From Coleofasciculaceae cyanobacterium (GTDB taxonomy: Bacteria > Cyanobacteriota > Cyanobacteriia > Cyanobacteriales > Xenococcaceae): a DNA stretch of 64,000 nt. The translations under genes and the position numbers were made by a program. The stretch lies in NCBI GenBank assembly GCA_036703275.1, contig DATNPK010000096.1, positions 248,001 to 312,000 on the forward strand, given 5' to 3'. Of the stretch, positions 1 to 64,000 are shown piece by piece. Every line of letters starts with the position of its first letter. Positions within the stretch are counted from its first letter, which is position 1. The notes under the pieces are model-generated. The model saw only the letters and a program-made list of their open reading frames with translations, was not told the origin of the DNA and made no database searches.

Positions 1-1316
1 TCAGGACAGGAAAATTCAGCAATAGTATTTAACTCGATGAATACATGCTCATTCTGCTGCTTAGCAGTTTTGACGATTTGCTCGACTAGCTGGTAGGTAT
101 GAATATCTGCCTCTGACCATTTTTTCTCTCTCAGTAAATTACGTAGCTTAGTATAGTCAATCCCAGTTTTTTGAGAAATCAAAGATATCTTTCTAGTAGT
201 GGTGGGAATGGCAATCTCTTCTGATTCTACTGATTCAGGTTGGACTGCTGCTTGTGATTGTGCTTCTGGCTGAGTCGCTTCGGGTTGGACTGCTGTTTGT
301 GATTGTGCCTCTGGCTGAGTCGCTTCGGGTTGGACTGCTGCTTCTGGCTGAGTCGCTTCTGGCTGAGTCGCTTCGGGTTGGACTGCTGTTTGTGATTGTG
401 CTTCTGGCTGAGTCGCTTCTGGTTCGACTATTACTTCTGGCTGTGCTTCTGAATTAGATGTTGCTTGAGAAGGCTGGGTCGTAAAAGTTGGTACAGAAGA
501 AATGTTATCTGGGTCTGTTGATTCTGCTGGTTCTGATTGTTGAGCTACTTCAGAAGTTGGTGCTGGCAGTTGAGTTTCAGCAGCAGGTTGAGTATTCAGT
601 TTGGCGATCGCCTGTTGATAGCTGTTAATGGGAATAGCATAATTAGAAGTCCCTCCAGATATGGCATTAATATTAGCCTCTCCATGAACTCCGATCATTA
701 AGCCATTTTTGTTGAACACTGGCCCGCCACTCATGCCTGGGAAAGCTTCACCGTTATACACCAAAGAATAGCCGTTTTCCGTTGATGTTGGCAGTATACC
801 AACTAAATTAGCCGTAAAAAAGCGATAGTAACGATTATCTTCTTCCCGTAGTTCACCTGGATAGCCTGCGAAATATACGTTTTGTCCTTCGCTCAAGTTA
901 CTAGCATCTCCCAATTCAGCAGTCTGGTAATTTTGGTCGCTATTGAATTTGAATACGGCTAAATCTAGCCCTGGCAATTGTTTAATACTGGCGGGGTCAG
1001 CCTGATGCACCCTTCCATCAATAGTCTGGGCAACATAGTCTCCTTGATTTTTCATCACGTGCCAGTTGGTCAACACGGTATAAACATTATCAGAGCGATC
1101 TATTAGTGAGCCAGAACCAAGGTTAGCCCCATCAATACGAACACTAATTTGTTTAGCTCGAAGATTAACTTCTTCTGGGGAAAGAGCCTGCGCTAGTTGG
1201 GCAACGGCAGCCTTGGTGTATTGTGGTTCTAGTCCCACAAATAACCAGCCTAAGATGATAGTACAGCCTACTGTTCCTCCAATTAATAATTGGCTAATTT
1301 TGCTCGTAAATTTCAT
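1..1316 (-). CDS. Trypsin-like serine protease with C-terminal GUN4 domain (partial)
   Basis: The gene runs off the window start; 438 codons are visible and no stop is reached. An N-terminal hydrophobic helix (residues about 9-28) looks like a signal anchor. A trypsin-like domain follows (about 50-240) with the triad visible as His86 in TNWHV, Asp118 in LDLAVF and Ser196 in GMSGGP. A Pro/Glu/Ala/Gln repeat linker (about 297-361) leads to the start of a GUN4 domain (DYTKLRNLL at 387-395, then KKWSEAD). GUN4 domains bind porphyrins. Inference: an envelope-anchored or secreted protease with a tetrapyrrole-sensing or adaptor tail. The ATG at 1314-1316 is chosen because the signal anchor begins there. 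The last about 50-100 residues lie outside the window. Confidence 0.85.
   Translation of the reverse strand, partial: MKFTSKISQLLIGGTVGCTIILGWLFVGLEPQYTKAAVAQLAQALSPEEVNLRAKQISVRIDGANLGSGSLIDRSDNVYTVLTNWHVMKNQGDYVAQTIDGRVHQADPASIKQLPGLDLAVFKFNSDQNYQTAELGDASNLSEGQNVYFAGYPGELREEDNRYYRFFTANLVGILPTSTENGYSLVYNGEAFPGMSGGPVFNKNGLMIGVHGEANINAISGGTSNYAIPINSYQQAIAKLNTQPAAETQLPAPTSEVAQQSEPAESTDPDNISSVPTFTTQPSQATSNSEAQPEVIVEPEATQPEAQSQTAVQPEATQPEATQPEAAVQPEATQPEAQSQTAVQPEATQPEAQSQAAVQPESVESEEIAIPTTTRKISLISQKTGIDYTKLRNLLREKKWSEADIHTYQLVEQIVKTAKQQNEHVFIELNTIAEFSCP
234..428 (-). repeat. In-gene repeat coding a Gln-Pro-Glu-Ala-Thr linker
   Basis: Tandem, slightly varied units coding QPEATQPEA and QSQTAVQPEA, between the protease and GUN4 domains of the surrounding gene. 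The plus strand shows the matching string of open codons, which is a shadow and not a gene. Unit number is likely to vary between strains because the copies are nearly identical at DNA level. Confidence 0.85.
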
Positions 1317-1528
1317 ATATTTAACTCCAATAAGTCTAACTAATAATGTTCATTGGTATTGACGTTTAAATTTGCTAGTGTTCCGTACCAAGATATTGAG
1401 TTAGATTCGACAAACTACTGATAAAAATTGAATAGGAATTTATTATAGATGATGAATTATTAACTATTGTACTTGTACACTTGATGTGAATTAAAAATTA
1501 CTTTCAACCCGATTGTGTACCAAGGTTA

Positions 1529-2824
1529 CTATTGCTTATGTTTGGGTTCTCTTTCAGAAGTAGGAACAAAAACACTCAAGCTTCTGGGAAGACACTTAAT
1601 TTCTAGTGGTGTATTGCCGATAATTTCGCCGTCAAGTACGACTTTTTGCACAGGGTTAGCCGAAATTCTGACTTTGGGCGATCGCAAATGAACTATATTA
1701 TCTAGTCCTGCATTGGTCTTGATTAAAGCAGCACCTAACATACTTAAAATTGTGGTTACTGCCTGTATTTTGTTATCTACGGTAGCAATAGTAATATCTA
1801 ATAAGCCGTCATCAGCGACAACTTCCCCAATTCCTTGAGCTAACACCGAAGTTGGTGGCGCAGCATTGGCGATCGTAATTGCTCCTGCTTGGAAAGTTCG
1901 GATCTCTCCATCTATTTCTATTTCTGCTTCAAATAACTGTTGTTCGTCAAGCTGTTGCCAGCCAGCCATTAAATAAGCCAATGTTCCCCAACGGTTTTTC
2001 GCCTCGCGGTCTGCTTTTTCGATCGTCTCTGCTTCGTAGCCAATTCCCGCCAGCAAAATTAAGGGTAAATTGTTACAAACAGCTGTATCCACTACCCGTG
2101 TTTTTCCCGCCAAAATTATTTCGCAAGCCCGTCGCATTTGATTAATTTGCTGGGTAATGCCCAACGCCATACTAAAAGCGTTCGCTGTACCTCTAGGGAT
2201 AATACCCAAAGGAATGTCAGTGCCAATAATTGCTCCTGCTACCGCAGATACCGTACCATCTCCGCCAGAGGCAATAATTAGATCGGCATCTTGGGCGATC
2301 GCTTGTTGCGCTAATTCTTGGGGATCGATATCGGGACTGGTTAAATGAACCTCTAAATGTAGATGAGGCTCTAGCATTTGTTTGATAAATTCTAGATCTT
2401 GTTTGCTGTTACCATTCCCAGAGACAGGATTAAAGATTAAATGAGCTACCAAACTTTGAGCAAAGCTATTGGCGATCGCTTCTGCCGTGCCTAAGTTTGT
2501 CGCTAAAGGAACTAAATGAACGTTGCAAATCCGCAATAGTGCCTGAATATCTGGTTCATGAGGTTGAGCATTCAAAGGATCGATCAAAAAGATGACCGCA
2601 ATTACTTCTCCTGCCACAATTTTGGCAGCAATTTGAGTATCTCCCCCCAGAGGCCCTGATGCTAATCGCTCTATATTTAAAGATGTGGCCTCTTGAATAC
2701 GCTTGCCTGTTGTTCCCGTCGCAATAAGATGATAGCGAGATAGTAAAGGTTTATGACGAATAGCAAAATCTACTATATCGTTCTTCTTAGCGTCATGAGC
2801 AATCAGAGCAATTGTTCTAGCCAT
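1529..2824 (-). CDS. Methylglyoxal synthase fused to YegS/DAGK-type lipid kinase
   Basis: 431 aa from the chosen start. Residues 1-120 match methylglyoxal synthase (MgsA): AHD at 9-11, GPLGGD with Asp62, DPLNA with Asp82, and PHEPD with His89 and Asp92, so the catalytic residues known for E. coli MgsA are all present. Residues about 127-430 are a diacylglycerol-kinase catalytic domain (YegS/BmrU type) with FNPVSGNGN, GGDGT at 187-191 and GIIPRGTANAF at 207-217. The first half would convert dihydroxyacetone phosphate to methylglyoxal; the second would phosphorylate a lipid or sphingoid-like substrate with ATP. The frame opens nine codons upstream, but Met10 (MARTIALIAHD) fits the family start. 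Which activity dominates in vivo is unknown. Confidence 0.85.
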   Translation of the reverse strand: MARTIALIAHDAKKNDIVDFAIRHKPLLSRYHLIATGTTGKRIQEATSLNIERLASGPLGGDTQIAAKIVAGEVIAVIFLIDPLNAQPHEPDIQALLRICNVHLVPLATNLGTAEAIANSFAQSLVAHLIFNPVSGNGNSKQDLEFIKQMLEPHLHLEVHLTSPDIDPQELAQQAIAQDADLIIASGGDGTVSAVAGAIIGTDIPLGIIPRGTANAFSMALGITQQINQMRRACEIILAGKTRVVDTAVCNNLPLILLAGIGYEAETIEKADREAKNRWGTLAYLMAGWQQLDEQQLFEAEIEIDGEIRTFQAGAITIANAAPPTSVLAQGIGEVVADDGLLDITIATVDNKIQAVTTILSMLGAALIKTNAGLDNIVHLRSPKVRISANPVQKVVLDGEIIGNTPLEIKCLPRSLSVFVPTSEREPKHKQ

Positions 2825-3049
2825 AGTCGATTGGTTACAAAAAAGCTTCAAACTTTAAAAAAGCATTTAGTTCGGTCGTGGTTCGGTTTTATAGATTAAA
2901 ACAGGGTAAATCCTGGTAGATAGATGCGTTAAAATCATTCTACTAACCTTGCCATAAAAGCAATAATTTAAGCTTATTTGTTGTTGATTCAATAATTAGT
3001 TGAGTAGATAACAATATAACGTAAGAGGTAAATTAACTTAGAAATACTT

Positions 3050-3739
3050 ATGAATTCACCAATTCAGGCAGTACAAGCTCCTTATAGAGGAGGCGGTGGC
3101 AACTATCGTACTCCACCCCCAGATTTACCTTCTCTACTACTCAAAGAGCGCATTATTTATTTGGGTCTCCCTTTAGTCTCTCCCGATGAGTATAAAGACC
3201 AAATAGGAGTTGACGTTACAGAATTAATCGTAGCTCAGTTGCTATTTCTGCAATTTGATGATCCTGACAAACCAATTACTATGTATATCAACTCTACTGG
3301 TACTTCTTGGTACGGTGGAGATTCGATTGGTTTTGAAACTGAGGCTTTTGCCATTTGTGACACAATGGACTACATCAAACCACAGGTTCATACAATTTGT
3401 ATCGGTCAGGCAATGGGAACGGCGGCAATGATACTCTCTTCAGGAGCAAAGGGCTACCGCGCTAGTTTGCCTAATGGCACAATTATTCTGCACCAAGCTC
3501 GTCAGGGTGCGCAGGGACAAGCGACAGATATTCAAATCCGTGCCAAAGAGGTATTAGAAAACAAACGCGCTGTCCTAGAAATCTTTAGTCGCAACACTGG
3601 TCAACCAATAGACAAATTGGCGAAAGATACAGACCGAATGCTGTATATGACCCCTCAAGACGCTAAAGAGTACGGTTTAATCGATAAGGTTTTAGAAAGC
3701 ACCAGCGACCTACCTACTCCTGTTTCTACTCTAAGTTAA
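3050..3739 (+). CDS. clpR: ClpR, catalytically inactive ClpP-like subunit
   Basis: 229 aa, ClpP fold. Aligned with the next gene, the catalytic Ser is Gly123 (GQAMGTAAM instead of GLAASMGA) and the catalytic Asp is Met197 (DTDRMLYM instead of DTDRDYFM), while His148 remains. This is the ClpR pattern. A Gly-rich N-terminal extension (about residues 11-24) and an enlarged loop (about 41-55) also fit ClpR. Known: in cyanobacteria ClpR mixes with ClpP3 in one heptameric ring of the Clp proteolytic core, which works with ClpC. The gene lies 73 bp upstream of clpP3 in the same direction, the usual operon order. Confidence 0.95.
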   Translation: MNSPIQAVQAPYRGGGGNYRTPPPDLPSLLLKERIIYLGLPLVSPDEYKDQIGVDVTELIVAQLLFLQFDDPDKPITMYINSTGTSWYGGDSIGFETEAFAICDTMDYIKPQVHTICIGQAMGTAAMILSSGAKGYRASLPNGTIILHQARQGAQGQATDIQIRAKEVLENKRAVLEIFSRNTGQPIDKLAKDTDRMLYMTPQDAKEYGLIDKVLESTSDLPTPVSTLS

Positions 3740-3812
3740 ATAAAGCTATGGGCTATGAGCTACAGGCCATAACCAAAAATAAATCATCAATATTTCAAGG
3801 TAAAAAAATCTT

Positions 3813-4412
3813 ATGCCCATTGGTATTCCCAAAGTTCCCTATCAACTGCCTGGTCAGCAGTATAGTGACTGGATCAGCATTTATGACCGTTTATATCGCG
3901 AGCGCATTATCTTTTTAGGCAGAGGCGTTAACGATGCTTTGGCAAACCAGATTATTGCTATTATGCTCTATTTGGATTCTGAAGACCCAGGCAAACCAAT
4001 TTATTTATATATCAACTCTCCTGGTGGTTCTGTGACTGCTGGATTGGCGATTTATGATACTATGCGCCACATTAAATCAGAAGTAGTTACTATCTGTGTT
4101 GGTCTGGCTGCTTCGATGGGAGCATTTCTACTCTGTGGTGGAACTAAAGGTAAACGTCTGGCTTTGCCTCATGCACGAATTATGATTCACCAACCCTTAG
4201 GTGGTGTGCAGGGGCGCAGACAAGCAACAGATATCGATATTGAAGCCAAAGAAATTTTGCGAATCCGCGATCAGCTAAACCAAATGATGGCAGATAATAC
4301 AGGGAAATCTATTGAGAAAATCAAAAAAGACACTGACCGTGATTACTTTATGTCAGCTTATGAAGCTAAAGAATATGGTCTGATCGATCAGGTGATTGAA
4401 GACAAACAGTAG
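3813..4412 (+). CDS. clpP3: ATP-dependent Clp protease proteolytic subunit (ClpP3 type)
   Basis: 199 aa, the normal ClpP length. The triad is intact: Ser101 (AASMGA), His126 (MIHQP) and Asp177 (DTDRDYF). Position directly behind clpR makes this the ClpP3 paralogue, which forms the mixed ClpP3/R ring. A strong hairpin follows about 35 bp after the stop, so clpR-clpP3 probably ends here as a two-gene transcript. Confidence 0.95.
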
Positions 4413-4448
4413 TTTTTCATACTACCAAATTACAAATATATTTTTTTT

Positions 4449-4480
4449 AACTGGCAAGTTTTAACGACCTGCCAGTTTTT
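4449..4480 (+). terminator. Rho-independent terminator after clpP3
   Basis: Perfect 8-bp stem AACTGGCA / TGCCAGTT around a 13-nt loop, followed by a T run. An upstream T/A run lets it act on the other strand too. It closes the clpR-clpP3 transcript. Confidence 0.85.
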
Positions 4481-4766
4481 TAATATTTTTTGACCAAAAA
4501 AATTTAAAATCACAATCGAGTGATTTCACTTAGTTAATAATTTTTGATTTTTGTTTTAAGCTATATTACTTTTGTGTTTAAATTCTTTAAATACTTATTG
4601 TTTCCTAAGCTTGCTGTAACGTATGGCGTTATTCTATAATTTTTTGGTCAACAAAATAGTAGGTAAATTTAGATAAGCAAACCAACTTTTCTATTATTTA
4701 ACTATTAGTATTTATACTGTTGACAAATTGGTAAGTACGAATATCGAGTCTAACAGGTAAAAATTA

Positions 4767-4934
4767 ATGAATAACTACACTCTAAGAAGCAACGCTATAA
4801 AAACCAAAAATAGATTGCTAGGCAAAATTAAAAATACGAAGCAGAACCTAAATTATCTCAAAGATTTAGAGTCCTGGGGAAGCCTAGAAATTATCAACTC
4901 AAATGATGTCTATATTGAATACACCCTGAACTAA
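4767..4934 (+). CDS. Small basic protein, 55 aa, unknown function
   Basis: Sequence shows ATG to TAA, 55 codons, with a Lys/Arg-rich N-terminal half (LRSNAIKTKNRLLGKIK) and a more acidic C-terminal half ending in VYIEYTLN. A weak AGG-like ribosome site lies about 10 nt upstream, TTGACA sits at 4720-4725 without a clear -10 box, and a perfect 16-bp terminator starts 20 nt after the stop. That arrangement argues for a real monocistronic gene although it is short. I do not recognise the family. The alternative is a small RNA carrying a chance ORF. Confidence 0.6.
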   Translation: MNNYTLRSNAIKTKNRLLGKIKNTKQNLNYLKDLESWGSLEIINSNDVYIEYTLN

Positions 4935-4954
4935 ACATTAAAATTACATACATT

Positions 4955-4988
4955 AAAAAACTGCCTTGTACATACAAGGCAGTTTTTT
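4955..4988 (+). terminator. Strong rho-independent terminator
   Basis: Perfect 16-bp inverted repeat: AAAAAACTGCCTTGTA, two bases, then its exact complement ending in six T. The A and T runs on either side make it bidirectional. It directly follows the 55-codon ORF. Confidence 0.9.
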
Positions 4989-5363
4989 GCGTTTTTCTGG
5001 GATTATTCGTTTGAGCAAGTCATCTGGTTTGATTTAAAAGTAATTTTAAATTAAGTAATTTTTAAAACCTTTGAACGAACGTGTTGGAAAATAACAATTT
5101 GGATTCAAATAACTGGAAAGCGATTGAACTTCGTCCAGGCAAAGCGATCGCAATTTGTAACTTAAATTTGTCACTTATTTTATTTTCAACATAATCAGAA
5201 AATACGGGGGACTTAAAAGACAAAACTAGGTTAATCAATTTTATTTGCCTGCATGGTAAATCATTTAACTTTTTAATCTACTGGGAGAAGGGAATAACTG
5301 AAAATGAACCACGGATAACTGCTATCGTTGTTTAAACGATACGGCAATAAGTAAATCTCTTTT
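4989..5363. other. Spacer upstream of glyS
   Basis: No gene seen in about 375 bp. It holds one HIP1-like GCGATCGC and, at 5323-5341, an inverted repeat TATCGTT-N5-AACGATA that ends 22 bp before the glyS start. This could be an operator or a leader hairpin; neither is established. No riboswitch fold was recognised. Confidence 0.5.
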
Positions 5364-7505
5364 ATGGCTAATTTTTTATTGGAAGTAGGGACAGAAGAAT
5401 TACCCGCAGATTTTGTTAGTAGTGCGATCGCGCAATGGCAGACTAAAATCCCTAGCAGCTTATCCCAGGAGTTTTTAAACCCCGCAGTAATCGAATATTA
5501 TGCGACTCCCCGCCGTTTAGCCGTGTTAATAAAAGATATCTCCGAGCGGCAAGTAGACCGAGAAGAAGAAATAAAAGGTCCTCCTGTGAGAGCAGCATTT
5601 AAGGATGGGCAACCCACCAAAGCCGCCGAAGGATTCGTTCGTAAGCAGGGAGTAAATTTAGCAGATTTAGAAATTCGCGATACTCCCAAAGGAGAGTTTG
5701 TCTTTGTTCAAAAACAAATTAAAGGTCGTAAGACAAGAGAAATTTTACAGGAATTATGTCCTCAGTGGATTACTGGATTAGAAGGTAAACGCTTTATGCG
5801 CTGGGGAGATGGAGATTTGCGTTTTCCTCGTCCGATTCGGTGGCTAGTAGCGTTATGGGATAGTGAAGTTTTGCCTCTGGAATTAATTAATGGTTCAGAG
5901 AGGATCGCGAGCGATCGCACTAGTCGCGGACATCGTGTTTTACATCCTAATACAGTAACCATTACTCAAGCCACAGACTATGTAGAGACTATGCGCTCTG
6001 CGGCTGTAGAAGTGGATTCTACAGCCAGAAAAGAAAAGATCAAAGCAGGTGTTTTGGCTGAAGCTCAAAGTATTGGCGCAAAAGCGCAGATTTACCCCGA
6101 TTTACTCGAAGAAGTAGTAGATTTAGTAGAATATCCCACCGCAGTAACAGGTGAGTTTGAAGCAAATTTTTTGAGATTACCGACAGAGGTAATTACTACT
6201 GTAATGGTTAGCCATCAGCGTTACTTTCCCGTACATCAAGAGGGTGACGAGGGTACATTATTACCTAACTTTATTACTATTTCTAACGGCGATCCAAACC
6301 AAAAACAAGTCATTGCCGAAGGAAACGGTAGGGTCATTCGCGCTAGGTTGGCAGATGCTCAGTTCTTTTATCAGGCAGACTGTGATGAACATCTCGATAC
6401 TTATCTGCCTCAGTTAGAAACAGTTACTTTTCAAGAAGATTTAGGCTCAATGCGGGATAAGGTCGATCGCATTATTGATATGGCGAAAACTATCGCCGAA
6501 CAGCTAGGAGTTGATGAAGAACAACAAAACGAAATTGAAAGCACCGCCCTTTTGTGTAAAGCCGATTTGGTAACACAAATGGTTTATGAGTTTCCCGAAC
6601 TACAGGGAGTAATGGGAGAAAAATATGCGGTTGTAAGTGGCGAGTCCCCTACAGTGGCTAAAGGAATTTTTGAACATTATTTGCCTAGAGGCGCAGATGA
6701 TTTGATGCCGACAACTCTAAATGGTCAGGTAGTCGGTTTAGCCGATCGCTTGGACACTTTAATCGGAATCTTTGGTTTGGGTATGATTCCGACTGGCTCG
6801 TCAGATCCTTTTGCCCTGCGCCGTGCAGCAAACGGGGTGGTTAACATTACTTGGTCAGCAAATCTACCAATTAATCTGAATCAATTACTCGAACAGGGTG
6901 CAGCAGATTTTGTGTCAGCACATTCAGATTGCGAGTCGCCAATAGCAGCTTTACAAGAGTTCTTTATCCAGCGCCTTAGAACTTTACTAGACGAAAAGAA
7001 TATTGATTACGATCTAGTCAATGCGGTGGTGGGCGACAACGATTGTGAATACACCGTAAGAGCTTTAGCAGATTTATTAGATATTCGCGATCGCGCTTTA
7101 TTCCTACAAGAGACACGCGACAGCGGCAAGCTCAACGAAATCTATGAAACGATTAATCGTTCGGCACGTTTGGCAGCTCAAGGTGATTTGAATACTCAAG
7201 CTTTAGATCCTCAAGACCTAATTAATCCTGAGTTATTCGAGCAGTCTTGTGAACGAGCTTTTTATCAAGCACTAATGGAACTATTACCGCAAACAGAAGC
7301 TTCCCAACAAGAACGTAATTATCAATCTTTAATTGATGGGTTAGCAAAAATTGCTCCTGTAGTCAGTAACTTTTTTGACGGAGAAAATAGCGTCTTGGTT
7401 ATGGCAGAAAATCCCGATGTCAAGCGCAATAGGTTAAATCTTTTGGGTTTGCTACGAAATCATGCCAGAATTCTAGCGGATTTTGGCGCGATAGTCAAAG
7501 GGTAG
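5364..7505 (+). CDS. glyS: Glycyl-tRNA synthetase beta subunit
   Basis: 713 aa, the usual length for the beta chain of the bacterial alpha2-beta2 enzyme. The N-terminal signature [14 protein letters not shown] is at residues 5-18. The long HD-like core follows ([50 protein letters not shown]), with an anticodon-binding-like C-terminus ([14 protein letters not shown]). The beta subunit binds tRNA-Gly; the alpha subunit (glyQ) carries the aminoacylation site and is not in this window, which is normal in cyanobacteria where the two genes are apart. The gene ends four bases before the convergent DUF928 relic. Confidence 0.97.
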
Positions 7506-7509
7506 ATAA

Positions 7510-8285
7510 TTATTGATTACTGACTCGACTACCTCCTATGCTCGGTAGCTGCTGTAATTGCACTCCTTTGGCTTTAATAAAAGCTTGCCAATCTTGTTCT
7601 AAAGCTAGACTTTGAGGGTTGCTTTGATAAAGTCTCAGCAGCTGATCGATCGCATCATACCAAATATGATGATTGCCATAAGTAAGGTGAAGATTTAGTG
7701 AGTTTTGCTGTAGTTCTAAATATAGTTTGGAAGTCAAAGAAATTCGCTCGATCCAACCTTGAACATATTGAGTAGAAGCAACTTGAGAGTCACAGTATAC
7801 TTTTACATACCAGCGATACCATTGACCAATTTTTAATGCAGGTTCCTTTTCTGGTAAAGCAAAGTTTTTATATTCTGGTTTGGCGTTTAACTTTGGCGAG
7901 CGCCAAATATCTTCTCTAGCTTCATTTTGAAGGACAAATTCCATCTGATTTATTTGTTGGTCAGTATCAGGCAAATAGACCCAAAAACTAGGGTGTGCTG
8001 CAACAGTTTTCCCGGAGTGAGATACAGGTATTACCGCTTCCAGGGGTTTGGCAGCATTAGCACAGCTACCTCGGCTTTCCCCCGCAGTTTGCTGTCCTGG
8101 ACGACCCAGTATTCTGAGAAGTCTAGATCTTCACTATTATCACTACTATCTCTCTTCGCAGTCTGGGGATTTTTCCGCTTGGATAGAGATGCGGATGCAG
8201 CTTGCTGTTCGTTAGTTTAATTTGCGCTAACACAAAGACAGGGAAACAGCAAACAGGTAATGATTATGGTCAAGTTACTTCTCAT
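7510..8285 (-). pseudogene. DUF928-family exported protein, broken by a nonsense codon and a frameshift
   Basis: A signal peptide begins with ATG at 8283-8285 (hydrophobic ITCLLFPCLCVSAN), then meets TAA at 8217-8219 where a CAA codon would keep the frame. The same frame runs on to EYW near 8108; the family signature GRPGQQTAGESRGSCANAA then continues in another frame. One extra G in the GGG at 8105-8107 would join them. From there the conserved DUF928 body (FWVYLP, EFVLQNE, GQWYRWYVKVYC, GIWYD-like HIWYDAI) stays open to 7510. DUF928 is a cyanobacterial family of unknown function. With two independent lesions it is most likely a recent pseudogene; a sequencing error could explain only one. 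The piece from 7974 alone is not a full gene. Confidence 0.85.
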
Positions 8286-8423
8286 TTTTAGCTCATTTAT
8301 TTCCCTAACAGCCTGCAATTCTAAATTTGTATCTGTAATTATTTATCTGACTAAGATTCAATGTTAAATGAATTACATATTAGTATGGGGAAATTAGTCA
8401 ATTTTGGCTATTTTATTTAGTTA

Positions 8424-9983
8424 CTACTGAACTCCACTGCCTAAAACAAACAGGCTAATTAAAGTTCCACTGTTCCAAAGACAGTGAAGCAACATAGGAG
8501 CTAAAAGATTGCGCGATCGCGTATAAACTACACCTAATACTATACCTAGCGTCGCTAGAGGCAAGACTTCCGATAAACTCAAATGAGCGATCGCAAAAAT
8601 AAACCCGCTCATAACAATTGCACCGCTAACCGAGATGTAGCGAGTTAATGAGGGTAACAGAAAACCCCGAAACATAATCTCTTCAAAAACTGGGGCTGCG
8701 ATCGATGCAGTACCAAAAAATACCGCCAGCGCTACCTTATCCTGTGCTTGTAAAGCTAGAAACAACAAAGGATTACTTCCTCCTTGTCCCTGCCAAATCT
8801 GCTGATTAATTAGAGATACTAACAACACCAAGGGAATAGCAACTAAATAACCGCCCAAACCCCACACAAACCAATTAGATTTGAGTTTAAATTTAAACCA
8901 ATCTTCGGGCAGGGGCAAAAATGATTTAATTGAAAAATATAAGACTGAAATACCTCCTACAGCCATCAAGATATAAGTACCTAAAACATATAAAGCTTTA
9001 ATTCTTAAAGGCGAGTTAACTGGATTAATCTGCAAAATAGCTAACAACAAAGGCAAAACAAATTGACTAATAAAGAAAAAGCCTACAATTAAAACTTGCC
9101 AGGTTATTTCCCAATTCCAAGGCGTTTTCCAGGTAATACTACTATTAGTTGCAATAATTGCCTGTTCTGGCTTAACCAATCTTTGAATAATTAAAGAGAC
9201 AAGTATAATTACCCCAGCTATCCCACCAAATACAGGAATGCCACTAATTAAAGCTAGTTTTAATACTGAGTTACTGGCAACTTTTAACTCTTGTTCCTGA
9301 AGCAAAGTCAAATCTTTACTCAGCTGATTAACTTGATTAAATTTAGCTAGAGCTTGATACCGAAACCAGCTATCTAAGTTATTAGTAATTGTTGCCACAC
9401 TATATTCCGCTTCTGGTGTCTTCCCCTGCCATAGCTGCTTGAGAACTGTAGCCGTCTGTACGTAACGATTTTGAGGATCATCGAGCCGATTAATTTGCTC
9501 ATCCCAAATTGCAATAGCTGATTCAGGTTTACCCTGCACCGCGGTCAAAAGTCCCTGTTTTAGAGTTAATTCATTAAGAAACTGCTCTAATTCGGCAATT
9601 TGAGCTTTTAACTGTTTTTTCTGAGCAACATTTACCTGGGATTTATCTGCTACTTCGGAAATACCTAATTCCGAGTTGTTCAACTGCTCTAGCTGTGATT
9701 TAAACTGATCGCGACTGATTATCGATTCGGTAAGAACTTGCTGATACTTTTTAAGCGCAGCCGAATAAGGATCTTCACCAACCAAAGAACTAACTGCACC
9801 GTTTAGATCGAAATCATCTGTAGGATTAGATTTAAACTCTGCTACGTGGAGAACTAGATTAGTTTGATATAGCTCTAGGCGACTTTGAATTTGAGGTTGA
9901 GACAGACTGTTTTTTAAAGAAAAGCTAATTTGAGCGATCGCCAAGATAGTCAGTAAAGCTAAAATTGCTCGTTTTATCGTCAT
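8424..9983 (-). CDS. CPBP-family intramembrane metalloprotease
   Basis: 519 aa. One N-terminal helix (about 5-25) precedes an extracytoplasmic, coiled-coil-rich region (about 40-230). Several membrane helices follow, with the CPBP (ABI) protease motifs in the C-terminal part: EEIMFR at 434-439, FAIAH ending at His467, and HCLWN at 500-504. These are the Glu/Arg and His/Asn motifs of the Rce1-like glutamic proteases. The N-terminal extension is typical of cyanobacterial members. The substrate is unknown. It is transcribed alone, away from the divergent phosphatase gene. Confidence 0.9.
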   Translation of the reverse strand: MTIKRAILALLTILAIAQISFSLKNSLSQPQIQSRLELYQTNLVLHVAEFKSNPTDDFDLNGAVSSLVGEDPYSAALKKYQQVLTESIISRDQFKSQLEQLNNSELGISEVADKSQVNVAQKKQLKAQIAELEQFLNELTLKQGLLTAVQGKPESAIAIWDEQINRLDDPQNRYVQTATVLKQLWQGKTPEAEYSVATITNNLDSWFRYQALAKFNQVNQLSKDLTLLQEQELKVASNSVLKLALISGIPVFGGIAGVIILVSLIIQRLVKPEQAIIATNSSITWKTPWNWEITWQVLIVGFFFISQFVLPLLLAILQINPVNSPLRIKALYVLGTYILMAVGGISVLYFSIKSFLPLPEDWFKFKLKSNWFVWGLGGYLVAIPLVLLVSLINQQIWQGQGGSNPLLFLALQAQDKVALAVFFGTASIAAPVFEEIMFRGFLLPSLTRYISVSGAIVMSGFIFAIAHLSLSEVLPLATLGIVLGVVYTRSRNLLAPMLLHCLWNSGTLISLFVLGSGVQ

Positions 9984-10156
9984 CAGGATAGAAATTAGTA
10001 ATAAGGCTATTGGGCATTATCTCTTTTCCTTGAATAGTTATCAATGTTTTAACAGCTATAAGCTCTAAGCTAACCAATCAAATAATCAGAGTAAGAGTAT
10101 ATTTGCCCAATTGTGGATACAATAACTGAGGTGAATTTATTAAGAGGGTTAGAAGG

Positions 10157-11494
10157 TTGGCTACTCGCGCGATCGTCGTTCGTCATGGACAAAGCAACTA
10201 TAATGCACAAAAGATAATTCAGGGTCGTTGTGATAAATCTGTTTTAACTGACCGAGGAATTGCCGATGCGCAACAGGTAGGAAAGGCTTTAAGTGAACTC
10301 AAAATTGATGCCTTTTATTGTAGTCCCCTACAGCGAGCCAAACAAACAGCAGAGACGATTTATCATAGTTTAACTAATCCTCCTGCTTTGCAACCCACGG
10401 AGCAACTAATGGAGATCGATCTCCGTCTGTGGTCAGAGATGAAAAAAGAGGAAGTAATCTCTAAGTTTGCCGATGATTATCGCTCCTGGAAAGAGCGTCC
10501 CCAAGACTTCAAAATGATTATCGAAGGAAGAGAATATTATCCTGTTCGTTCTCTTTATCAGCAGGCACAAGATTTCTGGCGTGAAACCATTATCAAACAT
10601 CAAGATGCAACAATCTTGATTACCGCTCATAATGGCATTAATCGCTGCTTAATTATGAGTGCGATTGGTATTGACATCGATCGCTATCACGACATTCAAC
10701 AATCTAACTGCTGCATCAATATTCTTAACTTCACGGGCGGTTTTGGCGATCCTGTGCAGCTAGAATCCCTCAATCAAACTTCCCATTTGGGTATTCCGAT
10801 TCCTCCAGTTCGCCCATTCCATTCTGGGCCGCGTCTGCTGCTGGTGCGCCACGGAGAGACCAATTGGAACAAAGAATCGCGCTTCCAAGGGATTAGGGAT
10901 ATTGCGCTCAATGATAACGGGCGATCGCAAGGAAGAAAAGCAGGTACGTTTCTCCAGAATGTCCCAATTGACTTTGCCGTCTCCAGCTCGATGCTGCGTC
11001 CCAAAGAAACCGCAGAAATTATTCTCGAACAACATCCTGGTGTCTCATTGGCAACAACTCCAGAATTAATTGAAATTTGTCATGGTTTGTGGGAGGGAAT
11101 GTTAGAAGCAGAAATCCAAGCCGACTATCCCGAACTACTTCAGCAGTGGAAAGATCGACCAGAAACAGTACAAATGCCCGAAGGAGAAAATTTACAGCAA
11201 GTTTGGGATAGAGGAGTTGCCGCCTGGAATAAGATTGTCGCAGCTCATAGCCACGCTGACACACCCCAAACAGGATTGGTAGTGGCCCATGATGCCATCA
11301 ATAAAGTAATTCTTTGCTATTTATTAGGTCTAAAACCAGATAACTTTTGGAACATTAAGCAAGGCAATGGTGCAGTCAGCGTCATTGACTATCCTAACGG
11401 TGCATCAGGCAAACCTGTACTGCAAGCGATCAATCTTACTACTCACTTAGGCGGTGGCAGCATTATCGATAAAACCGCAGCAGGAGCTTTATGA
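10157..11494 (+). CDS. Tandem histidine phosphatase (phosphoglycerate mutase-like) protein
   Basis: 445 aa with two histidine-phosphatase domains. Domain 1 has RHGQSNYN (His10) and domain 2 has RHGETNWN (His232); each also keeps the later acid/His motifs (LITAHNG and VVAHDA). Known: this branch includes phosphoglycerate mutases and metal-independent phosphoserine phosphatases, and the true substrate cannot be read from sequence. The start is TTG at 10157, which gives the family N-terminus MATRAIVVRHG; AGAGGG lies about 8 nt upstream and no ATG fits. It converges on the GGDEF-EAL gene with a shared hairpin between them. Confidence 0.9.
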   Translation: MATRAIVVRHGQSNYNAQKIIQGRCDKSVLTDRGIADAQQVGKALSELKIDAFYCSPLQRAKQTAETIYHSLTNPPALQPTEQLMEIDLRLWSEMKKEEVISKFADDYRSWKERPQDFKMIIEGREYYPVRSLYQQAQDFWRETIIKHQDATILITAHNGINRCLIMSAIGIDIDRYHDIQQSNCCINILNFTGGFGDPVQLESLNQTSHLGIPIPPVRPFHSGPRLLLVRHGETNWNKESRFQGIRDIALNDNGRSQGRKAGTFLQNVPIDFAVSSSMLRPKETAEIILEQHPGVSLATTPELIEICHGLWEGMLEAEIQADYPELLQQWKDRPETVQMPEGENLQQVWDRGVAAWNKIVAAHSHADTPQTGLVVAHDAINKVILCYLLGLKPDNFWNIKQGNGAVSVIDYPNGASGKPVLQAINLTTHLGGGSIIDKTAAGAL

Positions 11495-11522
11495 ACTACC
11501 TTCATTTTAATTAGGGTAGTTC
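11493..11522. terminator. Bidirectional hairpin between convergent genes
   Basis: Perfect 8-bp stem GAACTACC / GGTAGTTC with a 14-nt AT-rich loop. It overlaps the last bases of the phosphatase stop and ends just before the stop of the facing c-di-GMP gene. T runs are short, so termination may be weak. Confidence 0.65.
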
Positions 11523-11524
11523 AC

Positions 11525-14035
11525 TTAATCCGCGTATAAACAAGCCCGATTTCTCCCCTGTGCTTTTGCTTCATACAGTGCTTTGTCAGCCAGAGCAATT
11601 AGTAATTCAGGACTAGATTCAGAAGAAGGAATTAAACTATGTATTCCTAAGCTGAGCGTAATATAATCGCTAACCAGAGATTTTTGATGGGTAACGTGTA
11701 ATTTTTCAACGTTAACCGCAATCTTGTTAGCTATCTTCAAAGCCTCTGCTCCATCGACATTTGGTAAAATAATGCCAAATTCCTCTCCTCCATATCGAGC
11801 TACTAATCCTTGAGTCGATTCGATGATGAACTCAATCGTTAGAGCAACCTGCTGGAGACAATAATCCCCGATGGGATGACCATAGGTATCGTTATAGAAC
11901 TTAAAATAATCAATGTCACACAAAATGAGAGACAGTGGAGCTTGCTCTTGCCGAAGCTTTTGCCACTCTTGAATTAGATAATTATCAAACCGACGACGAT
12001 TAGCTATCTGAGTCAGACTATCGAGTACACTAAGCTTTTCTAGTTCCCTGTTTGCCAGACTTAATGCTGCTTGTGCCTTTTGCCGATCGCAAATTTCGCT
12101 GTGTAGCTGAGACTCTACCAGGTCAGCGTGTTCGGTGGTATTATCTAGTACTATCTCTAGGTCGGCTTTTTCTAATTTTAATTCTTTTAACTCTTGACGC
12201 AGCTGTTCGATCATAAATATGAGTTGCTCTTGGGCTATTTGTTCATCCAAGAGCGATCGATAATCTTCAGGCTCTACTTTGGGCTGATCGGCAAGATCTG
12301 TCGCGATAATATTTTCCAATATTTCTTTATCTAACGGTTTGGACAAATAATATCCCTGACCATATTCGCATTTTAGAGCCTTCAACTGAGCTAGCTGATC
12401 TACGGTTTCAATACCTTCAGCAATAGTATCCATGTCCAGGTTACGAGCTAAAGCAACGATCGCGCGAACAATACCTAATTTTTCAAGATTATCGCCGACG
12501 CTATTAACAAAAGAACGGTCAATTTTGAGAGTATCAAAAGGAAATTGATGTAAATAGCTCAAAGAAGAATAACCAGTGCCAAAATCATCCAAAGAAAACT
12601 CGATACCCAAAGATTTCAGCTCTTTGAGCATGAGAATAGTATTCTGAGTATCTTCTACTAAAGAACTTTCGGTAATCTCCAGTTTTAAATTATGTGGATC
12701 TAATTTAGTCTCCCGCAAAATTTGTTTGATTTGAGCTACAAAATTGGGTAAACCTAACTGTTTACTAGAAATATTAACGCTAACTTTCCAATCAAGTAAA
12801 CCCCTAAATTTAACTTGCCAGCTACACATTTGTTTGCAGGCTTCTGTCAAAACCCAAAAACCTAGAGGAATAATTAATCCTGTTTCTTCTGCTAGAGGAA
12901 TAAATTCACCTGGAGAGACTATTCCTTTTTCAGGATGTCGCCAACGTACTAATACTTCAAATCCTTTAATTTTATTAGTGCTTAAAGAAATAATAGGTTG
13001 ATAGTGCAGCATGAATTCTTCACGTTTGATTGCCCTTCTCAAGTCATTTTCTAGCTGTAGTAAAGTCAGAGCTTTACCACGCATCGATTGATCGAAAATC
13101 TGATAGTGAGATTTATTTTGTCTTTTAGCATCAGATACAGCTAACTCAGCATCTCTGAGGAGATTTTCTGGTTTGCTATATTCTTTGTTGCCGACTGCAA
13201 TACCGATACTTGCTTCAACAAAAACTTCATATGACTCAAGATTAAAAGGTATGCTTAATTCGCGATAAATTCTTTCAGCAACGTTGGTTGCATAATTCAA
13301 ATGTTCAACATTACTCAATAAAATAACAAATTCATCGTTACCCATACGAGCAATAAAATCGTGCGATCGCAGACAGTTTTGCAATCTTTCAGCAATAGCA
13401 ATTAATAGGTGATCGCCTAAGATTCTGCCCAAACTACTGTTGATTATTTTAAACCGATTTACATCAACAAAAAGAATCACAAATTTATAACCTAACCGTT
13501 GCTGGCAAAAGCTAATTTCTTGTTCGATATACTCTAGCAGTAAATTATAATTAGGTAAGCCAGTTAATTGATCGTAACTAATAGTTGTAGTTAGAGATTC
13601 AGGCTGTAAAACTTCAAATTTTTGAGCATAGGTAGGCTTAACTTTAGGCTCTCGAATAGCTAACAATTTGTGTTGATTTAATTCCTGCCAAAATTCATCC
13701 GATACGTCTTGCCGACTTAGCCACACTTCCATCTCTTTAAATTGCCATTCGTCAATTGAAGCCAGCGTAAAAGGAAGTTCTTCTAGCTTAAAAAACATAA
13801 CTTGCAGTGGCGCATCTTGGATTATGTCGCGAATCCAATCTCCAATTAAAGAAATATTTAGGCGATCGCCAAATATTTGTTCGGCTGCATGATTTAAAAA
13901 TAGACAGTTTTTTTTGGTATCAAAAACAATAGCTGCATCGCAAATATTTTGAATCAGTGGTATTGAGGTAGAGGATAAATTAGCTTCCGTTAACTGAGCT
14001 ACTTCTCCTAGTTTAAATTGCATTTCGTAGAACAT
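11525..14035 (-). CDS. GGDEF-EAL-GGDEF c-di-GMP enzyme
   Basis: 836 aa. Residues about 20-110 look PAS-like. GGDEF domain 1 (about 150-315) has a degenerate GNDEF (232-236) and keeps an RxxD inhibitory site (Arg223-Asp226). The EAL domain (about 325-575) starts with EVL (360-362) and keeps the metal and catalytic residues seen in active phosphodiesterases: Asn421, Glu453, Asp483-Asp484, Lys504 and Glu540. A coiled coil (about 600-670) leads to GGDEF domain 2 (about 670-836) with an intact GGEEF (749-753) and no RxxD site. Inference: a two-way enzyme whose C-terminal cyclase and central phosphodiesterase are both plausibly active, with domain 1 as a regulatory site. It is divergent from the PP2C signalling genes. 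No membrane segment is visible. Confidence 0.93.
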   Translation of the reverse strand: MFYEMQFKLGEVAQLTEANLSSTSIPLIQNICDAAIVFDTKKNCLFLNHAAEQIFGDRLNISLIGDWIRDIIQDAPLQVMFFKLEELPFTLASIDEWQFKEMEVWLSRQDVSDEFWQELNQHKLLAIREPKVKPTYAQKFEVLQPESLTTTISYDQLTGLPNYNLLLEYIEQEISFCQQRLGYKFVILFVDVNRFKIINSSLGRILGDHLLIAIAERLQNCLRSHDFIARMGNDEFVILLSNVEHLNYATNVAERIYRELSIPFNLESYEVFVEASIGIAVGNKEYSKPENLLRDAELAVSDAKRQNKSHYQIFDQSMRGKALTLLQLENDLRRAIKREEFMLHYQPIISLSTNKIKGFEVLVRWRHPEKGIVSPGEFIPLAEETGLIIPLGFWVLTEACKQMCSWQVKFRGLLDWKVSVNISSKQLGLPNFVAQIKQILRETKLDPHNLKLEITESSLVEDTQNTILMLKELKSLGIEFSLDDFGTGYSSLSYLHQFPFDTLKIDRSFVNSVGDNLEKLGIVRAIVALARNLDMDTIAEGIETVDQLAQLKALKCEYGQGYYLSKPLDKEILENIIATDLADQPKVEPEDYRSLLDEQIAQEQLIFMIEQLRQELKELKLEKADLEIVLDNTTEHADLVESQLHSEICDRQKAQAALSLANRELEKLSVLDSLTQIANRRRFDNYLIQEWQKLRQEQAPLSLILCDIDYFKFYNDTYGHPIGDYCLQQVALTIEFIIESTQGLVARYGGEEFGIILPNVDGAEALKIANKIAVNVEKLHVTHQKSLVSDYITLSLGIHSLIPSSESSPELLIALADKALYEAKAQGRNRACLYAD

Positions 14036-14555
14036 CTAATTAACTATAGCTATCAGCTAACGTATATTTTTGGTCTAAAAGCTAATCAAATTTAAGACGA
14101 TCAATCTACTGAGCTTAAACTTCTAGAATATAATCTAAAATATTTAATTCAATTAATTAACGCGGTATTCACAAATTAAAAGAAAAATAGCATTATCGCT
14201 GTGATTTAGATCAGAAGCGGGGATTCCCAATTGTTATCAATTCAACACCATAGAATAAGTTCACAATGGCTCGACAAAATCTTTATCTTGCGATCTTTAT
14301 TTCTGAGGCAAATTTGGGAATCATATGAATAGACTGTTTAGTTTGAATTTTAAGATCGCATTGGTTCAAATAACCTATCCCTCTTTTAGCAAGATCAAAA
14401 TATTGATCGAGCTATTAGCGACAACTATGACTGACGCCAAGAAATTAAAATTGTGGTTTTTTGCTTGAGGTTGCTAGCTACTTTGTTATATCGCTCGAAT
14501 CTAGGGACTATAGCTTATTCAAAGTATTTTCCCAGTTTATTTATAACCATTTTCT
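14036..14555. other. Divergent promoter spacer, c-di-GMP gene and PP2C gene
   Basis: About 520 bp with no ORF worth calling. It must hold the promoters of both flanking operons. The only recognisable site is the CRP-like palindrome at 14200-14215. The rest is AT-rich and otherwise unremarkable. Confidence 0.6.
14200..14215. promoter_or_regulatory. CRP-like palindrome
   Basis: TGTGATTTAGATCAGA matches the TGTGA-N6-TCACA consensus of CRP-family factors (SyCRP1 in Synechocystis) except for one base in the right half. It lies about 165 bp upstream of the GGDEF-EAL gene and 340 bp upstream of the PP2C gene. A chance match is possible. Confidence 0.4.
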
Positions 14556-16268
14556 ATGACCACTGATAGTAAATCTGAGTTATCTCTCATCTCTCGCCTG
14601 CGCCAGGAACTAGGTATGCCAATTAATGCCATAATTGGCTATAGCGAAATAATTATCGAAGAAATAGAAGAGATCGATCGCGATGTTGAATATCTTGGTG
14701 AATTAGAGCAGATTCGAGAGTGTGGAATTGAATTATTAGCCTCAATTAATAGTTTTTTCGATCCAGCAAAGTTGTCTAATAGCCAGCTAAACTTTCAACA
14801 AATTATTAGTAATTCAAAATTAAGAACAGAGTTAGAAAAATCAACTCAACTAGTTATTAATAATTGTCGGCAATTAGTTCCCTTAATCGAGGAAGATTTT
14901 GCAGTTGAGCTAGAGAAAATCAATAGTGCAGCTAATCAACTTTTACAAGAAATCAACTCTTTAACTGAGATTGTGCCTCACTCAGCCAATATTTCTCAAG
15001 CGGCAGATTCCGAAACTGAAGTGGTGATGGATACGAGTTCACTATCGGTTGCCGATCTTGCAGCATCATACACTATTTTAATCGTGGACGATAGCATCAC
15101 CAATCGAGAGTTACTGGCAAATCAGGTAGAAGCGCAGGGTTATAAGGCAGTTACGGCTGCGGACGGCAAACAAGCCATACAAATGATTCAGACAGGAGCT
15201 TATGACTTAATTCTCTTAGACATTATCATGCCAGAGATCGATGGTTATCAAGTCCTACAATGGATTCATAATAGTCCTTGGCAATATATCCCTACTATTA
15301 TGATTTCGGCTTTAGATCAGATAGATAGCGTTGTTAAATGCATCAACATGGGAGCAGCAGACTATCTGACAAAACCATTTAATTTCATATTGCTAAAAGC
15401 TAGATTAGGAGCGTGTTTAGAACAGAAAAGATTGAGAGATCAAGAATCTTCTTATATCAAAAAGCTAGCCAAGGCGAATCAAAAAATTAGCAAGCTTAAC
15501 AATCGCCTTCAGGCTGAAAATACTCGACTCAGTACCGAGTTAGAAATTACTCAGCGTTTACAAACGATGTTGCTTCCTAAGGAAAAGGAACTTAACCAAA
15601 TCAAAGTTTTAGAAATTGCGGGATTTACTGAACCTGCGGCTGAAGTTGGAGGAGACTATTATGATGTTTTTCAGCATCAGGGACGAGTCATAATTGGCAT
15701 TGGTGATGTGTCGGGACATGGCTTAGAAAGTGGAGTGCTGATGCTGATGCTACAGACTGCGGTACGGACTCTAATCGAGAATAACGAAACTAATCCCAAG
15801 CAATTTTTTGAAGTGCTTAATCGTACTATCTACAAAAACGTGCAGCGCATGGATTCTGATAAAAATCTTACCTTATCCTTGGTTGATTACTGCGATGGCG
15901 TTCTCAGTGTCAGTGGTCAACATGAAGAAATATTAATTGTACGTGCTGGCGGAGTAATTGAAAGAATAGACACCGTAGATTTGGGGTTTCCGATTGGCTT
16001 AGAAGAAACAATTGAAGATTTTGTGTTTCAAGCGCAAATTCCGCTACAGCAGAATGAGGTAGTAGTACTCTATACCGATGGTATTACCGAGGCAGAGAAT
16101 CGTTTAGGGGTACATTATGGTTTGAAGCAGCTATGTACGGTGGTTCAGCAAAATTGGCAACAGTCAGCACAGAACATTCGGCAGGCAGTTATTCAAGATT
16201 TGCGATCGCATATTGGTGTAGAACCACTTTATGACGATATTACCTTAGTTGTCTTTAAACGAAAATAA
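14556..16268 (+). CDS. Response regulator with PP2C/SpoIIE phosphatase output
   Basis: 570 aa. The N-terminus (about 8-60) resembles a histidine-kinase dimerisation helix, but the phosphorylated His is Gln17 (RQELGMPINAI). A receiver domain (about 172-295) has acidic residues Asp178-Asp179, phosphoacceptor Asp222 (LLDIIMP) and Lys273. A coiled coil (about 296-340) joins it to a SpoIIE-type PP2C phosphatase (about 350-570) with GGDYYD (365-370), GDVSGHG (383-389) and DDIT near the end, so the metal ligands are there. Known: such proteins dephosphorylate STAS-domain antagonists. The two genes downstream supply the matching kinase and STAS partner. An orphan kinase probably phosphorylates it; none is encoded here. 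Confidence 0.92.
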   Translation: MTTDSKSELSLISRLRQELGMPINAIIGYSEIIIEEIEEIDRDVEYLGELEQIRECGIELLASINSFFDPAKLSNSQLNFQQIISNSKLRTELEKSTQLVINNCRQLVPLIEEDFAVELEKINSAANQLLQEINSLTEIVPHSANISQAADSETEVVMDTSSLSVADLAASYTILIVDDSITNRELLANQVEAQGYKAVTAADGKQAIQMIQTGAYDLILLDIIMPEIDGYQVLQWIHNSPWQYIPTIMISALDQIDSVVKCINMGAADYLTKPFNFILLKARLGACLEQKRLRDQESSYIKKLAKANQKISKLNNRLQAENTRLSTELEITQRLQTMLLPKEKELNQIKVLEIAGFTEPAAEVGGDYYDVFQHQGRVIIGIGDVSGHGLESGVLMLMLQTAVRTLIENNETNPKQFFEVLNRTIYKNVQRMDSDKNLTLSLVDYCDGVLSVSGQHEEILIVRAGGVIERIDTVDLGFPIGLEETIEDFVFQAQIPLQQNEVVVLYTDGITEAENRLGVHYGLKQLCTVVQQNWQQSAQNIRQAVIQDLRSHIGVEPLYDDITLVVFKRK

Positions 16269-16318
16269 CTTTACTCAAAAACCCCAAATATTATTTAACT
16301 AATACATTAACTAACTAT

Positions 16319-16921
16319 ATGAATGCCAGTAATATTGCTCTCGAACAAATATTAGGCGACTTCATTCAAAAATTACCCCCTAGCCAAGAATATTTAATCC
16401 TCAGTTTTTCTCCTGGCTCAATGCCTCTGCGCCAAAGATGGCGCAACAATTGTTTGTCGGCTGATTTTTTAGCCGATTATTTGAGTACCTTTTTTCTGGG
16501 TAACGATAATCAGCAGCCAGATACACAAAAACAGGCAGAAGTTAAAAGTGCCGTTGGCTATATTGCTAATGAACTGTTAGAAAATGGGATGAAATATTGC
16601 GTAGAAACATCTCCTTTCCCCATTAGTATTCAAATTCATTTGAATCCAAACCGCATTGTTTTTCAATTAACCAACAGTATTACTATCCAGCAAACACAAC
16701 AGTTTCAAAATAAAATTAAAACTTTGCTCAATAGCGATCCTAGTGAACTATATTTGGCTCAATTAGAACATAATGCTTTAGAAGAGAACCATGGAGAATC
16801 TAACTTGGGTCTGCTAACCATGCTTAATGATTATGGTGCTAAGCTAGGCTGGAAATTTGAACCATTGTCTCAAAAATCTGCGGAGATAGCCGTCACGACA
16901 ATGGTGCAGCTTGCCATTTAA
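16319..16921 (+). CDS. slr1658-superfamily/SiaB-like regulator kinase
   Basis: 200 aa. The central part has a GHKL-like N-box (VGYIANELLENGMKYC, about 81-96) and the C-terminal part has a weak ATP-lid-like stretch (ESNLGLLTMLNDYG). From its size, motifs and position between a PP2C phosphatase and a STAS-like gene I assign it to the slr1658 group, related to SiaB-type serine kinases. It would phosphorylate the STAS protein and oppose the phosphatase. It starts 50 bp after the PP2C gene and is probably co-transcribed. Family assignment is from memory of cyanobacterial annotation; direct kinase activity is inference. Confidence 0.75.
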   Translation: MNASNIALEQILGDFIQKLPPSQEYLILSFSPGSMPLRQRWRNNCLSADFLADYLSTFFLGNDNQQPDTQKQAEVKSAVGYIANELLENGMKYCVETSPFPISIQIHLNPNRIVFQLTNSITIQQTQQFQNKIKTLLNSDPSELYLAQLEHNALEENHGESNLGLLTMLNDYGAKLGWKFEPLSQKSAEIAVTTMVQLAI

Positions 16922-17047
16922 TTTTTATTTTTTCAAGGCTAAGATGGCTAATTGGGAACAATTATTTAGTCTTAATCATCGGCAATAAAGAGTCGTAATC
17001 TATGATCGTTAGTTAATACATCGGAATACTCATTTTTTAAGACCGCC

Positions 17048-17392
17048 ATGGAGATTAAAACCGAGAATTATCAAGTTAGATATGATGAGACATCTCACAA
17101 CATTGTTTTCGATGGTTCTCTACGTCTTAATGGCAGCGCAGAATACGCCTCAATTTTTGAGTTGCTTAATAACGTTGTTCAACAAGAACCAGAAAAAATT
17201 GTTTTAAATCTCAAAGAATTAAGTTTTCTAAATAGTTCGGGAATTAGCATTTTGTCCAAATTTGTGATCAACGTGCGCAAGCGTAAAAATATTCAGATGG
17301 TTGTAGTCGGCGCGAAAAAGAACCCCTGGCAGGGTAAATCTTTAAAGAATTTACAACGGCTAATGCCTTCTTTGAAGCTGGAGTTGGAATAA
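17048..17392 (+). CDS. slr1659-superfamily STAS-like regulator
   Basis: 114 aa. The fold pattern is STAS-like: IVLNLKELSFLNSSGISIL at about 51-69, with Ser63-Ser64 in the place of the phosphorylated Ser of anti-sigma antagonists such as SpoIIAA. It is the third gene of the set, 126 bp after the kinase-like gene, so a separate promoter is possible. Inference: its phosphorylation state, set by the two upstream genes, controls a partner. That partner could be the nearby GGDEF-EAL protein, as in SiaC-SiaD, or a target elsewhere. Confidence 0.78.
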   Translation: MEIKTENYQVRYDETSHNIVFDGSLRLNGSAEYASIFELLNNVVQQEPEKIVLNLKELSFLNSSGISILSKFVINVRKRKNIQMVVVGAKKNPWQGKSLKNLQRLMPSLKLELE

Positions 17393-17489
17393 TTAATCAG
17401 TAACAAGTCAGAGATTACCGTTGGTAAAGAGAGAGAAGCATAAAGAACCACAAACTATTTGCTTTTTGAACGCGATTTAGATTAAAAAT

Positions 17490-17531
17490 AGACAAAAGAT
17501 GGAACTGAAATATTGTATTCATCTTCTGTCT
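17490..17531 (-). terminator. Terminator-like hairpin downstream of the desaturase
   Basis: Stem AGACAAAAGATG / CATCTTCTGTCT, 11 of 12 pairs, around an 18-nt loop. Read on the minus strand it is followed by a T-rich run, so it suits the desaturase transcript. It also separates that gene from the convergent slr1659-like gene. Confidence 0.65.
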
Positions 17532-17558
17532 ATGGAGATAATTATGTTCTCGGCAGCT

Positions 17559-18386
17559 TTAAGTTCGTTTGGCTTTTTGGGGTGGCAGTTTGATATTTTT
17601 GGCTAAACCCAAGAAAGATAAAGTCTGAATCATGATCCAGGTTAAGTCAATTTCCCACCATTCCAGACCATGACGCGCAGAGTATTGAAAAGCATGATGA
17701 TTGTTATGCCAGCCTTCGCCAAAAGTGAGTAATGCTACCCACCAGCAGTTAAGGGAAGTGTCATAAGATTCATAGCTTTTGTAACCAAATTTGTGTGTTG
17801 CACTGTTAACAAACCAAGTGCAGTGGAAGACCACGACTAAGCGGACAAAAACCCCCCAAATTACCAATGGTAGTCCACCCCAGTAATAAAACAACAGCGC
17901 CAGGGCAAGCTGTATAGGGATCATGCCATGCTGACAAAATAAATAAAAGCGATCGCTTGATATGTCTTTAGTATAGCGAGCAATTTTTTCGTTGGCTGGA
18001 TTTTGACATAACATCCAGCCGAGATGACTCCAGTAAAATCCCTTGAGGGAATTGTGGGGGTCAGATTCGGTATCCGAATATTGATGATGAATACGATGTA
18101 ATCCAATCCAATCTAAAGGGCCACCTTGACCAGCAAGAGTGCCACAAAAAATTAAACAATATTCGACTAGCTTGGGTACTTGAAAACTACGATGGGAAAC
18201 TAGACGATGAAATCCCAAAGTAATTCCGATTCCTGCCGTGATTATATAAAGTATCAACGCTACCCCTAGCGCACTCCAATTAAAATTACTAGGAATTAGA
18301 GCAAATAAGGCTACAAAATGAATTATAGCCATATAAATAATAGTTCCCCAGGCAGGAGGAATTTTTTTAGATGTCGCAACTGTCAT
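17559..18386 (-). CDS. desC: Fatty-acid desaturase, delta-9 (DesC) type
   Basis: 275 aa. The three His boxes of membrane desaturases are present: HRLVSH (60-65), HRIHH (97-101) and HNNHH (227-231), set among four hydrophobic segments (about 14-55, 75-90, 155-195, and near the C-terminus). Known: the cyanobacterial enzyme introduces the first double bond into acyl chains of membrane lipids using ferredoxin electrons, and desaturase transcription often rises in the cold. Length and motif spacing fit the delta-9 class; the exact regiochemistry is not proven by sequence. Confidence 0.9.
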   Translation of the reverse strand: MTVATSKKIPPAWGTIIYMAIIHFVALFALIPSNFNWSALGVALILYIITAGIGITLGFHRLVSHRSFQVPKLVEYCLIFCGTLAGQGGPLDWIGLHRIHHQYSDTESDPHNSLKGFYWSHLGWMLCQNPANEKIARYTKDISSDRFYLFCQHGMIPIQLALALLFYYWGGLPLVIWGVFVRLVVVFHCTWFVNSATHKFGYKSYESYDTSLNCWWVALLTFGEGWHNNHHAFQYSARHGLEWWEIDLTWIMIQTLSFLGLAKNIKLPPQKAKRT

Positions 18387-18642
18387 TTAAAAACCTAAAC
18401 TTCAACTCTATGTCATTGTGTATGGTGTAATTAAATACATCATCCAATAAGTAGAAGGCAGAAAGCAAAAATATCTTAATGTTACCTGCCATCTTTCTCA
18501 AATATTGTGCAATGCAATTGTTCGAGATTGTTAGTCAACGTTACACCGCCTTCCGCGGTCAGAAATTGCCGATACCGAGATAAACTGCAAAAGCGTTTTT
18601 TGGTCGACAACTGAAAACATAACTAAGTATTAAATCAAAAAT

Positions 18643-19869
18643 ATGAAAACTAATCATCTGCTATTAGAAGCAGAAAAAGCACTAATACCGATTTTTTCTG
18701 GTATTGACACTCAGGTCAAGCAAAATCTTAAAAAAGTTTTGACCGCTTTTTACGATCGCCGAGTTGGAGTACAGCATTTTAACAGCGTTAGTGGTTATGG
18801 ACATGACGATTTGGGACGAGAAACCTTAGACAAAGTGTTTGCTCAAATTATGCAGTGTGAGGCCGCTGCGGTGAGGGTACAGTTTGTTTCAGGGACTCAT
18901 GCGATCGCCTGTGCCTTATATGGAGTTTTGCGTCCAGGTGATGAGATGTTGGCTGTGGCTGGCGCACCTTACGATACCTTAGAGGAGGTAATTGGCCTGC
19001 GGGGTAATAATCAAGGTTCTTTAAAAGATTTTCACATCGATTATCGTCAGCTAGATTTGACGCAGAAAGGAACTATTGATTGGCAAGCATTGGTCAGTGC
19101 AGTAACTAGCAAAACTCGTTTGGTCTTGATTCAACGTTCCTGTGGTTATTCTTGGCGGCAGAGTTTGTCTATTGAAGATATTAAAAGAATTGTCGAGCTA
19201 GTTAAGCAACAAAACCCGAATACGGTTTGTTTTGTGGATAATTGTTATGGAGAATTTGTTAGCAATTTAGAACCAACTGCGGTTGGGGTAGATCTGATGG
19301 CGGGTTCATTAATCAAAAATCCTGGAGGAACGATTGTTAGCGCAGGAGGATATATCGCAGGCAAGGCAGAATTAGTTGAAGCAGCAGCCTGTCGCTTGAC
19401 TGCACCAGGCATTGGCAGCAGCGGTGGAGCAACTTTTGACCAAAACCGCCTAATGTTTCAGGGATTGTTCCTAGCACCACAAATGGTAGGAGAAGCAATT
19501 AAAGGTAGCCATCTGATTGCCTACGTGTTTGAACAGTTAGGATATCCTGTTAATCCTCTACCGTTAGAAACACGGCAGGATATTATTCAAGCAGTACAGT
19601 TAGGTTCACCTCAAAAGCTGATTGCTTTTTGTCGGGCAATTCAACAGCATTCCCCTGTAGATTCTTATGTAGAACCCGTTCCTGGAGCAATGCCTGGATA
19701 TGAAAGTCAATTAGTCATGGCAGGAGGCACTTTTGTCGATGGCAGCACCTCAGAGTTTTCGGCGGATGGACCACTGCGCGAGCCTTATATCGCTTTTTGT
19801 CAGGGAGGAACACACTGGACACATATTGCGATCGCTCTCGAAGCAGCAATTGATGCAGTTGTCGATTAA
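18643..19869 (+). CDS. Methionine gamma-lyase-family PLP enzyme (aluminium-resistance family)
   Basis: 408 aa. The sequence follows the family once named aluminium resistance protein: YDRRVGVQHFNSVSGYGHDDLGR split over 37-60, FVSGTHAIACALYGVLRPGDE, and a PLP-lysine region MAGSLIKNPGGTI (Lys at about 225). It is a fold-type I aminotransferase-like enzyme. The reaction is not settled for cyanobacterial members; a C-S lyase on methionine or cysteine derivatives is the usual guess. It shares a 256-bp spacer with the divergent desaturase and converges on the rhomboid gene with only 25 bp between stops. Confidence 0.88.
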   Translation: MKTNHLLLEAEKALIPIFSGIDTQVKQNLKKVLTAFYDRRVGVQHFNSVSGYGHDDLGRETLDKVFAQIMQCEAAAVRVQFVSGTHAIACALYGVLRPGDEMLAVAGAPYDTLEEVIGLRGNNQGSLKDFHIDYRQLDLTQKGTIDWQALVSAVTSKTRLVLIQRSCGYSWRQSLSIEDIKRIVELVKQQNPNTVCFVDNCYGEFVSNLEPTAVGVDLMAGSLIKNPGGTIVSAGGYIAGKAELVEAAACRLTAPGIGSSGGATFDQNRLMFQGLFLAPQMVGEAIKGSHLIAYVFEQLGYPVNPLPLETRQDIIQAVQLGSPQKLIAFCRAIQQHSPVDSYVEPVPGAMPGYESQLVMAGGTFVDGSTSEFSADGPLREPYIAFCQGGTHWTHIAIALEAAIDAVVD

Positions 19870-19894
19870 TCTAATCGAGAAATTAAAAACCGAT

Positions 19895-20608
19895 CTAATT
19901 GACCATCTTCTCTGATTGTTGAGCAAATAGCCCTAACATTGGTCCTAATATTGCGCCTGCGACGAATCCACCTGCATGAGCCCAATATGCCACCCCACCG
20001 CTTTCCATACCCACGCTGGCGGTAACCTCAAAAGAGGCAACGCCGTTTAACGCCTGTTCCACAAACCAGAATCCCAGAAAGTAAACTGCGGGTATTCTAA
20101 AGATCGGAAAAAAGAACCCTAAAGGTACAAGGGTAACGATTCTTGCCTGGGGAAACTTAAGTATATATGCTCCCATAACTCCAGCGATCGCTCCACTTGC
20201 GCCCAAAGAGGGTACGTCAGACATTGCCGAAAAAAACCACTGCGCCATCACTGCAAAAGCACCACAGGAAAGATAGAAAAGTAAAAATTTGACTCTACCT
20301 AGCTGTTCTTCGATATTATTGCCGAAGATCCACAAAAAAAGCATATTAAACGCGATATGAGTAAATCCTGCATGAAGAAACTGGGAACTGATTGGAGTTA
20401 CTGTTTCGGGAATGCTTTGATGTAGATTAACTCCACTGAAGCTGGCGGTTAATTCCTTTGGTACAACGGCAAATAAATGAAAAAAAATATCTAACTGTGT
20501 GGAATTTAAGTTTAGTTCGTAAACAAAAACCAATACGTTAATTGCAATTAAAATATAGGTAACATAGGGAGTAATTTTAATCGGATTTTCGTCTTTTAAA
20601 GGAACCAT
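19895..20608 (-). CDS. Rhomboid-family intramembrane serine protease
   Basis: 237 aa from the chosen Met (MVPLKDENPI). Six to seven hydrophobic segments are present. HAGFTHIAFNMLFLW carries the His/Asn oxyanion motif, GASGAIAG the catalytic Ser, and AHAGGF the catalytic His, so all active-site parts are present. The frame stays open to 20839, which would add 77 residues, but those are polar, unlike other rhomboids, and come from a GC-richer stretch that looks like spacer repeat. The later start is therefore preferred, although no clear ribosome site marks it. Substrates are unknown. Confidence 0.88.
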   Translation of the reverse strand: MVPLKDENPIKITPYVTYILIAINVLVFVYELNLNSTQLDIFFHLFAVVPKELTASFSGVNLHQSIPETVTPISSQFLHAGFTHIAFNMLFLWIFGNNIEEQLGRVKFLLFYLSCGAFAVMAQWFFSAMSDVPSLGASGAIAGVMGAYILKFPQARIVTLVPLGFFFPIFRIPAVYFLGFWFVEQALNGVASFEVTASVGMESGGVAYWAHAGGFVAGAILGPMLGLFAQQSEKMVN

Positions 20609-21109
20609 GTTTTTAAGAGCGGAAGAATGAAGAATATGGTTTCGTGCTGTTAAATCTTGTTTGAGCCAAGTCACAGATTGCACCGCCCCATCGAAGGAAA
20701 CCTCCGACATATGGACGGAGCAAGAAGGTGGAGTACCGTTCACCAGCATTACTCCAGATTTTATTAAACTGACTTTTTTGTCATCTATCAAATGATGGGT
20801 TACGTCAGTTGAAAAATTATGCAGACGGACAAACAACATCTACACTAACCAGTTTGAGTTTATATTTTTCAACGACAAAGCTCACTTAGAAGTAATTTCC
20901 ACAGTGCTTATAATTTGTTTTCGCAAGAAAATAGAACAATAGTAATTAGTTGTTTTATCACCTATATAAATATTGCTATTTTTACAGAAATTTAGGTTGC
21001 ATCTGTTTAGAGTAAAGCGATCGCTCTTCTGAAAAAAATTGAGACTCTGAAATACTTTATTTAACTTTTGACTTTTCCTCTTCCCGCAGGATATCCGAAG
21101 GTGTATGCT

Positions 21110-21630
21110 TTAGCACAACGTGACTTTAGCTCCTTCAAAGCTTGGTAACTCAATCTGTTGGACGGGTAGATCTTCATAAAAAACTGTGTTTAAGAATTGA
21201 CTAATGCAGTTAAGTCTCGCTTTTTTCTTATCATCAGCCTCCACCACATTCCCAGGAGATTTAGGAATATCTGTAGCAGCAAACATATCATCTTTAGCTC
21301 CGGAGTAGTCTACCCATTTTTCCCTGGCTTTTAAATCCATCGGGCTGATTTTCTAGCGTTTTGTCGGATCGTTGATTCGATCTTGAAACCGTTTTTCCTG
21401 TTCGCGATCCGAAGGCTACACCCATTCGGGTGCGAAGCTAGTCCTTTAGGGCAAGCGCTTGGAGCGTAATCGCTTGGTGTTCCTAAAGCCACAACTTTAT
21501 AAACACGGGGATTTAAACATTCACTAATACGCTTGATTGTTCCGCCTTTACCTGCTGCTCTACCTTCAAAGATAACTACAACTTTTGGCGTTGCATCCGG
21601 GCGGGATGATTTAAACAAGAATGTTGTCAA
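21110..21630 (-). pseudogene. Polyphosphate kinase 2 relic with internal deletion
   Basis: Two pieces of a PPK2 are recognisable. The N-terminal piece has VVVIFEGRAAGKGGTIKRI, a Walker A that lacks the Asp of the usual EGRDAAGKGG, and ends at VALGTP. The C-terminal piece reads EQEKRFQDRINDPTKR, then TAG where Trp (TGG) is expected, then KISPMDLKAREKWVDYS to ARLNCISQFLNTV. Roughly 85-90 codons between them, including the Walker B region, are replaced by a 72-bp palindromic repeat. The first about 60-80 residues of a normal PPK2 are also missing. Clearly non-functional. Confidence 0.9.
21404..21475. repeat. 72-bp palindromic repeat inside the ppk2 relic
   Basis: Begins GCGAT and ends ATCGC(TT), so the ends are inverted. 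It holds a hairpin CACCC-ATT-CGGGTG-like at 21418-21432 and a second GC-rich part (CCTTTAGGGCAAGCGCTTGG). It sits exactly where the ppk2 coding sequence is missing. It looks like a cyanobacterial REP/MITE-type element; a related hairpin occurs near 49647. Confidence 0.6.
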
Positions 21631-21746
21631 AATGAAGATAGTGAAGGAGAAGTTTGATTAATGCTCGAAGCATCTCTTCTGACTTGAACGAAGTTAATTC
21701 ATATAAAGCGTAAAATAGAGGTAAATTAGCAGGATTTAGAATTGCG

Positions 21747-23225
21747 ATGTTAAGTCAGCTTTTTCCAGTCAGCAAAGACAAGTGGCAGCCGATAGTAAAA
21801 CAGCTTGAAAATATAGTTAGCAAAGATGGAGTGATCCAGCGAAAAGAAGAACTATTGACCTATGAGTGTGATGGTTTGGCTAGTTATCGTCAACGTCCTG
21901 CTTTAGTAGTTTTACCTCGTACTACAGAAGAAGTTGCTGCTATAGTTAAAGTCTGCCACGATAACGAACTACCTTGGGTTGCTAGAGGTGCGGGGACGGG
22001 TTTGTCTGGGGGAGCATTGCCTAACCGAGATGGCGTATTGATCGTTACGGCGAGGATGAATCGAATTTTACACCAAGATCTTAATAATCACTATATTACT
22101 GTCCAGCCAGGAGTAATCAATAATTGGGTGACTCAAGCAGTTAGTGGTGCTGGTTTTTACTATGCTCCAGATCCCTCTAGTCAGATCATTTGTTCTATTG
22201 GCGGCAATGTAGCGGAAAATTCTGGAGGAGTTCACTGTCTGAAATATGGTGTGACTACCAATCACGTCTTAAGCTTGAAAATAGTCACCACTGATGGTTC
22301 GATTGTTGATGTGGGGGGCATAATTCCTGAGATGCCTGGATATGACTTAACAGGTTTATTTGTTGGCTCAGAGGGAACGCTGGGTATCGCTACTGAGATT
22401 ACGCTGCGCATTCTCAAACGTCCCGAATCAGTATGTGTCGTGTTGGCAAATTTCCCTACCGTCGAAGATTCTGGAGCCGCCGTAGCCGATATTATCAGCG
22501 CGGGAATTATCCCTGCGGGGATGGAAATTATGGATAATCTCAGCATTAATGCGGTCGAAGATATTGTAGCTACAGGCTGTTATGACCGTAAGGCAGAGGC
22601 TGTATTGCTTGTAGAGTTAGATGGCTTAAAAGTAGAGGTCAAAGCATATAAACAAAGAATTGAAGCTATTTGTCGGCAGAACAATGCTGCTGGTATTACT
22701 ACCGCCAATGATATTGATACCCGCGCCAAACTTTGGCAAGGAAGAAAAGCTGCCTTTGCTGCTGCCGGACATATAAGCCCCGACTATTTTGTCCAAGATG
22801 GAGTAATTCCTCGTACTAAGCTGGCAGAAGTATTGAAAGAAATAACTGCTTTGAGCGATCGTTATGGCTATAAAATTGCTAATGTCTTTCATGCTGGAGA
22901 TGGCAATCTTCATCCTCTAATTCTTTATGATAATTCTGTACCAGGAGCATTTGAGACGGTTGAAGAAATTGGCGGTGAGATACTGAAGCTTTGTGTTGAT
23001 GCGGGAGGAAGTTTATCTGGAGAACATGGTATTGGCGCAGATAAAAATTGCTATATGCCCTATATGTTTAACGCGATCGATTTAGAAACCATGCAGTATG
23101 TTCGCACTGCCTTGAACCAGAAAGGACTAGCCAATCCAGACAAGATTTTTCCGACTCCTCGTAGTTGCGGTGAAGCAGCCAACGCACAGAAGATGCAGCA
23201 GTTTGAAAATGCCGAACTATATTAA
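21747..23225 (+). CDS. glcD: Glycolate dehydrogenase subunit GlcD (FAD-linked oxidase)
   Basis: 492 aa. The FAD-binding type-4 domain (about 50-225) shows RGAGTGLSGGALP and ICSIGGNVAENSGGVHC, and the C-terminal FAD-oxidase domain shows NVFHAGDGNLHPLIL and GGSLSGEHGIGADK. Length and motifs fit GlcD rather than D-lactate dehydrogenase. It would oxidise photorespiratory glycolate to glyoxylate and pass electrons to the membrane quinone pool. The partner subunits GlcE and GlcF are not adjacent. The ATG at 21747 fits the family N-terminus. Confidence 0.92.
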   Translation: MLSQLFPVSKDKWQPIVKQLENIVSKDGVIQRKEELLTYECDGLASYRQRPALVVLPRTTEEVAAIVKVCHDNELPWVARGAGTGLSGGALPNRDGVLIVTARMNRILHQDLNNHYITVQPGVINNWVTQAVSGAGFYYAPDPSSQIICSIGGNVAENSGGVHCLKYGVTTNHVLSLKIVTTDGSIVDVGGIIPEMPGYDLTGLFVGSEGTLGIATEITLRILKRPESVCVVLANFPTVEDSGAAVADIISAGIIPAGMEIMDNLSINAVEDIVATGCYDRKAEAVLLVELDGLKVEVKAYKQRIEAICRQNNAAGITTANDIDTRAKLWQGRKAAFAAAGHISPDYFVQDGVIPRTKLAEVLKEITALSDRYGYKIANVFHAGDGNLHPLILYDNSVPGAFETVEEIGGEILKLCVDAGGSLSGEHGIGADKNCYMPYMFNAIDLETMQYVRTALNQKGLANPDKIFPTPRSCGEAANAQKMQQFENAELY

Positions 23226-23232
23226 AGTCAGA

Positions 23233-23251
23233 CCCCCACGGGACGTGGGGG
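23233..23251. repeat. GC-rich hairpin after glcD
   Basis: Perfect 8-bp stem CCCCCACG / CGTGGGGG with a GGA loop, eight bases after the glcD stop. There is no T run, so it may be a transcript-stabilising hairpin or the end of a lost IS200/IS605-type element rather than a terminator. Confidence 0.6.
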
Positions 23252-23476
23252 ATGAAAGCGAGGGCAATAACTTAACAATTTAGATATCAAATCTTTAAAA
23301 AAAAACACCTAGATCATTGTATTATAAGAGTCGTTTAAATTTTCTCAGTGGGAGTCTCTTTAATTCCAGCGGTTGTGAATGGCTCTTGGTAGCTGAACCC
23401 TAGAACCGGAAAGTCTGCATCACTAGACAAAAAAGTAGGGTAGAGAAAACCTCGTAAAACATAGCCCATTCAAAAG

Positions 23477-23758
23477 TCACCCAGTCACCCAGTCTCCGAC
23501 GGCGGGAGCGTCAATAACTGATTTGGCTCTAAATTGAAGCAGATCGTCTTTTAAGGTGATCGGGACTTTGACTACTTTTTTGCCCGCTACCTGAAATTTG
23601 TCTGTTAGGTCGCTTAAATCGGGGTCGTTAAAATGCCTCATGTCCTGTAAATTAGACCAGCGATGGCTCTTATCTAAAACAACCAGTGAACCTCTTGCTT
23701 CATCACAGTCATGAAAAGGAATCGAGGCAGTTAACAGGTTCTGGGAACTGCAAGTACC
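23477..23758 (-). pseudogene. Fragment of an unknown protein, start missing
   Basis: An open frame of 93 codons between an in-frame TAG and the TGA at 23477-23479, with no usable start codon near its beginning. The peptide looks like real protein (SIPFHDCDEARGSLVVLDKS, later VVKVPITLKDDLLQFRAKSV). I do not recognise the family. Most likely the 3' part of a truncated gene; together with the next fragment upstream it may be one decayed gene. Confidence 0.45.
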
Positions 23759-23845
23759 CTAGTAAGCGCGATCGCTCTTACCAGCCAACAGTAGTATTAA
23801 TTTTAGCTTCCGTTTTGAGCGAGGGTTTGTAAACTAGCTGATCGT

Positions 23846-24019
23846 CTAAAATTTGAAGTTTAAAGGATTACTCGACCAGGTTATAGCCCAGACGCGATCA
23901 AAAGCCTTGAGACAATCATTACAGGTAGAGACTCCACAAGCCATAGCATCTACCTGCCAGTTTAGACCCTGGAAATGTGCTGCAAGAAATAGAAATCCTC
24001 TCAGCGCATCAGAAACAGT
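23846..24019 (-). pseudogene. Relic A of an unknown coding sequence, duplicated at 26559
   Basis: The minus strand reads DALRGFLFLAAHFQGLNWQV then DAMACGVSTCNDCLKAF, ending in TAG. The same sequence, diverged, occurs at 26559-26674. Many differences between the copies fall at third codon positions and are synonymous in this frame, so it was once protein-coding. Family not recognised; no start codon in place. Confidence 0.55.
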
Positions 24020-24181
24020 AGTAACTATATAATATTTTATGAGTCATGTTTTTAACACAGAAGAGAATTCTGGCAACATACTAAAAAGTTACTTGGCAAG
24101 AGAGACTATTTAAGAAAATTGCGATTGTAGTTAATTTTATTGCTATATTTGGCTTTGTAATCAAACAGTATATTTTTTACG

Positions 24182-25162
24182 ATGACTATTCTGGTAACAG
24201 GAGGAGCAGGATATATTGGCTCCCATTCCGTCTTGACATTGCAACAGGCTGGCTACGAAGTGATTGTATTAGACAACCTGGTATATGGTCATCAAGACCT
24301 AGTAGAAACGGTTTTGGGAGCTAAATTAATTGTGGGAGATACCTGCGATCGCGCCTTACTGCAACAAATATTTTCAGAGTATCAAATAGATGCCGTAATG
24401 CACTTTGCCGCCTATGCTTATGTAGGAGAATCAGTTACCAAACCAGCCAAATATTATTACAACAACGTGATTGGGACTTTTACCCTGCTCGAAGCCATGC
24501 GCGAAGCAGAGGTAAATAATTTTGTGTTCTCTTCAACCTGCGCTACCTATGGTGTACCTGACTCTGTACCAATTAAAGAAGAACAAGCTCAAAATCCGAT
24601 CAATCCTTATGGTGCTACTAAGTTAATGGTGGAAAGAATTTTGCAAGACTTCAGTCTTGCCTATGATTTTCGCTCGGTATGTCTGCGCTATTTTAATGCT
24701 GCTGGTGCCGATCCTCAAGCTAGGTTAGGAGAAGATCACAATCCCGAAACTCACCTGATACCATTAGTCTTGCAAACTGCTTTAGGTCAGCGCGAATCAA
24801 TTTCTATTTTTGGCACTGATTATGACACCCCAGATGGAAGTTGCGTACGAGACTATATCCATGTTCTCGATCTGGCTCAGGCTCATATTCTAGCCTTAGA
24901 ATATCTTTTAGATGGCGGAACAACAGATGTTTTCAATTTGGGCAATGGTAATGGCTTTTCGGTTAAGCAGGTAATTGAAACAGCTCGTAAAATTACTGGA
25001 AAAGAAATCAAAGCCGAAATAAGCGATCGCCGTGTGGGAGATCCTCCTATTTTAGTTGGTAGTGGTGCCAAGGCGCAGCAAGTTTTGGGATGGCAACCTC
25101 AATATTCTAATTTAGAAGATATTATTGCTCATGCTTGGCAATGGCATCAAAAACGACACTAA
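24182..25162 (+). CDS. galE: UDP-glucose 4-epimerase
   Basis: 326 aa, extended short-chain dehydrogenase fold. The NAD-binding GGAGYIGSH is at 7-15 and the catalytic pair is in YGATK; SSTCATYG carries the catalytic Ser/Thr, and GDPPILVGS lies near the C-terminus, as in GalE. It interconverts UDP-glucose and UDP-galactose, feeding the glycan genes nearby. The ATG at 24182 begins directly at the conserved N-terminus. Confidence 0.92.
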   Translation: MTILVTGGAGYIGSHSVLTLQQAGYEVIVLDNLVYGHQDLVETVLGAKLIVGDTCDRALLQQIFSEYQIDAVMHFAAYAYVGESVTKPAKYYYNNVIGTFTLLEAMREAEVNNFVFSSTCATYGVPDSVPIKEEQAQNPINPYGATKLMVERILQDFSLAYDFRSVCLRYFNAAGADPQARLGEDHNPETHLIPLVLQTALGQRESISIFGTDYDTPDGSCVRDYIHVLDLAQAHILALEYLLDGGTTDVFNLGNGNGFSVKQVIETARKITGKEIKAEISDRRVGDPPILVGSGAKAQQVLGWQPQYSNLEDIIAHAWQWHQKRH

Positions 25163-25165
25163 TAA

Positions 25166-25189
25166 GTAGTTAGGTAGTTAGGTAGTTAA
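25166..25189. repeat. Tandem octamer repeat
   Basis: Three copies of GTAGTTAG (the last ends in A) four bases after the galE stop. It resembles the short tandem repeats common in cyanobacterial spacers. Confidence 0.75.
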
Positions 25190-25523
25190 GTCAAAGCACC
25201 TCGTTAAAATTGCTATTACTAATTTTTGCTAATCCATCTTGAAAACAGCTTGAATTAATTTTGACTGTTTAAACTATTAATTAACATTAATGATGTTGGG
25301 GAGTCAGGCTACGACAGTCAAATAATTATTTTTGTAGTTTTAAATGTTATAACAAATTAAAAGCTAATATTTAAAAACTAATAGCTGATAGCTACAAATA
25401 CTGTTACTTTCAATTTTATACTTTGAATTAACCACCCCGTATTTATTTTTCTGGCATAGCTGATATCTGAAAAATATTTTGAGCTAACCAACTGCTTATT
25501 AGGAAAAACTGAGATTTTTTCTC

Positions 25524-25553
25524 TTGACAATGATATAGGTTTGACCATACTTA
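25524..25553 (+). promoter_or_regulatory. Candidate sigma-70 promoter for the second epimerase
   Basis: TTGACA at 25524-25529 and TACTTA at 25548-25553, 18 bp apart, about 31 bp before the start codon. The -35 box is perfect; the -10 box is moderate. Confidence 0.5.
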
Positions 25554-25584
25554 ATAATTAATATTTAACCTAAAACTGATTGCC

Positions 25585-26535
25585 ATGAGTATTCATATTG
25601 TTACTGGTGTTGCGGGATTCATTGGTTCGCATTTAGCAGAAACTCTATTAAAAGAAGGTATTGGAGTAATTGGTATCGATCAGTTTAATGATTACTACGA
25701 TCCTCAACTTAAACAAAAAAATATAGTTAATCTTAAGGAGTTTGCCAATTTTAAATTAATCAAAGCCGATATCAAAGACTTAGATTGGCGAGAGCTTTTA
25801 CAGTCGGCTGACGTATTGTATCATCAAGCAGCACAAGCAGGAGTTAGGGATAGTTGGGGAGAAAGATTTTCAAATTATACTGACAGAAATATTAATGCCA
25901 CACAGGTAATTTTAGAAGCAGCTAAACAAGTTAAATCACTAAAAAGAATTGTCTATGCTTCTAGTTCTTCAATCTATGGGAATGCAGCGACTATGCCTAC
26001 CCCAGAAACTTTATGTCCTCAACCTGTTTCTCCTTATGGCATAACAAAATTAGCTGGAGAGCGTTTATGCTGGCTATATCACCAGAATTTTGGAGTACCA
26101 ACCACAGCATTACGCTACTTTACGGTTTATGGGCCACGTCATCGTCCTGATATGGCGTTTCACAAGTTTTTTAAAGCAGCATTAGATGATGTGCCGATTT
26201 TCATTTATGGTGATGGACAGCAAACCAGAGACTATACCTTTGTCAGCGACATAGTAGCAGCTAATTTAGCTGCGGGAAAAATACCAGAAGCTATTGGCGA
26301 GACATTTAATATTGGTGGCGGTAGCCGAGTCACTCTAATTGAGTTATTAAAGATTATGGAACAGGTTATGGGACGACCAATACGCAAAAATTATGTTGAG
26401 AAAGCTAAAGGAGACGCACGCCACACCAGCGCAGACATTACTAAAGCTAAGACAATTTTAGGTTACTTTCCCCAAGTTTCTCTGGCCGAAGGTTTGACCA
26501 AAGAATGGGAATGGATTAAAACTATTTATGGTTAA
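25585..26535 (+). CDS. NAD-dependent sugar-nucleotide epimerase (UDP-glucuronate epimerase-like)
   Basis: 316 aa, extended SDR. GVAGFIGSH at 8-16 binds NAD; catalytic residues lie in SSSSIYGN and YGITK. The stretches FTVYGPRHRPDMAF and GDARHTSADI resemble UDP-glucuronate/UDP-glucose 4-epimerases. The exact sugar cannot be fixed from sequence. It is flanked downstream by relic B and the glycosyltransferase island, so a role in polysaccharide precursor supply is likely. Confidence 0.85.
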   Translation: MSIHIVTGVAGFIGSHLAETLLKEGIGVIGIDQFNDYYDPQLKQKNIVNLKEFANFKLIKADIKDLDWRELLQSADVLYHQAAQAGVRDSWGERFSNYTDRNINATQVILEAAKQVKSLKRIVYASSSSIYGNAATMPTPETLCPQPVSPYGITKLAGERLCWLYHQNFGVPTTALRYFTVYGPRHRPDMAFHKFFKAALDDVPIFIYGDGQQTRDYTFVSDIVAANLAAGKIPEAIGETFNIGGGSRVTLIELLKIMEQVMGRPIRKNYVEKAKGDARHTSADITKAKTILGYFPQVSLAEGLTKEWEWIKTIYG

Positions 26536-26558
26536 GATTTGAGATTTGGGTGATTGAG

Positions 26559-26674
26559 TAATTGTTACAAGTACAGGCTTTACCAGCTATGGCATCTACC
26601 TGCTAATTCAGAGGACAGACGTGTTTGGCAAGAAGCAGAAATTCTCTCAATGCACCAAGAACAGTAGCGCTCAT
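26559..26674 (-). pseudogene. Relic B, second copy of the unknown coding sequence
   Basis: The minus strand reads ATG-SATVLGALREFLLLAKH, then LN, TAG, QVDAIA and TCNN. It aligns with relic A (23846-24019); the TAG sits exactly where relic A has TGG in LNWQVDA. It is a short dead fragment between the epimerase and the glycosyltransferase genes. Confidence 0.55.
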
Positions 26675-26738
26675 TAAGAGCTGGTTCATCTTGAAGAATT
26701 CGAGCCACTTTTTTGGATAGATTTTCGGTGAACCAATT

Positions 26739-27935
26739 TTATTCTGTTGAAGTTTTTAGCCATGCTTCAGTAGTTTCTCGCAAATGTCGATAAAATTTAA
26801 GTCGTCGCTCGCGCAGCATCTTTTCTTGATAACTTTTAGTTTTTTCCAGATTACGAACCGACATCCGAGCCATCCGCTGTGGGTCAGTAACTACTTCACG
26901 AATCTTTTTTGCCAAGGCATTTACATTTCCAGGTGGTACCATATCTTCTAATGCCAGTAGTTCAGGAAATCCACCTACTGTAGAGCCAATGCAAGGTAAT
27001 CCCCGCGCCATTGCTTCAATGGTTGCTCTGGGTAAACCTTCTTGGTAAGAAGGTAAGACAAAAAGATCGGCGCGATCTAATTGAGCGCGGACGGCATCAC
27101 CAGCAGATAACTGACCTAGAAAATGAATGCGATCGCCTAAACCTAGTTTTTTGACCTGCTCCTCTAATTCTGGTCGATGTTTGCCGTCGCCGAGCCAAAC
27201 TAATTCAAGATCTAATTCTTTTTTGACACAGACAGCAACGGCCTCTATTAGTATATTTGGAGCTTTATACAGTTGAGCCAGAGTGCCAACAGCAATTAGG
27301 GTAAATTTACTATCTGTTTTTGGTAATCGAGGAGCAGATGCAAAAGCCTGCTCGGGTAGCTGAACATCTGAAAAGTACGTGGTAAAAGCTTTTGGAGATG
27401 GGGGATATCGACGTTGCAAAGCGAACTGGGTCACGTAGGCAGCAGCAGCAGCGTTAGCACATTGATGACGTAATTTACGGGGAGTTAACCAACGAAAAAA
27501 TGGTCGTAAGGGATGCTTGACCGAACCTGGTGCAAAAGTATCATAAGGATCGGCTACAACTTCTACACCATAGGGATGACTAGTACGTTGCAACAGTGGT
27601 TCAATACAGTCAGCAATTGTGGAGCTTGGTCTGAGTATAACCGCGTCTTGTTCTCCTAAAGCATTACGAGCAGCTCGCTTGACCTGTAGCGATCGCTTTA
27701 AATACTGCCAAGGGCCAACATAATAAGGAATTGCCCAGACGGATACTTGCTCTCCGTTTACCTGTTTCCAATTAGGGGGAATCGAATCGGTTGGGCGCAC
27801 CCTAGCTACTACATTAACTTCGTCAAAAACCTCTAAATATCTTGTCCAGAATGAGTAGGGGAACTGAGTTTGTGTCCATACTGTTCCATCGGGCGTGCTT
27901 TCAAAACGATGTTCGATGGTTACAACTATTTTCAT
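26739..27935 (-). CDS. GT4-family glycosyltransferase
   Basis: 398 aa, GT-B fold. The C-terminal glycosyltransferase group 1 domain (about 190-375) shows FTLIAVGTLAQLYKAPN, FLGQLSAGDAVRAQL and the donor-binding PSYQEGLPRATIEAMARGLP. The N-terminal acceptor half is less conserved, as usual. It is the last gene of the minus-strand glycan island, 23 bp after the 63-aa remnant, and is probably co-transcribed with the genes above it. Donor and acceptor are unknown. Confidence 0.88.
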   Translation of the reverse strand: MKIVVTIEHRFESTPDGTVWTQTQFPYSFWTRYLEVFDEVNVVARVRPTDSIPPNWKQVNGEQVSVWAIPYYVGPWQYLKRSLQVKRAARNALGEQDAVILRPSSTIADCIEPLLQRTSHPYGVEVVADPYDTFAPGSVKHPLRPFFRWLTPRKLRHQCANAAAAAYVTQFALQRRYPPSPKAFTTYFSDVQLPEQAFASAPRLPKTDSKFTLIAVGTLAQLYKAPNILIEAVAVCVKKELDLELVWLGDGKHRPELEEQVKKLGLGDRIHFLGQLSAGDAVRAQLDRADLFVLPSYQEGLPRATIEAMARGLPCIGSTVGGFPELLALEDMVPPGNVNALAKKIREVVTDPQRMARMSVRNLEKTKSYQEKMLRERRLKFYRHLRETTEAWLKTSTE

Positions 27936-27958
27936 TTTTATTAAAGCAAGTGCAATTA

Positions 27959-28150
27959 TTAACTGGAATTTCTTTTGTCAGCATCGTCTTGGTTTTTGAT
28001 TACTGCCCATAATAGACAGATGCACGATAGTACAACTAAAACTATATCCTTACTGTTAACTGGTACCGAAGCTATATCTACCCAAGGTGTTTTAGTTGCT
28101 GGAGTCAAAGACCAATATAGAAGGCTCAACCAAAATAGCAAATCCAGCAT
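27959..28150 (-). CDS. 63-aa two-helix membrane protein, possible O-antigen polymerase remnant
   Basis: 63 aa with hydrophobic segments at about 2-17 and 35-52, joined by TPWVDIASVPVNSKD. The PW...VPVNSKD stretch resembles the start of O-antigen ligase/polymerase (Wzy) proteins, which run to about 400-450 aa; here a stop follows at codon 64. It stands where a wzy would be expected, between two glycosyltransferases and after a flippase. Either a truncated remnant or a genuine small protein; I favour a remnant. Confidence 0.45.
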   Translation of the reverse strand: MLDLLFWLSLLYWSLTPATKTPWVDIASVPVNSKDIVLVVLSCICLLWAVIKNQDDADKRNSS

Positions 28151-28229
28151 AAATAAAGCGTTTCAAATTATATAGTTATAAAATTAATAAATTATTGATA
28201 GATAAACATTAATCAAAAAAATTATTGGT

Positions 28230-29423
28230 TTAACTAAATTGAGATTGATAAATTTTTGTTAATTGTTCTAGGCATACTTCCAAATTAAATTGACTGTTTG
28301 CCACCAGAGATAAAGCTTCAGAACGAGCAATCGCTGTTTTCGCTTCGTGCTTTAGGTTCAAAATTGCTTCTGCCCAAGAGAGTGCTGAATTAGATAAAGA
28401 TAACCGTTTGACTAGGGGAGCGACTACATCTGCTGCCTTAGGAACGACATCAGACAAAACACTAGTTATTCCTGCTGCTTGAGCCTCAATAAATACCAGT
28501 CCTAATCCCTCGTATAACGAAGGAAAAAGAAACACATCTATCATACCTAACATCAACTGTGGAACATCAGAACGTAAACCAGCGAAGATTACGCGATCGC
28601 TTAAGTTTAACTGAGCTACTTTTTGTTCTATATCCTGACGCAGTGGTCCATCTCCTATAAGCAAAAGGCGCATCTTTGGTTCTTGTTTGGTAACCTCTGC
28701 TGCAATTTCTAAAATAAACTGATGGTTCTTTTGAGTCTCGAATCTTCCCACATGACCAATGACAAAGGCATCAGGAGGAACATTGAATTCAGCATGAAGG
28801 GCGAGCGAATCAACCGGTTTTTCAAATGGTGTTAGATCGAGACCATAGTAAAGAATCTGCCAGCGGGAATCTTTTTTCCAGAGTGAGCCAAACAAGTCTG
28901 CTGCTGCTTCATGACTGGCTGCCAGACCAAGAGTTGCATAGCGAGCAATTAGCCGTTCCATTAAAGCAAGATAAATTTTTCGCTTCCATCCTGCCTTAGC
29001 TTCTGCTGAAGAGGTATCGTTGTGAGAGTGAGCAATCCGCACCGGCACTTGAGACTGTTTTGCCAAACGAAGAATATAGCCACTAAAGTGATGAACATGA
29101 CTGTGTACAATGTCATAAGAACCGTATTGCTTCAGAATTTGAGTAAAATTTGAATTATAATTCCACCAGCGCACAGATGGAGGCGTACAGGGAATAATCC
29201 GACTGCCAAGAGCGCGAATCTCATCGTCATAAGCGCAAGGTTGTGTAGTGTGAACCAAAAAGTCCATCTTATAGCGATCGCGGTCAATATTTCGCAGTAT
29301 GTGCATTAGCCAGGTTTCGATGCCACCCCGATTCATGCCACCAACGACATGAAGGATTTTGCTTGGCTGGTAATCTGATGCTGAGTTTTTATTAAGCATG
29401 CTTGTTAATTGTGTTGAGTGCAT
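28230..29423 (-). CDS. GT4-family glycosyltransferase (EpsF-like)
   Basis: 397 aa. The N-terminal domain begins ILHVVGGMNRGGIETWLMHI, typical of EpsF/CapM-type enzymes; the C-terminal domain shows FVIGHVGRFETQKNH, LIGDGPLRQDIE, and donor-site SLYEGLGLVFIEAQAAG. It overlaps the end of the flippase gene by 32 bp from the first Met; a second Met at 29399 would reduce the overlap to 8 bp (ATGCTTAA) and is equally possible, since neither has a clear ribosome site. Translationally coupled to the flippase. Confidence 0.88.
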   Translation of the reverse strand: MHSTQLTSMLNKNSASDYQPSKILHVVGGMNRGGIETWLMHILRNIDRDRYKMDFLVHTTQPCAYDDEIRALGSRIIPCTPPSVRWWNYNSNFTQILKQYGSYDIVHSHVHHFSGYILRLAKQSQVPVRIAHSHNDTSSAEAKAGWKRKIYLALMERLIARYATLGLAASHEAAADLFGSLWKKDSRWQILYYGLDLTPFEKPVDSLALHAEFNVPPDAFVIGHVGRFETQKNHQFILEIAAEVTKQEPKMRLLLIGDGPLRQDIEQKVAQLNLSDRVIFAGLRSDVPQLMLGMIDVFLFPSLYEGLGLVFIEAQAAGITSVLSDVVPKAADVVAPLVKRLSLSNSALSWAEAILNLKHEAKTAIARSEALSLVANSQFNLEVCLEQLTKIYQSQFS

Positions 29424-30678
29424 GAATAATTACTCCAAAAGTCATAATCGCTTGAACAACTGCTGAAAGGATTAAGGCGATCGCTGCTCCCTTAAGTTCA
29501 AAAGTAGGAACTAACCAAAAGCAACTTAAAGCAGAAGTAGCTGTAGCTATTGAAAACAAAGGCATTTGTACACGAAAGTATCTAGCGGCTGTCATTGCAT
29601 AGCCTAAAAAAGAAGAAATATAGCTGATTCCTGCTGCAACCATTAGCCAGACAAATAAATCTACATATTTAGCATACTCAGGCTGATAGACAAGTGTGAG
29701 AATTTGACTTCCAGCTACTTTGGCTACTATAATCGCTAATCCACCAAGCGAAGCAGCAATACCCAATAACCAAATCAGTAGCTTTCTAAAAGCTTTACTA
29801 TCTCCTGCTGCATAGTACTTTGCTAATTTTGGAGTGGCTGATTCCCCTAGCGCATTGACTACCATATTTCCTGCCACCATTAAGTAAGCTATGGCAGCAA
29901 AAAAGCCTAGTTCTCGTTCTCCTAAATATCTCTCAACAAAGTAACGTGGAATATTAACGTTTAAAGAAATTAACAGCATTCCAAAACCTAAAGGTAAAGC
30001 GAGCCAAATTAAATTAGCTAATTTTTTTCGCTCCCAATTAAGTTTTAATCGAGCATCTAAAATTAATTCTTTATTATGGGTATCTCTTCGAATATTTTTT
30101 AAAATCGACTTACCGTTACGAAGATCATAGCCGATGGCGACTATAGCCCAACTTACAACCAACCCTATCATCCCCCAGATAATATTACCCGATAGATATA
30201 CACCCAGACCTAACATTATTAGTGATATAGGACCTTTGAGCATTAAGGATAAAGCAATACGATCCATTCGTTCCTGCTGCTGAATTAGACCGTAGAATAC
30301 ATCGCTAATAGACTCAAAAGCTTTTGCCAGACCAACCAGCAGAATTACTAGCGAAATTTCCCAGCGATACCCTGCTGCCAAAGTAATCATCGCAATTAAA
30401 GCTAATCCCAAAGCAGTTGAAATAAGACGTAGACTTAGATAGTCGCCAAAAAGGTACTGTTGTTTAGCGTCTGTTGCCTGTATATGTCGCAACTGTAAAT
30501 TGGTAAACATAAACACAGGAGCAGTAATCGCCAATCCCAGAGTGAATTGTCCTACCATTTCTGGGCTACCAAGTTTTGCCAACACAACTAACATTCCCCA
30601 CTGACAAGCTGCGTAAACAGCATTGCCCACAAAAGTCCACGAGAAATTACGCCGTAGTGTTAATTGTTTACTTTGCAT
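29392..30678 (-). CDS. Wzx-type polysaccharide flippase
   Basis: 428 aa with about 12 hydrophobic segments, which fits the MATE-like polysaccharide transporter family (polysaccharide biosynthesis protein/RfbX). Features include FSWTFVGNAVYAACQWGML near the start and the FFAAIAYLMVAGNMVVNALG region. It would flip undecaprenyl-linked glycan units across the plasma membrane. First gene of the minus-strand island. Its upstream spacer (807 bp) holds the likely promoter. Confidence 0.88.
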   Translation of the reverse strand: MQSKQLTLRRNFSWTFVGNAVYAACQWGMLVVLAKLGSPEMVGQFTLGLAITAPVFMFTNLQLRHIQATDAKQQYLFGDYLSLRLISTALGLALIAMITLAAGYRWEISLVILLVGLAKAFESISDVFYGLIQQQERMDRIALSLMLKGPISLIMLGLGVYLSGNIIWGMIGLVVSWAIVAIGYDLRNGKSILKNIRRDTHNKELILDARLKLNWERKKLANLIWLALPLGFGMLLISLNVNIPRYFVERYLGERELGFFAAIAYLMVAGNMVVNALGESATPKLAKYYAAGDSKAFRKLLIWLLGIAASLGGLAIIVAKVAGSQILTLVYQPEYAKYVDLFVWLMVAAGISYISSFLGYAMTAARYFRVQMPLFSIATATSALSCFWLVPTFELKGAAIALILSAVVQAIMTFGVIIHALNTINKHA

Positions 30679-31485
30679 ATATCTATTACTTTCATCTTAA
30701 ATTTTCTATCTTTCAAATACTGCGACGTTAAATTTATACAATCATATAATATGAATAATTAATTACATTATCTGTTTATTGTAATTTTTGAAATATTAAA
30801 CATTAAATTTAGATAAATTGATGTCGATTAAACTCAAGATGTTATGAGTTTTTAGCTATATAATTACTTAATTAAATGTCTTTTGTGTTGATAAAAATTG
30901 CTGAGGTTTCAATTAAAATAAGCAAACAAAACATAATAACTTTTTTTACGTTAGATAAAAGTAATATTAGCAATACAAAATAAATCTTGAATTTATGCTG
31001 GAGCTTTAGCACTACATGTACGTGGCACTTTTAATTTAGTATTAAGCTTGTAACGAACAATTTTATATTCTTATTAAATGCAGAGTGTTGTTTAGCCAAA
31101 CAATGTCTTAAGCCAAATTACTGATAATATTTAAGTGTATTTGCGTATCTATATTAATAACACTCTAAAAAAAGTATTATAATTATACTATCGCGACTTT
31201 TTCTGAATATCATTCCATAAATGAACCTGCTAAAAACATCGATGCAGCTTGTATAGTTATTTACTACTTCTTCAATTCTTTAATAGCAAATGCGATTGGG
31301 CTTTGCCTAGGCTGCGCGATCGCACCGAAGCCATCGCTAGCGAAACTAATTGCTGGGTTTGTGGCGGTTAGTTATTAAATTAATTACATAACTAAAAATC
31401 AAAGGGAGGTGTGAATAAAGCCAGAAACCTTTCAACCTTACCCTTTAATACTCAAATCTAATTCACAATTGAGAGTATATTTTAC
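30679..31485. other. Long AT-rich spacer
   Basis: 807 bp with no supportable gene on either strand. It is AT-rich except for a GC-richer patch at about 31288-31370 that contains GCTGCGCGATCGCACCGAAG and looks like a repeat element. Short open stretches (for example around 31000-31050) have no start or conserved motif. Confidence 0.6.
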
Positions 31486-32691
31486 TTAAAGACTTCTAGT
31501 TTTCTGCGACCAAACCCTAGTGGGTAAACCCCAAATATAAATAAATCCTTCCGCAGCTTTGTGATCGAATTGATCTTCTGCACCATAAGTTGCGAGATCG
31601 GGAGTATAGATCGAATTATCAGACTGACGACCAACAATAATAGCGTTGCCTTTAAATAGTTTAATTCTTACTTCTCCTGAAACTCTTTCTTGAGTCTTTT
31701 GGATAAAGCCGTCGAGAGCTTCTTTGAGAGGGCTATACCACAAGCCACGATAGATTAATTCACCATAAGTTTGTTCGATCCCGCGTTTATATTGGGTGAT
31801 ATCGCCTGTCAGGGTCAGGCTTTCTAAGTCACGGTGAGCATTGATTAAAACAAGTAAGGCTGGTGCTTCATAAATTTCCCGTGATTTAATCCCGACAACA
31901 CGGTTTTCTAACATATCGATGCGTCCAATACCGTGTTTACCAACAGTTTCATTCAACTGAGTAATTAAGGCAACAGGATCTAGTTTTTTCCCATTGATGG
32001 TTATGGGAAGACCTTGTTCAAAACCGATGGTAATATATTCTGGTTCATCTGGAGTATCGGCGATCGCTTTAGTCATGACATAAATCTCTTCAGGAGGCTC
32101 TGCCATCGGATCTTCAAGTATTCCAGCTTCAATGCTGCGACCGAGTAAATTGCGATCGATACTGTAGGGAGAAGACTTTTTCACGGGAAATTCTAAGCCA
32201 AATTTTTCGCCATAGGAAATTGCTTCTTCTCGACTCATACCCCATTCTCTAGCGGGGGCTAATACTTTTAGACTAGGATTAAGTGCCATAATGCCCACAT
32301 CAAACCGCACTTGGTCATTACCTTTCCCCGTACAGCCATGAGCTACTGCATCTGCACCATATTTTTCCGCAGCTTCAACTAATAATTTAGCAATTAGAGG
32401 GCGGGCTAAGGCAGTGGATAAAGGATAACGATTTTCATACAGAGTATTAGCTTGAATAGCGGGGAAAGCATAATTTTTGACAAAGCTTTCGGTAGCGTTT
32501 TCCACTAAAGATTCAACCGCACCATATTTCAACGCCTTTTTCTGAATTGGCTCTAATTCTTCTCCTTGTCCTAAGTCAGCAGCCAGGGTAATTACTTCTT
32601 TTACTCCCCACTCTTCTTTTAGATATGGAATACATACGGTAGTATCTACTCCACCCGAATAAGCTAAGACAACTTTATCTGCGCGTCCCAT
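31486..32691 (-). CDS. argG: Argininosuccinate synthase
   Basis: 401 aa, normal length. The PP-loop is [10 protein letters not shown] at 9-18; further signatures are the DLGQGEE stretch, [14 protein letters not shown], and [13 protein letters not shown]. It joins citrulline and aspartate with ATP to make argininosuccinate in arginine synthesis. The start at 32691 gives the family N-terminus [14 protein letters not shown]. The stop lies 147 bp downstream of the binding-protein gene on the same strand. Confidence 0.97.
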
Positions 32692-32838
32692 AATTGATTC
32701 CCTAAATATAACTAAAGGGGTATTGTACCCAAAAGCCTACTCCTAAAAACGTTTTTCTGACAGAATTTGTGAGTTTTAAAAAACGGGAACTAGAAATAGC
32801 CAGTGGCAGATTATCTTGTTTAAATTGCTCAATATTGC

Positions 32839-34629
32839 TTATTTGGCAATCTTTAACTCTTCCATGTTCCAAAATGCACCACCAAGAGCAGAATATTCGA
32901 CTCCTGTTATCTTGTTGCGTATTGCTGACATTGAGTAAGGATTCACCAGACAAATTACGGGCAACTTCTCAGCTACTATTTGTTGAATTTCGGCATATAT
33001 TTCCTTACGCTTCTCTGTATCTAGCTCTTTTGCCCCTTCTATGTACAGTCTAGATATTTCTTGCTCCCAATCAGTAATAGTTCTCTCTTTTACGTCGACC
33101 GTTAACTGATTAAATAAATGAGAGTTACCGTCAAGCGCCCAAAAATTATAACCACTGTTGGGTTCATTCCCTCCCGAAAAACTAAGTAAAATACAGTCCC
33201 AGTTGAGAGTATTATCTAGTTGGTTAATCAAGACATTGAAATTAATGGTTCTGAAGTTAACCTTGATTCCTATTGCTGCTAAGTCTTCTTCAATCTGATT
33301 ACCCATAGCTTCGCGGATTTCATTACCAGTATTGGTGTTTAAAACAAAGCTAACGCGGTTTCCATCTCGATCTAATAACTGACCTTGCTGATTATATTTA
33401 AATCCTGCCTCTAGCAACAATTGTTTCGCTTTTTCAGGATTATATTCGTATTCTTTGACATTGTTGGCATAAAAAGGAGATTGCCTGGAGATAAAAGATA
33501 CCTGTGGTTTACCTAATCCTCGGAAAACATTTGTTACCATGCGATCGCGATTAATTGCATAGGATACAGCCTGCCTAAAATTAAGGTTATTAAACCAGCC
33601 AGATTTAATCGGATTAATTACTGGCTTGCCGTTTTTCTTGCCTTGATTGAGATTGAAGGAAATAAAGGTCATGCTGTAAACCTCTCCCCCATTTTCAATC
33701 CGAAAGTTACCTTTATCCTCTTCCTTTTTTAACAGAGAAAAATATTCAGGAGAAACTGAAAGCGAATCTAAACTACCCGATCTAAACTGCATCAAAGCAG
33801 TATCAGTAGATTCAATAATTTCCCAAACTACCTCTTTGATATAGGGAATATTTTCATTGACAACATTTTTTTTCCAGTAATAAGGATTCTCTTCAAATAC
33901 AACCCTTTGAGCAGTAGCATAGCTTTTTAGTTTATAAGCACTGCTGGCAACAATTTCTTCTGGCGGAGTATCAACTGTCCAAGTTGAGAGAAACTTTAAT
34001 TGTCCTTGATTATCCTTTTGCTCTACAGTCTTTTTCAAGATATGAGCTGGGAGAATTTCTGCTCCTGAAACCTCTAAAAATGGAGCAAAAGGTTCGGGAA
34101 TAGTAAACTTAACCTGTCTGTCATTAACTTTGGTAACTTTGGGCAAAGTGCCATTCTGCCCAATTCTTAAAACATCTCTCATTCCCGTAGGAATATCTGG
34201 ATTGAGGTAAAGCTGATTGTAGGTAAACACCACATCATCTACCGTTAGAGGTTCACCATCTGACCACTTAAGATTTGGTCTTAAGGTGTAGAGTATTTCT
34301 AAATTATCTGCCGAAATCTCCCAAGATTCGGCTAATTCAGGTTCAATTTTTCCCGTAAGTGGATTTTGAGTTACCAAACCATCAAATAGCATTCCTCCAA
34401 CCTCAGCACTTGTAGCATCGGTAGCAATCACCGAATTAAAAGTTTTAGGATCGCCCAAAATAGTCAAAACTAATTGTGGTGGCTGATTAGGATTTGCCAA
34501 CAGGGTTCTAGGATTGCAGGCTGCGATCGGAAGTAATAACAGTGCTGCAAACACAATTATTAATGATTTAGTAATCAGAATTCGGAGCAAGTTTAGTAAA
34601 CCCAAAGCCAATAATTTTCCCTTACTCAA
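32839..34629 (-). CDS. Peptide-type ABC transporter substrate-binding lipoprotein
   Basis: 596 aa, family 5 solute-binding protein (DppA/OppA-like). A signal with lipobox LPIAAC (Cys38) predicts a lipoprotein. The SBP-5 signature region is LRPNLKWSDGEPLTVDDVVF, and FRQAVSYAINRDRMV follows in the second lobe. It would bind peptides or another large solute at the outer face of the plasma membrane. No permease or ATPase genes lie next to it, so the transporter partner is encoded elsewhere, as is common in cyanobacteria. Confidence 0.9.
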   Translation of the reverse strand: MSKGKLLALGLLNLLRILITKSLIIVFAALLLLPIAACNPRTLLANPNQPPQLVLTILGDPKTFNSVIATDATSAEVGGMLFDGLVTQNPLTGKIEPELAESWEISADNLEILYTLRPNLKWSDGEPLTVDDVVFTYNQLYLNPDIPTGMRDVLRIGQNGTLPKVTKVNDRQVKFTIPEPFAPFLEVSGAEILPAHILKKTVEQKDNQGQLKFLSTWTVDTPPEEIVASSAYKLKSYATAQRVVFEENPYYWKKNVVNENIPYIKEVVWEIIESTDTALMQFRSGSLDSLSVSPEYFSLLKKEEDKGNFRIENGGEVYSMTFISFNLNQGKKNGKPVINPIKSGWFNNLNFRQAVSYAINRDRMVTNVFRGLGKPQVSFISRQSPFYANNVKEYEYNPEKAKQLLLEAGFKYNQQGQLLDRDGNRVSFVLNTNTGNEIREAMGNQIEEDLAAIGIKVNFRTINFNVLINQLDNTLNWDCILLSFSGGNEPNSGYNFWALDGNSHLFNQLTVDVKERTITDWEQEISRLYIEGAKELDTEKRKEIYAEIQQIVAEKLPVICLVNPYSMSAIRNKITGVEYSALGGAFWNMEELKIAK

Positions 34630-34786
34630 TTTTATAAATTAATGCCACATTATACTTTTTTTAGCTCTAAGCTATAAGCCTCGGTAATGTTATAGAAAAC
34701 TTACTTGTCAAATCAATTTACTGTCAATTTGAGGTCTTAATTTGATAGTAATATTGTTTTTAGGTCTTAGCTATTAGCTTTGGTAA

Positions 34787-34821
34787 GTGATAAATGGTAA
34801 ATGATAAATGATAAATGATAA
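34787..34821 (+). repeat. Five tandem heptamers spanning a start codon
   Basis: GTGATAA, ATGGTAA, then three ATGATAA units in a row. The fourth unit supplies the ATG of the following gene. Earlier units each open a five-codon frame that ends in TGA, so the true start is preceded by overlapping mini-ORFs. This is an STRR-type heptamer repeat. Confidence 0.85.
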
Positions 34822-35923
34822 TCAGATTGGCGTAGCTGTACTTGGTACGGGATTTGGGCAAAAAATACACATTCCAGGTTTTCAATATCATCCTCGTACT
34901 GAAGTAGTAGCTGTATATAACCGCAGTCTTAGCAAAGCTAAAGAAATTGCCGACGCAAATAAGATTTACTACGCCTACAATGATCTCGATCGCATTCTAT
35001 CTCTATCTGAAGTGGATGCGGTAAGTATCTCCACTCCGCCATTTTTGCACTATGAGATGGCAAAGAAAGTCTTAGAAGCAAAAAAACATCTGCTGTTGGA
35101 AAAGCCGATGGCAATGAACGCCTCACAGGTTAAAGAACTATATTACCTTGCCCAAGCTCAAGGAGTAGTAGCGATCGCTGATTTTGAATTTCGTTATGTT
35201 CCAGCTTGGCAACTCTTGGCAGAATATTTACAGGCTGATTACGTGGGCAAAAAAAGATTAATTAAGATTGACTGGCTAGTTACCAGCCGCGCTAACCCCG
35301 AACGGGATTGGAATTGGTATTCGCAACAGGACGCTGGGGGTGGTGCATTGGGTGCGGTGGCTTCCCATGCTTTTGACTATATTAACTGGCTATTTGGCTC
35401 TGTATCTCGACTCTGCGGTTATCTTAACTGTGCTATTCCCCAACGCCCCGATCATAACGACGGTGGCATAATGAAGCCTGTGGATGCAGATGATACTTGC
35501 TTAATTATGATGGAGTTGGCAGACGGTACTCCAATACAGCTATCGATTAGTTCTGTTACCTATAGCGGTAGAGGGCATTGGGTAGAAATATATGGCGAAG
35601 AAGGAACATTGGTTTTAGGCAGTAGTAACTTGAAAGATTATGTTCATGGGTTTGAATTATTGGCTGCCCCCGCTGAAAAATCTTTAAAAAAGGTTTCCAT
35701 ACCTAAAAAATATGATTTTTCTCAGGTATTTACTGACGGTAGATTAGCCCCGTTTATTCGAGTAGTCGATCGCTTTATCGCCTCAATCGATTCTGATAAA
35801 TCTCTTGTTCCCTCTCTTAAAGAGGGGGTTTACTCACAATTATTGATGGATTTAACCCATCAGTCTCATCAACAAAAAACTTGGGTAAATGTACCTGACA
35901 TTGAACAATTTATGGCTAATTAA
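34808..35923 (+). CDS. Gfo/Idh/MocA-family oxidoreductase
   Basis: 371 aa. The N-terminal Rossmann domain starts VAVLGTGFGQKIHIPGF, and LLEKPMAMN carries the family EKP catalytic Lys. The C-terminal domain (about 130-350) holds the substrate site (GGGALGAVASHAFDYINWL with the conserved His). It is an NAD(P)-dependent oxidoreductase of sugars or related polyols; the substrate is not evident. The start codon lies inside a heptamer repeat with no classical ribosome site, and the only frame that continues uses the ATG at 34808. Confidence 0.88.
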   Translation: MINDNQIGVAVLGTGFGQKIHIPGFQYHPRTEVVAVYNRSLSKAKEIADANKIYYAYNDLDRILSLSEVDAVSISTPPFLHYEMAKKVLEAKKHLLLEKPMAMNASQVKELYYLAQAQGVVAIADFEFRYVPAWQLLAEYLQADYVGKKRLIKIDWLVTSRANPERDWNWYSQQDAGGGALGAVASHAFDYINWLFGSVSRLCGYLNCAIPQRPDHNDGGIMKPVDADDTCLIMMELADGTPIQLSISSVTYSGRGHWVEIYGEEGTLVLGSSNLKDYVHGFELLAAPAEKSLKKVSIPKKYDFSQVFTDGRLAPFIRVVDRFIASIDSDKSLVPSLKEGVYSQLLMDLTHQSHQQKTWVNVPDIEQFMAN

Positions 35924-36176
35924 ATATTGAAGATAATGTTAAGAAACCCTAACATTTAATAATTGGCAAAAATTAGTAAAAAGAATATCATTAGATTTAA
36001 GATCGGTAAAAACACTTAATAATATCAAATTGACAAAAGCCAATTCAGTTACTTATTTAACCATTTACAAAATATTGTACTTGGAGTGAATAATTGCGAA
36101 TTCATTTTGCTCAAATTCACTATTAAGCTACCGATCGCTATTAAATTAGATTTCATTACCGATTGAAGTATCGCTT

Positions 36177-36407
36177 ATGATATCCACAGCATCGACTAAA
36201 CGCTATTCTTTTGTTGAAATTCGTGAAGAAGCGATCTATCTGGTTCAAATTGGCGAGATCGCTTTGGATCGACCTCTACGAATTTTATTTGAATATTTAC
36301 CTGCTAAACAGTGGAATGTAATTGAATGTGAACTGGAGAGGCATGACTATTTATTGCGCGATCGCATTATTGATCTGGTTGGAAAAATAAGTTGGGAAAG
36401 CGACTAA
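36177..36407 (+). CDS. DUF4327-family small protein
   Basis: 76 aa. The pattern (YSFVEIREEAIYLVQIGEI, then FEYLPAKQWNVIECELERHD and LLRDRIIDLVG) fits the cyanobacterial DUF4327 family of small soluble proteins of unknown function. ATG start at 36177. It is 31 bp ahead of the helicase gene and may share its transcript. Confidence 0.8.
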   Translation: MISTASTKRYSFVEIREEAIYLVQIGEIALDRPLRILFEYLPAKQWNVIECELERHDYLLRDRIIDLVGKISWESD

Positions 36408-36438
36408 ACACGTCTTCGTTTTTTGTTGTAATTAATTA

Positions 36439-37875
36439 GTGAATCAAATAGATTGGCAAAAGTTAGCTGCTTTATATCGCGATAAACATCAAGACAAACG
36501 ATTAAAAGAAAGTAAAAAAAGTTATCAAAGTAGTAATTTAGGAATTCCTGTTTTTCCTGATAACTTAAGCCTGAGAAAATACCAGCATCAGGTAGTAGCT
36601 AACTGGCTAGAAAATAAAGGTAGGGGAACATTAAAAATGGCAACAGGCAGTGGTAAAACTATCATTGCTTTGGCGATCGCCGTAGAACTATATCAGCAGA
36701 TAGGACTACAGATCTTATTAATAGTTTGTCCCTATCGGCACTTAGTAACTCAGTGGTCGAGAGAATGTCAGAAGTTTAATCTCTTGCCGATTATTGCGAT
36801 GACGCGGGCGGACAATTGGCAAGGGAAACTTTCTAACCAGCTTTATAATTTACAAAACTCAGCTCAATCTTTTCTGACAATTATTACTACTAACTCGACT
36901 TTAATTAGTCAAGGTTTTCAATCGCAGCTAAAATACTTTCCTGCCAAAACTTTAATAGTTGGAGATGAAGCACATAACTTAGGTTCAAGTCGCCTAGAAT
37001 CAAGCTTACCCCGTAATATTGGTCTACGTTTAGCTCTTTCGGCAACTCCAGAAAGACAATACGATGAATTAGGCACAGAAGCCTTACTTAACTATTTCGG
37101 TTCAATAATTCAGCCAGAGTTTACTTTAGCCGATGCTATCAAACAAGGAGCATTAGTTAACTATTTATACTATCCAGTATTTGTCGAATTAACCGCATCG
37201 GAATCTTGGGAATATGCTCAACTTACTAAACGTATCGGCTGGACTTTAAACAAAAATCCTAGCTTTTTAGGTAATGATACATTAACCTCATTATTGACCA
37301 AGCGATCGCGGTTAATTGCCACCGCAGCCAATAAGTTAACTTGTCTTAAAGAATTAATGACATCAAGGCTAAATACTAGCCACACACTTTTCTATTGCGG
37401 TGATGGAAATTTAGATGCTGAAACACGGCAAATCGATGCTGTCACCCACCTATTAGGTAAAGAATTAGGCTACCGTGTCAATACCTATACTACCGATACA
37501 TCTTTAGAAGAACGAGAACGTCTACGCCGTCAATTTGAACTAGGCGAGTTACAAGGGTTAGTGGCAATACGTTGTTTAGACGAAGGAATAGATATCCCTG
37601 CCATCAAAACCGCGATCATCCTCGCCAGCAGCAGTAATCCTCGTCAATTCATTCAACGTCGCGGTAGAATTTTGCGTCCCCATCCTGGCAAAAGTCAAGC
37701 AACCTTGTTTGACACTATTGTTATTCCTCCCAGTTTAGAACGAGATACTTGGGAAGTAGAAAGAAATTTATTACGTAAGGAATTACTCAGATTTCTCACC
37801 TTTGCCGAATTAGCTGACAATGCAGATGAGGCTACCAAGCAATTACTTCAACTGCAAGAACGATATGAGCTTTGA
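36439..37875 (+). CDS. DEAD/DEAH-box superfamily 2 helicase
   Basis: 478 aa. Motif I MATGSGKT (Lys73), motif II DEAH (175-178), motif III LSATP, and motif VI QFIQRRGRILRP are all present, so both RecA-like domains are complete. It belongs to the UvrB/Res-III-like group of SF2 helicases, stand-alone and without a nuclease domain. The start is GTG at 36439. Role unknown; DNA repair or translocation on nucleic acid are the general options. Confidence 0.88.
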   Translation: MNQIDWQKLAALYRDKHQDKRLKESKKSYQSSNLGIPVFPDNLSLRKYQHQVVANWLENKGRGTLKMATGSGKTIIALAIAVELYQQIGLQILLIVCPYRHLVTQWSRECQKFNLLPIIAMTRADNWQGKLSNQLYNLQNSAQSFLTIITTNSTLISQGFQSQLKYFPAKTLIVGDEAHNLGSSRLESSLPRNIGLRLALSATPERQYDELGTEALLNYFGSIIQPEFTLADAIKQGALVNYLYYPVFVELTASESWEYAQLTKRIGWTLNKNPSFLGNDTLTSLLTKRSRLIATAANKLTCLKELMTSRLNTSHTLFYCGDGNLDAETRQIDAVTHLLGKELGYRVNTYTTDTSLEERERLRRQFELGELQGLVAIRCLDEGIDIPAIKTAIILASSSNPRQFIQRRGRILRPHPGKSQATLFDTIVIPPSLERDTWEVERNLLRKELLRFLTFAELADNADEATKQLLQLQERYEL

Positions 37876-37972
37876 TTTTGAAGTTTGAAGTTCTGCACTA
37901 TGTTTATTTGTCTGTAGATGTTACAAAAATAAGATAACAGTGAACGTGTATATATTTGAGCGTTAGGCAAAA

Positions 37973-38065
37973 ATGATTAGTAGTAATGAACTGGATTGGT
38001 TGGCAGTGTGTGGTTATTTAGGCATAACTGTGTTTGTAATGTGGCGTATTTTTATGACGGAATAG
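37973..38065 (+). CDS. 30-aa single-pass membrane micro-protein (candidate)
   Basis: ATG to TAG, 30 codons: a short polar start (ISSNELD), then a hydrophobic span LAVCGYLGITVFVMW, then a charged end. The layout is like the tiny single-helix subunits of cyanobacterial membrane complexes, but I cannot match it to a known one. An AGG lies 6-8 bases before the ATG. The rest of the 413-bp spacer between the helicase and the next gene is AT-rich with STRR-like AGCTACTAATTATT repeats near 38130. Confidence 0.45.
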   Translation: MISSNELDWLAVCGYLGITVFVMWRIFMTE

Positions 38066-38288
38066 ATATGGAATAGACGAGACAACTAAAACCACGTTGG
38101 AAAATATTAATTAGCTTGAGATGATTGCTGATAGCTACTAATTATTCATTACTTATTACTCACTATCTTGGGTTTTGAGCTACTTGCATCTACTCTTCTC
38201 AACTTCTTTGCAAAAAATAGAAAGTGAAGTAACCTAAATTGTGAATTAAATATGGTTGTAAACTAGATTTTTTAGTAAAAACTAATAT

Positions 38289-39251
38289 ATGAAACGGATT
38301 TTTATTACTGGCGCGAGTGGTTGTATTGGTCACTACATGACAGAGACATTAATTCAAAATACCAATCATGAACTATATTTGCTAGTAAGAAATCCAGATA
38401 AGCTTCAGTTTGATTACCAGGCTCGTTCAGGAATTCATCTTTTAGTTGGGGATATATCTCATATTGAAAAATACAGTGATTTACTCTTAAAAGATATTAA
38501 TGTGGCGATCTTGGCAGCAACAGCTTGGGGAGGCAGAGACGAAACCTACGATATTAATGTAGTTAAAACCTTGGCGTTAATCAATCTGCTCAATCCTCAA
38601 ATTTGTGAACGAGTTATTTATTTTTCCACCGCTAGTATTTTAGACCGCAATAATCAATTATTGTTACCCGCAAGTCAGTTTGGTCATGACTACATTCGTA
38701 CTAAGTATCAGTGCTTTTCCCAACTTTCTCAACAGACAATCGCCGATAAAATTATCGCCGTCTTTCCGACTTTAGTTTTTGGGGGCGAAAAAAATAAACC
38801 TTATTCTCATTTAAGTGCTGGAATCAGCGACGTAACTAAATGGATCGGCTTAATTCGCTGGTTTAGCCTCGATGGTAGTTTCCACTTTATCCACGCTAAA
38901 GATATTGCCGAAGTAATTCGCTATTTAGTAGAAAATCCTGACTTTTCCCCCACACCAAAAGAAAGCGCAGCAGTAGACTGTCTAGTATTAGGTAACCCAG
39001 CAATTTCCGTAGATCGAGCGATCGCCGAAATAACTAGCTATTTTAATCAAAAGGTTTATCTAAGTATTCCGCTTTATGTTTGGCTAACTAACATCTTCAT
39101 TAAAATCTTTCGGATTCAAATGGATTCTTGGAGTCGCTTCTCTCTCAATTACCGCCATTTTATCTACAGCAACCCCGTTACTCCTGCTAGCTTTGGCATG
39201 GAGAATTACTGTTCCACCGTTAAAGATTTAATGAAAGCTTCAGGCATGTAA
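38289..39251 (+). CDS. NAD(P)-dependent epimerase/dehydratase-family reductase
   Basis: 320 aa, extended SDR. The cofactor motif GASGCIGHY is at 8-16. STASIL and YIRTKYQC stand where the catalytic Ser and Tyr-x3-Lys are expected (Tyr-Ile-Arg-Thr-Lys). The substrate is unknown. Cyanobacteria carry several such proteins near carotenoid or glycolipid genes; here the next two genes are on the opposite strand and end two bases from its stop. Confidence 0.82.
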   Translation: MKRIFITGASGCIGHYMTETLIQNTNHELYLLVRNPDKLQFDYQARSGIHLLVGDISHIEKYSDLLLKDINVAILAATAWGGRDETYDINVVKTLALINLLNPQICERVIYFSTASILDRNNQLLLPASQFGHDYIRTKYQCFSQLSQQTIADKIIAVFPTLVFGGEKNKPYSHLSAGISDVTKWIGLIRWFSLDGSFHFIHAKDIAEVIRYLVENPDFSPTPKESAAVDCLVLGNPAISVDRAIAEITSYFNQKVYLSIPLYVWLTNIFIKIFRIQMDSWSRFSLNYRHFIYSNPVTPASFGMENYCSTVKDLMKASGM

Positions 39252-39252
39252 A

Positions 39253-39924
39253 TTAGACATCTGCCCATTTACGGAGTAGGTTAGCAATACTTTTAGAAAT
39301 CAGATCGAACTCTGGGACTTTTCCCGATTTAGCGAAGATTGCACGACGGGCGGTTTCCAAATCAAACAGAATTTCGCGATCGCTAGCATTACGTATTATA
39401 CTTTGCACCCAACCTACCACAACTAATCTAGTTCCCTGTGTCACAGGATTTACACGATGCAGAGTAGTCGAAGGATAAACAATCGCCGAACCCGCCTCTA
39501 ATTTATAGCTTTGTTCTGACTGTACTCCCTCAATAACTAATTCTCCGCCTTCATAATCTTGAGGTGAATTGAGGAAAAGGGTAAAAGAAATATCAGAACG
39601 ATATAAACCAGAACTTCCTCCCATTAGCGCATTATCAACATGGGTATCATAAGACATTCCCACATCATATCGGCTGAATAGTAATGAATGAATTAGCTTA
39701 GGGCGAATCGCTGACTCAAATAGAGCATTTTTATTAATTGCGGTGCGAACCTTGGTTTTTAACTCCTTCTGAGATGTTCCTGCTTTTAACTGCTGATTGT
39801 TCTTAACTAACTTAGCGTGCCATCCTGCTGTAAGTTTGCCATCAATAAATTCGGCTTGTGACAAAACTTGCTTAATTTCTGCCACCTCGTCAGGGGAAAG
39901 TATTTGGTCGATGGAAAAAATCAT
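39253..39924 (-). CDS. Fe(II)/2-oxoglutarate dioxygenase, PKHX/PiuC type
   Basis: 223 aa. The iron facial triad is visible: His95 and Asp97 (YDTHVDN) and His156 (TLHRV), with Arg166 (GTRLVVVGW) for 2-oxoglutarate. Size and motif spacing match the PKHX-type hydroxylases (PiuC/YbiX), which in other bacteria sit near iron-uptake genes. It lies 38 bp downstream of the glycosyltransferase gene on the same strand and may be co-transcribed with it. Confidence 0.9.
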   Translation of the reverse strand: MIFSIDQILSPDEVAEIKQVLSQAEFIDGKLTAGWHAKLVKNNQQLKAGTSQKELKTKVRTAINKNALFESAIRPKLIHSLLFSRYDVGMSYDTHVDNALMGGSSGLYRSDISFTLFLNSPQDYEGGELVIEGVQSEQSYKLEAGSAIVYPSTTLHRVNPVTQGTRLVVVGWVQSIIRNASDREILFDLETARRAIFAKSGKVPEFDLISKSIANLLRKWADV

Positions 39925-39962
39925 ATTGCGCTGTGTATGAAATAAATATTTAATACTAACTG

Positions 39963-41213
39963 TTAAATATTGGCTTCGATGATTTCGACTGCTTTGCTTA
40001 CGCCTCCTGCCTGTTCAATTTCAGCTTTTAGCTTTAAAGCATTTTGACGGTATTCGGGTTGAGATAAAACCTGTTGGATAGCTGTCTTGAGAGTGTCTAC
40101 GGTGCAATTGTTGAGGTCAATTACCTCTCCTGTTTTTGTCCAAGCTATGCGTGCAGCTACGGCTGGCTGATCGTTGGTTATCGGAATAGCTATCATTGGC
40201 ACACCGTTACTTAAAGATTCTAGGGTAGTGTTCATTCCAGCATGTGTAATACATAAACTAGCGCGCTGAAGTAAAGCTAGTTGCGGTGCTGCTTTAACCA
40301 CAATCGGTGAACCAGGAACATAGCCTAATTCATCTGGTTCAGTTGCGCCTCCTAAGGAAATAACCAACTGAATGTCTAAACCTAAACAAGCATAGGCAAT
40401 TTGAATAAAAACCCAAAGTATCTTGTTTTGAACTGTACCTAGTGAAGCGTAAACCAAAGGTTTATCAGTCAACTTTTCCCAAGGAAAAGGTATCTCGGCA
40501 CGAGCAATGTCATTAACTAATGGTCCTACAAAGTAAAAATAGTCAGGTAAATTCTGGCGAGGAAATTCAAATGATGGTGGTTGCTGGCTAATAATAGCTC
40601 TTTTTGACCAGATCTCGAGCTCATCCTGACTAGATAAAGCTTTCAAAACCCATTTTTCTCGATACTGATTAACTATTAGCTGGATTGGTATACCTGCCAG
40701 TTTGAGCAAATTAGTACCAACCTGGTTACGGAGTTGTCCTAGCCATGAAGAATCGTAATTCCAGCCTGTCAGAGAAGGAGGAACAGTGGATTCAGAATTT
40801 AGCAATAAAGCATTGCAGATAGTTATAAAAGGTAGGTTGAGATATTCAGCAATTGTCGAACCTTCAAACGAAGCTTGATCGATTAATAAAACTTCAACAC
40901 CTGTTCGTTTACAGGCTGGCGGAACTTCTTGTAAAATTACTTCTGTTCCCTGACGAAATAGATCGATAGTGTAAAGCAGCGCCAGGATGCCATCTAACTT
41001 ACCTAAACGATCTTGCGATCGCCTACCACTACCTAAGGGAAACTTGGCTGCACCAATAGGATAAAAATCCAACTTAGCAGCGATCGCATAAGATTCAATA
41101 TCAGGTAGCCCAAACAAGGTAACTTGATGTCCTCGCTGTTGCAGTTCATAACCCAAAGCACTCATGGGGTTGAGATGTCCTGTACCTGGAGGACAAAGGA
41201 TACCAAATTTCAT
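39963..41213 (-). CDS. UGT/MGT-like glycosyltransferase (GT1)
   Basis: 416 aa. The N-terminus CPPGTGHLNPMSALGYELQQ and the donor-site signature THAGMNTTLESLSNGVPMIA, followed by TNDQPAVAARI, place it in the GT1 family of small-molecule glycosyltransferases, close to zeaxanthin glucosyltransferase (CrtX) and macrolide MGT enzymes. In a cyanobacterium a carotenoid or sterol-like acceptor is plausible, but no carotenoid gene is adjacent. Confidence 0.85.
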   Translation of the reverse strand: MKFGILCPPGTGHLNPMSALGYELQQRGHQVTLFGLPDIESYAIAAKLDFYPIGAAKFPLGSGRRSQDRLGKLDGILALLYTIDLFRQGTEVILQEVPPACKRTGVEVLLIDQASFEGSTIAEYLNLPFITICNALLLNSESTVPPSLTGWNYDSSWLGQLRNQVGTNLLKLAGIPIQLIVNQYREKWVLKALSSQDELEIWSKRAIISQQPPSFEFPRQNLPDYFYFVGPLVNDIARAEIPFPWEKLTDKPLVYASLGTVQNKILWVFIQIAYACLGLDIQLVISLGGATEPDELGYVPGSPIVVKAAPQLALLQRASLCITHAGMNTTLESLSNGVPMIAIPITNDQPAVAARIAWTKTGEVIDLNNCTVDTLKTAIQQVLSQPEYRQNALKLKAEIEQAGGVSKAVEIIEANI

Positions 41214-41289
41214 AAGTCAAGAGTCAAATAGAGATAACTAGTTAAATTATCTCCTATGCACCTCTATTTGAACTTTTACTGCTTATTAC

Positions 41290-42141
41290 CTACTTACTGA
41301 ACTCAATCTGAGAAACCAAACCATAAACTTCTGAAGGGTCTTTTACAGGGGCTGGTGGTGGTTCAATAGATGGCCAGACTGTTTTTAATTCAGCCATGCT
41401 GTCGGTAATAGTTTGATGTCCTTCGGGATCTGTTTGACTCTTTTGCTCGGCAATTGTTTGATACAGCTCATCGGCGTAAAGGACAAAACCTCTAGAATCC
41501 TGATATTCAACTACTTCCACAAATTGGTTATTGGCGATCGCTGCTTCATATTCTGTCGCAGCAGTTTTGAGCATTTCTACAATTACATCTATCGTGAATT
41601 CTGGTGAGTTGCGTTGTGATTCAGGAATAGCTGCGATCGCTCGATCGATCGAGGCTATGGACTCATCGAATAAAGTTTGCATTTCTGGAGAATCTGGTGC
41701 AGATTGTGCCAAATCGTGTAGCTGATTTAGAGTTGGCTTAAAATCTTCTACTCCTTTTTCTGGTAGCACTGGTTCAATACCACTATAAAGTTCCTCGACG
41801 GGATGTCCAATATGAGGTTCTGCTTGTTCGTAATTTTTTAGCTCAATCAGTTCTTGTGCAGCAATTAAATGACCTTTCATTAAGCCTAAAGTAGTCATGT
41901 AGTCTACATCAGGGTTGCTAGTGGAAGTGCCAGCTTCACCACCTTCACCACCTTCACCGCCTTCACCGCCTTCGCCACCTTCCCCGCCTTCAGCCCCCTG
42001 AGTCAGTAACAGAGAGTCAAAAGTAGGATTATCGACCATTTCATCTGCTTCGTAAGCATTAGAAGGTAGAGTTTGAGTTCCTATAGCAGTTGCTAAACTT
42101 AGAGCTAAAAATAATTCTGTAGTTTTAATTCGAGTAGACAT
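41290..42141 (-). CDS. Secreted protein with Gly-Gly-Glu repeat
   Basis: 283 aa from the chosen Met, which begins a clear signal peptide (MSTRIKTTELFLALSLATAI, cleavage near SNA-YEA). The frame opens 36 codons upstream, but those residues precede the signal and are rejected. Residues about 50-70 are EGGEGGEGG repeats. The rest is helical and acidic with MKGHLIAAQELIELKNYEQA and PHIGHPVEELY, His residues that could bind metal. I do not recognise the domain. It lies about 120 bp downstream of the multicopper oxidase on the same strand, so a joint periplasmic metal or redox role is inference. Confidence 0.8.
   Translation of the reverse strand: MSTRIKTTELFLALSLATAIGTQTLPSNAYEADEMVDNPTFDSLLLTQGAEGGEGGEGGEGGEGGEGGEAGTSTSNPDVDYMTTLGLMKGHLIAAQELIELKNYEQAEPHIGHPVEELYSGIEPVLPEKGVEDFKPTLNQLHDLAQSAPDSPEMQTLFDESIASIDRAIAAIPESQRNSPEFTIDVIVEMLKTAATEYEAAIANNQFVEVVEYQDSRGFVLYADELYQTIAEQKSQTDPEGHQTITDSMAELKTVWPSIEPPPAPVKDPSEVYGLVSQIEFSK
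41932..41991 (-). repeat. In-gene minisatellite coding GGE repeats
   Basis: About six to seven 9-bp units (plus strand CTTCACCGC/CTTCACCAC-like) coding Gly-Gly-Glu. Length change by whole units keeps the frame. Confidence 0.85.
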
Positions 42142-42261
42142 GAAATCTTTATTAATATTTATACTTAATTTGTTCTGAAGTAGTACTTTACTTGTGTTGA
42201 GAATTAAAGTCAATAATGTTAAAGATCGATAATTTTTATTTGAGATCAACCCAAATTATGC

Positions 42262-43263
42262 TTATGCTTCTTCGGGAATTACATCGAAATATCCCATGCA
42301 GCCGTGTTCGGCAATATAGTCTTGATGGGGATGAAACATATATTTACCTGGATATTTATAGGCAAATTCTAAAATATGGCGTTCGGCAGTTCCTATAGTA
42401 ATTACATCGCTTTCCTCATTAGGTTCCAGGCTACGACCAGTACGATATACCTGGAACATATTGGCATGAATATGAAAAGTAACGGCGGGATCGAACTCAA
42501 TCATATTGAGTATATAGAGTCGGATTAATTGATTTTGATAAATTGGAATTGGATAATCACGATAATAGTTAGGGATACCATTAAAAGCATACAGTTCATT
42601 AACATCGTCACTATCTAGGTCGTAAGCGCCCATCACCATCACCATTTCATCTGCATCAGGACGACCTTCAGGGGGATCGACAATGAACAAGCCATATAGT
42701 CCCTTGCCTACATGACGGGTTACAGGCGCAACATGACAATGATAAGGATGAACGCCATAGGGTTCGGCATCAAACTCATAGACAGTTGTTTGATCTCGAC
42801 GTATCGATACCATTCCGTCCATCTCGACAGGATGCGTACCGTGGAAGTGCAGACTATGAGAATGTCCGTCTTGATTATGAAAGATAATCCGCACGCGATC
42901 GCCTTCGGTGGCTCTTAGGGTTGGGGCGGGGACGCGATCGTTCAAATTCCAGCTAATAAAAGTAATCGCGCTATTTAGCTGTATAGGTGTACTATGAGCA
43001 TACACTTCAAACTCCCTTACGGTCTGCCCGTTTTCTTCTTTGAGAGTACCGTAGTCAAAATCTCTTAGAACTAACATGGGATTGAAGCTTAAATCAAGAT
43101 AATCGCCTGTTTTTGGTAGGGGAGGAATTTTAACCGAGTTAGCAGCCTGAGCTTTGCCAGTATTGAACTTGAGTGCAGCAGCAGAAATACCGCCCGCCAG
43201 TAATCCCCATTGGATAAACTGACGGCGAGTCTTAAATCGATCTAAGTGAAATAGGTCTGACAT
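42262..43263 (-). CDS. Tat-exported two-domain multicopper oxidase
   Basis: 333 aa. The N-terminus has a twin-arginine motif (TRRQFIQWG, Arg13-Arg14) and a hydrophobic stretch to about residue 40, so export of a folded, copper-loaded protein is expected. Two cupredoxin domains follow. Copper ligands are visible as HFHG (139-142), HPYHCH (172-177) with His184, FHIH (263-266) and FHPH (310-313). The HCH...H arrangement in domain 1 resembles two-domain oxidases and NirK-type enzymes rather than three-domain laccases. Substrate unknown; metal oxidation is one option. The Gly-Glu-rich secreted protein follows on the same strand. Confidence 0.87.
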   Translation of the reverse strand: MSDLFHLDRFKTRRQFIQWGLLAGGISAAALKFNTGKAQAANSVKIPPLPKTGDYLDLSFNPMLVLRDFDYGTLKEENGQTVREFEVYAHSTPIQLNSAITFISWNLNDRVPAPTLRATEGDRVRIIFHNQDGHSHSLHFHGTHPVEMDGMVSIRRDQTTVYEFDAEPYGVHPYHCHVAPVTRHVGKGLYGLFIVDPPEGRPDADEMVMVMGAYDLDSDDVNELYAFNGIPNYYRDYPIPIYQNQLIRLYILNMIEFDPAVTFHIHANMFQVYRTGRSLEPNEESDVITIGTAERHILEFAYKYPGKYMFHPHQDYIAEHGCMGYFDVIPEEA

Positions 43264-43534
43264 TTAAACTAAAAAGATTTAGGAGATGAGCAATCATATT
43301 TACAATCTAAATAAAATAATTGCATATTATTACCAATAATCAATTGATTAATTTCTTAAGAAGCAACAATATGTTGGAAAATGATTATCTTTTCAGTTTC
43401 TCATCCTGCATTTAAAGCTGCCTTATCCTTTTGGAGATTTACGTATATTTTCTATTAGACTAATTACTATATTGAGAGTAAATTAGATTCGATTCAGGCA
43501 AAGCGTTACTAGTTTCTTGGAGCGATAAATCACA

Positions 43535-44572
43535 GTGGGTTTTCTAAATCGTTTTAATCTTTCGCGGGACATGGGAATAGATCTAGGTACTGCTAATACT
43601 TTGGTATACATATCTGGTAAAGGAATTGTCTTGGAAGAACCTTCTGTAGTGGCGATTGACCGTAAAACAGAAACTCCAAGAGCATTTGGTAAAGAAGCAA
43701 AATTATTATTAGGGCGCGCTCCCGAAAATATTGAAGCTTTACGTCCACTCAAAAACGGTGTAATTGCCGACTTTGACGCGACAGAAGCAATGATCCATGA
43801 ATTTGTTAAACGGGCTTTTGAAGGCAACCCTTTGGTTCATCCTCGCATGGTAATTGGTATTCCTAGCGGGGTAACCAAATTAGAGCGTCGGGCAGTAATT
43901 GAAGCGGCTTCTAATGCAGGAGCGAGGGAAGTAGACTTGATTGAAGAACCTTTGGCAGCAGCCATTGGTGCGGGTTTACCGATTAGTGAGCCGACAGGCA
44001 ACATGATTGTGGATATTGGCGGAGGTACAACAGAAGTCGCTGTAATTAGTTCTCAGGGTAAAGTAATCAGCGAATCAATTCGGATTGCCGGGGATGAATT
44101 AACCGAAGCGATCGCTAATCATATCAAAAAGGAGCATAAGCTGGCGATTGGCGAAAATACTGCTGAAAATATTAAATTCAATCTGGGTTCGGCTTATCCA
44201 GTTGATGATAATGAGCGCACCACGGAAGTAAGAGGTTTGCATTTGCTATCAGGATTACCTGGCACTATTGAAATTAGTGAAACGGAAATTCGTGCTTGTC
44301 TTCAAGAATCGGTCAGAAACATTATTGACACTATTAAGCGTACCCTAGAGCAAACTCCCCCAGACTTGGCTGCGGATATTATTGACCGTGGCATTATGTT
44401 AGCAGGAGGTGGCGCAATGTTACGCGGGCTAGATGTTTTGATCGCTCATGAAACAGGTATTGTTACTCATATTGCTGCTGAACCTTTAAAATGTGTAGTT
44501 TTGGGTACAGGAAGAGTATTAGAAGATAAAACCTTGGATCGAGTGTTTAGCGATCGCTCTATATTAACTTAA
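43535..44572 (+). CDS. mreB: Rod-shape protein MreB
   Basis: 345 aa, actin-fold. DMGIDLGTANTLVY (about 11-24) is phosphate loop 1; DIGGGTTEVAVIS and GIMLAGGGAMLRG are the later nucleotide-binding loops. It polymerises under the membrane and guides cell-wall synthesis. The start is GTG at 43535, which gives the expected short amphipathic N-terminus (VGFLNRFNLSRD). It opens the mreB-mreC-mreD cluster, 14 bp before mreC. Confidence 0.96.
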   Translation: MGFLNRFNLSRDMGIDLGTANTLVYISGKGIVLEEPSVVAIDRKTETPRAFGKEAKLLLGRAPENIEALRPLKNGVIADFDATEAMIHEFVKRAFEGNPLVHPRMVIGIPSGVTKLERRAVIEAASNAGAREVDLIEEPLAAAIGAGLPISEPTGNMIVDIGGGTTEVAVISSQGKVISESIRIAGDELTEAIANHIKKEHKLAIGENTAENIKFNLGSAYPVDDNERTTEVRGLHLLSGLPGTIEISETEIRACLQESVRNIIDTIKRTLEQTPPDLAADIIDRGIMLAGGGAMLRGLDVLIAHETGIVTHIAAEPLKCVVLGTGRVLEDKTLDRVFSDRSILT

Positions 44573-44586
44573 ATAAGACGTACAAA

Positions 44587-45336
44587 ATGAGTCGTTGGTG
44601 GGATAGATATGGTTTTCGCACAATACTGATCGTCGTCGCATTGATTATAGCTTTGTGGGTCAAACAAACCCAAGCTGCATTTTTATCGGAAGCTTATTAT
44701 TTGGTCATTAGTCCGTTTCAGTCTCAAAAACAGCTAGCTTTAGAGGATCGGCTCACTAATGCGCGAATTTTAGAGCTTGAGCAGCGTGTCACCGAATTAG
44801 ATCGCCAGAATCAGCAGTTGAAGCAAGTATTAAATTATGCCGAAGCTCAAACAGTTGAAACGATTGCTACGCCTATAATTAAACGTAGTCGCGATCGCTG
44901 GTGGAATCGAGTTACTTTGGGCAAAGGTAGCCAAGACGGAATTAAACCAGGCTACATTGTCATGGGCATTGGGGGTTTGGTTGGGCGAGTTACTCACGTC
45001 ACGTCTCACACTAGCAGGGTATTATTGATTAGCGATAATACTAGCCGAGTCGGGGCAATTTTGAGTCGTAACCGTCAGCTAGGATATATTAAGGGTGAAG
45101 GTTCATCAACGGTAGTAATGCATTTTTTTGAGCAGGTGGCAGATATCAAGCCAGGCGATCGAGTTTCTACGTCCAGTCTTAGTAAGCTATATCCTGCTGG
45201 GTTACCCATTGGCAAAGTTAAATCTACCCAGCAAAAGAAAGATACCGCTTTAGAAATAGAAGTTGAGTTGACTGCGCCGATTGATATTTTGGAATGGGTT
45301 GTAGTGCAGTCTTTTGAACCAAGGTTAAATCGGTAG
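44587..45336 (+). CDS. mreC: Rod-shape protein MreC
   Basis: 249 aa. One N-terminal membrane helix (about 11-30), a coiled coil (about 50-80) and the beta-barrel MreC core (about 90-245: GSQDGIKPGYIVMGIGGLVG, PGDRVSTSS, YPAGLPIGKV). It links MreB to the periplasmic elongation machinery. Cyanobacterial MreC is short like this one. Confidence 0.93.
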   Translation: MSRWWDRYGFRTILIVVALIIALWVKQTQAAFLSEAYYLVISPFQSQKQLALEDRLTNARILELEQRVTELDRQNQQLKQVLNYAEAQTVETIATPIIKRSRDRWWNRVTLGKGSQDGIKPGYIVMGIGGLVGRVTHVTSHTSRVLLISDNTSRVGAILSRNRQLGYIKGEGSSTVVMHFFEQVADIKPGDRVSTSSLSKLYPAGLPIGKVKSTQQKKDTALEIEVELTAPIDILEWVVVQSFEPRLNR

Positions 45337-45393
45337 GCGAGAGAAAAGCGATCGAAACTAGTACCACGTCTAGGCTAAAATGCTGGGTTGATT

Positions 45394-45409
45394 CCCCCAA
45401 ACTTGGGGG
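45394..45409. repeat. GC-rich palindrome between mreC and mreD
   Basis: CCCCCAA-AC-TTGGGGG, followed by a further GGGGG at 45413. This is the kind of C/G-run palindrome scattered in cyanobacterial spacers. It could form a hairpin in the mreBCD transcript and lower mreD expression; that is inference. Confidence 0.7.
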
Positions 45410-45455
45410 TTAGGGGGCTGAAAATAATTTTCAATATCAGTAAAAAGTTTAAATA

Positions 45456-46010
45456 ATGCCACGTAAAAATCAGACATCTATTGATATTTTAAAAGTATTT
45501 AATATCTTATTTATTTTGGCTTCTGTGGTTGTATGTTCAATTTTAATGTTGGTTAATATTCCTGGCATGGAATTGTTAGAAACTAATCCTAATTGGCTAT
45601 TAATTTGGGTAGTTGCTTGGAGTATTAAACGGACTATTTGGCAAGGCGCGATCGCTGGATTAATGATCGGCTGGATTTATGATGGTATAACTGTTAGCTC
45701 TCCTTCTCATGCACTTAGTTTTGTTTTAGTAGGGGTATTTACCTCCAGTTTACAAAAGCAAAAATATATTGGAGAGGATTTTATTTCAGTGGCTTTTGTC
45801 GTCTTTTTTATGACCATTTTTGCGGAAACGATTTTTGCTTGGCAATATGCTAAATATTATCTGTTTAGTATCTCTGAAAATATGCAAAAATATGAAGAAA
45901 CAATAGTTATTTCTGCAATTATTACTAGTCTTTGGAGTCCCGCTTTTTATTATCCTTTTAATCTGTGGAATGAAAAAGTAAAATTGCAGACTAAGGTTAT
46001 TAAAGAATAG
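45456..46010 (+). CDS. mreD: Rod-shape protein MreD
   Basis: 184 aa with about five hydrophobic segments, the size and position of MreD. Similarity in this family is weak, so the call rests mainly on order behind mreC. It begins 119 bp after mreC, past a GC-rich palindrome, and is followed by a hairpin. Confidence 0.88.
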   Translation: MPRKNQTSIDILKVFNILFILASVVVCSILMLVNIPGMELLETNPNWLLIWVVAWSIKRTIWQGAIAGLMIGWIYDGITVSSPSHALSFVLVGVFTSSLQKQKYIGEDFISVAFVVFFMTIFAETIFAWQYAKYYLFSISENMQKYEETIVISAIITSLWSPAFYYPFNLWNEKVKLQTKVIKE

Positions 46011-46057
46011 CTAATGATTAATTTTTAAGTTTGGCTACACGTTCTTTATTTATTGGC

Positions 46058-46083
46058 TAAAAGCTATTAGTTATTAGCTTTTA
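46058..46083 (+). terminator. Hairpin after mreD
   Basis: Stem TAAAAGCTA / TAGCTTTTA, 9 bp, with an 8-base loop and only a short T-rich tail. It is built from the AGCTATTAG-type heptamers common in this window, so it may be a repeat that also terminates. Confidence 0.45.
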
Positions 46084-46140
46084 ACTTAAAATATTCTATC
46101 CGAAGATTTAGTATAATGCACGGGTATTTATCTGATCAAC

Positions 46141-49100
46141 ATGGTGCTAAATAATTCTGTAACCATCATCGAGCAAGTAATCGCTAAGTTACGTCAATTA
46201 GTTCAATTAGAGGTACAACAAACTTGGCGTGACATCACTCTTTTGAGCATAATTAATCTCAGCAGTAATTTAGCTAGAATTAATCTTCAAGAATGCCAGA
46301 CTGCATCGGTAAATAACCAGGGCTATATTGTATTTCCTCAAGGAGGTCAAACAAAGTGGTTGGCACAGAAGATTACAATTCCCCAAACTTTAAATGATTA
46401 TCCTTTATCAGGACTAAATTTACGTTTAGTCTTAACTTGGTGGGCGCAATCTGCTCAAATATTTATTAACGGGAAGTTGGTACAGCAGGGCGACTTATTT
46501 GACTCCTCAGCGCGGGTACTTATTACGGATTATGCCCAACCAGGACAAGAATATCTGGTTACTATACGCCTTGTTAGTCCTAATCATGACATTGGGGCGT
46601 TGATGCGATCGCACTTAATTTACGAAAAGTCACATTTTACTCAAATCGATCCTGGCTTGGTAGCTGACGAGCTTTCTGTCCTATTTAAATATATCTGTCA
46701 GTTTGAACCCCAACACCTGGACGTATTGGCAGCAGAATTAAATAAGTTTAATTGGCGCAATCTGGAAAATGCTAACAGGTTCGCATACGATTTGGCACAA
46801 TTGCGATCGAGCCTGTTACCCCTAGCCAAAAATATTAAACAGCGTTGCTTTAACTTACTCGGTCATGCTCATTTAGATATGGCTTGGCTATGGACAACTG
46901 ATGAAACTTATGAGGTAGCCGAACGTACTTTTAAATCTGTTCTTAACTTACAACAGGATTTTCCTCAGCTCACTTTTGGTCACACAAGTCCAGCACTATA
47001 TCAGTGGATTGAAAATAATCGTCCTGAATTATTTAACCAGATCCAGAATGCAGTCGGGTTAGATAAGTGGGAAATACTCGGCGGTATGTGGATTGAACCT
47101 GAAACTAACTTAGTTAGCGGTGAATCGTTAATTAGGCAGTTGCTTTACGGACAAGAATACTATCAGTCAAAGTTTGAGCGTATTTGTCAGGTTGCTTGGC
47201 TACCCGATAGCTTTGGCTTTACCTGGCAACTTCCTCAGATTATGCAGGAGTGTGGGATTGAATATTTTGTCACGGGAAAGCTGCATTGGAATGATACAAC
47301 CAAGTTTCCTTGGGGCTGTTTTTGGTGGGAATCACCCGATGGTACGCGCTTGCTTACGGTGATGTCTCCCCCCAACGTGACTGGAGTGATGGATACTAAC
47401 CCGATTACCATGACTAACTATGCAGTCGATTGGGAAATCCAAACAGGCTTGCAGAATATTTTTTGGTTACCAGGAGTAGGCGATCATGGTGGTGGACCGA
47501 CTAGAGATATGTTAGAAGTTGCTGCTAAATGGCATAACTCGCCGTTTTTCCCCGAAATTAAATTTTCTACCGCTATTGATTACCTAGAAAAGATATCTAG
47601 TTGTAATAAGCATCAGGTAAATAATGCCCAGCCTTCATTTCCTGTCTGGCAAGACGAACTATATCTGGAATTGCATCGCGGTTGCTACACCAACCATGGA
47701 GAACAAAAAAAGTATAACCGCTATAGTGAAAGACTGCTTTATCAGGCGGAGTTGTGGTCAAGTCTCGCAACCCTGCTTTGTGGGGACAGGCTTGATAGCC
47801 AGCCACTATTTTCCAATATAAATACAATAATCGAAACAGCAGGTTTTTGTCAAGGGGGTCATCAACAGCTAATCGATGTTGCCTGGAAAAAAGTTTTATT
47901 TAATCAGTTTCACGATATTCTGCCTGGGACATCTATCCCCGAAGTATTCACCGAAGCCAATCAGGAGTGGTCAACAGCGATCGCCATAGGAGAGAATATC
48001 TTACAAAATGCTTTAAAAGCGATCGCTTTAAATATTCAGTTGCCTGAACCGCCTCAACCCGATGCGAAACCTCTAGTGGTATTTAATTCGTTGAATTGGT
48101 CGCGATCGGCAATAGTTACTATTGAAGCTACGGAATTTGCCCTGCAAAATTCAACCTTCTGGCTCTGCGAGCATACAGGGAACAAAATACCTTTAGAGGG
48201 TAATCAAGAAGAAAATAAATTGAATTTTTGGGCTGCTAATATTCCAGCGGTAGGCTATCGTTTGTATTGGTTGTGTCAGCAGGAAATAAGCTCAAAGAAA
48301 CCCAGAATTATCAGTGATTTTTCGCCAAATTATCAATTAGAAAATCAGTATTTAAAAGTAGTTGTTAATCCCCAGACTGGTGATTTAGATAGTATATTGG
48401 ACAAAATAAATAATCGAGAGATCCTCAACAAACCAGGAAATAAACTACAGGCTTTTAAAGATAAAGGGCAATATTGGGATGCTTGGAATATCGATCCCGA
48501 TTATGAACAAAAGCAATTACCAGGAACAAAATTAGCGTCAATTGAACGGCAAGACACGGGGTTAACAAAAAGTATTAGAGTTATCAAAAAACTAAATAAA
48601 TCTCAATTTACTCAAGACTATATTTTAGAATTAAATTCACCTCTTTTAAAGATAGCTAACATCGTAGATTGGCAAGAAACTCAGGTAATGGTTAAGGTAG
48701 AGTTTCCCTTGAATGTATCTAGTGACATTGTTACCTACGAAATTCCCTGTGGAGCGATCGCACGAACTACCGCGCCTAAAACAGAAGCAGAACGAGCCAA
48801 ATGGGAAGTACCCGCCTTAAATTGGGCAGATTTAACCGCTGACGATGGCAAATATGGCGTTAGTCTACTTAATGATTGCAAGTATGGTTACGATGCCAAA
48901 CCAGAGCGATTACGCCTAACTTTATTACGTTCGTCCCAATGGCCAGATCCCCAAAGTGACAAGGGAGTCCATCGCTTTACCTATGCTATTTATCCTCATC
49001 AACATAGCTGGAAAGAAGCAAAAACGGTGCAGAAAGGTTATGAGCTAAACACACCCTTGCTAACAGTATTGCTCGATCGCGATCGACAAAATCAACCAGG

Positions 49101-49377
49101 ATTTAATCAATTATCACCAACAGGTGAGCTATTAAACTTATCGGCCGATAATTTAGTTCTCATGGCATTGAAGCTATCTTCTACCCAACAACTTATTATG
49201 CGTTGCTATGAAGCCCACGGAGAAGCTGCAATCTTACAGCTTAAAAGTGATTTAAATTTTGAGTTAGACAGCTCGATTAACTGCCTAGAGAAAGAAAAAC
49301 CAAAAACCGAACTAATCAATGAAATCAAACCTCACAAAATCGTGACTTTTAAACTAAAAGAAAATTTAGAGATGTAG
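46141..49377 (+). CDS. Alpha-mannosidase, glycoside hydrolase family 38
   Basis: 1078 aa, the length of cytosolic class II mannosidases. The N-terminal region (1-235) is beta-rich; the catalytic domain has the zinc motif HAHLDMAW (His244, Asp246), the nucleophile in WLPDSFGFTWQLP (Asp356), and FHDILPGTSIPEV with further metal ligands. The C-terminal half is the usual beta-sandwich series. It should hydrolyse alpha-mannosides; no signal peptide is seen, so it acts in the cytoplasm. Role is probably turnover of mannose-containing glycans. It follows mreD but has its own upstream spacer. Confidence 0.92.
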   Translation: MVLNNSVTIIEQVIAKLRQLVQLEVQQTWRDITLLSIINLSSNLARINLQECQTASVNNQGYIVFPQGGQTKWLAQKITIPQTLNDYPLSGLNLRLVLTWWAQSAQIFINGKLVQQGDLFDSSARVLITDYAQPGQEYLVTIRLVSPNHDIGALMRSHLIYEKSHFTQIDPGLVADELSVLFKYICQFEPQHLDVLAAELNKFNWRNLENANRFAYDLAQLRSSLLPLAKNIKQRCFNLLGHAHLDMAWLWTTDETYEVAERTFKSVLNLQQDFPQLTFGHTSPALYQWIENNRPELFNQIQNAVGLDKWEILGGMWIEPETNLVSGESLIRQLLYGQEYYQSKFERICQVAWLPDSFGFTWQLPQIMQECGIEYFVTGKLHWNDTTKFPWGCFWWESPDGTRLLTVMSPPNVTGVMDTNPITMTNYAVDWEIQTGLQNIFWLPGVGDHGGGPTRDMLEVAAKWHNSPFFPEIKFSTAIDYLEKISSCNKHQVNNAQPSFPVWQDELYLELHRGCYTNHGEQKKYNRYSERLLYQAELWSSLATLLCGDRLDSQPLFSNINTIIETAGFCQGGHQQLIDVAWKKVLFNQFHDILPGTSIPEVFTEANQEWSTAIAIGENILQNALKAIALNIQLPEPPQPDAKPLVVFNSLNWSRSAIVTIEATEFALQNSTFWLCEHTGNKIPLEGNQEENKLNFWAANIPAVGYRLYWLCQQEISSKKPRIISDFSPNYQLENQYLKVVVNPQTGDLDSILDKINNREILNKPGNKLQAFKDKGQYWDAWNIDPDYEQKQLPGTKLASIERQDTGLTKSIRVIKKLNKSQFTQDYILELNSPLLKIANIVDWQETQVMVKVEFPLNVSSDIVTYEIPCGAIARTTAPKTEAERAKWEVPALNWADLTADDGKYGVSLLNDCKYGYDAKPERLRLTLLRSSQWPDPQSDKGVHRFTYAIYPHQHSWKEAKTVQKGYELNTPLLTVLLDRDRQNQPGFNQLSPTGELLNLSADNLVLMALKLSSTQQLIMRCYEAHGEAAILQLKSDLNFELDSSINCLEKEKPKTELINEIKPHKIVTFKLKENLEM

Positions 49378-49746
49378 ACTGTTGGCTTTAATTGGCTGTT
49401 CTTCTTATTAATAGGTAAGTTTATCATTCGTTATGCTTAAAGATAGCTAAAGCTCAGTAGCGAATTTAGTCAGAGGAGAGAAAATAAAAATTGACAATTA
49501 ACTATTAGCAATTTTAAATAGATAGTTTGAAAAGTAAAAATACTGAGAATAATCGGTGTTTTTACTGAATATTTTTTATTGAATGCTATGTTATTTTGAT
49601 GCTGTCAGAAAATAATCCGTTTATTTACCCAAATTCGCGGGTTTATACCCAAATGGGTGCAAGCGGCATTATCTCTGAAGGCTAATTAAATAAGCTATAG
49701 GCCAAGAGCTAAAAGCTTTTGTAAAAACTCTTTATAAAAAAGCTTC
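49378..49746. other. Spacer upstream of rfbC with a REP-like hairpin
   Basis: 369 bp, no gene. At 49647-49658 ACCCA-AA-TGGGT is followed by GCAAGCGGCATT, related to the hairpin in the ppk2 insert. Near 49692-49722 lie AGCTATAGG and AGCTAAAAGC repeats. A likely rfb promoter must lie here but no clear boxes are seen. Confidence 0.55.
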
Positions 49747-50292
49747 ATGGATGTTATTGCGACAACAATCCCCGATGTTTTAATTATTCAACCCAAAGTA
49801 TTTGGTGATGAGCGTGGCTTTTTTCTAGAAAGCTTTAACGAAAAAACCTTGAAAGAGAAAGCAGGAATTACGGCTAAGTTTGTCCAAGACAATCATTCTC
49901 GTTCTGCCAAAAATGTTTTACGAGGTTTGCATTATCAAATTAAACAGACTCAAGGAAAGCTAGTTCGAGTAGTATCAGGGGAAGTATATGATGTAGCGTT
50001 GGATATCCGCAAAAGTTCTCCGACTTTTGGACAGTGGACAGGCTGCTTTTTGAGCGAAGCCAATCATCGACAGTTTTGGGTTCCCCCTGGGTTTGCTCAT
50101 GGCTTTGTCGTTTTATCTGAGACTGCCGACTTTTTATACAAGACAACTGATTATTACGCACCAGAGTACGAACGTTCGATTTTGTGGAACGATCCCCAAC
50201 TAAATATAGACTGGAAAATAACAGACAAGCCAGTTTTATCTGCCAAAGACCAAGCTGGAGTACCTTTAGAAGAGGCTGAGGTGTTTGTATGA
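49747..50292 (+). CDS. rfbC: dTDP-4-dehydrorhamnose 3,5-epimerase
   Basis: 181 aa. The RmlC signatures are GFFLESFNEK, FVQDNHSRSAKNVLRGLHYQ with the catalytic His, and VPPGFAHGFVVLS. It performs the third step from glucose-1-phosphate to dTDP-rhamnose. First gene of rfbC-rfbD-rfbA-rfbB; its stop overlaps the rfbD start (ATGA). Confidence 0.96.
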   Translation: MDVIATTIPDVLIIQPKVFGDERGFFLESFNEKTLKEKAGITAKFVQDNHSRSAKNVLRGLHYQIKQTQGKLVRVVSGEVYDVALDIRKSSPTFGQWTGCFLSEANHRQFWVPPGFAHGFVVLSETADFLYKTTDYYAPEYERSILWNDPQLNIDWKITDKPVLSAKDQAGVPLEEAEVFV

Positions 50293-51221
50293 ATAGAATA
50301 TTACTTACAGGAATCACAGGACAGGTAGGACAAGAATTACAGCAGACTCTAACTGCCGTAGGAGAAGTAATCGGTCTTGGTCGTCAAGAGCTAAACTTGA
50401 GCCAGCCTGAACAAATTCGACAGCAAATTGCCGAGATTAAGCCAGATGTGATTGTTAATGCGGCTGCCTATACCGCTGTAGATCGCTCAGAAACCGAGTC
50501 TGACAAGGCAATGGCCATTAATGCCACTGCGCCCAAAGCGATCGCCCAAGCTGCTCAAGATCTAGGTGCAGTCGTACTGCATATTTCAACCGACTATGTT
50601 TTTAACGGTCAAAATCATACTCCTTATTTAGAAACAGACCAAACCGATCCTTTAGGGGTATACGGTAAATCTAAACTACTGGGAGAAATAGGTGTCCAGG
50701 AAAATTGCGATCGCCACATTATTCTTCGCACTGCTTGGGTATATGGTGCAAGGGGACACGGCAACTTTGTCAAAACCATGCTGAAATTGGGTGCAGCCAG
50801 ATCGCAATTAAACATAGTCGCCGATCAGATTGGTAGTCCCACTTGGTCTTATGATATTGCCCAGGTAATTACCCAGCTACTATCAAGATCTTTGACAGAT
50901 TCTAGTATTAAAGGTACTTATCACTTTACTAATAGTGGTGTTGCCAGTTGGTATGACCTAGCGGTAGCTACTTTCGCTGAAGCAAAACAACTGGGCTTTC
51001 CGCTCAAGATTGACCAAGTTTTTCCCATCACTACCGAGGAGTTTCCGACACCTACTCAACGTCCTGCCTATTCAGTCTTGTCCAAAGGCAAAATCACCGC
51101 AGCACTAGGAGGAATTTATCCCCCCTATTGGCGTGACTCTTTAAGAAAAATGCTTAGCCAATGGTATTCCATTTCCATCGAGGAGGAAGCGAAACAACTA
51201 GTCGCTACCCATAAAGTTTGA
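50289..51221 (+). CDS. rfbD: dTDP-4-dehydrorhamnose reductase
   Basis: 310 aa, RmlD. GITGQVGQEL (8-17) binds NADPH; STDYVFNG and YGKSK carry the catalytic residues. It makes dTDP-L-rhamnose. The start overlaps rfbC by four bases and the stop overlaps the next start (TGATG), so the genes are translationally coupled. Confidence 0.95.
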   Translation: MNRILLTGITGQVGQELQQTLTAVGEVIGLGRQELNLSQPEQIRQQIAEIKPDVIVNAAAYTAVDRSETESDKAMAINATAPKAIAQAAQDLGAVVLHISTDYVFNGQNHTPYLETDQTDPLGVYGKSKLLGEIGVQENCDRHIILRTAWVYGARGHGNFVKTMLKLGAARSQLNIVADQIGSPTWSYDIAQVITQLLSRSLTDSSIKGTYHFTNSGVASWYDLAVATFAEAKQLGFPLKIDQVFPITTEEFPTPTQRPAYSVLSKGKITAALGGIYPPYWRDSLRKMLSQWYSISIEEEAKQLVATHKV

Positions 51222-52321
51222 TGTCAACCAAGTCAATCAACATAAAAATGAAAGCAATTATTCTGTCTGGTGGTAAAGGTACGAGATTGCGTCCCCTAAC
51301 TTATACAGGCGCGAAACAGCTAGTCCCTGTCGCCAACAAGCCCATCCTGTGGTACGGGATTGAATCCATTGTGGCTGCGGGTATTACAGAAATTGGCATT
51401 ATTATCAGTCCCGAAACAGGAGGAGAAGTACAGTCAAAAACGGGTAATGGCGATCGCTTTGGGGCAAAAATTACCTATATTCGGCAAGATGAACCCTTGG
51501 GACTGGCTCATGCTGTCAAGGTAGCACAAGCATTTTTAGGAGATTCTCCTTTTGTCATGTACCTGGGAGACAACCTGGTGCAAAGTGAGCTTGACCTGTT
51601 TATCGATAAGTTCAAATCAAAACACTTAGATGCTTTAACTCTTCTTTGCCCAGTAGAAAATCCCAGCGCCTTTGGGGTAGCCAAGGTAGACGAGACAGGG
51701 AAGGTGTTGCAGCTAATCGAAAAGCCCCAAAATCCTCCTTCCAATTTAGCCCTAGTGGGAGTTTATTTATTCTCGCCAGCAATTCATCAGGCGATCGCTA
51801 ATATCCAGCCATCTCCTAGAGGGGAACTAGAAATTACCGATGCGATCCAGTACCTGATTGACCAGCAGCAGAGTGTAGCGTCTTTTAGACTACAGGGATG
51901 GTGGTTAGATACAGGGAAAAAAGACGATCTTTTAGCAGCAAATCAGATTATTTTAGATACCTGCTTAGAATCTACCCATGAGGGAACTATAGATGAGCAA
52001 AGTAAGATTAGCGGTAGAGTTCATGTAGGGAAAGGCTCGCAGATTACCAACTCGATGATTCGTGGCCCTGTAACCATCGGTAAAAACTGCAAGATCCAAA
52101 ATTGCTTTATCGGTCCTTATAGCAGTATCGCCGATGATACAACCTTAATCGACATTGATATCGAGCATAGCGTGATTCTTAAAGGAGCAACCTTAGAAGG
52201 AATAAGCTCTCGGATTGTTGATAGCTTGATTGGAGAAAGAGCGCATCTTCAAGTTGCACCCCAGCGTCCGAAAGCACTGCGGTTCATGATCGGCGACGAC
52301 TCAAAGATTGAACTGACGTAA
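51221..52321 (+). CDS. rfbA: Glucose-1-phosphate thymidylyltransferase, long type
   Basis: 366 aa from the ATG that overlaps the rfbD stop. The nucleotidyltransferase domain starts MKAIILSGGKGTRLRPLTY; YLGDNLVQ and EKPQNPPS follow. The C-terminal 110 residues form left-handed beta-helix repeats (ISGRVHVGKGSQI, TIGKNCKI), which marks the long RmlA/StrD-like class instead of the about 290-aa short RmlA. It makes dTDP-glucose. The Met at 51248 matches other family members and may be the true start; neither has a strong ribosome site. Confidence 0.93.
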   Translation: MSTKSINIKMKAIILSGGKGTRLRPLTYTGAKQLVPVANKPILWYGIESIVAAGITEIGIIISPETGGEVQSKTGNGDRFGAKITYIRQDEPLGLAHAVKVAQAFLGDSPFVMYLGDNLVQSELDLFIDKFKSKHLDALTLLCPVENPSAFGVAKVDETGKVLQLIEKPQNPPSNLALVGVYLFSPAIHQAIANIQPSPRGELEITDAIQYLIDQQQSVASFRLQGWWLDTGKKDDLLAANQIILDTCLESTHEGTIDEQSKISGRVHVGKGSQITNSMIRGPVTIGKNCKIQNCFIGPYSSIADDTTLIDIDIEHSVILKGATLEGISSRIVDSLIGERAHLQVAPQRPKALRFMIGDDSKIELT

Positions 52322-52409
52322 CCAAACATAGGGGTAAGGCAGTACCTTGCTCCTACAGATGAAATAGATAATTAGGTAATGGATAAGTAGTAGGTAAATT
52401 TTAAATTTT

Positions 52410-53510
52410 ATGTCACAAGATAGTAATAGAACACCCCGTCGGATCTTAGTTACGGGAGGAGCAGGGTTTATCGGCTCAAACTTTGTCCATCACTGGTGCA
52501 ATAGCTATCGGGGCGATCGCGTGGTGGTTTTGGATGCCTTAACTTATGCTGGGAATCAACAAAATCTAGCCAGTTTAACTGGTAACTCCGATTTGCAGTT
52601 TGTTCAGGGAGATATTTGCGATCGCACTTTAGTAGATCGCGTTTTAGATTCAGAAAACATTGATACCGTGGCTCATTTTGCTGCCGAATCTCATGTAGAT
52701 CGTTCCATTATTGGACCTGGAGCTTTTGTGCAGACTAACGTAGTGGGAACATTCACCCTCTTAGAAGCCTTTCGCCAACGCTGGAATCAACGCGATCGGC
52801 CTCAGTCAGACCGCTTTTTGCACGTCTCTACCGATGAAGTTTATGGCAGCCTAGATCGAGACGATGCAGCCTTTACCGAGACTACTCCTTATACTCCTAA
52901 CAGTCCTTATTCAGCATCTAAAGCAGGCAGCGATCACTTAGCAAGAGCCTATTTCCATACTTACGGAATGCCTACCATGATTACTAACTGTTCTAATAAT
53001 TATGGACCCTATCATTTCCCCGAAAAATTAATTCCTTTGATGTGTATTAATATCCTCTTGGGTAAACCTTTGCCTGTATACGGTGACGGGCAAAATATTC
53101 GAGATTGGCTTTATGTCGAAGATCACTGTCGCGCTTTGGATGTAGTAATTCATCGCGGTGAGCCTGGAGAAACCTATAACGTCGGTGGTAATAACGAAGT
53201 CAAAAACATCGATCTGGTAGAGCAGCTGTGTAAACTGATGGACGAGCTAGCACCGAATATCCCTGTTCGTCCCTCGCGAAACTTAATTACCTTCGTCAAA
53301 GATCGAGCAGGTCACGATCGCCGTTATGCTATTGATGCCAGTAAAATCAAGCGCGAGCTAGGCTGGAGTCCTCAAGAAACTGTAGCAGGAGGCTTGCGCC
53401 GTACCGTTGAGTGGTATTTGGCAAATCAAGACTGGTGGCAACCATTACTCAGTGAGGAGTATAAAAATTACTACGATCGGGTGTATGCTCAGGAAGCTCT
53501 TAGCTCTTAG
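52410..53510 (+). CDS. rfbB: dTDP-glucose 4,6-dehydratase
   Basis: 366 aa. The [14 protein letters not shown] cofactor motif is near residue 17; the catalytic region has STDEVYGS and [10 protein letters not shown]. It converts dTDP-glucose to the 4-keto-6-deoxy sugar. The gene is 88 bp after rfbA, a wider gap than elsewhere in the operon. Its last codons and stop coincide with an AGCTCTTAG repeat. Confidence 0.96.
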
Positions 53511-53580
53511 CCCTTCGGGTTCGACAGTTGGCGACGCGTCGTCCTTTCAGGGACGCAACTGTCTCACTTTTAGCTCTTAG
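53502..53580. repeat. Nested palindrome flanked by 9-bp direct repeats
   Basis: AGCTCTTAG at 53502-53510 (also the end of rfbB) and again at 53572-53580 enclose an inverted repeat GACAGTTG (53523-53530) / CAACTGTC (53556-53563), with CGACGCGTCG and GTCC/GGAC inside. This is the layout of a small non-coding mobile repeat (REP/MITE-like), although the direct repeats could also be ordinary STRR units. Confidence 0.6.
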
Positions 53581-53775
53581 CTTATTTGTCTGTAATTAAA
53601 ATAGCGAACACGGGGGAATTTAATTTTTTGCTCAACAATTCCCCTGCGCACCTCTGCACAGCTTAATTCTTCATCTTTCTTAATGAAAGTGGCAATAACT
53701 CATTTTGAGTGTTAGGTTCTGCGGTTAGTTGCATATATATCTTTTACTGTTTTTCTCCCCACACAATCCCTAAAG

Positions 53776-56700
53776 ATGCTCAAAGTAGATGAGGCTCAAG
53801 TTTGTTTAGAACAAGCACAGAAGCATTGGCAGTCAAAACAATGGCAGGCAACAATTCAAGCCTGTGCTAAGGCACTTGCCATAGATCAACAGCTAGCCCA
53901 AGCTCATAAATTAATGGGTGACGCTCTGCAAAAAACCGATCGAATCAAAGAAGCGGTTGGTTACTATCAAGAAGCGATCGCCATTAAGCCTGATTTTGCC
54001 GAAGTCTATGCCAACTTGGGAACTCTCTATGCTCGACAACAACAATGGCAGCAAGCGATCGACAGTTATCAGCAGGCACTCAAGATCGAGCCTAATTTTA
54101 CCGCCATATATCGGCACTTAATTAAATGCCAGCTACAACAGCAAAATAAAATAAGTTCAGTCGATCAAGCAATTCCTGAATCCGAGCAGATTTTAAATAA
54201 CTATCTCCATCAAGGGCAAACTTTGCAGCAACAGGGAGAGACAGAAGCTGCTCTAAAACAATATTTGAATGCTGCCAAACTGAAACCACAACGAGTTGAA
54301 ACCTATCAAGAGATTGTTAAACTTTGCGAACGTTTGGAGTTATGGCGCCAGGCAGCTAAATACTGTCGTCATATTTTACAGTTATCTATTGCTGACAACA
54401 AGAGTGCTGTCAACAAGCCGCTGGTTGCAAAATCACTTTTAGAATTGCCCAAGCTACCCCAGGGCAAAACGCCAGACTTAAGCACCGCCGAGAATCAATT
54501 TAATCTGGCTGGTTTATCTGCCAAGCAGCAAGACTGGTCAAAGGCAATCTCACACTATCAACAGGCGATCGCTCTTGAGCCAAAAATGGCAAAGGCGTAT
54601 TTAGAGTTAGCTCGAATATTAGAACGCTTTGGCGAGCGCTTGAAAGCGACACAATATTGGTTACAGGCGATCGCGCTAGACTCAAAGGGAATTAGCGATC
54701 GCGAATATTTAGCACTGGGTAAAAATTTAGCCAGTCAAGGAAAACATAATTCAGCCATTACCTGTTATTATCGAGCCATCAAGCAACAGCCTAACTTGAT
54801 TGATGCCTATCTGGCTTTAGGCACATTACTGACTAAATTGGGCGCAAAAGAGCGGGCGATCGCTTGCTATCTGCAAGGTTTAGAACAGCAACAACATTCT
54901 GAACTCTATTTTCGCTTAGGTAATCTTTATCAAGTCCAGCAAAAGTGGACGCAGGCTACTCTTTGCTATCAAAAAGCAACTCAACACGACGCCAAACACG
55001 CCGCAGCCTATCACGAACTAGGGGAAGCACTAAGCCACCAGAAGCAATGGTCACAAGCAGTTACTGCCTATCGTCAGGCAATTGAGCTTAAAGCCGATTT
55101 TTCTTGGTCATATAATAATTTAGGCTATGCTCTAATTCAGTTAGAACGGTGGTCAGAAGCTCTACCTATCTATCAGCAGGCGATCGCGCTTAACCCAGAT
55201 TTTCCTTGGTCATATTACAATCTTGCCGAAACTTGTGGCAAACTTGGTCAATGGAATCGAGCGATTGAATACTATCAACAGTCGGTTCGGATACAGCCCG
55301 ATCTGCCTCAGCTACAGCAAAAGTTAGGCGATGCTTTCTACCGTCGTAGTCAACACGATCGCGCGATCGCGTTGCAGCATTTTTTACAGGCGATCGAGCA
55401 AGATCCTAATAACCCTGAAGCCTATCATCAGGCTTTGGCGATCGATAACCGCAATATTGCTCTTTATCTCAAGCTGGGAGATATTTTACAGCAGAGTGGA
55501 GCAAGCGATGAGGCACTTGTCATCTATCAAATGGCGCTGCAAATTCAGCCAAAAAATAACGAAGTACTATCTCGTATCCAAAAATGTCGGGTTGTCCCCG
55601 TTTCACCAATTCAGGCTGGCGATAATACACCGCAACCAGATTTTCAGGCATTGGCGAATGAATTACAAGAGATTTTGCCTCACAGCGATACTCCTGAAGT
55701 TTCCATTATTATTCCCGTCTATAACCAGTTAGGCTATACTCTTAAATGCCTTAAGGCGATCGCCATTAACCTGACAGACACTCAAATAGAAATTATTTTG
55801 GTTAATGATTGCTCTACGGATCGAACTGAAGAAATTTTAGCCTCAGTTACTGCGGTTACTTTGGTTAATAGCCAATCTAATCAGGGCTTTATTCACTCCT
55901 GCAATCAGGGTGCATCTTTAGCCAAAGGGAAGTATCTGTATTTTCTCAACAACGATACAGAGATTAAGTCCAATTGTATTGAGAGTCTGGTTACGGTTTT
56001 GGCACAAGACAATCGAGTCGGTGCAGTCGGTTCAAAGCTGATATATCCTCAGGGGAGTTTACAGGAAGCAGGAGGTATTGTTTGGCAAGACGCTTCGGGG
56101 TGGAACTATGGTAGACAAGATAATCCCCATGCTCCTAAATACAACTATTTGCGTCCCGTAGACTATTGTTCGGGGGCTAGTCTGATGGTGAGGCGAGAGG
56201 TTTTTGAACGTTTAAACGGCTTTGAACGAGATTTTGCTCCAGCCTACTATGAAGATACCGATCTTTGCTTTGCTATTCGTCATCAGCTAGGACTTAAGGT
56301 GATGTATCAACCAAAGTCTGAGGTGATTCACTATGAAGGTATTAGTTCGGGTACTTCCACCACCAGCGGTACTAAAAAATATCAGTTAGTTAATGCTGTT
56401 AAGTTCAAGCAAAAATGGCAGGGTGTTCTGAATCAAAATAATTATTTACCTAATGTGGGCATTGCCAATGTTGCTTTGTCTACCAGGAAATATTTAGGTA
56501 ACAAGACTATTTTAGTGATTGATAGCTATATGCCGAGCTATGATCGAGAGTCTGGTTCACGTCGTTTGTTTGAACTGTTAAAGATTTTCCAAGCTTTAAA
56601 TTATCACGTAATTTTTGCTGCGGATAATGGCGTAAAAGCTGAACCTTATACTTCAGTTTTACAGAATTTGCAGATTGAAGTTTTATATACTCAACCAGGC

Positions 56701-57627
56701 TACGGTACGAGTATTGAGCGACAAATAACTGAGCGACTATCATCTGTCGATCTTGCCTGGATTTGTCGCCCCAATCTCAATGAAAAATATATGGCTCTAA
56801 TTCGCCAAAAACCAGAAATTAAAGTTGTTTATGACACCATCGATCTACACTATCTACGCCTCAAAAGAGCTTGGGAGATTGACCCCAATCAAAATACCCA
56901 GGCCGAATGGTCACAAATGCAAGCCCAGGAATTTAAAATGGCTCATCAGGCAGATTTAACGATTACCGTTACTCCCATTGAACAAAAAATATTGCAGGCT
57001 CAAGCAATAAATAATGTGGCAGTGATCCCTAATATTCATACTCCCCGTAGCAGTAATATTCCTGGTTTTAACCAGCGTTCGGGAATCTTGTTTATTGGTA
57101 GCTATAATCATCCTCCCAATGTTGATGCGGTGCTATGGCTGTGCCAAGAAATTATGCCCTTGGTGTGGCAAACGAACCCAGAACTTAAAGTTACTTTGCT
57201 TGGTAATAATCCTAATGCAGATATCTTAGCCTTAGCTAATAATCGGATTAAGGTAACAGGCTACATTGATGATGTTAGTCCTTATTTTTTGAGTCATAAA
57301 CTGTCAGTTTCTCCTCTGAGATATGGTGCAGGAATGAAGGGCAAAATTGGTCAGAGTTTGGAATATAGTTTACCAGTAGTTTCGACTAAAATTGGCACGG
57401 AAGGAATGAATTTAAGTCCCGAACAACATATTTTAGAAGCTAATAATACGCTAGATTTTGCCCAGCAAATTATCCGCCTTGATCGCGATGCTACCCTTTG
57501 GAATTATCTATCTGGCAATGCCCAACAGGCGATCGCTGACTTTAGCCCAGAAGCAGTTCAACAAAAAATAGAGCATATTTTTCAACAATTTCTAACAATA
57601 GAGGACAATCGCAAAAAAAGCGATTAA
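53776..57627 (+). CDS. TPR-GT2-GT4 glycosyltransferase, 1283 aa
   Basis: Residues about 1-600 are 34-residue TPR repeats (for example YYQEAIAIKPDFAEVYANLG), some interrupted. A GT2 domain follows (about 640-890) with VSIIIPVYNQ, VNDCSTD, FLNNDTE (the DxD-like metal site) and YYEDTDLCF. A GT-B domain follows (about 908-1275) with ILVIDSYMPSYDRESGSRR and a donor site GAGMKGKIGQSLEYSLPVV. No signal or membrane helix is visible, so it is cytoplasmic. TPRs may hold glycan or protein partners. It lies behind the rhamnose operon, with 265 bp and a repeat element between, and is followed by another giant of the same type. Confidence 0.9.
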   Translation: MLKVDEAQVCLEQAQKHWQSKQWQATIQACAKALAIDQQLAQAHKLMGDALQKTDRIKEAVGYYQEAIAIKPDFAEVYANLGTLYARQQQWQQAIDSYQQALKIEPNFTAIYRHLIKCQLQQQNKISSVDQAIPESEQILNNYLHQGQTLQQQGETEAALKQYLNAAKLKPQRVETYQEIVKLCERLELWRQAAKYCRHILQLSIADNKSAVNKPLVAKSLLELPKLPQGKTPDLSTAENQFNLAGLSAKQQDWSKAISHYQQAIALEPKMAKAYLELARILERFGERLKATQYWLQAIALDSKGISDREYLALGKNLASQGKHNSAITCYYRAIKQQPNLIDAYLALGTLLTKLGAKERAIACYLQGLEQQQHSELYFRLGNLYQVQQKWTQATLCYQKATQHDAKHAAAYHELGEALSHQKQWSQAVTAYRQAIELKADFSWSYNNLGYALIQLERWSEALPIYQQAIALNPDFPWSYYNLAETCGKLGQWNRAIEYYQQSVRIQPDLPQLQQKLGDAFYRRSQHDRAIALQHFLQAIEQDPNNPEAYHQALAIDNRNIALYLKLGDILQQSGASDEALVIYQMALQIQPKNNEVLSRIQKCRVVPVSPIQAGDNTPQPDFQALANELQEILPHSDTPEVSIIIPVYNQLGYTLKCLKAIAINLTDTQIEIILVNDCSTDRTEEILASVTAVTLVNSQSNQGFIHSCNQGASLAKGKYLYFLNNDTEIKSNCIESLVTVLAQDNRVGAVGSKLIYPQGSLQEAGGIVWQDASGWNYGRQDNPHAPKYNYLRPVDYCSGASLMVRREVFERLNGFERDFAPAYYEDTDLCFAIRHQLGLKVMYQPKSEVIHYEGISSGTSTTSGTKKYQLVNAVKFKQKWQGVLNQNNYLPNVGIANVALSTRKYLGNKTILVIDSYMPSYDRESGSRRLFELLKIFQALNYHVIFAADNGVKAEPYTSVLQNLQIEVLYTQPGYGTSIERQITERLSSVDLAWICRPNLNEKYMALIRQKPEIKVVYDTIDLHYLRLKRAWEIDPNQNTQAEWSQMQAQEFKMAHQADLTITVTPIEQKILQAQAINNVAVIPNIHTPRSSNIPGFNQRSGILFIGSYNHPPNVDAVLWLCQEIMPLVWQTNPELKVTLLGNNPNADILALANNRIKVTGYIDDVSPYFLSHKLSVSPLRYGAGMKGKIGQSLEYSLPVVSTKIGTEGMNLSPEQHILEANNTLDFAQQIIRLDRDATLWNYLSGNAQQAIADFSPEAVQQKIEHIFQQFLTIEDNRKKSD

Positions 57628-57979
57628 TATGATGTTGTTTAAGCAAAACTTAGTAATAAAGGCATAGATCTGAGGAATTAGGTAGTTATGTATCTTTAAT
57701 CACAATTAATTAAAACTAGGTAAAACATAGCTGATTAATCGACTGCCGCTCAAAATCATAGTTGACAATCTTGCTCGGTAAAAAAAAGGTTGCTCCTTAA
57801 TTTGTTCAGTTAGATTTGAGAGATAACATCAGTCTTTGGCGATCGCCTAGTGTCTATTGTGAGAATTGCCCTTCATTGGAACAAGCACTATCAGAGTTGA
57901 TTTTGATAGTAATTTTCACCTATTGATTTTTCTAAACCAACTTATTAAGCCACTCAAATCATAGTAGGTTATCTAAACC
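57628..57979. other. Spacer between the two giant glycosyltransferase genes
   Basis: 352 bp, AT-rich, no gene. One HIP1 octamer near 57839. No clear promoter or terminator, so both genes may share a transcript, but the length also allows an internal promoter. Confidence 0.5.
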
Positions 57980-60900
57980 ATGGAATCAGTTAAGTCGAAG
58001 CCGAACACTCATGCCGCCAATTCTTCTACAGAATGGTTTACGACCGAAGCAGTTGCTAAGCACAAAGCGGGTGAACCCCAAGCGGCAATTGGCTATTATT
58101 TGAAAGTCATTAAAATGGCTCAGTCACCTCCTGCTTGGATTTATGGTAATGTGATTACCTTACTGGCAAAAGTTGAGCGCAGTGATGAAGGAATTGAATT
58201 AGGAAATCGAGCTTTAGAAATACATTCTGAATCTGATGAAATTTATCGAGCGATCGCTATTGCTTCAGATAGAAAGGGAGACAACAACAAAAGTATTGAA
58301 TGTTACCGTCAGGCAATTAAAATCAACTCCGAACAACCCCTTTGGGTTTACTATCGTCTGACAGAACTTTTAACCAAAGAAAATGCTTTAGATGAGGCGA
58401 TCGCTATTGGACAGCAAGGAATCAAACAAAACCCCAACTCCCACTGGCTATACTATTATGTCGGAGAAGCCTTGGCGGCAAAACCAGAATGGGAACAGGC
58501 GATCGCAGCCTATATTCGTTCTCTAGAATTAAAATCTGATTTTATCGAAGCTTCCCAAAAGCTTGACTATGCCCTCGAACATCGTAAGGAGCTGTCCCCT
58601 TCTGGCGAGGGCGGGGCTCATACGCTCCGTCAGACTAAACCTGAAAAAGCAACCACACCTCTAGTACCAGCTAGTCCCATAGAGAACAGCACTATTGGTA
58701 TAGAAGGTTCAATTGTCGCTAAAATCACGGAGGTTACGTTAGGGGGTATGCTTCGCGGCTGGGCAATTGATAATCAGTCCCCTGACAAGCCAATAAAATT
58801 TAGAGTGTTGGCAAATCATAAACCAATTCAGGATGTCAATACTGGGGAGGTATTGGACGATGAATTGACCGAAGGTTTAGCTGGTAAGCCCAGAAAGTTG
58901 GAAGTACAGCTACCCGTGGAGATTTTAAACGCTCGCCAACATGTGTTTGAACTGCTGCCATTAGATCGGGGCAAAACTAAACAGCAGCCAATTTACCTTA
59001 ATTTAACTGTACCTCGTCGCGCCGTAGGAGTTGTCGATTTAGCTGAGGGGAATCGTCTGCGGGGATGGGCTTTACCCGAAGGGCATACAGAAGGTGCTGC
59101 CAAGCTTGATGTCTATATTGATGACATATTCTATAGCGAGATTCAGGCTAATGTATCCCGACCCGATTTACTCAAACAGGGACTAGGTAACGGTAAAAAC
59201 GGCTTTGACTTTACTCTACCTCTACCTGCCAATCGAGAACACAAGTATCAGGTGGCGGTAGTTTTTAGCGGTACGCAACAGGATCTTAAGCGCAGTCCGA
59301 TCTTCATGGAGGGAGGCCCTGCTAAAGGTCATCTCAAAAATTCAGTCATTGCCAGAGTTACCGAAATTGGACTGGGGGGCATCCTGCGGGGCTGGGCAAT
59401 TGATAATGCCCAAAGCGATCGCGCCGTCAAACTCAAGGTCTTAATTGACGATCGGCCAATAGCTGTAGTGGAAACTCAAGAGCTTTATCCCCATGTTACA
59501 GATAAATTCTTGATTGCTACACCCCGTAAGTTTGAGGTGCAGTTACCCTTGGATTTACTCGATAACCTAGAACACTCTATTTCTTTAGTTCCTCTAAGTA
59601 AGACCAAAGAAAGTCTGACGCCGATTTCCTCACGGATGGTAATACCTCGTCGTGGTTTTGGTGTGGTAGATGCGTGGGTCAATAATTCTCTGCGAGGCTG
59701 GGTCTTGCCCGATAATCATGAGTCATCTGCCGCTATGCTGGATGTCTATATTGACGGCATCTTTTATAAAGAGGTCAAGGCAAATATATTACGTCACGAT
59801 CTAATCAAACACGGCATCAGTGCTAAAGGCGAAAATGGCTTTGAAATTGCTTTGCCCGTCCCACCCGAACAAAAGAGGGAATATCAGGTTGAGATCTTCT
59901 TTAAAGGTACTAAGCAAAACTTAAAAAGAAGCCCCGCTAAGATTAACTACGAGCAAAGTGAGCTAAACAAAAATCAGTTTGGTAGGTTCTCTCAGCTATA
60001 TAGCCAACCGCAACCCAATATTACTGGCATCACGATTATAATTCCTGTTTACAACGCCTATGATGCGGTGCGTCAATGTTTGGCTTCGGTCTTTGAACAT
60101 ACTTCCAGAGACGCTAAATTGATCGTGATTAACGATGCTAGTCCCGATGAGCGCATCCAACCCATGTTAGAGGAGGCAGTAGCGAATCGTCCTAACGTCC
60201 AGCTAATTACTAACGAGGAAAATTTAGGCTACACCAGAACTATTAATCGAGGTATTAATCTAGCTCCAGACGATGATATTATTCTGCTCAATAGCGATAC
60301 TTCCGTAGGACCTCGTTGGTTACAAAATATGCGAGTTGCTGCCTATCACGATCGTGATATCGGCACAGTAACGGCAATCTCAGATAATTCTGGGGCGTTT
60401 TCCGTACCAACAATGGGTCAAGCCAACGATTTTCCGATCTGGTTGCAAGGCGACGAAACCGCCAGGGCGATCGCTCAGCATAGTTCGTTGATTTATCCTG
60501 AAACCCCAACAGGAAGTGGCTTCTGTCTCTATATTCGTCGCGAGTTGATGAATGATATCGGGGGGTTTGACGAGTCGGCTTTCCCCAGAGGCTATGGAGA
60601 AGAAAATGATTTTTGTATGCGGGCAATTCGGGCAGGATGGCGACATATCGTAGACGATCGCACTCTGGTTTATCATGTTCGTTCGGCTAGTTTCCAGGGA
60701 GAGAAAAAAGCCCTTTATCAACCAGGTCGGATTGTAGTTGACCAACGCTATCCTGAATACAAAGCTTTGGTGACTCATTTTGTGCAGTCTCCGCAGATGG
60801 ACTTGATGCGCTACCAGGTGAGAAAGCTGCTCGAAAATTCGCCTCAATTAGCCAAACCCCGTCCTCGCGTGCTGTTTGTCATTTCGACCAAAACAGGCGG

Positions 60901-63184
60901 CACACCTCAGACAAATCAAGACTTAATGACTGGTTTGGGAGAACGATATCATCCGATGCTGTTAATCTGCGACAGTAAAGAAATCAGCCTTTATGATGCG
61001 CGACCAGAAGAGCATATTTTACTCGAAGAAATCAAATTGCGATCGCCAATAAATCCTACCGCCCACACCTCTAAAGAATACGACAACATTGTTGGCGATC
61101 TGTTGATTCGTTATGGGATTGAACTGGTTCATATTCGTCATATAGCTTGGCACAGTGTTTCTTTGGCGCGTTTGACCCAAAGGCTTGATATCCCTACGAT
61201 TCTTTCTTTCCACGATTTCTATACCATCTGTCCGACAGTTAACCTGCTGGATGAAAATTTAACTTTCTGTGGTGGTGAGTGTACCGCTAGCGAAGGACGT
61301 TGTCCCACGCCAATTTGGCCCGAATATCGCCTGGTTAATTTAAAACATGATTTTATTAAAACTTGGCAACTAAACATGGCAAAGATGTTTCAATACGTTG
61401 ATGCTTTTGTGACTACCGCGCCTTCTGCCAAAGCGATGATGACCAAAATTTATCCCGAACTGAAGCAGGCTAACTTTAAAGTTATTCCTCATGGACGAAA
61501 TTTTACTCATCTGCAAACCGAACCCACCTTTGTTCTCAGACCACCCAAGCCCAATAAACCCCTCAGAGTGTTGTTCCCTGGCAACATCAGTTCTTCTAAG
61601 GGTGCGGAATTAATTGTCGAAATTAAAAAGCTCGATGTCAATAATCGCCTAGAATTCCACTTCCTGGGTCGTACTAGACATTTCCTCAAGTCTGTCGGTA
61701 CTCTTCACGGTACTTATACTCGTGCTGATTTCGATCTGTGGATGCAGAAAATTCGACCCCACTGTGTTGGTATTTTCTCAATTTGGCCGGAAACTTACTG
61801 TCATACTCTGACAGAGTCTTGGGCGAGTGGTGTTCCCGTAGTGGCAATTAATAAAGGTGCGGTGGGCGAACGCATCGCTCGTCATGGTGGAGGCTGGTTA
61901 ATCGATGAAGTTGATGCTGAAGTGGTCTACAACAGGCTGTTGGATATTGCTAACGATGTAGAAGGATATATCGAGAAAATATCTTACCTCAATCAGTGGC
62001 AGCTAACTTACGCCAGACAAAACAATATCGAAACGATGGCTGCTCAATACCATAAACTTTATCAGCAGGTAATTTCTGAGTCTCGACCCTTTGAGTTAAA
62101 TCAACAAGTCCGCTATCGTCGAGTCGGGGTGTTTATTAATTCCCAACTGCCGCCTACGGCACATATTCGCGTACTGGAATGGCTGCAACATCCTCTAATA
62201 AGCGATCGCCTGGATGCCCAAATCTTAGACATCGACGCTTTTATCAACGACACTAACCAATTGTTCGACCTGGATGCAGTATTGATTCAGCGCAACATTA
62301 TTCAACCCCACAATGTTCAACCTGTAATTGATGCCTGTCGCGATCGCAATCTGCCCATTGTTTATGAGATTGACGATAATCTATTAAACGTACCCCTAGA
62401 CAAAGATCGCCAGGAAGTATACGCCAGAAGCGCTCCCGCTATCAAAGCTTTAGCCACAGCAGCCACCCAGGTAATTGTCAGCACCGAACCTTTAGCAAGA
62501 CAGATGCGCACCTTTAACGATCGCGTCACGGTTATTCCTAATGTAATTGCCGAATCTAGCTGGCTCAAGCCTACAGTGGCGGTTGAATTACCTCAACAGG
62601 TATTAGATATTGCTCCAGGGACTTTCAAAGTACTTTATATGGGCAACTCCTCTCATGTCGAAGACTTGGCAATGATTAAGCCAGTGTTTGACAGCTTTAA
62701 CGATGAGAATCTTAATGTCAGACTGCTAGTGATTGGTGGTGAACCTGAAGTAGCGGAGAATGCACCTGATTGGTATACCCGAATCTCTATTCCTCAAGGA
62801 TATGAGTCTTATGACAAGTTTGTCACTTGGTTTCGTCAAATTGCTGGAGCGTGCGATCTAGCGATCGCACCTTTAGTAGCTAATGAGTTTAATCAATATA
62901 AAAGTCCTCTCAAGTTCCTCCAGTATTCCGCTGTTGGTTTACCAGGGATTTATAGCAACTGCACTCCTTATCAAGAGGTTGTTACTCACGAAGTTGATGG
63001 CATTCTAACTAATAACGATCCAGAATCTTGGCGTCAGGCAATATCAAAATGTGTCAGCGAGCGAAATAAATTGAAATTATTAGCTGAGTCAGCTCAAAAA
63101 ATAGTCTTTGAGCGATATTTGATGTCTAGCTTTGCTAATTCTTACATCAATATTTTTGAAGCAGCTTTGAAGACAATCAATTAA
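57980..63184 (+). CDS. Modular TPR-(RGWA module)x4-GT2-GT4-GT4 protein, 1734 aa
   Basis: Residues about 1-200 are TPR repeats. After a linker (about 204-230) come two copies of a roughly 210-residue unit (about 244-450 and 455-665), each made of two beta-rich modules with the core LRGWA(I/L) and a VYIDxIFY strand: GGMLRGWAID, NRLRGWALP, GGILRGWAID, NSLRGWVLP. Then a GT2 domain (about 682-950: TIIIPVYNAYD, VINDASPDE, LLNSDTS, GYGEENDFC), a GT4 domain (about 959-1370: VLFVISTKTGG, SHGxx-like NISSSKGAEL) and a second GT4 domain (about 1378-1734: VGVFINSQLPPTAHIR, VYEIDDNLLNVP). The RGWA modules look like carbohydrate- or protein-binding beta-sandwiches. Probably builds several linkages of one surface glycan. 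Cytoplasmic; no signal. Confidence 0.9.
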   Translation: MESVKSKPNTHAANSSTEWFTTEAVAKHKAGEPQAAIGYYLKVIKMAQSPPAWIYGNVITLLAKVERSDEGIELGNRALEIHSESDEIYRAIAIASDRKGDNNKSIECYRQAIKINSEQPLWVYYRLTELLTKENALDEAIAIGQQGIKQNPNSHWLYYYVGEALAAKPEWEQAIAAYIRSLELKSDFIEASQKLDYALEHRKELSPSGEGGAHTLRQTKPEKATTPLVPASPIENSTIGIEGSIVAKITEVTLGGMLRGWAIDNQSPDKPIKFRVLANHKPIQDVNTGEVLDDELTEGLAGKPRKLEVQLPVEILNARQHVFELLPLDRGKTKQQPIYLNLTVPRRAVGVVDLAEGNRLRGWALPEGHTEGAAKLDVYIDDIFYSEIQANVSRPDLLKQGLGNGKNGFDFTLPLPANREHKYQVAVVFSGTQQDLKRSPIFMEGGPAKGHLKNSVIARVTEIGLGGILRGWAIDNAQSDRAVKLKVLIDDRPIAVVETQELYPHVTDKFLIATPRKFEVQLPLDLLDNLEHSISLVPLSKTKESLTPISSRMVIPRRGFGVVDAWVNNSLRGWVLPDNHESSAAMLDVYIDGIFYKEVKANILRHDLIKHGISAKGENGFEIALPVPPEQKREYQVEIFFKGTKQNLKRSPAKINYEQSELNKNQFGRFSQLYSQPQPNITGITIIIPVYNAYDAVRQCLASVFEHTSRDAKLIVINDASPDERIQPMLEEAVANRPNVQLITNEENLGYTRTINRGINLAPDDDIILLNSDTSVGPRWLQNMRVAAYHDRDIGTVTAISDNSGAFSVPTMGQANDFPIWLQGDETARAIAQHSSLIYPETPTGSGFCLYIRRELMNDIGGFDESAFPRGYGEENDFCMRAIRAGWRHIVDDRTLVYHVRSASFQGEKKALYQPGRIVVDQRYPEYKALVTHFVQSPQMDLMRYQVRKLLENSPQLAKPRPRVLFVISTKTGGTPQTNQDLMTGLGERYHPMLLICDSKEISLYDARPEEHILLEEIKLRSPINPTAHTSKEYDNIVGDLLIRYGIELVHIRHIAWHSVSLARLTQRLDIPTILSFHDFYTICPTVNLLDENLTFCGGECTASEGRCPTPIWPEYRLVNLKHDFIKTWQLNMAKMFQYVDAFVTTAPSAKAMMTKIYPELKQANFKVIPHGRNFTHLQTEPTFVLRPPKPNKPLRVLFPGNISSSKGAELIVEIKKLDVNNRLEFHFLGRTRHFLKSVGTLHGTYTRADFDLWMQKIRPHCVGIFSIWPETYCHTLTESWASGVPVVAINKGAVGERIARHGGGWLIDEVDAEVVYNRLLDIANDVEGYIEKISYLNQWQLTYARQNNIETMAAQYHKLYQQVISESRPFELNQQVRYRRVGVFINSQLPPTAHIRVLEWLQHPLISDRLDAQILDIDAFINDTNQLFDLDAVLIQRNIIQPHNVQPVIDACRDRNLPIVYEIDDNLLNVPLDKDRQEVYARSAPAIKALATAATQVIVSTEPLARQMRTFNDRVTVIPNVIAESSWLKPTVAVELPQQVLDIAPGTFKVLYMGNSSHVEDLAMIKPVFDSFNDENLNVRLLVIGGEPEVAENAPDWYTRISIPQGYESYDKFVTWFRQIAGACDLAIAPLVANEFNQYKSPLKFLQYSAVGLPGIYSNCTPYQEVVTHEVDGILTNNDPESWRQAISKCVSERNKLKLLAESAQKIVFERYLMSSFANSYINIFEAALKTIN

Positions 63185-63185
63185 T

Positions 63186-63229
63186 AATTATTTTGATTAT
63201 GTTTCTGCGGAGGCATAATCAAAATAATT
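63186..63229 (+). terminator. Terminator after the 1734-aa glycosyltransferase
   Basis: Perfect 16-bp stem AATTATTTTGATTATG / CATAATCAAAATAATT with a 12-base loop (TTTCTGCGGAGG), starting two bases after the stop. The stem is AT-rich and the T run is short, but its length makes a transcript end likely. Confidence 0.75.
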
Positions 63230-63448
63230 TCTCAAACTTTTGTCAGTTTTTGTCCGTAAATAAACTGACATTCAATAATAAAACTGATAAGGTTGGGCAG
63301 ATAAAAAAACTCAATCGGGAGGTAGGCTTGAAACAATAAAAAATTATCGAACAATCAATAAAAAAGAGAAAAAAGATTGTTCCATTATATAGAACGGTAA
63401 CTACACATCATGCTTTGAACTTCATTAATTAAGTAGCATCAACTAACT

Positions 63449-64000
63449 ATGAAAACTCTAATTTATTCCTTAGGTAAAAGTGGCACTACTGCGCTTGCTT
63501 ATTCAATCTCTAAGGCTTTTGATAATCATGAATTAATTTTTGAACCTAGCCAGTTGAGTAAGATTGACTTTACTCAGAATGATTTAATTGTTAAATCAAT
63601 ATTTGCCGAACGATGGGAAAAAGATCGAGACTATTTTCAAAAATTTGATAAAAATATTTTACTAATTAGAAATCCTTTGGATAGGATTGTTAGTTATTTA
63701 CTGTATATGCCCTACAACGGAGACGGTTATTCTGATGATCGCAATGCTCAAACTTATGTAAATCTCCTCAAGAAAAAGGTAGAAGATCCTGAGTCGGTTG
63801 GCATATATGATATTGACAAATGTTATAGTGACATTGATATAACTAAACGTGGTTCATTAATTGAAGTAGTTAAAAAACAATCTCAAAATATTCAGGACTT
63901 ATACCAAAGTCCTTATGGCAAAAACTTTTTTGTCCTAAAATATGAGGATTTTGTGCAAAATAATCTTGAAGAATTAAGTGACTATTTAGGTCGAACAATC
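63449..64000 (+). CDS. Sulfotransferase-like protein (partial)
   Basis: 184 codons visible, cut by the window end. The N-terminus IYSLGKSGTTALAYSI has the PAPS 5'-phosphosulfate loop (GKSGTT), and LLIRNPLDRIVSYLLY is the 3'-phosphate motif; FVLKYEDFV follows as in sulfotransferases. It would transfer sulfate from PAPS to a sugar or protein. Standing right after the glycosyltransferases it points to a sulfated polysaccharide. The ATG at 63449 gives the expected start; the hairpin at 63186 suggests a separate transcript. Confidence 0.85.
   Translation, partial: MKTLIYSLGKSGTTALAYSISKAFDNHELIFEPSQLSKIDFTQNDLIVKSIFAERWEKDRDYFQKFDKNILLIRNPLDRIVSYLLYMPYNGDGYSDDRNAQTYVNLLKKKVEDPESVGIYDIDKCYSDIDITKRGSLIEVVKKQSQNIQDLYQSPYGKNFFVLKYEDFVQNNLEELSDYLGRTI

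Follow-up and report, generated by a model that had tools for sequence, protein, structure and literature searches.

We propose that the window, i.e. the whole stretch of 64,000 nucleotides analysed here, probably encodes a partner-switching relay, with the divergently encoded composite c-di-GMP enzyme of 836 residues as its predicted output and with a Slr1659-type STAS protein predicted to dock on a motif in the stalk of this enzyme. The observed parts of this model are the set of genes, the fold predictions, and the motif together with its genome-by-genome association with slr1659.

Gene arrangement and domain composition

The genes for a PP2C phosphatase, a slr1658-type kinase and a slr1659-type STAS protein follow one another on the forward strand, and the gene for a GGDEF-EAL-GGDEF protein diverges from them on the reverse strand, in agreement with the first-pass annotation, which had placed all four genes correctly. 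The three forward-strand genes are separated by 50 and 126 nt. The features are as follows:

11525..14035, reverse strand: 836-residue protein with PAS-like N-terminus, GGDEF, EAL, coiled-coil-like linker with the motif, and GGDEF (Pfam, orthologue alignment)
13100..13588, reverse strand: first GGDEF domain, degenerate GNDEF preceded by an RxxD-like RSHD (by eye; approximate boundaries)
12335..13048, reverse strand: EAL domain with EVL signature (Pfam EAL, residues 330-567, 266 bits)
12104..12169, reverse strand: predicted slr1659-docking motif core, around KADLEIVLDNTTEHADLVESQL, with His636 (60.5 bits, E 7.9e-16)
11546..12028, reverse strand: C-terminal GGDEF domain, GGEEF, by eye without RxxD at the I-site position (Pfam, residues 670-830)
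14036..14555, no strand: divergent intergenic region between the composite enzyme and the relay operon (520 nt)
14556..16268, forward strand: 570-residue phosphatase with HisKA-like segment, REC and SpoIIE/PP2C (Pfam, alignment)
16319..16921, forward strand: 200-residue slr1658-type GHKL kinase with SiaB-like predicted fold (NF052618 slr1658_cyano)
17048..17392, forward strand: 114-residue slr1659-type STAS protein with SiaC-like predicted fold (NF047705 slr1659_superfam)
17234-17236, forward strand: predicted phospho-acceptor Ser63 of the slr1659-type protein (from N62-S63 invariance)

In the 836-residue protein, Pfam identifies two GGDEF domains and one EAL domain, and the PAS-like N-terminus is weak and below the Pfam cut-off. 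The catalytic residues of the EAL domain appear intact by eye, and the C-terminal GGDEF domain is predicted from its sequence to be an active cyclase.

The 570-residue phosphatase matches SpoIIE at 122 bits and REC at 101 bits, and its HisKA match of 21.5 bits is below the Pfam cut-off of 26.9. The phospho-acceptor histidine of the HisKA-like segment is a glutamine in the alignment; this replacement and the motif in the 836-residue linker are absent from the first-pass annotation.

The kinase and the STAS protein score above the cut-offs of the curated slr1658 and slr1659 models (265.3 bits against 200, and 163.1 bits against 100, respectively) and are encoded 126 nt apart, as a slr1658/slr1659 regulator pair. 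Features of a GHKL kinase/STAS partner switch are present in both: the kinase has invariant residues N84, E85, L86, E88, N89 and K92 as well as S161, L163 and G164 (59 sequences), blocks that we take to be the N-box and the G-box, and N62-S63 of slr1659 is invariant across 66 sequences, with the serine placed where helix 2 of the STAS fold begins. In Foldseek searches with the predicted structures, the best matches are SiaB (6kko_A) for the kinase and SiaC (7e6g_F) for the STAS protein. The PP2C phosphatase is encoded with a kinase and a protein that is SiaC-like in fold only. By VIA-align, SiaC (Z 13.2) and classical STAS (Z 12.7) are not separated for the STAS model, as rows at most 1 Z unit apart were counted as ties, and by Z the kinase and STAS models match anti-sigma/anti-anti-sigma pairs about as well. 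Hence, we claim from Z no closer kinship to SiaC/SiaB than to SpoIIAA/SpoIIAB.

A conserved motif in the stalk of the predicted output enzyme

The coil between the EAL and the last GGDEF domain of the 836-residue protein contains a helical motif of about 22 residues, EKxDLEILLETTTEHxDxxExxL, the whole motif-model match spanning 12095-12211 on the reverse strand. This protein is the sole motif match at E <= 0.05 in its genome, which also encodes exactly one slr1659 above cut-off. Near copies are carried by proteins whose genes lie next to slr1659, among them diguanylate cyclases, class III nucleotide cyclases and histidine kinases, in output-class proportions that are skewed by the choice of loci. 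Motif scores are discrete, with 124 ORFs (overlapping loci included) at 30 bits or more and none between 20 and 30, and the maximum reached by control profiles (30 column-shuffled and one reversed) is 12.8 bits. Furthermore, hold-out motif profiles recover the remaining output classes, and the identity across classes is 54% within the motif core and 9-15% C-terminal of it. In the PDB, the motif profile yields four weak matches, two of them to optineurin and one each to a designed coiled coil and a condensin subunit, and SiaD is not among the sequence matches at E up to 1.

The motif is in heptad register with a directly following GGDEF domain, the distance from His to DxLT being 15, 22 or 36 in 19 of 19 rows; the twentieth GGDEF row (L154), where PAS domains intervene, is left out of this count. 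Tandem copies are spaced 4 mod 7 in 41 of 43 cases, and the two SiaC sites of SiaD, 32 residues apart (PMC8457831), fall into the same register class. It could be argued that the motif is no more than a coil conserved for dimerisation or signalling, which moves along with these operons and on which no protein docks, as it resembles part of a coiled coil, is in heptad register and is preceded by coil positions that are moderately conserved between output classes (23-34% identity). However, such a coil would not need the conserved histidine, present in 36 of 37 first copies (one fragment, L073, which did not fit the pattern, was dropped from the motif alignment), or the conserved polar T, E and D positions, and slr1659 is present in 124 of the 127 genomes with the motif, in several of them with the genes unlinked. 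We therefore consider a bare coil improbable.

Co-occurrence of the motif with slr1659

Among 388 cyanobacterial genomes, 124 have both the motif and slr1659, 3 the motif only, 13 slr1659 only and 248 neither (Fisher p 9e-82, uncorrected for shared ancestry). The association persists on stratification by family (CMH chi2 168, p 1.7e-38) in the 254 of these genomes that belong to 12 families among those listed, where kinship within families remains. This co-occurrence by genome makes the link between the composite enzyme and the relay stronger than neighbourhood does. A motif gene is present in the fetched stretch at 44 of 80 slr1659 loci, no more than 500 nt away from slr1659 or slr1658 at 42 of these and on the same strand at 43; at the other 36, some of them on short contigs, the fetched stretch has none. 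In a further set of slr1658 loci, 19 of 40 have a motif gene. Motif genes also adjoin slr1658-slr1659 in records named Ca. Albibeggiatoa (L154, PAS-GGDEF-EAL) and Desulfococcaceae (L188, a kinase). An orthologue of a Myxosarcina HK-REC-REC gene was sought in the genome of the window, with only two partial matches (35-36% identity, E <= 1e-60).

The divergent pair of composite gene and relay, for which a check of recurrence in other genomes had been suggested, was found again in Pleurocapsa sp. CCALA 161 (L131), and a genome of the same genus as that of the window (G198) keeps the two divergent on one contig, with 11.7 kb between the composite gene and slr1658. These observations bear on the reading of the locus as a classical partner switch that acts on a sigma factor or an MscS-type channel, with the c-di-GMP gene a chance neighbour. 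The ties in Z are compatible with such a switch, and an MscS-type channel gene follows slr1659 in three motif-less genomes (L213-L215). Against it stand the recurrence of the divergent arrangement in Pleurocapsa and the neighbouring 836-residue enzyme being the only motif protein found in its own genome, and we regard this reading as very unlikely. No motif gene was found near slr1659 in 11 of the 13 slr1659-only genomes (L208-L216, L051 and L056; G315 and G383 were left out).

Alternatively, the motif may dock the kinase Slr1658 and thereby tether it to the output enzyme, with Slr1659 acting elsewhere. Over 61 operon triples, a partial Mantel analysis favours slr1658 as the covariation partner of the motif, the motif distances following slr1658 (partial r 0.52) over slr1659 (0.15), and both genes are present at 54 of the 63 motif loci tallied. 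However, a motif gene is found at nine of 13 loci where the fetched stretch has slr1659 but no slr1658, and at neither of the two with slr1658 but no slr1659, and in the solved Sia complex it is the STAS-like protein that is seated on the cyclase stalk (PMC8457831). Docking of the kinase hence appears unlikely, and we retain Slr1659 as the predicted partner of the motif.

Proposed mechanism

We propose that the relay would operate as follows. The receiver domain would gate the PP2C phosphatase, the slr1658 kinase would phosphorylate Slr1659 at Ser63, and the phosphatase would remove this phosphate. Unphosphorylated Slr1659 may then bind the motif on the coiled coil that links the EAL to the last GGDEF domain, ordering this stalk and joining the two C-terminal GGDEF domains, as SiaC does for SiaD. 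Docking would thereby tilt the 836-residue protein from c-di-GMP breakdown by the EAL domain to synthesis by the GGEEF domain. In other genomes, the switch may plug into other dimeric enzymes, such as class III cyclases and histidine kinases, via the motif. Counting against the model are the Mantel result, the slr1659 genomes and loci at which no motif gene is found, the tie in Z between SiaC and classical STAS, and the unlikeness of the motif to SiaD, which its profile did not retrieve.

Slr1659-type STAS proteins are, on balance, likely to be general plug-ins, in which a phospho-switch acts on a transferable coiled-coil motif of about 22 residues to control unrelated dimeric signalling enzymes. 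This reading covers diguanylate cyclases, class III nucleotide cyclases and histidine kinases in cyanobacteria and some proteobacterial-type lineages, and in this window Slr1659 would flip a protein with c-di-GMP-degrading and -making domains. With a recognisable docking motif, target finding becomes a sequence search: in 124 of 137 slr1659 genomes the motif points to candidate target enzymes, unlinked genes included, and it supplies point mutations for testing. The SiaC-SiaD stalk mechanism would then apply not to a single cyclase alone but also to cAMP-type cyclases and to histidine kinases. We found no published report of the motif or of a Slr1659 target in the open-licence literature, a scope that most subscription papers fall outside.

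Comparison with known systems

By the curated cut-offs, the kinase and the STAS protein are members of the Synechocystis slr1658/slr1659 regulators (NF052618, NF047705). Slr1658 is tied to iron recovery and pgr5 expression in the passages of PMC7555055 that concern it, and in these passages we found no output named for the regulators. In Nostoc punctiforme, HmpU-HmpW-HmpV likewise comprise a PP2C phosphatase, a kinase and a STAS output, a likeness by description in the relevant passages of PMC6495340 and PMC8256260, which describe the downstream effector of HmpV as undefined. By locus tag in the passages of PMC10581220, hmpV (Npun_F5169) lies apart from hmpU and hmpW (Npun_R5135/R5134), unlike the consecutive genes here. 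HsbA-HsbD and BgrV-BgrR, in which a STAS protein modulates a diguanylate cyclase (PMC8457831), are likened by description only.

The Sia-like relay of differing architecture that the first-pass annotation had suggested is supported as a mode of action but not as a family assignment, as none of the models for SiaB, SiaC and SiaD reaches its cut-off: the SiaB family kinase model (NF038262) gives 24.2 bits against 85, the SiaC family (PF09345) 18.2 bits against a gathering score of 24.5, with no match over cut-off in the genome of the window, and the SiaD equivalog (NF038266) 232.3 bits against 290 for the 836-residue protein. The locus differs from SiaABCD in the input of its phosphatase, which is REC with a HisKA-like segment, and in its output of EAL and two GGDEF domains, encoded by a divergent gene and with a single motif. 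Moreover, the SiaD stalk residues named in PMC8457831 are largely basic and dissimilar to the acidic motif found here, a comparison that rests on the residue numbers given there. Together with the conserved basic residues on helices 2 and 3 of Slr1659, the acidic motif suggests that the charges may be swapped relative to Sia. The likeness to SiaABCD of Pseudomonas aeruginosa lies in the parts list (PP2C SiaA, kinase SiaB, phosphoprotein SiaC and diguanylate cyclase SiaD), in the predicted folds of the kinase and the STAS protein, in the phospho-site triad that starts helix 2 (N62-S63-S64 in Slr1659, N67-T68-S69 in SiaC) and in the position of the motif in a coil ahead of GGDEF, in tandem in many relatives.

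The locus and its composite enzyme

The system in the window is a Sia-like partner switch that is real and goes beyond mere neighbourhood, with a portable predicted docking motif that points to the composite GGDEF-EAL-GGDEF enzyme as the output of the switch. The Sia-like relay proposed in the first-pass annotation stands as a partner switch, but not as a member of the Sia family by curated models. Its four genes were confirmed at their positions: an 836-aa protein with two GGDEF domains and one EAL domain (Pfam) and, divergent from it, a 570-aa phosphatase (SpoIIE/PP2C and REC, with HisKA only sub-threshold), a 200-aa protein (DUF6272) and a 114-aa protein (STAS 36 bits; SiaC sub-threshold at 18.2 bits). 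NCBIfam assigns the last two, both far over cut-off, to slr1658_cyano and slr1659_superfam. The four closest named slr1659 genes belong to Pleurocapsa, Waterburya, Myxosarcina and an uncultured Pleurocapsa and are 84-92% identical to the window gene, which points to a Pleurocapsa-type cyanobacterium as the likely source of the window. The gene beside that of the composite enzyme (10157-11494) encodes a 445-aa protein in which histidine phosphatase matches cover two stretches. At 21331-21630, a 99-aa ORF matches the polyphosphate kinase 2 family with 46 bits over positions 30-70 of 229 only and is, as judged from sequence, a truncated or broken gene.

The state of the composite enzyme was read by eye, using the signatures known for these families. 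The first GGDEF reads GNDEF, preceded by RSHD, the last reads GGEEF without RxxD, and the EAL domain holds what we take to be the usual catalytic residues. Five full-length orthologues share the order GGDEF-EAL-motif-GGDEF (fetched loci L106, L107, L108, L109 and L131), and in three of them (L107-L109) the first domain is GGDEF rather than GNDEF. The divergent pairing recurs in L131 (Pleurocapsa sp. CCALA 161), where the composite gene diverges from REC-PP2C, slr1658 and slr1659, the arrangement also found in the window. Among the cyanobacterial class genomes, G198 has it on the slr1658 contig, 11.7 kb away and likewise divergent; G010, G070 and G081 have the two on separate contigs; and in G037 the cluster is preceded, in the same direction, by a shorter motif-GGDEF ORF.

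Input to the phosphatase

The histidine of the HisKA-like segment is kept in eight relatives (L126, L127, L128, L132, L133, L156, L073 and L069), all with a hybrid kinase with receivers upstream, and is Gln in the window (segment at 14586-14777), L130 and L131. No hybrid kinase adjoins the phosphatase gene in the window or L131, and the L130 contig ends where the upstream kinase would lie. Given the Gln, the lack of an adjacent hybrid kinase and the finding of no close copy of the Myxosarcina hybrid kinase in the window's own genome, the window lineage seems to have lost its kinase input and retained the receiver. Loss of the histidine parallels the absence of a neighbouring hybrid kinase.

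A candidate docking motif

Residues 597-653 of the 836-aa protein, in the linker that joins EAL to the last GGDEF, have relatives in proteins encoded next to slr1659 at other loci: GGDEF proteins, cyclases, proteins with PAS domains and a kinase. They came to light in 40 slr1658 neighbourhoods, surveyed iteratively from window sequences as seed. The motif reads E-K-x-D-L-E-I-L-L-E-T-T-T-E-H-[SGA]-D-x-[VI]-E-x-[EQ]-L over 37 aligned copies, 36 of which keep the His. Pfam places GGDEF in 15, EAL in 4, Guanylate_cyc in 10, HATPase_c in 9 and PAS in 24 of 47 motif proteins; a wider set of 99 different motif proteins, sorted by purpose-built profiles, comprises 34 with a class III cyclase domain, 23 GGDEF proteins, 20 histidine kinases and 22 others. 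Compact SiaD-like proteins of about 275-291 aa, with two motifs and a GGDEF, lie upstream of slr1658-slr1659 in L217 (G065) and L103 (G218) and make good small test systems.

By its sequence behaviour the motif appears to be a movable unit, because of a score gap, core-limited identity and cross-class profile recovery. Run over ORFs from the window and from loci L035-L205, the profile reaches at least 30 bits in 124 and 20-30 bits in none, with maxima of 12.8 bits for column-shuffled (n=30) and 7.9 bits for reversed controls. Between-class identity is 54% at -13 to +8 around the motif His, 23-34% at -40 to -14, 10% further N-terminal and 9-15% beyond +8. At 20 bits, the GGDEF-trained profile recovers 27/34 cyclases and 20/20 kinases, the cyclase-trained 23/23 GGDEF proteins and 20/20 kinases, and the kinase-trained 23/23 GGDEF proteins and 27/34 cyclases, with 0, 0 and 1 matches at that score, respectively, in 4516 other ORFs.

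Co-occurrence and linkage

The motif was found in 127 (E <= 0.001) and slr1659 in 137 (best E below 1e-16; 136 by family cut-off) of the 388 class genomes: 124 hold both, 3 the motif only (G028, 8% contamination; G180; G279, 69% complete), 13 slr1659 only and 248 neither. The association persists when stratified by 12 families (254 genomes; CMH chi2 168), and includes unlinked pairs, for example on different contigs in G023 and far apart on one contig in G052. In the window's own genome a single slr1659 clears the cut-off, while a further match, of 23 bits, has five stops in it; the one protein to match the motif is that of 836 aa.

Motif genes lie in the fetched stretch of 44 of 80 named slr1659 loci. 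In 42 of these the gene is no more than 500 nt from slr1659 or slr1658, and in 43 it shares their strand, with the window-like L131 as the lone exception on strand; among unnamed slr1658 loci the count is 19/40. The names of four of the 80 records are not cyanobacterial. In L154 (Ca. Albibeggiatoa), slr1658-slr1659-slr1658 is accompanied by an 808-aa protein that bears GGDEF, EAL and two copies of the motif, and L188 (Desulfococcaceae) encodes a kinase-REC protein with two motifs. No motif was seen in L163 (Ca. Parabeggiatoa), whose upstream side spans only 2.4 kb, or in the L133 locus (Candidatus Gracilibacteria), a contig that is perhaps misbinned, since its cluster looks Pleurocapsa-like.

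Eleven of the 13 slr1659-only genomes were examined (L208-L216, L051 and L056). In three, slr1659 is followed by an MscS-type channel of 543-552 aa (PF00924 over cut-off in 3/3):

L213:7755-9413 (G334), MscS-type channel gene
L214:8258-9889 (G141), MscS-type channel gene
L215:7785-9431 (G082), MscS-type channel gene

No output was recognised near slr1659 in the remaining motif-less loci of the eleven. This motif-less subgroup probably has a different output, and the channel is a possible alternative output of an slr1659 subgroup.

Candidate partner of the motif and predicted contact surface

Whether the kinase or the STAS protein is the motif's partner is a question on which two results pull apart. 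In partial Mantel tests on 61 triples, the motif tracks slr1658 given slr1659 (r 0.52; 0/2000 permutations as high) and slr1659 given slr1658 (r 0.15; 5/2000), whereas motif genes occur in 9/13 loci with slr1659 but without slr1658 in the fetched stretch and in neither of the two with slr1658 alone. By analogy, the precedent set by Sia points to the STAS protein as the putative partner. Natural fusions that join slr1658 to slr1659 as one ORF (L170:11466-12446, named Rivularia sp. MS3, 326 aa; L194:5662-6654, uncultured Calothrix sp., 330 aa) support Slr1658 and Slr1659 as partners.

The Slr1658 model (pLDDT 84.1) has SiaB as its top Foldseek match (6kko_A, E 4.5e-5; VIA-align Z 12.7, rmsd 3.2, 154 residues), tied with Usfx (Z 12.9 over 129). 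For the Slr1659 model (pLDDT 94.2) the top Foldseek match is the SiaC chain of the SiaC-SiaD complex (7e6g_F, E 1.1e-4, TM 0.76; VIA-align Z 13.2, rmsd 2.3, 113 residues), tied with a STAS antagonist (Z 12.7). Across 66 Slr1659 sequences N62 and S63 do not vary, S64 is kept in 98%, and helices 2 and 3 hold conserved basic K71, R77, K97, K100 and R104 plus W94, Q95 and N101. According to PMC8457831, SiaC binds via helices 2 and 3, its N67-T68-S69 touch the SiaD stalk, and T68 phosphorylation blocks binding. The motif is acidic, and the conserved basic residues of Slr1659 helices 2 and 3 would oppose it.

Register and the SiaD stalk

From the last motif His to the DxLT Asp the distance is 15, 22 or 36, all 1 mod 7, in 19/19 proteins whose GGDEF domain follows the motif directly. 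Adjacent motifs are spaced by 25, 32, 39, 46, 53, 60 or 67 (4 mod 7) in 41/43 cases, the other two being 57 and 64; 53 alone accounts for 24/43, and the spacings are not independent because a few ancestral architectures supply most copies. The SiaC sites on SiaD, S50/Q54 and S82/Q86, are 32 apart according to PMC8457831, i.e. in the same register class as the tandem motifs here.
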